This document shows positions 1 to 32,839 of a DNA stretch of 32,839 nt, piece by piece. A program made the position numbers and the translations under genes. Under the pieces are notes generated by a model. That model saw only the letters and a list, made by a program, of their open reading frames with translations. It was not told where the DNA came from and did not search any database. Numbering within the stretch: position 1 is the first letter of the stretch; every line of letters begins with the position of its first letter. The DNA is from Pelagophyceae sp. CCMP2097 (lineage: Eukaryota > Sar > Pelagophyceae): assembly GCA_026770575.1 (NCBI GenBank), contig MU657327.1:10034-42872 (forward strand), read 5' to 3'.

Positions 1-654
1 GGGAGGCTCAAGTCAACACGAATACCGGTTGTGTAGACCGGTTTTCAGAGACGATGAAATATAGTTCCGGTTCATCATCGTACGCTCGGAGGGGGGCGGG
101 GGCGGACGCTGGGGGGGGCACCTTGAGAAAGTCTTGAGACGATGCCTTGTTGGCACTGTGTGTGAGTTGTTGGCACAGGCAACTTGAGTGAGCTGAGAGA
201 TAGCGAGTTTGATCGGCGAACCACTCTGTCTCCTTTTAAAGTTATTTTGAAAACGCGATCGCCGACGGAAACTCTCTGTCTCCCTGGGCTTTTATAAAGA
301 CTCTTTTTGCTCGTCGAGCTTCGCACGCGTTCGAACGCGGCTCCCGCTCCACGCGGCTCTCGCTCCTCGTGCGCGCCCGTGTCCGTAAGCCGCGGCGGGT
401 CCGGAAAGCGGCGCGCGCGCGGCCGGTTGCGTGTGTGAAAGGCTATGGTTCCTTGCGGAGACTCTTTCGTTCGGCGAACGCACGGACGCCGGCTTCGGCG
501 GGCGGCCACGGCGCCACCCGCCCGCACGCCGGCGTCGACGGGCCGCGGCCGTGGTGTCCGCATGGCGCCGGCGCCGCGCGCCAGAGCCCCGCGCATTTTT
601 GCGGGGCGCGCGACGCCCTGCGTAGGGTCGCCCGGCGCGCGCCGCTCTTCCAGC
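1..654. other. Upstream region of eIF4A-III, no confident gene
   Basis: I see no recognisable protein here. Long open frames exist on both strands, but they are arginine/alanine/proline-rich compositional frames. A TATA-like TTTATAAAG lies at about 290-298 and could be a promoter element for the eIF4A-III gene, which would give a 5' leader of roughly 330 nt. In-frame upstream ATGs at 445 and 562 could extend that protein, but the extra sequence has low complexity and is not family-like. Confidence 0.4.
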
Positions 655-1860
655 ATGGCGCCAACGGATGAGGTCATCTCGTACGACGAGAACGAGAAGA
701 TGGAGATCACGCAGTCCAAGGAGGTGCGCGTGATTGAATCCTTCGAAGCGATGAACCTCCGCGAAGACCTCTTGCGCGGCGTCTACGCGTACGGCTTCGA
801 GCGCCCCTCTGCAATCCAGCAGCGCGCCATCCAGCCCATCGTCTCTGGCCGCGACGTCATCGCGCAGTCGCAGTCTGGCACGGGCAAGACGGCTGTGTTT
901 TGTATCGGCATGCTCCAGTCGCTCGACTCGTCTTCAAACGAGACGCAAATGCTCGCTTTATCGCCGACGCGCGAGCTCGCCGAGCAGACGCAAAAGGTCT
1001 GCCTCGCGCTCGGGGATTACATGAACGTGCAGTGCCACGCCTGCATCGGCGGCAAGTCCGTCGGCGAGGACATTCGCCGCCTGGACTTTGGCGTGCAAGT
1101 CGTCTCCGGGACGCCCGGCCGCGTCTTCGACATGATCAAGCGGCGCAACCTGCGCACGCGCAATTTGAAGATGCTGGTGATTGACGAGGCTGATGAAATG
1201 CTGAACCGCGGTTTTAAGGAGCAAATTTACGACATTTACCGCTACCTGCCCCCTTCGACGCAAGTCGTTTTGATCAGCGCGACGATGCCCGTGGAAGTGC
1301 TGGACATGACGACGAAGTTTATGAACGAGCCTGTTCGTGTGCTGGTGAAGCGCGACGAACTTACTCTAGAGGGCATCAAGCAGTTCTTCGTCGCGGTGGA
1401 AAAGGAGGAGTGGAAGTTCGACACGCTGTGCGACTTGTACGACACGCTTACGATCACGCAGGCGGTGATTTTCTGCAACACGAAGAAGAAGGTCGACTGG
1501 CTCACCGCCAAGATGCGCGAGGCCAACTTCACGGTCAGTGCCATGCACGGCGACATGCCGCAGCGCGAGCGCGACGCCATCATGGCCGAGTTCCGCTCCG
1601 GCGCCTCGCGCGTCTTGATCGCCACGGACATTTGGGGCCGTGGCCTGGACGTGCAGCAGGTCTCGCTGGTCATCTGCTACGATTTGCCCAACAACCGAGA
1701 GCTGTACATCCACCGCATCGGCCGCTCCGGCCGCTTCGGCCGCAAGGGCGTCGCCATCAACTTCGTCAAGAACGACGACATTCGCATCCTGCGCGACATC
1801 GAGCAGTACTACTCGACGCAGATTGATGAAATGCCCATGAACGTCGCTGACCTGATCTAA
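655..1860 (+). CDS. EIF4A3: eIF4A-III, DEAD-box RNA helicase of the exon junction complex
   Basis: Intronless 401-aa DEAD-box ATPase. Visible motifs in order: Q motif ([10 protein letters not shown], about residue 48), Walker A (SQSGTGKT, about 72-79), [34 protein letters not shown] and [11 protein letters not shown]. The C-terminus MPMNVADLI and the stretch [18 protein letters not shown] are hallmarks of the eIF4A-III/FAL1 subgroup rather than cytoplasmic eIF4A. Known family role: the ATP-dependent RNA clamp of the exon junction complex, with a part in pre-rRNA processing in yeast. I chose the ATG at 655 because the protein from there matches the family length. Upstream in-frame ATGs would add low-complexity sequence. 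One small oddity is TDIWGRGLD where most homologues have TDVWARGLD. The gene converges with the FIGNL1-like gene. Confidence 0.95.
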
Positions 1861-2090
1861 TCAGCGCCTCTGGCCCACCCGTCGCAAGAGGCGAAAACGC
1901 CCCGCGCACCACCGCCTCGACGGCGCCTCTCGTTTGAAGCCGCCGCCGCCCAGGACCCCCGTCCACAGCTGTCCCCCGTCCGAAAAGCGAACCCAGCGGC
2001 GTCGCTCGAGTTGACTAATTACCACGCTTCCATGCTTCCCCGGCGGCGCCACGTCGACGCGGCCTCGTCGGATCTGCGCGGCCGTTGGCC

Positions 2091-3952
2091 TCATCGGATC
2101 TTCGCAGAGCCGAAGAGCCTGTTCCAATCCTCGTAGTCTGAAATCTCAGACGGCGCCACCTAGCGCGAAAGGGTTCAAGGGTATCCAGGTCGGCACGGCA
2201 GGACGCACCGAGGCGCGCGTGATTTGGAGCGCGTCCTCAAAATGCTCAAGAGAAATGGGCGGGATGAGAATTTCCCCAGCGCCTTCTTTTTTCTGGAAGA
2301 GCTGCGACCCGACCTGCCTCATCGGGCCCATGGCCGCCTCTTGGCAGAGGTTGCGGATGTCCGCGCCGGAGAAGCCCGCCTACGTGGAGCAGAGTTGGCT
2401 TGAATCGCGCAACTCGCCGGCGCGACGCGTCACCGCCTTAAGGCGCTTCTCACGGTTCGTCGCGTGAGGTCGTCGTCGAGGTCGCCCTGCGCGATGGAGT
2501 GCTTGTTCTTGCTTAGAAGAATGCCCAAGAGCTGCCTCCGCGCGGCGTCGTCTGGCAACGGCACGTAAAACCTCTTGACGAACCGCCGCCGCGCGGCCTC
2601 GTCCAACTCCTGGGGCCGGTTGGTGGCGCCGACGACTAAGAGTCTGGCCTGGTTGCCGTCGCCCGAGGAGACGCCCTCGAGCTGGACGAGGAACTCGGTC
2701 TTGATCCTGCGAGAGGCTTCGTTTTCGTTGGAGGACCTCTGCGAGAGCAAAGAGTCGACCTCGTCGATGAAGACGACTGCGGGCTCGCGGAAGTTGGCGA
2801 CGCAGAAGAGCGTGCGGACGAGCTTCTCGGACTCGCCGATCCATTTCGACATGAGGGAGGAGGCCGAGATTGAGAAAAACGTGGCGCCGCTCGAAGACGC
2901 AATCGCTCTCCCAATCAACGTCTTGCCCGTGCCCGGCGGGCCGAATAAAAGCATGCCGCGCGGCACGGCGCGCAAGCCTGTGAAGAGTTCCGGCCTTTGC
3001 ATAGGCCAGATGACCATCTCCGTAATGCTCCGTTTGGCATCGTCGAGCCCCGCAATGTCGTCAAACGTCGTCGACATGCGCTGGTCCATAATCTCCGATT
3101 CGATCCTCTTGACCAGCTCGGCGTCGCAGCCTTTGAGAGCTTCTGGGAGCTCGTCCTCGGACTTGCCGTCCTTACAAGCCTCGGGCTTCTTCTGCGCCAC
3201 ACCGTTTCGGTCCTTGCCCTTGCCCGCCTCCGGCTCGTTGGTCTTAGGGCATTTGAAGGGCTTGCGCGCGGCGCCGACTTTTTCTGGCCTGCCGCTCGCC
3301 CGCTGAAAGCCGTGCGCCGGCCGGCCGCCGTTCTCCTCGTCGTCGTTGTCGTCGTCTCGGCCACGCCGAGGTGGCGCACGCGGAGGCGCGTCCCGAGAAG
3401 GCGCTGCCGCGCGGCGGTCGTCGTCGTCTTCCGACCCCCAGCGCGACACGCCGCGCCGCGGGGCCTCGTCGCCGCGGCGGCCGTCGTCGCCGCGGACGGG
3501 CGACCGCGACCGACGCTCGTCGTCGTGCCAGCGGCCTGCGGGGCGACGCTCAGAGGCGCAGGGCCGCCGACGCCGACGGCCGCACCTTTGTCGTCGGCGC
3601 GCGGTCGCTTCGGCTCGTCGTTGGCGCGCATCATCGACGTCAGGCTGTGCTGCTTCGCGTGCGGGTCCTCGTCGCTGATGCTCCGCCGCCGAGACGCCTT
3701 GGCCGGCTCCGCCGCGGCGGCGGGCGCGGGCGCGGACGCGGGCCCGTGCTTGCGCCGCATCTCCTCGAGGAAGGTGGCGTCGAGCGGCGCGCCGCCGCAG
3801 TCCACGGGCGTCAGCTTCGGGCCGGCGGCCCACGCGGCGGCCGTGCTCTCGGCGAGGCGCCGCTCGTGCACGCGCACACGCGCGGCGTGCAGCGCGTCGC
3901 CGTCGCCGCCGCCGCGATTGCCGCGCAGCCAGTCGAACGACTCGAAATTCAT
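2091..3952 (-). CDS. FIGNL1: Fidgetin-like 1 (FIGNL1) AAA ATPase
   Basis: Proposed exons (minus strand): 3952-3586, 3535-2454, 2379-2205, 2137-2091, about 556 aa. The N-terminus begins [15 protein letters not shown] and is followed by a long Arg/Ser/Asp-rich disordered region. The AAA module has [13 protein letters not shown], Walker A (FGPPGTGKT), Walker B ([15 protein letters not shown]), the sensor [34 protein letters not shown], and a C-terminal YEDWNRLFG matching the YENWNKTFG-type tail of FIGNL1. Known family role: a hexameric ATPase that remodels RAD51 filaments in homologous recombination and limits meiotic crossovers. It is related to spastin and katanin, but the FTGLR...[18 protein letters not shown] stretch is FIGNL1-like. 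The exon 1/2 join (50-nt intron) and the last intron (donor GTCCTG at 2204) are inferred. Without the last intron the protein would stop at 2146 with an unrelated tail. Confidence 0.88.
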
Positions 3953-4106
3953 GGCCGCTGCGGGGGCCGCCGGCGCCGCCGCGCGCCCGAGCTCGCGCCT
4001 CGGCCACGCCAACGACGACGTCGACGCGAAGTTTTCAACTGGGGAATTTTCAAGAAGTTTTTCATTCCACCAACTTTCAGCGGTGAGACGCCGCGCGCGG
4101 CGATGC

Positions 4107-4245
4107 GTGCCGCGAGTTGAATTGCACCTCGGCCCACGACGACGTCCGTCGCGTTTGGAGAGGTTCAGTTTGGGCCCAAAGTTTGGGATTTCAATGCCTT
4201 GCGAGATTTTCTTGGATTAGATCTAATACAATTGTATTCCGTCTC
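4107..4245. repeat. Dispersed upstream module B, copy 1
   Basis: This stretch aligns by eye with 6546-6695. Shared blocks include CCTCGGCCCACGA, CCGTCGCGTTT, GTTCAGTTTGGGCCC and GAGATTTT, in the same order and orientation. The second copy has an extra AGGAATTCCT-containing insert. Both copies lie just upstream of plus-strand genes whose first codons are ATGCGC. Confidence 0.75.
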
Positions 4246-4302
4246 CGGGCCCAGCCCCGACCCTGAGAATCGGGGCGCCGTGCGAGGTCAGAGCCCGCCA
4301 AG

Positions 4303-6061
4303 ATGCGCTTGGCGGTCCTCTGGATCGCGTGCGCGCGTGCGGTCGAGTCGCCGTGCGCCGGCGAGTCGCCGGCGACGTGCCGCGTCGTGTGCGCCGACTT
4401 TGCGAACTGGGTCGGGCCCTCTGGGTGGTCCTGCGAGGAGCAGCTCAACGAGCGCGGTCGCGAGGTGGCGTATACGCTCGTCTCGGCGAGCGGCGTTTCG
4501 GCCAAGAGCGCGTGCTGCACTTTGGGCGGCGGCCGGAAAGTCGCCGTGCTCGACCGTGCGCCGGTCATGGACGCCAACGTCGCCGCGATGGCCCTCTGGG
4601 TCCCGAGCGAGTGCCGCAAATTTGTCGTCCGCGACTTCGTCAGTCGGCCCGCGGCGCGCGCTCCGCGAGGCGCGAAACTTACGGAAAGCGCAGGTCGCGC
4701 TCGAGTCGCTCCTGGGCCAGAACAAGAGCGCGAGCCTCGGCGCAAACGGCGGCCACTGGTCGGCGTGCACGTACGCCGACGCCCCGGCGGCGTTGTTGCG
4801 ATTCTGACGCCGCGCGCGCCCGAGCGCGGGCGCGTGAAGACGTGCTTGAGCTTATGCGTAGGCACATGAAGATCTACGGCTTCAATTTCGCAGTCTTCCT
4901 CGCGCGCTGGCTGGCCTGGGGCCTCCGGTGCGTTCATCGTGCACGCGGGGGGGCGGGAAACCGTCGTCGCGACAATGCACGAAAGAGCGACGCAGGCCGC
5001 GGTCCGTGCTCGAGTTCGGCTGCGGCCTCGGCACGACGTCGAGCTTCCTCGCGCGCCACGTGCCCGGCGGGACGAAGGTCGTCTGCATCGAGCCCGAGCA
5101 TATAGCCCGCGTCCTCGCATCGTGCTCGAGCCGGGCTTCGATGCGACAAGATGTGCGCGCGCTATTCGACCAGGAAACGTAGGCCCATGCTCCGCGAGGT
5201 CTTTGAGAACCCGTCGCACCCGCCCTCGCAGAGGCCGCTCCAACTCGCCGTCGACGTCTTCAACCGAGGTGCGCTCGCTTCCAAGCGGCGCCCCCGCGGG
5301 TGTTCCCGACTCCCAAAGTCTTCGACCGCCTCGACGCGGGCGGCTCGCGCCTCCACTTTCGTCATCGGGCCGGCGGCGGGGCTGCCCGAGTCGATGCGCA
5401 GTAAAACGACGCTCGTGTCCCTGTCGCAGCTGACGTTTCCGCACCCAGGCGCCGAGGCCGACTGCGCCCGGGCGCTCTCGTCGCAGGCGCGTGCGGACAA
5501 GTTCGAGCTCGTCCTCTCGCTCGAGGTCGCGGAGCACATGGCCGCTGAGCGCATCCCGGCGCTCATCGACTTCCTCGCGGCGTCGACGGGCAGGTACCTC
5601 GTCTTCTCGGCGGCTCGGCCGCGCCAGGGCGGCACGGGCCACGTCAAGGGCTCCATGTTCGAAACCCCCTGGTGGATCGACGCGTTCACCAAGGCGGGTC
5701 TCCACTTGCTCCCCAGCCTCACGCAGAGCCTCCGCAACGCCGCTCTGCCCGAGCGCGCAAACCTCTACACGAACATCATCGCATTGGGCGTGCCCGGCGT
5801 CGAGGACCGCCACGACGTCCCAGCCCGCGTCGGCGCATCCCGCTTCCGTACAAAAGGGCGCCGCCCTAGGTCCCGCCAGAGGTCGGCGGCTGCGAGATTT
5901 ACACGTCGAGGCGGTGCCGCGGCCAGCTGCGCGGCCAGGACACGGCCAACAAGGTCGACAAGGTGCGCAAGTTCTGGATGGACGGCCAGGTCCAGGCCCT
6001 CTGGCCCGAGCTCGACATCGTCAACCGCCGCCTCAAAAAGGGCGAGATCAGCTGCCTCTAG
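4303..6061 (+). CDS. Secreted or membrane-directed class I SAM-dependent methyltransferase
   Basis: Proposed exons: 4303-4626, 4694-4770, 4862-4927, 4996-5121, 5183-5816, 5870-6061. All phases agree, giving about 472 aa. The N-terminus (MRLAVLWIACARAVES) resembles a signal peptide and precedes a Cys-containing region. The Rossmann methyltransferase core shows motif I SVLEFGCGLGTTSSFLA, then VVCIEPE, and later FELVLSLEVAEHM and RYLVFSAARPRQGGTGHV, with the catalytic-fold order expected of class I enzymes. The C-terminus has a basic segment followed by WMDGQVQALWPELD. The substrate is unknown; related domains in algae often modify glycans or small molecules, which is only a guess here. Exon 5 also carries an unexpected RlmH-like stretch (separate entry). 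The last intron has the direct repeat GTCCC at both splice sites. Confidence 0.72.
5318..5447 (+). other. RlmH-like SPOUT methyltransferase segment inside the class I methyltransferase gene
   Basis: In the frame of exon 5, residues from 5361 read VIGPAAGLPE...SLSQLTFPHP, ending near 5447. The RlmH (YbeA) family has an IGG..GL glycine motif followed about 12 residues later by SLSxLTLPHP, with nearly the same spacing. Just upstream, 5318-5359 encodes FDRLDAGGSRLHF in another frame, which would also fit the RlmH strand preceding IGG if one base were absent near 5357-5359. No N-terminal part of RlmH and no complete LYRAW tail are visible. It may be a captured exon fragment or a convergent stretch. 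Confidence 0.5.
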
Positions 6062-6361
6062 CCGCGTCGCGACTCTAGCCGCGTCGCGACCGGGATCATA
6101 AGACGGTCGAAGCTCGCGCGCGGAAGCGCGCGCCGTCTGCAAACGTCCGCGAACGTCCTCTCAGACTCGGGAAGAGTCCTCGTGTGGGCTCGGCGGCCGG
6201 GGGGCCGTGCCAATGACAAAGCTGCAAGCGCTCTGAGGCGCGAAAATTTCGAAAACCCGTGGGCCGGGTTTTTGGCGAAAGGGTCCTTCCGTCTCACGGG
6301 AGGGAACAGGTCAAGCATGCCATATTGTTGCGGTCTCGCAGCGGCGGTCCGTGGACGGGGT

Positions 6362-6550
6362 GGCCTCGACCCTTCTCCGCGGACGTGTGTCTTCGCTAAA
6401 ATATCTGCCTTTTTTTTCGGCGTGCGCAAGATCGCGCGTCGCGTGTTCCGAGGGACCCTTTAAGACCCTCCCTCGGGCGCCTCAACTTGACTGCTTCGCA
6501 GCGTCGCCCGTCGGCTGCTTCACTCCGTCGGTCGTCGATTGCTTGGGTAC
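6362..6550. repeat. Dispersed upstream module A, copy 1
   Basis: Aligns by eye with 10090-10270. Shared blocks in order are GGCCTCG, GTCTTCGCTAAAATAT, GCGCAAGATC, TTCCGAGG, CCCTCGGGCGCC, TTGACTGCTTCGCAGCG, GTCGGCTGCTTCA and GTCGATTGC-like sequence. Identity looks to be roughly 70-80% with small indels. Confidence 0.8.
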
Positions 6551-6695
6551 CGCGAGATGTCGTGCGCCTCGGCCCACGATAAATCCCGTCGCGTTTTGAG
6601 AAGTTCAGTTTGGGCCCTAGGAATTCCTAAGTTTGGAATTTCAATTCCTTCCGAGATTTTGTTCTTTGGTTTCCGTCTCAGACTCCGGACGCCGG
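6546..6695. repeat. Dispersed upstream module B, copy 2
   Basis: Second copy of the module at 4107-4245, directly following module A. It ends about 85 nt before the beta-helix start codon, a position similar to that of copy 1 before the methyltransferase start. Confidence 0.75.
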
Positions 6696-6780
6696 GACCA
6701 GCGTCGAGACTCGTCCTGGTCGAGGCTGCGGCTGCGGTGGAGCGGGCGAGGCTTCCCCGGGGTGGGCCGTGACTCGGCAG

Positions 6781-9429
6781 ATGCGCTGCTTTTTCGTTTC
6801 CCTGGGCCTCTGCGCCGCAGCGGCGGCGGTGGCGCCGAGTGCGCTCGAATGCGGCGCGCGCCGCTTCGCGCTGGACCGCGCCGCGCAGCTGGCGCCGCGC
6901 GAGGCCAAACGCGCCTTTGACGCCCTGCAACTCGCAGACTGCGGCGACGAGAAGACCGGCACGCAGAGCGCCGCCGGCGGTCCCGACTCCGACTCCGCCG
7001 CCAGCGCCGTCTACGTCGACGGCGTCTTTGGAGACAACGGCGGCGACGGCCGCACGGCCGAGACGGCTGTGCGGACCGTCGCTGAGGCGCTGCGGCGCGC
7101 GGCGCCAGAGGTGCGCCTCTGCGCGGGCACGCACTTCCTCGCCGAGACGCTCGTCGTGTCATCGGCTGTGCGCTTTTTCGGAGCGCCGCTCGACGCAAAC
7201 GGCCGCCCGACGTCTTGGCTCTCCGGCGGCGTCCTCCTCCAAAACCTCGACTGGAAGCCTTCAAACGTCGGTTCTGGCGTCTTTTCAAACGTCGGTTCTG
7301 GCGTCTTCGAAACGACTGTCAAGACGGAGTTTGAGATCACGGGCCTCTTCACGCACGAGCCGCACCGGCGGCTGACGCGCGCGCGCTTCCCAAACGGAAA
7401 CGCGGAGACGACTCTTTGGGGCTACACGTCCCCTCGACGCTTGGACTTTGCGCTGCCTCTTTCCGCCGTGATAGAGTGGATCAAGCCGCCCGTTGGCAAA
7501 AGGCCGGAGACGCGCGCCTACCTCGACCTCTCCAAAGACTCTGCATCGAGGCCGACGAAACAAGATTCGAAGATGGTGGAGTATAACTCGTACGGCAGCG
7601 GCTCCGGAGGCGTCTGCGACCTCTGGCGCTCTTCGAAGCGTCGAGGTTCGTACTGGTGCTCCAATGTCACAGCCGGGGGCTGGGCGGAAGTCGACCGTTT
7701 GATGTCTTCCGATGGGATTCGGCTCTTGCCAAATGCAGTCTTGGTCAACGCAACGGCAGTGCCAAACGCCAAGCTGTGGCGGCCGGGGCTTATTGTTCAT
7801 GCGTGGCACCCGCAGTCGTGGTTCGTGAACATGTTCCGAGTGTCAAAGGTGCGCGTTTTGTGCCTTCTCAAAGAAGGGACCTCGCAAGAAGGGACCTCGC
7901 AGTTGGGTCCGTATCTTGTGGGCGCGCGATCACCCGTCTCGAGTGCGACGATCGCAGGTGGCAGTGCGCGGCTCCACCGTGCTTTTGGAGTTTGGCGACG
8001 CCGCGCTCCCCGACGGCGGCTGGCAGGGCGGCCGCACGTGGTGCACCTGCGGCGGCCGAGGGGAGTGTGCCTACGCTGGCCGGGGGTATTGTAAAGAGGG
8101 CGACGAGAGGCTGCTTTCAGGCGATTGGTACGTGGAAAACGCCCTTTCCGAGTTGGACGCGGAAGACGAGTTCTTCCACGACTTGAACCGAAATGTGCTC
8201 TACGCGCGGCCCAATTCGACGCTCGGGCCGCTCGGGGACGTCATAGCGCCGAAGCTGGAGACTTTGGTGCGAATCGTTGCAGACGACGTGGCGTTTGCGC
8301 GTGTGGGGTTCCGCGACTCGAAAAAAACGTTTCTCGCAAAAGACTGGGCCGCGCCGTCGGGCGGCGACTGGGCGCTCTTCGACGGCGCCGCCGTCGAGGT
8401 ACGAGAAGCGAGCCGCACGAACTTCTCAAAATGTGTTTTCAGCCGTCTCGACGGCTCGGCGCTGCTCCTCGCCGGCCGCGCGTACAACACTTGTATAGTC
8501 AACACCACTTTGGAATATATAGGCGACAACGGCGTCGGCCTCTGGGGCGAGACGGATGAGTGGGACGGCCGGAGCGGTTCGCAGCCGCGGGACACCATGG
8601 TCGACGGGCTGGTGTGTCATGACGTCGGCCTTTATGAAAAACAGTCGTCCTGCCTCTTCCAGGCCAAGGCCTGTTTGACGACAATCAAACGGTCCTTGAT
8701 GTACAACCTGCCGCGCGCGGCGATCAACTTCAACGACGGCTTTGGGGGAGGGAATGTGGTCGAGGACTGCCTCATCTTCAACACGTGCCGAGAAAGTGGC
8801 GACCACGGCGCCATAAACACCTGGGACCGAATGCCCTTTTTATCCGGCCTCACCGACAACTTTTCCGCCAAGCAGACGAAGATCCGCCGGAATTTGATCT
8901 TTGCCAACTCCGGAGCGTCGCAAGGAGTCGACAACGACGACGGATCCTCGTTCTACGAGATTGAAGACAACGTGTTCTATTCGGCCGACGGCTTCAAGAT
9001 GGACTACGGCGGCCACGACTCCAAATTCGACAGGAACCTCGTCGTCACGTTCGCGTGCGTATACGAGAGCGGATTCCACCGCTTCCCCACGCCCGCGACC
9101 GCAGGTACGACGACGCCAACTGCTTCAACGTCGGCGACTTTGTGCCCGGCCACGGCGACGCGTTCAGGAACAACACGTGCGTTGTGATCGGCGAGCCCGC
9201 CGCGGACGAGGACCGAATCGGCTCGGCGTCTTCTTGCGACTCGGCGCAGCTGGAACTCTCGGGCAATTCGTACTTCACGCTCCACGGCAACGCGTCGCTT
9301 CGCTGCGGCGGCCGCACGCTGCTCCTCGAAGACGTCCAACGCGACTTTGGCAACGAAATGCAGTCGTCGCGCGGCACACTGCCAGACGACGCAGAACTCC
9401 TCCGGCTCATGCGCAGCTGGCTGCCCTGA
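6781..9429 (+). CDS. Secreted right-handed parallel beta-helix protein (pectate-lyase-like fold)
   Basis: Proposed exons: 6781-7848, 7958-9054, 9105-9429. Frames join cleanly (intron donors GTGCGC and GTGCGT, lengths 109 and 50 nt), giving about 829 aa. The ATG at 6781 starts a clear signal peptide (MRCFFVSLGLCAAAAAVAPS). The first third contains YVDGVFGDNGGDGRTAETAV..V..AL, the typical opening of DUF1565 or pectate-lyase-like beta-helix proteins. The later part is rich in short N/D/G turns (NTTLEYIGDNGVGLWG, AINFNDGFGGGNVVEDCLIFN), as in stacked helix coils. Predicted extracellular or endomembrane carbohydrate-binding or carbohydrate-cleaving protein; no catalytic residues can be assigned. 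A 24-nt in-frame duplication at about 7264-7311 repeats SNVGSGVF, and intron 1 holds a 15-nt tandem duplication. Confidence 0.8.
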
Positions 9430-9628
9430 GTGTCCGTGAAACACCTCTGTCTAGGAATCCTATTCCGTGCCCTTCTTCTGTTATGTACTCCATGGCCCCT
9501 TTCCGAATGGGAGCATAAATGAATGGAGGGACGGCGCGGTCTTTCGTTCTCGTCGCGCCGTGCCTCTGGCTCCCATCGGTCGCGGTCGTCTGCGCCGCCC
9601 GCCGCGTCAGCTGAGTCGCCGTGTAGGG

Positions 9629-9676
9629 CCCTACGTAGGGCCCTACGACCCTACGTAGGGTAGGCTGGACCCTACG
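9629..9676. repeat. 48-bp direct repeat, copy 1, with CCCTACGTAGGG palindromes
   Basis: The 48 bp are identical to 9914-9961. Each copy contains the perfect palindrome CCCTACGTAGGG twice, plus further CCCTACG units, so it could fold into nested hairpins. Extra GTAGGGCCC units flank this copy. Confidence 0.9.
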
Positions 9677-9913
9677 CGGCCCGTAGGGCCCATACGGAAG
9701 GCTTTGTGGGATATCGATTTTGGCGACACCAAGGCTCGGCGGCCATCGACGAACGAAGACGAAGGGCCCCCGAGCCCGAGGCCGTCGACGCCGAGCTCCC
9801 CGGACGACGCCGAAGTGGTGCTAACAAGGACCCCGACGTGGATCCTGGCTCAAGGTTGAGCGGCCCGGGAACGCCGGCTGGAACCCCGTCGTCTCACGGT
9901 ACCCTACGTGGGA

Positions 9914-9961
9914 CCCTACGTAGGGCCCTACGACCCTACGTAGGGTAGGCTGGACCCTACG
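9914..9961. repeat. 48-bp direct repeat, copy 2
   Basis: Same orientation as copy 1, offset by 285 bp. It is preceded by another CCCTACGTGGG unit and followed by CCCTAAC and CCTACGCG variants, suggesting a decayed tandem array. Confidence 0.9.
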
Positions 9962-10089
9962 ACCCTAACACCTACGCGACGACTCAGCGCGTCAGCCGAG
10001 TCGAATCTCTCGGAGTCTCGCGGTCGTAGGTTCCATAGGATATCTAAGGTTTTAGCGAAGCGCCGACGTCGCGCATCTGGTCCACGGTT

Positions 10090-10270
10090 GGCCTCGCGGC
10101 GCTTCCGAGTCTCGTCGCGCGTCTTCGCTAAAATATGAATTTTCATCCGGCGTTGCGCAAGATCCGCGCGCGCCGCAAGTTCCGAGGACCCTCGGGCGCC
10201 GCTCCTTGACTGCTTCGCAGCGTACCTCGTCGGCTGCTTCAGTCCGTCGGTATTCGATTGCGTGGGTATG
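10090..10270. repeat. Dispersed upstream module A, copy 2
   Basis: Second copy of 6362-6550. Its last bases include the start codon of the acetyltransferase gene: GTGGGTATGCGG here against TTGGGTACCGCG in copy 1. The module therefore seems to supply the promoter-proximal region and the ATG. Confidence 0.75.
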
Positions 10271-11215
10271 CGGCGGAAGCTTCGCTGTGACTATTGCCGG
10301 CTCCAGAACCTTCAGCCGTCGGACCTCTTCCAAAGCTTAAAAGAGTGCTGCGTCTCATGCGGCTCCAAGCACCTCACTATCCCGGGCTACGCCGAGGCGC
10401 ACGCGCTGCCGAATCTGAGTTTGAATGAAAATGGCAAGGTCCGTTCCTGGCACGCCAACGTCTCGCCGCCGCCGCTGCGGCTGCGAAACTGCCTCGCGTT
10501 CGAGGACCCGCTTCGGCGTAAGCCCGAAGCCGCGGGCGAAGACGTCCGAAAGCTGCTGAAAGCTTGTGGCATAGACTGCTGCTACCACTTCCCGGTGAGT
10601 CGTCGGCGGCTTGTGACGCGGGGCCCTGACGCACCTTTGTTCAGGCGCCGTTCCGCCTCGCCGTCTTCTCGGTGCCCGACGGCGCGCTCGCTGGTGTCTG
10701 CTTCTTCGACGTGCTGACGCGCTACGTCAACGCAGTCGCTGTAAGCGAAACCTTCCGGCGTCACGGCGTCGCTTCAGCGCTCCTCCGCGCCGCGCTCGAA
10801 ATCATCACAGACGCGCAGCCGCACGGCGACCACAAGCCAGCCTCGCTCTACGTCACCGAGAAGAACGTGCGCGCCATCTTTGCCATCTTCGCATCTCGAC
10901 GCGCGCCTCGTTTGGGCTCGAGCGCACCGAAACGCCGCACGCCTCTAGGCGGCGGACCACCCGTTCCTGGTGGAGTTCTACAGGCGCCGCGGCTTCGACA
11001 CGGAGCAGCACCGCGACTGGGGGCTCATGCACCAGGTGGCCGCGGCGAGCGAAGTGGACGAGGCGGACGAGGCGGCCGAGGCGGCGCGGCAACGCGGCGA
11101 CGCGGCGCTTCCGGCGGCGGCGCAGTTTCTGCCCAGCGTGCACGCCTTGGAACAGGCCAAGGAGATGCGGCTCGTCGGGCGGCAGTCGCGGCTGCCGGCG
11201 CAGAGCCTCCGATGA
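10268..11215 (+). CDS. GNAT-family N-acetyltransferase with N-terminal Cys4 motif
   Basis: Proposed exons: 10268-10594, 10645-10866, 10949-11215. All junctions are phase 0, giving 271 aa. The N-terminus has a C-x2-C...C-x2-C pattern (RCDYC and CVSCGSK, about residues 4-27), likely a small zinc ribbon. The GNAT core lies after the first intron: a beta-strand LAGVCFFDVL, the acetyl-CoA binding motif A VSETFRRHGVASALLRAAL (R-x2-G-x-A pyrophosphate loop), and motif B LYVTEKN...VEFYRRRGF, which only becomes continuous when the 82-nt intron (10867-10948) is removed. The C-terminus is Ala/Glu/Asp-rich. The substrate cannot be read from sequence. Its start codon lies in the end of repeat module A. 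Confidence 0.8.
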
Positions 11216-11444
11216 CATCAAGCCGCGTAAGCTTTGAAGAGGGCTCAACGCTCGTCGTCCTCGGGGGCCATCCACGACCGGGTCCTAGAGAGACTCTGCG
11301 GAGGTGATACGCCTCTCCACTCGTGCGTCTTGCTCTCCAACAGAGACTCGGAGGCCCTCTTCCTGCTTCGCTGAAATCCGGCGATATTCCCACATAACTC
11401 GAGCTCGAGCGCTCCAGCTGCAGTCCTGCCCCCCCGGCCCCGCG

Positions 11445-13161
11445 ATGGACAAGCAGCAGCCGAAGAAGCGTGGCGGTTCGCCGGCCGCCGCCGCGGGCGG
11501 CAAGAAGGCCAAGGTCGACAAGGCCGATGTCGCTGGGAAGAAACCTAAGGTCGTCGATGTGGCCCCAGCCGCCGCCGCCGCCGGCAAGAAGACCAAGGAT
11601 GCCGGCAAGAAGCCCAAGGCCGACGTCGCCGCGAAGAAGGCCAACCCGAACCACAACCCGATGCTCGACGAGTTCAACGCGCTCGTGGCGTCGTGGCCTA
11701 AAGACATGGACCGCGTACGTGGCATCCCCTGGGCAAGGCGACTTCCCGGGGACGCGAAGCGCAGGTCCTCGACAACTCGCTCGACGCCGAGAGACGCGGC
11801 GAGCTTTGGGAGAAGATGGGCGAGGTGCGTCGCCTCGTGCGAGGCAGACGCCGCCCTCGGTGGCTCTCGGAGCCTGGCGTCGGACGCTTCCTCAAAATAG
11901 AGCGGCGACGCGCTGCGCTGCAAGTACGCGTGGGCGGTGCCGTCGAAGCACGCTTTAAATATTGTGGCGCACTTCGGGCCCGTTGTGGAAGTCGGCGGCG
12001 GCAAGGGCTACTGGAGCTCGCTCCTCCAAGCCCGAGGCGTCGACGCCATCTGCTACGACGCGCGTGAGTCTTCAGCAAGGCCTCGACGCACCCGAGGGGC
12101 CGCGAGGCTGCGACGCGCCGAGGGCCGCTTCGGCTCGCGGCTGCCCGACGGCGCTCTTAGGTCCGCCCAAGGAGACGTTTTGCGCCGTGTCCGTCGGCGG
12201 GCCCGAGGTGCTTGAGAAGCATTCCGACCGCGCGCTCTTTTTGTGTTACCCGGACGACGGCGCCGTGGCCGACGAGGACGACGACGAAGAAGAGGAAGAA
12301 AAGGACGAAGACGACGAGGAGGACGACGGCGCCGCGGGGTCGCTGGCGCTGAGCTGCCTCCGCGAGTACGAGGGTGATACGGTCATCTTGGTTGGCGAGT
12401 CGTTCCTCAGCGGTAGGCACCGGCGCATCTTTCCAAGACCCAGATCCCGATGAAAGCGGCCTTTGGACCACAGAGGGCCCCGAGAAAGCGGGCCTTTTCT
12501 TCGAGGTCCCCATGCCCTCTCTATATGACCGCCGTGCAGGCTCGCTCGCGCTCGGGTCGGCGCCGTGCAGGCCCCGCGTCTGGGATTATGGTTGGACCCT
12601 CACATGCCGGCGACGACGGAGTCGCGAGCGGCATCAGAGGCGAGGGGCGCTGGCGAATCTTCGTACGCCGGCTGACTGGAAAGAGTGCCTTTTGACCGTC
12701 GTTTCTATACTCTACGGCCCATAGGTTCGGCCGTTCTGCAGACTCGCGGTTCCAAGTCGAGCTCGCCCGCGCCTTCCACCCGATCCTCATCAAGGGCCTC
12801 CCGCGCTGGCCCATCGCCACCGACTGTGCGTGTGTCGCGCCGTTGAAGTGCGCTTCAAACGTCCGTTGTAGGCATCACGGTGTGGCGGCGGACGAAAGTC
12901 GTTGCAGTCGTCTTTGAGAAGGACGAAGAAGACGAAGACGAGGAAGACGGCGAGGCCTGGGCCGACATCCCGACCGACGAGCGCCTCGACTTTGAACTCG
13001 CGGCGCCGTGCTGCCCGAGCCCGCGCCCGCGATGGCTGGGAATCCCCCCACGGCGGGGACGGCGCCGTGATCGGAGGCCTGGGGGCGCCTGGAAGACGCG
13101 AGTCGCGGCCGTGAGACGACGGGTGATGAAAATGGCGGGTGGTGAGAGTGACGTCAACTAG
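11445..13161 (+). CDS. SAM-methyltransferase-like protein with N-terminal Lys/Ala-rich tail and acidic insert
   Basis: Proposed exons: 11445-11714, 11765-11824, 11901-12063, 12161 to about 12411, then another frame to 12533, 12742-12825, 12872-13161. The N-terminus is a repetitive GKK/AKK and Ala-rich tail, perhaps a nuclear or nucleic-acid-contact tail. Core: HFGPVVEVGGGKGYWSSLL (Gly-rich SAM-like loop), GVDAICYDA, RPPKETFCAVSVGG, DRALFLCYPDDG, then an Asp/Glu run of about 25 residues, GDTVILVGES, GTGASF and a late TVWRRTK. This order matches a methyltransferase-like family seen in algae and plants, of unknown substrate. Near 12412 the frame changes by one base: either a 1-nt insertion (AGCGGTAGGC), or a 43-nt intron 12370-12412 that would remove GDTVILVGES. 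The extreme C-terminus after about 13010 is uncertain. Confidence 0.65.
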
Positions 13162-13329
13162 CAGACCTTCCACGCTAGGCCAGCACCTGCTGTGAGCATC
13201 CCACGGAGCGGCCCGCCACGGCGTGCCTCCCGCCGCCCAACCGCGGCAGTGGGGGGCTCGAAATCGACAGGACCCTTGATATCGTAAATTATTATGACGG
13301 CATAGCGAGTCCGGGGGACGGGCACACCG

Positions 13330-14571
13330 TTAGGGTGCAGCATTCCAGAGCCGCGCCTTTCCGTCGTAGCTCGTCGTCAAAACGTGCTTGCCGTCGGGCG
13401 AGAACGCGCAGCTCGTGACGCCTCGGGTGTGCCCCAATAACGTCGTCAGCAGCGCGCCCGTCTCGGCGTCGCAGAGCTGCACTGCTTCGTCTTCCTGGCT
13501 CGCCGTCACGAGGCGCCTGCCGTCGGGCGAGAGCGCGCAAAGCGTGCTGATCGTGCTGCGCCAGTGCCCCCCGACTGTCGTCAGCAGCGCGCCCGTCTTG
13601 GCGTCCCAGAGCCGCACCTTCCCGTCTCTGCTCACCGTCACGACGCGCTTGCCGTTGGGAGAGAACGCGGAGCTGTAGACGTTGCCAGTGCCCTCCTTCT
13701 TGAGCCTCATCTGCAGCGCGCCCGTCTCGGCGTCCCAGAGTCGCGCCGTCTTGTCGTCGCTCGCCGTCACGATGCGCTTGCCGTCGGGCGAGAACGCGCA
13801 GCAATTGACTTCGCCGATGTGACCCTCGAGCGTCGCCTGCAGCTGCAGCACGTCCGTCTCGGCGTCCCAGATCGTCTCGATGCTCCAGATCAGGGCCGTC
13901 TTGTCGTAGCTCCCCGTCATGACGCGCTCGCCGTCGGGCGAGAACGCGCAGCATGTGATCTCGTGGGTGTGCCCCGTGAGCGCCGTCAGCAGCACGCCCC
14001 ACTCGGTGTCCCAGATTAACGCAATCCTGTCCTCGGTAACCGTCACGAGGTATCTGCCGTCGGGCGACAACGCGCAGATGCAGACGAAGCCGGTGAGCCC
14101 CTCGAGCGTCAGCAGCGTGCCCGTCTCGGTGTCCCAGAGCCACGCCGTCCCGTCGTCGGTCGCCGTCGCGATGCGCGTGCAGTCGGGCGAGAGCGCGCAG
14201 CTGACGACGTAGCTGGTGTGCCCCTCGAGCGTCATCAGCAGCGCGCCCGTCTCGGCGTCCCAGAGCCGCGCCGTCCCGTCGTCGCTCGCCGTCGCGATGC
14301 GCGTGCCGTCGGGCGAGAGCGCGCAGGCGTTGACGCCGCCGGTGTGCCCCTCGAGGATCGCCGTGCCCTTGGAAATCCGGCCCTTCCACCGGTCCTCCAG
14401 GATGAGTCTGCGCAGGACCGGCGCCGCGGCCCGGGCCTCGAGAGCGACTTGCGCAGTTACGAGGGACCAGTTGGGTGATCCCGCCAGCCGAAGGATGCGT
14501 GCGCTCAGGTCGCTCTGGAGGAGCCAGAGGGCGCGGTCGGCACCGAGATCGGCGCGCGGGCGCACCTCCAT
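13330..14571 (-). CDS. WD40-repeat protein with eight near-uniform blades
   Basis: Single-exon 413-aa protein. After about 70 residues of N-terminal sequence (MEVRPRADLGADRALWLLQ) there are eight WD40 units with the core GH...V..CA(L/F)SPDG.R..TAS.D.TARLWDAETGALL. Unit 4 has an insertion (SIETIWDAETD) and units 3, 6 and 7 lack parts of the GH or WD signature. The units are very similar to each other at DNA level, which points to recent duplication or gene conversion. Similar runs occur in algal and cyanobacterial WD40 proteins and in NACHT-WD40 proteins, but no NACHT domain is visible here. The fold is a likely beta-propeller scaffold; partners are unknown. The start at 14571 was chosen because upstream codons (open to 14841) are low-complexity. 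Confidence 0.88.
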   Translation of the reverse strand: MEVRPRADLGADRALWLLQSDLSARILRLAGSPNWSLVTAQVALEARAAAPVLRRLILEDRWKGRISKGTAILEGHTGGVNACALSPDGTRIATASDDGTARLWDAETGALLMTLEGHTSYVVSCALSPDCTRIATATDDGTAWLWDTETGTLLTLEGLTGFVCICALSPDGRYLVTVTEDRIALIWDTEWGVLLTALTGHTHEITCCAFSPDGERVMTGSYDKTALIWSIETIWDAETDVLQLQATLEGHIGEVNCCAFSPDGKRIVTASDDKTARLWDAETGALQMRLKKEGTGNVYSSAFSPNGKRVVTVSRDGKVRLWDAKTGALLTTVGGHWRSTISTLCALSPDGRRLVTASQEDEAVQLCDAETGALLTTLLGHTRGVTSCAFSPDGKHVLTTSYDGKARLWNAAP

Positions 14572-14877
14572 CTTCCCTGGTTCGGACCCGCCCCGCCCTT
14601 CGCGGCCGGCGCGCGGCGGCGTTTTTTTAGCGGCGACTCGGACTTTGCGGCGGACACGCCGCGTTCCTCGCGTGGAAGTGGTCGGACTCCTTCGAGCCAC
14701 CCTCGTCTGCCCCGCGGACTCGAGCTGCTGGGAGCACTCTCCAAGGCCTCTGATGTCGACACTGATGAAAGCCCTTTTGCGCTTCGAACGGGCCCGGCAG
14801 CAACAGCGAGGGTCCTTTTCATCACGGATTATCGCGCGCATCGGCGGCGCGCGCGTGGTCGGCGGCGCGGGCCCGCC
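14572..14877. other. Short intergenic stretch between WD40 gene start and GST gene end
   Basis: The frame of the WD40 gene stays open to an ATG at 14841, but the added residues are Arg/Ser/Thr-rich and repeat-free. I see no other feature. It probably holds the WD40 promoter and the GST 3' end. Confidence 0.4.
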
Positions 14878-15899
14878 TTAGAAGTTGGTCTGGGGCCGAG
14901 TGGTGCGCCAGTGCGCAATTTTGGGGTGGTCCTTCACGGCAGCGACGACGGCGGCGAGCCGGTGGCACTTCGCCTGCTCCACGGCGGCGCGGACGCCGTC
15001 CATGTTGTCGAAGAACTCCTCCAGCGTGCAGTAAAAGCAAATGTCGGCGAGGGAAAGTTCGTCCCCGAACATAAACGCCCCCGTCGGCGCCGGCAGCGCC
15101 GCCTCGACCTTGGCCAAGAGGTCCGGGAGGTCCGTGCCGAACCACTTTTCCATGGCAGCGGGTTTGTCGGCCGCGGAAGCGCCGCGCGCCTTTTGGTACG
15201 CGTCCTTCAAATCGCGTTCGTGCTCCACGAACGAGTCAATCACCGCCGCCTCCAAGTCCGTCTTGCCCAGGAAACCATACGTCTTGGCCACGTAGCGCTC
15301 GATGGCCTACACAAAGCGTCGAATGGCCGTCCGCAAAGAGTAAACCCGCACCTTGGACTGGGCAAATTGGACGTCGCCGACTTCTAGGATGGGCACCTTA
15401 CCCATGCTCTTGTTGAACTTGCCCGCCGCCTTGTCCGCGTCGAACTTGGGCCTGAAACGTCGACGTTTGAGATACCGAGCGCCAACCTTTGAGATCACTC
15501 GCTCGAGGAGACCACTCCCTCGAGAAGACCACTTCAGAGGCCCCGCGGGTCGGAAGCAACCCTCTGGGACGTCGGCCGACTGCCCTGTATAGGGCCCCGC
15601 GGCCTATCGTTTCCGGGCGCGGGCCGTCGCCGCTGGAGCGTGGAGTAATCGCCGGGAGTGCCAAAGGCAATCTCGTAGCGGAAGTCCTCGTACTCCGCGC
15701 CCGCCGCGGCGAGCATGTACCTGCAAAATCACGCTCCTCGCGGCCGGCCGCGAGTAGTGCGTCGGGCGTAAGATGCGCCGCGCGTCGTTGGATTCGCGCG
15801 CCGCAATTCCGCCGATGCGTTAGGGGCAAGCCTGACGCACCGCGTCTTCTCGACGACACCCTTGGCGTCGAAGTAGACGAGCTTCATGGTCGGGGCCAT
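14878..15899 (-). CDS. Sigma-type glutathione S-transferase
   Basis: Proposed exons: 15899-15841 (or ATG at 15887), 15720-15631, 15451-15352, 15306-14878, giving 221-225 aa, the usual GST length. N-terminal thioredoxin-like domain: MKLVYFDAKGVVEKTRYMLAA, EYEDFRYEIAFGTPGDYSTLQRP, MGKVPILEVGDVQFAQSKAIERYVA, with the catalytic Tyr of KLVYFDA and the QS glutathione contact. C-terminal helical domain: LADICFYCTLEEFF. Known role: conjugation or reduction using glutathione in stress defence, or prostaglandin/isomerase-type activity in some sigma members. The second intron (15452-15630) has a GC donor if the conserved STL-QRP-KFD junction is to be kept. The other introns are GTGCGT and GTGCGG types. 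Confidence 0.88.
15452..15630 (-). other. Probable GC-AG intron in the GST gene
   Basis: The donor reads CTCCAGCG|GCGACG and the acceptor GTTTCAG|G. No GT dinucleotide in the exon end allows the conserved sequence to continue in frame; the next GT upstream would remove the conserved YEDFRYE block. Length is 179 nt. It is inferred from protein conservation only. Confidence 0.6.
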
Positions 15900-16608
15900 G
15901 ACGGAACGGAGTGGCGAGTATGACTACTATGAGGTTGGCAGTCGGAAAGAACGTTCCAACGCCCGTTAGAACGACGCGGACATAAATATTAGGAAATTCC
16001 GGGCGGCGCACACGCGCAGCGTTGGTAAACCTTTGGTACAACGTTTTGCCCGCGACACGGCGCGTCGAATGCGCCACTCCCGACTTCGGGGAAGCGCGCG
16101 GGCGATGCGAAGCAATACTTTACTTGATACTTACTTTGGCAGATAGGGAATTCCTACTTACTTTGGTATTTACTTGGCATCATGATTCTTTAGCTGGAAA
16201 GTGCTGTATCGCCTTAAAACTCGTATTTTGCCTATGAGTTCTGAACAAGACTTAGTCAAAAAAAGTGAACTTGTCTATCGTCCTAGCAGCGAGTGCCCAC
16301 GGACCCGTGCGGGCGCGCCGCCTCCTTCTCCGGTATCGCTCCGTAGACGCAGCGCTTCGTGAGTCGCCGTTAATCCGCCTCTTCCGTGGGAATATTGCGC
16401 GTCGTGAAAGATCGACGGGCGAAGAGCATGAATCAAACCTGACCGCGCACGGCTCTTCGCCGCTGTTGCCCGGCCGGGACTATGCATGCGAGAGTGAAGC
16501 GCTTCCCATAATTACATCGCGAGTCGCAGTCCCTATCTGTGTTCGCGACCGGAACGTGAGCCGACACTATAGTTGCACTAGGCACTCATCCTCTCGGAAT
16601 TCCTAGAT
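15900..16608. other. Intergenic region, partly AT-rich, with a mobile-element remnant
   Basis: I see no gene. 16110-16290 is noticeably AT-rich relative to the surroundings, with repeated TACTTACTTTGG-like words near 16115-16180, and contains a fragment (16211-16275) of the inverted-repeat element found intact at 28166-28680. GGAATTCCTA occurs at about 16147 and again at 16596, immediately before the MYND gene start. Confidence 0.5.
16211..16275. mobile_element. Remnant of the TA-flanked inverted-repeat element (right end)
   Basis: CGCCTTAAAACTCG...CTATGAGTTCTGAAC...AAAGTGAACTTGTC resembles 28624-28680 and ends at the equivalent of the element terminus, followed by TA as in the full copy. 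No matching left end is visible nearby. Confidence 0.65.
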
Positions 16609-18214
16609 ATGGACGACATGTGGCGCGAGACCGAGGAGGAGGAGGACGACGACGAGTTCTTCGACGCGCAGACGGTGACGCCAGAGGCGAATGTGATCCC
16701 CGAAGTGACGGACGAAAAGCCGCCGCCGCGGCGCCGCGGCCGCGGCGACGCGCCCGCCGCGCCAGACGTCGAAGAGGAGCCCGAGCCGCCGCCGCAGCCG
16801 CGGCCGCGCCGAAGGGCCACCCAGGCCGGCGAAGGGGAAGAGGTGCGTCTCGTGGGTCTGGGCGTCCGTCTTCAAACGCGCATGCCAAATCTCTGCAGGG
16901 CGAGCTGGCTCGGCAGCGGCGCGCGTTGGTCGAGGAGCGCGAGGCACGCATGCGCGACGTGGAGAATCAGTTTGAGCGCGACGCGGCTGCCCTCGAGGCG
17001 GTGGAGGTGCTACGCGCGGCGGCGGCACGCGCGGCCGCCGGCGCCGTCGCTCTCCCCGCGTCCGTGGCGGCGCGGCGCAGCGTGGCGGTCGGCATTGACG
17101 CAACGGCGGCGATGCTGCTGTCGGATGCCATGTGCGTCTGCGGGTCGCCGTCGAAGCACGTTTGCGCGAAATGCCAAGCCCAGCGCTACTGCAGTGAGTT
17201 TTTATGATGCAAAGGCCATCTTGTGATCATGTGCTCGAAAGGCCCTATTATGCCGCTCGGGACCCGTCGACGGTCCACGATTTAGGCCGCGAGTGCCAAG
17301 TGGGCGACTGGCGCGCGCACCAGCGCGAGTGCAAACGCGCGGCCCAAGAGCGCGCTCTCGCTCTGGTCCCCGTGGCGCGCGAGCGGTGCGGGTCCTGCAG
17401 CGAGGCGCTGCCGCTCGGTGACGCGATGCACGCCTACTACGCTTGCTGCGGCAAGTCGTTGTGCGAGGGCTGCACGCGCGCGACCGTCGCCAAGCTGGCC
17501 GGTATCTGCCCCATGTGCGCGGCCGCTCTGCCGCGCAGCGACGTCGAGTACCTGCGCCTGCTCCAGCGCCGGTGCGACGACGGCGACGCCGAGGCGCAGC
17601 ACCGCCTTGGGATGAAGCACCAGCGCGGCGACTGCGGCTTGCGCCCCAACGCCAAGCGCGCCGCAGAGCTCTACGCCCTGGCCGCGCAGCAGGGATTCGC
17701 AAAGGCGCAGTGCGACCTCGCGCACATGTACCAGAGCGCCGACGGCGTCAAGCTCGACTTGGGGCGCGCGGCGGCGCACTTTGCGGCGGCGGCCCATCAG
17801 GGCGACTCCGTCGGCCAGCAGCACCTCGCCGCCATGCTCTACCAGGGCACCGGCGTGCGCAAGGACGCCAAGCGCGCCGTGCACTACTGGCGCCTCGCCG
17901 CGGCGCAGGGCGACCCTAAGGCCCAGGCGTACTTTTGCGGCGTCTGTACCATGAGAGGCGACGCCCAGGGCTTCGCATATCTTGTCCCGACCAGGTTCCT
18001 GGGCGCGTGCTACTTCAAGGGCGAGGGCGTGGAGCGCGACCTCCACGAGGCTTTGCGCCTCGTGCGCCTCGCCACGGCGGCGGGCGTCACGGGGGCGCAG
18101 AAGCACGTCGAGCGCCTCGAGGTGCGTTTCCGCGAGAAAGCGGACCCGCCGAGGCATTCCGAACGAACCGCCGTCCGAACTGCTTCCTAGGCCATCCTGT
18201 CGCGCTCGCGGTGA
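16609..18214 (+). CDS. MYND zinc finger, RING-like and Sel1-repeat protein
   Basis: Proposed exons: 16609-16842, 16899-17193, 17286-18121, and probably 18191-18214. If the last intron (GTGCGT donor at 18122) is retained, the protein stops at 18190 instead. The N-terminus is acidic then Pro/Arg-rich, followed by a short coiled segment (ARQRRALVEEREARMRDVE). The MYND finger CVCGSPSKHVCAKCQAQRYC-SRECQVGDWRAHQREC is completed exactly by removal of the 92-nt intron. Next comes a Cys-rich RING-like stretch (CGSC...CCGKSLCEGC...CPMC), then several Sel1 repeats (AEAQHRLGMKHQRG, AKAQCDLAHMYQSADGV, VGQQHLAAMLYQGTGV, LGACYFKGEGVERD). One Sel1 unit is interrupted by about 20 extra residues near 17935-17995. 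Likely a protein-protein adaptor or ubiquitin-related scaffold; related proteins form large families in some stramenopile algae. Confidence 0.87.
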
Positions 18215-18438
18215 AAAATCACTGAAATAGAGCCCAACGGCGCTTCCGCGTCTACGAAGCGGCGCGCCGGGCCCGCTCGGCGACGTTGCGCGCTGGGCGC
18301 ACGTGGCCGGGACTCCGCCGTCGGAGAGCCGCACGTAACTTACGAGTTTCCAGCGAACCGCACGCTTTGGAGGACACGTCGAGGCTTGCGTGCCACACGT
18401 AACTTAGAAGTGACGCTTCCGTGCGCGGGCGATCCTGC

Positions 18439-19029
18439 TCAGAGAGGAGCGCCGAGCGCGCCGACGGAAGCTAGAGTGTCTCGAGTCGACGGCGAGTGTC
18501 TCGAGTCGCCTCGCCGTCGCCTCTCGCAGCATGAGTGAGGGCGACTCACTGGTAAACGTCTGGAGCAGGAAGAGCGCCAAGATGAGTGAGACGTCGAACC
18601 CGAAGATGGGCGGGATGAGCCCGCGGAAGAGCTTGAGAAAGGGCTCCGTCACCGTAAAGATGGGCTGCAGCAGCGCCACGCCCTGGGCCTGCGGGAACCA
18701 GGAGAGCAGGACTCTGGCCGTGATGAGGATGTTGTACACGCCGAGGAAGTTGACCGTGCCGCCGAGCTACATGGAAAGCGAGTCGACATCGATGGGAAGC
18801 GTCGACCGCGCGGCCGTAAACACACACACGCGCTCACCACGACGGCCTCGACGACGGAGTCGCCCGGGATGACCATGTGCCGCGCCGTGGAAACGCGGCC
18901 CTGCGCCGTCGGCGCGGTGAGGGGCGAGGCGTGCGGTGAGCGCAGCGACTTGACCGGCGCAAAACCATACGACACGCCGGCGCACGCCAGCACCAATAGC
19001 GCCGACAGCGCGGCGCAGGCTCCCCTCAT
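18439..19029 (-). CDS. Plastid-targeted YggT-family membrane protein
   Basis: Proposed exons: 19029-18838, 18766-18550, 18470-18439. Phases agree, giving 146 aa. The N-terminus MRGACAALSALLVLACAGVSYGFAPV is a signal peptide ending in a GFAP site, followed by a Ser/Arg/Thr-rich transit-like stretch. A Phe at +1 after signal cleavage is the known import signature of red-lineage secondary plastids. The mature part has GGTVNFLGVYNILITARVLLSWFP, PIFTVTEPFLKLFRGLIPP and LILALFLLQTFTTSVGALG, typical YggT (YCF19-like) with two membrane spans. The final short exon was chosen because it restores the family tail; without it the reading runs into basic junk. Family role: thylakoid or membrane biogenesis in chloroplasts. 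It is transcribed away from the cyclophilin gene with 157 bp between starts. Confidence 0.87.
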
Positions 19030-19186
19030 CGTGGCGGCGGCGGCGGCGGAGTCAAGTTGATCCAGTCGACGTGAGATCGTCTCTGACTCGTTTCGGCGAG
19101 CGGAATTAGCTCTGTGTTTCAGCGATCATTCCAAAAGGTTGAGACGCACGCGCCGCCCGTGACGCCCGCGGGCCTTCTTTGTCACT

Positions 19187-19780
19187 ATGGCGGCCCGCTC
19201 TTTGCTGGCGCTGGTTTGCGCCTGCGCGGCAGCGGCGGCGCCGGCGCATTACACGGTCACGTTTGAGACGGACGGCGGCGCCATAATCGTCGCGGTGGAC
19301 CGCGATTTAGCGCCTCTCGGCGCGGACCGCCTGTACGCCACGGTCAGCGCCGGGTTTTACAACGACTCGGCGTTCTTCCGCGTCGTGCCCGGCTTCGTGA
19401 CGCAGTTTGGGATCAGCGGCTCTGCGGCTGAGAATGCGCAGTGGCTCCACTCCTCCATCGACGACGACCCCGTCCTTTCGACCAACGGCGCCGGTACTCT
19501 AGCGTTCGCCACCGAGGGCCCGAACTCGCGCACGACGCAGCTCTTCTTCAACTTGAAGAACAACGCCGTCTTGGACAGCATGGGGTTTTCGCCTTTTGGC
19601 AAGATCATTTCGGGTCTCGCAGTTGCGGAAAACATGTTCAACCCCACGCCCTCCGACGACGGCGGGGTGGACCAGCAGAGCTACGAGGAAAAAGGCAACG
19701 CCTGGGTTCGAAAGACTTTCCCGGGCATCCAGTTCATCACCGGAGCATTTGTGAAGGAAGAGACCGAGGCGACCATGTGA
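19187..19780 (+). CDS. Secretory-pathway cyclophilin-type peptidyl-prolyl isomerase
   Basis: Single-exon 197-aa protein. The signal peptide MAARSLLALVCACAAAAAPA is followed by a cyclophilin-like domain: VTFETDGGAIIVAVDRDLAPLGADRLY, FFRVVPGFVTQFGISG, GAGTLAFATEGPNSRTTQLFFNL, FSPFGKIISGLAVAENMF. The catalytic Arg of FFRVVPGF and the Gln after it are present; the F-x-x-x-Q active-site pattern is partly altered compared with cyclophilin A. Expected role: proline isomerisation during folding in the ER or endomembrane system, or in the plastid intermembrane route if the presequence is bipartite (no clear transit peptide is seen). The stop is only 42 bp from the stop of the convergent repair gene. 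Confidence 0.88.
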   Translation: MAARSLLALVCACAAAAAPAHYTVTFETDGGAIIVAVDRDLAPLGADRLYATVSAGFYNDSAFFRVVPGFVTQFGISGSAAENAQWLHSSIDDDPVLSTNGAGTLAFATEGPNSRTTQLFFNLKNNAVLDSMGFSPFGKIISGLAVAENMFNPTPSDDGGVDQQSYEEKGNAWVRKTFPGIQFITGAFVKEETEATM

Positions 19781-19822
19781 ACTTTGGAATCTCGTGTACA
19801 TAATTGATTCATACTACCTTTG

Positions 19823-22455
19823 TCACGGCGGGTGGACCGTATTCCAAAAGTCGGTGTAGTAGTGGAACGTGGTCTTTGCGGCGGCGGCCATGTTGCGGTC
19901 GTCGGCCGAGTCGCCAACGAAAAACGCGCGAGGCTACGTTGAATCGTTCGTCGAAGAGGGGCGCGCTTCGGCAACGACGACAAAGAGCAACGTCGCGTCT
20001 CAAAAAGGAAAAGGACAAACAGTTTCAACGAAGGGCGACGCACGTCGTCCGCGGAAACGCCGAGCGCCTTGGCGGCGTGCGTCCACATGCCCGCGCCGCG
20101 CGACTTGTGGAACAAGCCGTCGTCTTTCTTCGACAGCGCGACGCAGACGAGGACGGGCAGGCCCAGGCCGCGAGTCTTGTCCGTGGCCCAGTGCTCGAGT
20201 CGGCCGCACTTTTCCGCAATCTTCCGCTTCACAACGGCGGGGTCCTTGAAGCGGTCCAGCGACTCGTTTGTCAGCACGGCGAAGGCGAAGCCGTCGCTGT
20301 GGAGTTTTTGAAGGACCGTTGGGATGTGTTTGAAGCGGTGCGCCCACGCCGCCGTCCCAGTCTCGCCAAAGTCGCGCGGGCACAAAGTCTCATCAAAGTC
20401 AAACGCCGCGAGAGCCACGTTGCCTAAGCAAGTCCGGTGGCACCCTCTCATCAGTATGAAGGGCACGGACCGGCGGCGGCGGCGTCGCCAAAGTACTTGG
20501 CGAGCAAAGAGGTGCCGTGCAGCACCCAGCCCTCCGGGACTTCGACGTCGCGGAAGAGAACCGCGCCGCCCCGCGGCTTCGAGCCGCCCGCGGGCGGCGC
20601 CGGCGGGAACGCGGCTGCGGCGGTGCGCTTCGCGGCAGGCTTCGGCGCGAAGATCGACGCCAAGCCCCCTTTCGTCGCCGACTTTGGAGCCGCGCCCGCC
20701 GCCCGCGGCCCCTGAAGCTCGAGCGAGACGACGACCTGCGCGCCACCGTTCGACTTTTGAGCGCACGTTTCATAGAGGCGACGAGCGGCGCCGCGGGGCA
20801 CGCACGCCAAAGTGGTCCGACGGCAGCAGCGGCTTGGTGAGCTGGGCGCCTACGTGTGGCTTGGTCGCGGCCCGTTGTTTAGGGCTCGTTTGTGTGCAAT
20901 CGATCGTCGCATTTACCTGTCGCCAGTCTCTTCACCACCGTCTTCTTCTCGATCTGCTTCTTGCCGACGAGTTGCAGCGCTGCCGCCGTAACGCGCTTGC
21001 CGCCCTCGTCGGCGGCGCCCAGCGACCTTGCGGGCGTAGCGCGCGCCAGGACGAGCACGCGGTCGAAGCGACTACAAATGGCGCGTCGCGGCGCGCGAGG
21101 CGGCATGGCACCTCCCTCGGCGGAACCCCGGCCTCGCAAAGCAAGCCTCACCTCTTGTATCGGTTGCCGAGCATGAGGTTCTCGACCCCGTTGTACGTAT
21201 GTTCCGAATCCTTCCGTTTCCCGCAGTCGACCCACGCGTCGGTCCAGCCTTCGCCGGCGGCCTTGAGAGCATCGCCGTCGTCGGCCTCCTTCCAATTAAA
21301 GTCGCCCATCAAGACCGCCGCGACGCAGCCGTGCCGCTGCGCCTCGGCGGAAAGCAGCTGCGTGGCCTGCGCCAACTGCGCATTGCGGTTGCGGAGCACT
21401 TCCGGCTGCTGGTCGCGGCCCACGAAGGACTCGAGGTGCGTCGAACCGAAGACGACATCTCCCACGCCAGCCTACGTCCGACGTCCGCGAGACCCTCGGC
21501 CCCCGTGCCGCCCCAGCACGCACCCAGTGCGCGCGGCCGATGAGCAGGCCGCGGCCCATGAGCGTCGCCGCGTACGGCTCCGTGCCTAGGCGCGGTCTGT
21601 TGCTACGATGGTCCCCCAGCTTGGAAAGTCCGGCGCCGCTTCGCGCGGATGCCGCAGAGCGCGCCGAGCGGTTTCCGCGTCGCGAGGCCGCAAAAGTAAG
21701 GCGCGTTCGTCTCCTGCCGCGCCTGTGGCGCGTCTGACAAGGTCGAAGCATGAGGCAAGAGGTCATGGGACAAGAGGGTGCGCACGAGCGTCCCAAAGCC
21801 GGCGCGGCTCAGCGCCGCCGCCAGGAGCCCGTCCGTCTCGTGCCTGTGCAGGAGGATCCGCGACGCAGCTTTGAGGGCGTGCGACGCACGTGAGTTCCTG
21901 CAAAGCGACGACCGCGGCGCCGGCCTCGTCGATGATGCGCGAAATGGCCGCCATCCTGTCCGGAAACGTCTCCGGGTACTCGAACCAGACGTTGTACGTC
22001 AGCGCCTTGACCGCCTAGGCCGTCTGGCCTCGGGCACAGACAGCGGAAGCGCGGGTGCGCACCGTCGGCGCTTCGTTGGCTGTAGGCTTCGCGTCGCCAA
22101 ACTCCGCCGCCTTGAGTTTGCGGACCGCCGCGAGCTGCTCCATGATGCTGCCAGGCGCCGCCAGAGCACGCTGCGGCGCAGGCGCGGGGGCGGCTTCCCT
22201 GCGGGGCGCGTTGGCGTCGGCTTTGTTCTGCTCCGCGCGGAGGCCGCGGATCGCGGCGAGGTCGTGCGTCGCGGGCGCGTCGTTGGAGAGGAAGGCGTCG
22301 GCGGCGCTCTGAACGGTGCGGTGGACCGTGAGGAGTTGTCTCGCGGTGGCGGGGGAGCACCCGGTGAAGGCCTGCAGAGTCGAAACATCAAGCTGCAGCG
22401 CCGCAGCGTCGCGCTGCGGCGCATCGTCGTCCGCAGTCAGGTCGATGGGATCCAT
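19823..22455 (-). CDS. Putative fusion: UBA-like, TDP2-type phosphodiesterase and PNKP-type 3'-phosphatase
   Basis: Proposed exons: 22455-22063, 22014-21890, 21843-21665, 21585-21524, 21471-21152, 21071-20917, 20849-20806, 20735-20471, 20423-20044, 19933-19823. Phases all close, giving 677 aa. Residues about 20-70 resemble a UBA-like helix bundle (LQAFTGCSPATARQLLTVH). The EEP domain follows with LTYNVWF, ALQEL, STHLES, MGDFNW, GNRYKSRFDRVL and SDHFG (about 137-426), the TDP2 order of catalytic motifs. The exon after SDHFG begins VVVSLELQ, the expected last EEP strand, and runs on through an Ala/Pro-rich linker into an HAD phosphatase (FDFDETL about 522, LTNES about 565, GAGMW, GDSADD about 648) of PNK3P type. 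Family roles: TDP2 removes 5'-tyrosyl topoisomerase-2 adducts and PNK3P removes 3'-phosphates. If unspliced at 20805, TDP2 would end about 15 residues after SDHFG. Confidence 0.8.
21586..21664 (-). other. Probable GC-AG intron in the TDP2-phosphatase gene
   Basis: Joining CTCG|GCGCGC to CGCCTAG|GC gives RKPLGTEPYAATLMGRGLL, matching the TDP2 region before MGRGLL. The only GT in the 3' part of exon 3 and the unspliced stretch leaves a 20-nt intron, which is too short, and no upstream GT gives the right phase. The 79-nt length suits this genome. Confidence 0.5.
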
Positions 22456-23547
22456 CTCTCCGGGGGGCGCGCGCGCGGCGGGGGCGGAGATTTCGGCGCG
22501 CGAATCGAAATGCCAGTGCTTTGGCGAAAGGGGCCCTCACGGCGCGCGCGGTCGCGCACCGTGAGGCGGGCCGCTAGCGCGGTGCGGGCGCACGTGCAGA
22601 GGAGGGCGGCCAAGCGCATCCCCCCGTGGGGGGGGCGACGGTTATCCCTACCAGGACTGGCGACTCAGGCTGGCGACGAGTACCTGTCGTGGCGGACCCT
22701 CTCCCCTGCAGGGCAGCGGCCCACGCCACCCGCGCCCCACGCGCGGACCCCGGCTGCGCCACGGCAAGGAGAGGCCGCCGCCGGGCGTGCGCTGGCTGCG
22801 GGCCTCGGACGGTCCCGCGGCCGTCGGCGGCTCCCGCTACGCGCCGCTTCGCGTCCCGTCGCGGGGCTTGCGGGCGGTGCGGCCTGCCCGTCGGACGCGT
22901 TCGGGGAGCGCGACAAGGCCTGCGTTTGGTCATCCCTCTGTGGATGCGCCGCTGCTAGGCGCGGCAAGCTGGCTCCGTGCAGCACGCCTCCGTCACTGCC
23001 GACCACGCGCGAGGACGCTGCAGGCGCCGCGCACCGCTCAGCTCGTGCTGTCTCTGGCGCTGATCCCGAAGATGGGCGCCGAGAGAGCCGGCGCCAAGAC
23101 GGGCTGAGGACGCAGCTCGTCGGGCCGTCTGAGCGCGCCTGTGCCAAGAAATTTTGAAGAAACGGCGCTCCCCGATGCCGATGCAGCAGCTCCTTTCTGG
23201 ACTCGCGCGTCCGAGCATCTTCAGATGCTCAGTGCAAGTGTATCGACTGCGCGGCGTCGAGTGGCAGAATGAGTGTTTTCCGGATGAATTTTCCGCGCCA
23301 GGGTCGACTCCGCCGCCGACGGCAGAGCGCCGAGGCATTAGTATCCACTGGTGGATGACGCTCACCTCACCTCCAGAGTCCACCGCATTCCGATTATTCA
23401 TTATTTGAGGTGCGTGCGGCACCGCGGGTCCACTCGGCGAAGGTTTGGCATCCCGATCTCGACTCGAGCTCTGTTCAGACCCTCTCGGAGGCTGGGCAAC
23501 GCGCGCGAGCGCCGGTGCATCGCCCAGTGCGACGCGACGGGGCCGTC
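22456..23547. other. About 1.1 kb without a recognisable gene
   Basis: The left part is very GC-rich with open frames on both strands that give Arg/Ala/Pro-rich compositional proteins. The right part (23150-23450) is less GC-rich. Short frames such as 23154-23408 (+, 84 aa) have no family features. It contains the divergent promoters of the repair gene (start 22455) and the membrane-protein gene (start 23548), but I cannot point to an element. An exon of an unknown protein cannot be excluded. Confidence 0.35.
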
Positions 23548-24471
23548 ATGGCGTCGGAAATCATGGACGTGTTCGAAATGACTCCGTGGTGCGTTTGCCG
23601 TCGCCGCCGCGCTTTCGCGATTCCGACGGCAATGCACAGGGACCGTTACGCTGGCTTCGCCGGCGCGCTCACGACGCTCGTCTGCCTCGGCGCGGGCCTC
23701 GTCGGCTGCTTCGTCAACGAGGGCAGCTGGCACGCGCGAAGGCAGTTCGGGACAAAGCAACTCTTCTGCCTTCGAAAGAACGCGCCGGAGCCGGCCGCGC
23801 CGTGGCCGACGCTGTGGTCGGCCATCGTCGGGGCGTGTTGCGCCGTGACGCAGTCTTCCGAAAGGACGCTGTGGTCGGCCACCATCGGGGCCTCTGTGGT
23901 TGGCCACCTTCGGGGCCTCTGCGTTGGGCCCGGCGGTCGACGCTCGCCGGATAGGTCCTGGCGGCAGTATACACCGTCGCCGTCGGCCTCCTCGTCGCCG
24001 TCATCGAGCTGCCCGCGCTGTACTGCCATTCCTACTCCTGCGTCAAATGCAAGGACCGCCTCATCGAGGACACCACGTTCCACCACGGCTGGATCCGCGC
24101 GTCGTTGTATCTGGCGTGCACGCCCGCGATGCTCGGTTTCAAGTCCATCCTCCTCTGGCCGGGCGCCCAGCTCGTCTGTCTCGCCGGGCTCTACGCGAGC
24201 AACCGCGTCGCAGCACAGACCGCCAAAAAGAACGACGCAGAAAGACGCGGCCGCGAGAGCACTGAGGCCGGATGCCCGCCGAGGGGGCGCGGCTCCGGAG
24301 CGCGCGTCTTTGTCATTGCGTGCGTAGGTTCTCGTGGCGCTCAAGTATCGCATCAACGGCGGTGGCGGCGGCGGCGTCGCCTACTCCAACCTCGGGCGCG
24401 ACAACGCCCACACTGGCGCCGGCGCCGACTCCGACGAGGACGAGCCCACGTTCGGCACCTTCACCCTGTAA
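23548..24471 (+). CDS. Four-helix membrane protein, TVP18/Flower-like
   Basis: Proposed exons: 23548-23588, 23640-23712, 23955 to about 24266, 24328-24471. Four hydrophobic segments: GFAGALTTLVCLGAGLVGCF, AAVYTVAVGLLVAVIELPAL, SLYLACTPAMLGFKSILLW, AQLVCLAGLYASN. Between helices 2 and 3 is a Cys-containing loop (CHSYSCVKCKDRLIED). The IELPA motif after helix 2 resembles the E-x-P of the TVP18/Flower family, small Golgi or vesicle proteins proposed to act in membrane traffic or as calcium channels. The tail is Lys/Arg-rich and then Gly-rich and acidic (DSDEDEPTFGTF). The join to the last exon is not secure: a GC donor near 24267 or a GT donor near 24222 are alternatives. The long second intron holds a degenerate minisatellite. 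Confidence 0.6.
23800..23930. repeat. Degenerate minisatellite inside an intron
   Basis: GACGCTGTGGTCGGCCA followed by TCGTCGGGGC or CCATCGGGGC occurs at about 23808 and 23876, and a shorter GTGGTTGGCCACC...CGGGGCCTC unit at about 23896. Units of roughly 30-70 bp are imperfect. The location is inside the proposed 242-nt intron of the membrane-protein gene. Confidence 0.6.
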
Positions 24472-24554
24472 CCCTGTTCTTCTTCTCTGTGCGGTCCGCT
24501 CGCAACCAGTGTGGGAAGGCGCCTTGAAATTACAGATTACAGGCCCAATGCCCT

Positions 24555-25890
24555 TTAGGCCCACTTGCGGCGCTTCATGCGGCGCTCTTCGTCCTTTTGC
24601 TTCCTTTCAGTGTGCCGGATCCACTTTTCGACGTCGGAAGTGTCCACCTCAAAGTCCTTCTTCTTGTGCAGTCGCTTGATCACTTCTTTCACCGGAATTG
24701 CAGGGATGTGCACAATCTTGTCCAAAGACTCGTCCCCATCCGTGATCTTCACGGCGTTGCGCTCTCGCTGAGGGACGTGCAAAGCGCGGCGGCAGAAAGC
24801 GAGAAGAGCTTGGTTGCACCACCTGTCTTCAATCGGCGCTCTGAGCGAGACCATGACGCAGTGCGGCGTCACGTCGAGCACGGCGTCCTCTTCTTGCGCG
24901 GGCTTGACGATGACGCGCAGCAAGACGCCGTCGCCGATCGGCTCGCAGATCGAGTCGCCCTCTGCGGCCTGGCACAGAGCCTCAAAGTCGTCGTTCTTCG
25001 GGCCCTCGGCCTCGTCATAAAGTAAATTCTTCTTCGGCTCCGCCGTTTGCTCCGCCGCCGGCGCAGAGGACTCGGGCTCCTCCCACTGCGACACGCCAGT
25101 CGCCTCGTTGTACCTGCAAGAAACGCCTCCTTACACGCGAGACGCTCCCCAGCGTCTCGCGTTCACGACGGCGTCGATCACTCCATTCACAGTCCCGGTT
25201 TTCAAAAACGCGGCGCGGCTTTCGGACCAGTAGGCCACGCCGCCGTTTTCGATCTTGCGCCAGGCCGATTGCGGCGGCGCCTCTGCGGCGGCGCCGAGAA
25301 CGACGGCCTCTGGCGTTTGGGCCTCGGTCGCGCGCAGCGCCTCGGCGGCGCCGTAGGCGACTTCGAAAGGCAGCGGGGCGTCGTAAAACGACGGCGCCGG
25401 CGACTTTGATCCCTCTTCGTCGCGCGGCGGCGTGTCGCCGGGCGGATGCGGCTCCGCCGCCTCGTCGTCTTCTTCACTACCCTCGGCGTCAGAGTCCGGG
25501 TTCGCGGCAGTGCCAGCGTCGAGCTGCGGCGGCAGGCCCATGTTCGGCGGTAAGCCCATGTTCGGCGGTAAGCCCATGTTGGGCGGGAGGGCCAGGCCCA
25601 TGCTGGGCGGCGGCGGCATGTGGCCCAGCGGCGGCATGCCGCCCGGGGGCGGCATCATCCCGCCCGGCGGCGGCATCATGCCGCCCGGGCCCGGGCCGCC
25701 AAAGGGCAAAGGCATGCCGCGCGGCGGGCCGCCTGCGCTTTTCTGTGAGACCGCGTCGATGCGTCGGCAAAAACAGGAGTCGGCAAACACGCGCACCGAA
25801 CGGCGCGAAGCCGAAGGAGACCGGCGGCGGCGGGCCCTGCGGGATCTGGTACGCCATGGCCACGCCGTGCGCGAAGATCGGCTGCTGCAT
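24555..25890 (-). CDS. Proline-rich WW-domain protein with C-terminal DUF167
   Basis: Proposed exons: 25890-25797, 25732-25228, 25113-24555, giving 385 aa. The N-terminus MQQPIFAHGVAMAYQIPQGP leads into a Pro/Gly/Met-rich region with repeats (MPPPGG, MGLPPN). An acidic stretch follows. The WW domain (AWRKIENGGVAYW-YNEATGVSQWEEPE, with both Trp) becomes complete only when the 114-nt intron at 25114-25227 is removed. The DUF167/UPF0235 domain (VLLRVIVKPAQEEDAVLDV, VSLRAPIEDRWCNQALLAF, RNAVKITDGDESLDKIV) follows, then a basic helical tail (RKQKDEERRMKRRKWA). WW plus proline-rich composition suggests an RNA-processing or nuclear partner; DUF167 has no firm biochemical function. Another upstream exon is possible. 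The stop lies 83 bp from the stop of the convergent membrane-protein gene. Confidence 0.78.
25537..25590. repeat. 18-bp tandem repeat coding for MGLPPN units
   Basis: CCCATGTTCGGCGGTAAG occurs twice exactly, followed by a third unit with changes (CCCATGTTGGGCGGGAGG). It is in frame within the WW-DUF167 gene, so copy-number change would not disrupt the protein. Confidence 0.85.
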
Positions 25891-26080
25891 GGCCGCGCCC
25901 TTGCGCCTGCACTCGCCGAAAGATCGCTGAATAAACGGCGTCGATGGCCCGGGGCCGCAGCGCGTCTTGGGCACGGCTGCGGCGAGGCGTCGCCCTGCCA
26001 AGCAAGCTCGGCAAGGCCTCGCTCGCCACGTTGCCCGACGCTCGAAAGTCCCGGTGCGGGGCCGCGGGCGTTTGGCCGAG

Positions 26081-27930
26081 TTAGTTAGCGACGGCGGGTG
26101 CCGCGACGGCGGGTGCCGCGCGCGGCGACCTTCTGTCGGCGCCATCGGGCGCGGCGGCGGCGGCGGTCGCGGGCGCCATGCCGGGCGCGGCGGCGGGCGC
26201 CATCTCGAGGAGGACGTCCTTCAAAGCGCCGTTCTCGGGAGCGTCGGGCTGCAGCAGCGCTGCGGACCCGCGCTGGTGCGCGGAGACGCTGGCGCCGCGG
26301 CAAAAGGCGGCAAACTCCTTCAAAGAGACGGCGTTGCTGCCGTCCGAGTCCATGCAGTCGAAGACTGCGTCGAGGTCAGCATCAGTCACGGACGCGGCCA
26401 CCCCAATTTTGCGCCGCAGCACGATGGCCCACTCGTCGCGCGTGACGACGTTGTTGGCGTCCAAATCCAGCAATTTGAAGCACTTGTAGTAGTTGACTTG
26501 CGAGGGATTGAACAAATTGATGTCACCCGGCCGTACAGCCGCCATACAAGCTTCACCCAGCCTTTGTGTAATGTACCAAAGGATCAAATGCACGCGGTCC
26601 ATGTTGCGCGGCGGCGGCGTCCGCGCAGAGCCGCCCGCCGGCGCGGAGAGGTGCGGGACCTCCTTTAAGCCGATCGCGTCGGACGCGCTCGACCGGAAAG
26701 CGTATAAGAGCTGATCCGAAGGCCCGGCGTCGCGTAAAGACCCGACGCCGTTGCCGTTGTTTAAAGCTGCAGCAGATCCGAGCTCGAAGCTGGAGGACTG
26801 CATGCCGCGCGCAAAAGCGCAGAATTCCTGCAGAGTTAAAGAGCCGTCTCTATTCACATCGATGCTCTCAAAAATCACGTTCAGCTCGGCATCCGCAATC
26901 TCGGCCTGCGTGATGGCGCAGAGGCGCCGGATCGCGAGTCGGAATTCCGCAGCGTCCAACACTTGCGATAAGTCCAAATCCAATGCCTTGTACATACGCT
27001 GGTAAGAAACCGTGGCCGGGTGGTAGCGCGTGCCAAAGCCCGACGACCCGGCGTCGCCGCGGAGGCCGATGAGCTGCGCAAGCTTATACAGGATCAGCCC
27101 GGCACCATTTAGCCCCGCGGGCGTTTTCATGCTGCCGATCAGCGACCCTCGGTTGCCGCCCTGGCCGCTCAAACCCTTACCCTCCGCCGCGCTCGCCGCC
27201 GTCTCCGCGGTGTTGCTCCCGCGCCGTTGCGAAGCGTCCGACGGCCGCCGGTCGCGCGACGACGTGTCCGACGGCCGCCGTTCGCGCGATGACCGCGGAG
27301 GCGCCGAGTCCCGCGAAGAACGCTTCGCCGCGTCCGCCTTGGGCGGCTGCTTGGGCGCCGCCGCCTGCGGCAGCGCCGCCACCTCCGGCAGCGGCGCCGG
27401 CGCCGGGCCCGGTGCGTTTTCGGCCACGTGCGCGTCCTTGGCCGGCGCGGCCTCTATGGACGGCGCTGCCTCCTTGGGCGCCGCCGCTTCGGCGCCCTGC
27501 TTGCGCGAAATGACTTGCGCGACGTCGGAAGCCTTCGCTTTCCCATCTGTCTTGGCCACGGTCTCCCAAAGGCTATCGTCAAACGAAAACCCCTCGCCGA
27601 GGCAGTCGACGACGTCCTTGCGCGCCAGGTACGCGTCGCCCTACAAATCGCGCGTCGGCGCGGGGGAAGAAACGCAATCGCACGCGGCGCGCCCGGTAAG
27701 CGGCTGAGGGACAGATCCTTTTTCGACTCGCCCTCGAACGAAAGCCCCATCGACGGCTCGCGCCGCCCCAGCGGGAGGCTCGCCGGCGCGCCGCGGCGCG
27801 GCGTCCGGTGGGCGACAGGGGTTTCGCCCGTCGTGGTAGCTTCCAAGGTTCGACCCAGGCGACCCAAAGGATGACGGACGCCGGCGGGGCGCACCCTGGC
27901 CTCGAAGCTCTTTGCGGCGCCGGCGCCCAT
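26081..27930 (-). CDS. Four EF-hand calcium-binding protein with possible N-myristoylation
   Basis: Proposed exons: 27930-27691 and 27640-26081, giving 599 aa. The N-terminus MGAGAAKS fits a Gly-2 myristoylation signal, which is inference. A long Ala/Pro/Lys-rich and then Ser/Arg-rich linker contains two repeats of (S)SRDRRPSD type. Two paired EF-hand modules follow: DLDLSQVLDAAEF with DVNRDGSLTLQEF, and DLDANNVVTRDEW with DSDGSNAVSLKEF. Only the second hand has a fully canonical 12-residue loop; the others lack one or more acidic ligands. Between the pairs is LILWYITQRLGEAC, similar to LILYKLAQLIGLR before the first pair, so the protein is an internal duplication of a helix plus EF-pair unit. 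It is probably a calcium sensor. The exon join requires a GC donor. Confidence 0.75.
27641..27690 (-). other. Probable GC-AG intron in the EF-hand gene
   Basis: SRLPG|GCGCCG...TTTGTAG|GDAYLARKDV keeps frame with a 50-nt intron. The GT donor seven bases further on (C|GTGCGA) is in the wrong phase for this acceptor. A missed small exon is an alternative. Confidence 0.4.
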
Positions 27931-28165
27931 GGCAGCGAGTCAGCCCGCGTCGAAAGACGTGGGGTGAGGGTGAGGGTTTTAATTTAAACCCCGGGGAGAC
28001 GACAAGAACTCTCAGAGAGCCACGTGCAGATCAAGAGGTCCTAGGCCTGCGCAGGAGCTGGGGTAGTCACGAGGGTTGACGGAACCTTCTGTTTAACGTT
28101 TACTGAACTCTCTCTCAAATTCGCCAAAATTAGCAAGCAATGAAAGTATTTTGTGTGTATTTTTA

Positions 28166-28680
28166 GACAGGTTCACTTTATTTAACTTGTTCAGAACTCG
28201 TTCAGAAAATGACAAATACACAGCTCAGAACAGTTCTGAACTGGTTAAAAAAAGGCCGAAATATGAACTCAGAGTTCAGTTCAAGTTAACCAGTTCAGAA
28301 CTAGCTCTAAACTGAGAAAACCCGCGTCCTCCTCCCGCGTCGCCCTCGGCGCCGGCGCGGGGGCCAAAGGGTTTGCCATCCTCGTCACCGTCAAGCAGCG
28401 ACCCGCAAATGTGGCTGTCTCAATTGTTCAAAACATTAAAAATAAATTTAGTGAGAATTTGTTCAAATCTAGATCAGGTTCGAAATGCCGGTGGGATTCG
28501 AACCGGCTCACCTAGATTTCGATGGGACGTGACTGCAATCGCCAAAATAAAGATGATAAAATGCCGTCGCCTCCGGGGCTGAACTCAAAGTGCAAATACG
28601 ATTTCTGAACTCTTCTGAACTAACGCCTTAACTCGCATTTGCGTATGAGTTCTGAACTGGTTAAATAAAGTGAACCTGTC
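28166..28680. mobile_element. 515-bp non-autonomous inverted-repeat element (MITE-like) with TA duplication
   Basis: The left end GACAGGTTCACTTTATTTAAC continues to TTCAGAACTC. The reverse complement of the right end is the same over about 34 bp with two mismatches. Both ends are flanked by TA (28164-28165 and 28681-28682), which suggests a Tc1/mariner-type TA target duplication. The interior has further nested inverted copies of AGTTCTGAACTGGTTAA (about 28237 and 28294) and no transposase. A perfect Pol III B box (GGTTCGAATCC on the minus strand) lies at 28494-28504. Confidence 0.8.
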
Positions 28681-28855
28681 TATTACAAGAGCGCGCCGGA
28701 GGCACACGGAGGACCCGAAGGATACAGCCAAATCCCATTGCAATGCCCACGTAAATAATTGAAATTATTTAACTAATCGCTGAACTTTCAAATCCTCCTT
28801 ATCTTTATTTTTATTATTTTATTTCTTATTGAGCTATTTATTTTTTCTTTTTTTT

Positions 28856-28929
28856 GCGGCCGACCAGATTCGAACCTGTGACCAAAAACTTCTTCTATGA
28901 TGATTCCAATGAGGCTCCTGCTCGACCGC
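28856..28929 (-). ncRNA. tRNA-like sequence or tRNA-derived element
   Basis: On the minus strand this 74-nt sequence starts GCGGTCG and ends CGGCCGC, which pair as a 7-bp acceptor stem with one G-T wobble. It contains a TpsiC-loop-like GGTTCGAATC with a partly mismatched stem and an A-box-like AGCAGG. I could not fold convincing D and anticodon arms, and there is no intact anticodon call. The 3' flank on that strand is A-rich rather than T-rich, which fits a tRNA-derived retroposed copy better than an active gene. Confidence 0.4.
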
Positions 28930-29029
28930 AACTCCCAATTTTAGCAATCGCATCAACCACCAATCGCTAAATCGGCCGAGTTGCTGTTTTTTTCTTCCCA
29001 GAGGTGGAACCTCACGGATGGACCCGGCG

Positions 29030-29081
29030 ACGGACAGACAGACAGACAGACAAACGGACAGACAGACGGAGAGACAGACAT
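29030..29081. repeat. GACA/GACG microsatellite
   Basis: Runs of GACAGACA with a few CAAACG and CGGAGA interruptions over about 50 bp. Confidence 0.85.
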
Positions 29082-29724
29082 AATTGCCCCAAGTAATCCT
29101 TCAATCAAAGGACCCGAAGGGCCCTGACCGTAAACTGACGTTGATCAAACGGTGCAGTCCCCTTCGGGGCCTGAATTATGCAATGAATCTCCCTGCGAGC
29201 GCCGCCAATCTACATGGGAGATGCACACTGCACCCAATGTCGCTTTTCGGATTATAAATTAAAACCCTCATGCCTCATGAATTGCGTCATCATTGGAATT
29301 CTGTGGCTGCAAATATTTCACAGATCCTTGCAAATATTCCCAGATCGTTCTTGTCCACCCATTTTCTAATACGAAGCTAGACAAATATGTCCCGAATCTT
29401 TGGATTACTAGGATTCCTAGTACTAGTGTACTTACTTTTTTTTGAAATGAACTCGGGCGAGTCTCGCGGTACGCTTCCCTTCCCCATCGTGACAGAACTT
29501 GAGAATCTTATCTGTTTGCTTTCCCCGAGCCGAGCGGTGCGCTCTGAATACCCCGATGGGCACAATAACAACCTCTTTTGGAACAGCTTGGCACGATGGG
29601 ACGTTTGCCCGACTTTGGGCCAGTGGTGTTACAGAGTTATCGTACAGAGGCCGGGGCTGTAGTGCGAACACGCACTCGCTGTGGCGCCTTGTTGCGTAGG
29701 GAAGCGCGTGGCGCCAGCAGCTAT

Positions 29725-31319
29725 TTACACTTGGAACAGCGACGTCGCGGCGTACTGGCGGATGATGCAGTAGCAGCTCAAAAATATACCAATGGCCGGC
29801 GCCCAATAAAGAGCCCGGCTGCCGGCGCCGCGCATGAGCCCGATTGGGCCGCCTTCTTCTAAAATTTCCTGGATCATGGCTCGGATACCTTCGCCGCCTT
29901 CCGAAGTAATAATTCGAGTAGTGACCACGTCCATGGGCGTGGTCACTAGAGCGGCGATGAAGCCGCCGAAGCCCCCGAGCGCGGCTTCGGCTTGTAAGGT
30001 GTTGACGTCGAATTCCACATCTGGAGAGTTGAGGATCGCCACCTTCAACCCTTCGAAGATCGCAATCTGAATCGCGCCCATGGGCACGTCCCGGAGTAAA
30101 GAGGAGGACCACGCTCGTTGGATGCGCTGCTGCGTCGGGACGTCCTCCAAAACGATCCTCACCGCCGCGCCGGTGTCCTCGCACATCCCAGACTGCGTCA
30201 TCGACTTGACCGCTTCCGCGGGCGCGCGGATGATGCTGCCGAAGAACTCGCCCGCAGCGCCGCCGATGAGGTAGACGAGGATGGGGTACGGGCCCAACTG
30301 CGGCGTCGCTAAAAGAAAAGTCTTGACGACCTCGTAGACCCCGAGATATAGAGCCGACGAGGGCGCCTCCTTGAAGATGTTGCCCAAGAGGCCCTAACGT
30401 TCGCGTGAGAATGGGCACCTCTCGCGAGGAACCGACGCACCTGGTATAGAGAAGTGTCGAACTTGACGTCGTCTTGCCCTGCCATCAGCTTCGTCTTGAC
30501 TGTGTCCAGCGGGTGCATGATCACCGTCGAGACGATGCTGGCCCCCGCGGCGGCGGCGTAGTTGAACCAGGCGGGCTGCGCTTCGAGCTTTCCGAGGATG
30601 GCGGCGCGCTCCTTCAACTCGAATTCATACTCTGCCTGTTTCGCAAGCTCCGCCTCGAGGCTCAGCTCCGGCTTGGCCGCCGCGGGCTCGCCGTCCTTCA
30701 ACTCGTCGTCGCTCGTCGCCCGGCTTCGGAGCCGCTTGATGTCGTCTTTCAACTCTTCCAGAAGGTTATCCACTGACGAACTCGACAACGAGCCCTCGCG
30801 CTGCCGCAGCTTTTCCTTCGAGAGCTTGCCCAGCTCATTCAGCCCGAGGCGATTCGCCGGCGGCGCAGACCTATATCAACGTCGCGCGACGCCTGTGACG
30901 AGATGCCAAAACGAAGACGTACGTCACTGCCGCGCTCGACGGCGCGTACGAGGCCCCCGCCGACTGCACTGGCGCTAACGCGCCTACGCAGCGGCGTCAG
31001 AGGCGCTCTGTACCCTCGGGCGTCCGTCGCGCGGCGCTCTATAGCCTCGGGTTGCGCGCGTACCGAGCGCAGAGAGCGTGGCGACCGACGAGACGGCGAG
31101 CGTCGCTTGGCCAACCGCGCCGGCGAACCTGCGCCGCGCCCTCGCTATAGGGTCGCATACCGGCGCGATACCGGTGCAAGGGACGCACGCGCGCCGGGAC
31201 TTTGGAGGCTTAACGGCATCCAAGCTGGTTAGCCGTCTTCCCTTGAAAACGACCTTTGCGCCCCCTAAGCCTGCCACCCGGCAGGCCAGGAGCACCAGCG
31301 GCGCCGCCACGCGCATCAT
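29725..31319 (-). CDS. Mitochondrial-carrier-family transporter with plastid-type presequence, SAM-carrier-like
   Basis: Proposed exons: 31319-31064, 30983-30923, 30870-30441, 30393-29725. All phases agree, giving 471 aa. The N-terminus MMRVAAPLVLLACRVAGLGG looks like a signal peptide, followed by basic and Ala/Ser-rich sequence and a charged coiled region (NELGKLSKEKLRQREG). The three carrier repeats show PLDTVKTK, APAEAVKS and TPMDVVTTR in the PxDxxK/R positions, plus GLLGNIFKEAPSSALYLGVYEVVK, RDVPMGAIQIAIFEGLK and RGAGSRALYWAPAIGIFL. The second-repeat Asp is Glu and the sequence around it resembles plastid S-adenosylmethionine carriers (SAMT/SAMC). Likely an envelope exchanger for SAM or a related cofactor; the substrate is inference. 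The long N-terminal extension is unusual for mitochondrial members. Confidence 0.82.
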
Positions 31320-31761
31320 CTCGCCGCGCGCACGTGCGGGGCGACGGGGGCGTGTGTCTTTAGCTAAAATCGCTAAGTCGACTGCAAGAATAATAATGTC
31401 AAGGCGTCATAGCCAGAAAAATCCTATACAACCGTTCCATGCACCGAGGCGAGTCAGCGGAGCCCAATTCCCAAGAAGCGTTCCAAGCAGTTGTGCTCGG
31501 AGTGCACCGGGCGACCCTTTGAGCCTATACGAGGGTCCGAACCGAGGCCGCCCCGGCGAGTTACGGCGCAATGAGTCACATTTTTGTGCGGATCTCGAGA
31601 AAAACCTTGGGACGCCCGCGGAGCAATGCCCGTGGCCCGCTCAGACGCAGATACGGCCTCGTCGAAGCTCGGCGTCGGGCAATTCACTAAGAACATTTTC
31701 TCGCCACGTCGACGGTTCCGAGTGGACTTGATCCGGGCCTCTCTAAAAGGTCGATCAAACG
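31320..31761. other. Region between carrier start and orphan translocator fragment
   Basis: I see no gene. GTCTTTAGCTAAAATCGC at about 31356 loosely resembles the GTCTTCGCTAAAATAT word of module A. The missing N-terminal half of the phosphate translocator is not here in any frame. Confidence 0.4.
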
Positions 31762-32088
31762 CCTTTCTCGCTGGCCATCGAGCCTCCCAAGGCCATTGCC
31801 GCCGCGTGGTCGGCCGCGCTCGCCGCGGGCCACACGCAGCTCGAGTTGTACCGACTCCTCTTCGCGTCGGGCTTCCTCTACTACATTTACAACGAGGTGG
31901 CCTTCTTGGCCCTCTCCGAGGTGGCGCCGGTGACGCACGCCGTGACGAACACGGTCAAGCGCGTGGTGATCATCCTCGTCTCCGTGGCCGTCTTCAAGAC
32001 GCCCATCACCGGCGTCGGCGCCGCCGGCTCCGGCGTCGCCATCCTGGGGGCCTGCCTCTACGCGCTCGCCAAGGGCAAGTACAAGTAG
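31762..32088 (+). pseudogene. C-terminal half of a plastid triose-phosphate/phosphate translocator, 5' part missing
   Basis: From 31762 the frame reads PFSLAIEPPKAIAAAW, LYRLLFASGFLYYIYNEVAF, VTHAVTNTVKRVVIILVSVAVF, GVGAAGSGVAILGACLYALAKG and then stops at 32088. This is the conserved last about 105 residues of the TPT/NST family, including the NEVAF...K(R)V substrate-site region. Known role: antiport of triose phosphates or phosphoenolpyruvate with phosphate across the plastid envelope. A full protein needs about 200 more residues in front, and none are visible upstream on this strand within the window. The remaining part has no internal stop or frameshift, so it is either a recent truncated copy or the last exon of a gene with a very distant or rearranged 5' part. 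Confidence 0.65.
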
Positions 32089-32424
32089 GCCGCCGCTTCC
32101 GCAGCCGGCCAATGGCAAGCGGGCCCGAGAAGGGCAGCGTGCTTACGTGTAATCCTGCCAACCGGCGCAGTTTTCAAGGAGCCCCGGGATTTGCGGCAGC
32201 CCTCCTCCGGAAGCGCCGCGATTTGATAGCACCCCTTTCCCGGGAACGTAACGTGGCGCGTGGCGCGGATCACGCTCAGGAGGCCGAGGTGCGGCGGCTG
32301 ACGTATGCAGGAATCGCCGAAAAGCCGTCGCTAAATCGATGGATATCCGAATTTTTTGCCGCTTGTGTTCCAGCTAGCGCGCGCCGAGTGCTCGAATTTG
32401 TCTGACGCCCGCGCACTTCGGGCC
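32089..32424. other. Intergenic stretch before the last gene
   Basis: I see nothing recognisable. The frame of the following gene is open a little upstream of its ATG, without family features. Confidence 0.35.
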
Positions 32425-32839
32425 ATGTCGTCGAACTCGCTGAGATCGCTGCAGAGGTCGCTGCAGAGTCTCGTGGGGCGAACGGAGCAGTACCGGCTTG
32501 ACGCCCGAAATGAAAGGGACAACCAGCAAGGCGGCGGCGCCATTCCCAATGCGTGCTGTGCCGCGAAGAATCAAGAGCTTTGTATTAGGCTCGAGGACGA
32601 GCGACCGCCGGCAGAAGCGGTAAGCGGGCGACGAGACGCAAGTCGTTTGCGTGCTGACTTTTTGTCGCATTTTGACGAGTTTGACGGGTTTGATTAGGTC
32701 ACGGGCAACTCGCTCGGCGCCGCTCCCACGGAGAAATCGACGGACTCGCCCACCGACACCGAGGACGGCGTTGACGCCGTACGCGAGCGCGTGCTGAAGA
32801 GCGACTGGCGCAAGAAGGTGGCGTCTTGTAAAACAAATT
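32425..32839 (+). CDS. Unknown protein, 5' part only (runs off the window)
   Basis: Proposed exon 1 is 32425-32619 and exon 2 is 32698 to the end of the window, with a 78-nt intron (GTAAGC donor, ATTAG acceptor, phase 0). The visible N-terminus begins MSSNSLRSLQRSLQSLVGRT, an amphipathic helix-like stretch, and is followed by hydrophilic sequence with Cys pair ACCAAKN and then TDSPTDTEDGVDAVRERVLK. I do not recognise a family. The product continues beyond 32839. Confidence 0.5.

Follow-up and report, generated by a model that had tools for sequence, protein, structure and literature searches.

Within the analysed window, a stretch of 32,839 nucleotides from the genome of Pelagophyceae sp. CCMP2097, a minus-strand gene that spans 22455 to 19823 joins a TDP2-type EEP domain to a PNKP-type 3'-phosphatase domain. 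Its eleven exons close in frame into a protein of 662 aa. The introns range from 46 to 110 nt; nine are GT-AG and one is GC-AG, with GTGCGY as the donor at 6 of the 10. Exon 1 (22063..22455; all exons are on the minus strand) contains the start codon, a SIM-like motif, a UBA domain and two LAA[IV]RxL motifs. Exon 2 (21890..22014) encodes the first EEP strand, YNVWF, and the metal-site QE; it is followed by exon 3 (21786..21843), exon 4 (21647..21722), exon 5 (21524..21585; MGRGLL), exon 6 (21152..21471; THLES, GDFNW and TYNGVEN), exon 7 (20917..21071; RFDR) and exon 8 (20806..20849; PSDHFG). Intron 8 (20736..20805, minus strand; GTGCGT..GCGCAG) leads to exon 9 (20471..20735), in which the last EEP strand is followed by a linker and then by the first part of the phosphatase domain. 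Exon 10 (20044..20423) encodes DFDETL, LTNES and FHK, and exon 11 (19823..19933) encodes VGDSADD and ends with the stop codon TGA. A frame for a cyclophilin-type isomerase (19163-19780, plus strand) converges on the gene, with the two stop codons 42 bases apart. By Pfam, other frames in the window encode a DEAD-box helicase (439-1857), an AAA ATPase (2433-4034), Sel1 repeats (17198-18187), a YGGT protein (18407-18766) and an EF-hand protein (26084-27640). A WD40-repeat protein lies at 13330-14877 on the minus strand, its repeats alike enough to appear as tandem DNA repeats of ~126-129 nt. Searches with Rfam (gathering thresholds) and ARAGORN over the window returned nothing. From 28100 to 29450 there is a block of low G+C content (44% in 28001-29000 and 53% in the next kilobase, vs 61-74% elsewhere), with a MITE-like 45-nt inverted repeat (28164-28208 and 28638-28682, 87%).

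Exon 4 has seven GC donors that leave the frame open and no GT donor that does so. Among the seven we picked GCGCGA, the one that resembles the common donor, which places the GC-AG intron 4 at 21646-21586 and gives the 662-aa product. This model was fixed before the deposited protein of Pelagophyceae sp. CCMP2097 was seen; its translation matches that protein (named “Endonuclease/exonuclease/phosphatase”; here P0001) letter for letter. The preliminary description of this locus had counted ten exons and 677 aa; since the GCGCGA model is identical to the deposited protein, both figures were slightly off. The genome paper (PMC9756366) describes annotation by the JGI pipeline and the production of stranded poly(A)+ RNA-seq.

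The fusion is not confined to this alga. A first protein search (E up to 0.001) returned five proteins, i.e., the window's own, two more fusions and two long membrane-type EEP proteins. An alignment search returned 76 proteins, seven of which have both domains and 69 of which are without PNK3P, as judged by their listed Pfam domains. There are at least seven distinct fusion genes: the window's, that of Cymbomonas tetramitiformis (P0002), and P0003, P0006, P0008, P0009 and P0010. This is a lower bound because only the 7998 candidates with the most shared words were scored, and P0001 itself was not returned. P0007, judged from its identical stretches to be another model of the Cymbomonas gene, was left out of trees and motif counts. 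The other fusions have 39-45% identity to the window protein over the aligned parts; P0003 and P0006 (the latter on a 46-kb contig) match each other at 87% and may be closely related. None of the three recognisable MMETSP records among the alignment-search matches (P0016, P0024 and P0040) has both domains, each having TDP2 only or no listed domain, and neither Aureococcus nor Pelagomonas is named among the fusions found, which is not evidence of absence. Most of the 69 PNK3P-free proteins are unnamed; those with an organism in their listed name come from one plant (Typha) and otherwise from diatoms.

The EEP half is of the TDP2 type by profile, by fold and by its catalytic residues. Pfam PF03372 matches it over the cut-off (E 7.8e-12). 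In a profile search against structures, TDP2 scores from 1.4e-18 to 8e-15 and the next EEP structure 4e-4. In a fold search with the predicted structure, TDP2 accounts for the first 22 of the best 50 matches listed; these matches are dominated by the EEP half, and thus the phosphatase half was judged by sequence profiles only. Profile and fold comparison agree that the EEP half is closer to TDP2 than to other EEP families, as the preliminary description had proposed. Ten residues (N139, E171, H250, D295, N297, R346, D348, S407, D408 and H409) are kept in all seven fusions. By its SDH motif, H409 is presumably the histidine of the TDP2 catalytic quartet. The quartet of human TDP2 is given as N120, E152, D262 and H351 in PMC11369425, and by alignment N139, E171 and D295 are window counterparts. 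From these residues and profile matches, we infer that the EEP half would be a 5'-tyrosyl-DNA phosphodiesterase.

The assignment of the C-terminal half to the PNKP-type 3'-phosphatases also holds. Pfam PF08645 (PNK3P) matches the window protein at E 8.8e-10 (39 bits, cut-off 22), a profile comparison with PNKP in the PDB gives 9.4e-9, and hhalign against 30 PNKP phosphatase domains gives 99.7% and 8.7e-26, the domain ranges having been set by a fusion-derived profile; of 32 kinase-bearing rows, two were dropped, P0107 because the profile did not match it and P0087 because it has just 112 residues. D508, D510, T512, N552, K606, D634 and D638 are present in all seven fusions, with S or T at position 551. 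We take the HAD motif set to be DxDxT, S/T-N, K and GDxxxD, with the aspartates, Thr/Ser and Lys in the roles they have in PNKP; all seven fusions have the complete set. The phosphatase half appears to be divergent: the NCBIfam equivalog for DNA 3'-phosphatases, TIGR01664, has a cut-off of 107.65 bits, and the window protein (39.9 bits), the Cymbomonas protein (85.6 bits) and P0010 (46.5 bits), i.e., all three fusions scanned, fall below it. Kinase and FHA domains gave no Pfam match up to E 1 in the 662 aa, and the protein ends after the HAD domain.

The case for a single gene turns on the join between exons 8 and 9 (20806|20735). The 70-nt intron removed there, 20805-20736 (GTGCGTGC..GCGCGCAG), is as the preliminary description had it, and homologues align across it. 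The window protein reads SDHFG|VVVSLEL at this point, and the homologues are continuous (SDHFGVQITL in P0003, SDHFGVEVTL in P0008, SDHFGICATL in P0010); in the structure model, a strand (411-419) is predicted across the join. Also as described previously, exon 9 leads from the last EEP strand into the HAD phosphatase, and both parts are conserved in homologues. One could suppose that gene prediction has merged two neighbouring genes, given that several GC-rich frames are open here and that the phosphatase core has an in-frame ATG at 20451. That ATG is the only one in the open frame of exon 9 that lies upstream of DxDxT, but it sits inside intron 9. Since it does so, and since the final strand of the EEP fold shares exon 9 with the conserved beginning of the phosphatase, a separate downstream phosphatase gene is unlikely. 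The same join recurs in six other distinct genes, three of which encode proteins of 501-502 aa with linkers of 25-26 residues, and we regard a merger by gene prediction as highly improbable; the two-gene candidate was rejected. Homologues that always occur as two genes, the outcome that would have told against a fusion, are ruled out because these six other fusion genes were found in the protein searches. A TDP2-type domain and a PNKP-type 3'-phosphatase in one protein-coding gene are confirmed: the frame is real, as are both domains and the join between them, and the single-gene fusion proposed initially is supported by profiles, fold search, catalytic residues and the six other fusions.

What the two halves act on is a separate matter. 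The phosphatase half might have a substrate different from 3'-phosphate DNA ends, or be a binding module. Such a role would fit the unmet equivalog cut-off, as well as the PNKP loop “GDAAGR”, which is shortened to “GDSxxD” in six of the seven fusions. We consider it unlikely, since the HAD catalytic positions are intact in all seven, the PNK3P gathering score is passed by all eight fusion records, and the Cymbomonas copy keeps GDAAGR and reaches 75.5 bits for PNK3P. The EEP half, for its part, might have drifted to another TDP2-like job, such as the removal of 3'-blocking groups or the cleavage of RNA or protein links, so that the fusion would be a general 3'-end cleaner together with its phosphatase. 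With TDP2 structures nearest by a wide margin, and with HLES and the RxDR motif retained along with the catalytic residues, this is equally improbable. Because the TIGR01664 cut-off is missed, the substrate of the phosphatase is the least certain step in the mechanism that we favour, the cleaning of both DNA ends by one protein.

The two halves give different pictures of how the fusion arose. In a phosphatase tree of 41 rows (P0107 and P0087 again left out), the seven fusions lie on one side of a branch with support 97/81, and the nearest non-fused protein, P0080, joins them at 100/100, its range having been set by hand. In an EEP tree of 76 rows, the seven fusions together with the single-domain P0011 are held by an SH-aLRT of 95, and the fusions alone by 3. 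A single origin of the fusion is therefore well supported by the phosphatase half only; the EEP half does not indicate one, because the branch of the fusions has an SH-aLRT of 3 and P0011 falls inside the set. P0011 (TDP2 only) may be a true single TDP2 or a cut-off gene model. The simplest reading would be one origin, followed by descent or transfer, either of which may have brought the gene to Cymbomonas. A viral origin was rejected: two peptide patterns of the fusion alignment matched 154 stretches in viral contigs, none of which encodes a relative by tblastn. By listed Pfam domains, P0080 combines a zinc finger (PF10283, which we take to be of the PBZ type) with PNK3P and no kinase, and P0082 and P0083 combine PNK3P, PF13671 and a HIT domain, presumably aprataxin-like, in one protein.

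Upstream of the EEP domain and in the linker, the fusions carry motifs that may be involved in targeting. A UBA_4 domain (aa 24-59; 22279..22386, minus strand) scores 23.9 bits in Pfam (cut-off 21.8; E 3.6e-5) and is helical in the structure model. Among the seven fusions, UBA is over the Pfam cut-off in P0001 and P0009 and just under it in P0002 and P0008; Pfam does not find it in P0003, P0006 or P0010. The motif IDLTADDD (aa 4-11; 22423..22446, minus strand) is of the [VI]DL-acidic type that resembles a SIM, and KGGLASIFAP (aa 433-442; 20643..20672, minus strand), in a linker of low confidence in the structure model, resembles a PCNA-binding motif (PIP). Motif frequencies were compared with those in 2000 shuffles; because the patterns were written after the sequences had been inspected, the counts that follow describe conservation and are no blind test. 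The SIM-like motif occurs in 5 of the 6 fusion N-termini tested (shuffle mean 0.14; no shuffle as high), P0003 being omitted because the domain envelope had cut its N-terminus to one residue. It also occurs in 37 of 64 single-TDP2 N-termini (from P0011-P0079; shuffle mean 1.31; no shuffle as high), cases that are not independent because close relatives are included; of the 69 single TDP2s, five whose N-termini had at most 15 residues were left out. The motif is a possible common route by which single TDP2s read SUMO. In the linker, [FI]FxP is found in six of seven fusions (shuffle mean 0.08) and the stricter [LIMV]xx[FIY][FY] in four of seven (shuffle mean 0.07), each unequalled in 2000 shuffles. 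Copies such as ALDSFFKP and INPFFSP, which basic residues follow, presumably resemble the motifs through which UNG2 and DNA ligase I bind PCNA. The canonical PIP box is QxxhxxFF/Y; the window's copy, KGGLASIFAP, is degenerate, lacking the Gln and reading I-F, and the motif is absent from the Cymbomonas linker. A DxLAAIRKLRxxQ-like motif precedes the EEP domain in the window (P0001, within 22455-22063), P0002, P0006, P0008, P0009 and P0011, up to twice per protein by pattern and more often in P0009 by eye.

The fusion shares with TDP2 the order of UBA and EEP domains, the catalytic residues and the best structural match; unlike TDP2, it has a SIM-like motif at the N-terminus, a linker of PCNA-binding-like character and a phosphatase at the C-terminus. 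With PNKP/Pnk1 it shares the PNK3P domain and its motifs, but it lacks FHA and kinase domains by Pfam and is joined to TDP2 instead. Plant ZDP and yeast Tpp1 are likewise 3'-phosphatases without a kinase; ZDP carries PARP-type zinc fingers rather than a TDP2 domain. The unnamed ENA protein P0080 is close in its phosphatase, but has its zinc finger and no EEP domain. The title of PDB 5tvq states that the mouse Tdp2 catalytic domain binds SUMO2.

Taken together, these features quite probably describe one 662-aa DNA-end-cleaning protein, in which a SIM-like motif, UBA, a TDP2 EEP domain, a flexible linker containing a PCNA-binding-like motif, and a kinase-free PNKP-type HAD phosphatase would make both termini ligatable under the guidance of SUMO, ubiquitin and PCNA. 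The protein would be recruited by SUMO or ubiquitin on a trapped topoisomerase and, at forks, by PCNA. Where topoisomerase II has left 5'-phosphotyrosyl links, the EEP domain would hydrolyse them to a 5'-phosphate, the HAD domain would strip 3'-phosphates to give a 3'-OH, and one recruited molecule would leave both termini ready for ligation. 3'-phosphates come from the action of TDP1 on topoisomerase I links, from beta,delta-lyases and from oxidation. Since a topoisomerase II break already has a 3'-OH, both activities are not necessarily needed at a single break. The divergent phosphatase, the degenerate or absent PCNA motif, and a UBA over the cut-off in only two of seven fusions count against this explanation. 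The analysis shows how the gene is built, which domains and catalytic residues it encodes and that the fusion is conserved, and it provides a predicted structure; the activities, substrates, binding partners and coordination we infer. With a pTM of 0.57, the predicted structure does not fix how the two domains are placed relative to each other; the alignment used for it comprised the seven fusions, 22 of the 69 single TDP2s and 8 of the 36 other PNK3P proteins.

TDP2 and PNKP have been studied as separate proteins joined by scaffolds. Both enzymes are already known; what would be new is their conserved combination with targeting motifs. Among open-licence PubMed Central papers, judged by titles and the starts of abstracts, no fusion of TDP2 with PNKP or PNK3P was found to have been described. 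Because a natural fusion occurs in organisms as distant as an Arctic pelagophyte and Cymbomonas, a green alga, coupling of TDP2 to the phosphatase is suggested to be useful by itself. The fusion offers a single polypeptide in which to probe the coordination of 5'-tyrosyl and 3'-phosphate removal, and the recurring SIM-like and PCNA-like motifs predict how cells may bring TDP2 to trapped topoisomerases.

The genome sequence searched comprises 66.2 Mb in 638 contigs, with the window on contig C163 (108,693 bases); PMC9756366 gives 85.8 Mb in 1716 scaffolds, i.e., the sequence searched is a smaller or other version. In these six-frame searches, which could miss genes with many short exons, PNK3P profiles match this locus only, P0001 finds this locus only (in ten pieces), and TDP1 is found once. 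A second TDP2 was rejected: of 22 PF03372 matches, only this locus scores E 0.01 or better on the fusion EEP profile. A broader TDP2 profile gives 96.2 bits here, 20.6 on C119 (YNVLSSHL, presumably CCR4-like by motif) and 14.6 on C17. The TDP2-only query P0024 finds this locus and, weakly (E 0.005), C46:81923, which was rejected with none of eleven TDP2/EEP motif strings. Matches of mammalian PNKP (P0089) at three places, two on C31 and one on C175, were rejected as a second PNK3P, all involving its residues 363-437 in the kinase part.

A different repair gene may carry the kinase half of PNKP, since an open frame on C31 joins a Y-family polymerase to a kinase-like start. It is tentatively possible that PNKP has been taken apart in these algae, its 3'-phosphatase going to TDP2 and its kinase to a Y-family translesion polymerase (G000:C31), and that the fused protein, guided by SUMO, ubiquitin and PCNA, prepares both ends of a topoisomerase-linked break for ligation in a single encounter. 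The C31 frame (G000:C31:410434-412886; L043, L044) is 593 aa long and a possible polymerase-kinase fusion gene, with PF00817 (4.7e-41), PF11799 and the start of PF13671 (1.6e-6); a PCNA-like motif, SKITNFFA, lies between the polymerase and PF13671 parts. Downstream, the kinase-like domain is completed in another frame, which also contains SHTLDRYFAP and a segment with the look of a zinc finger by eye (no Pfam match), and a second kinase-like copy lies ~2 kb beyond.
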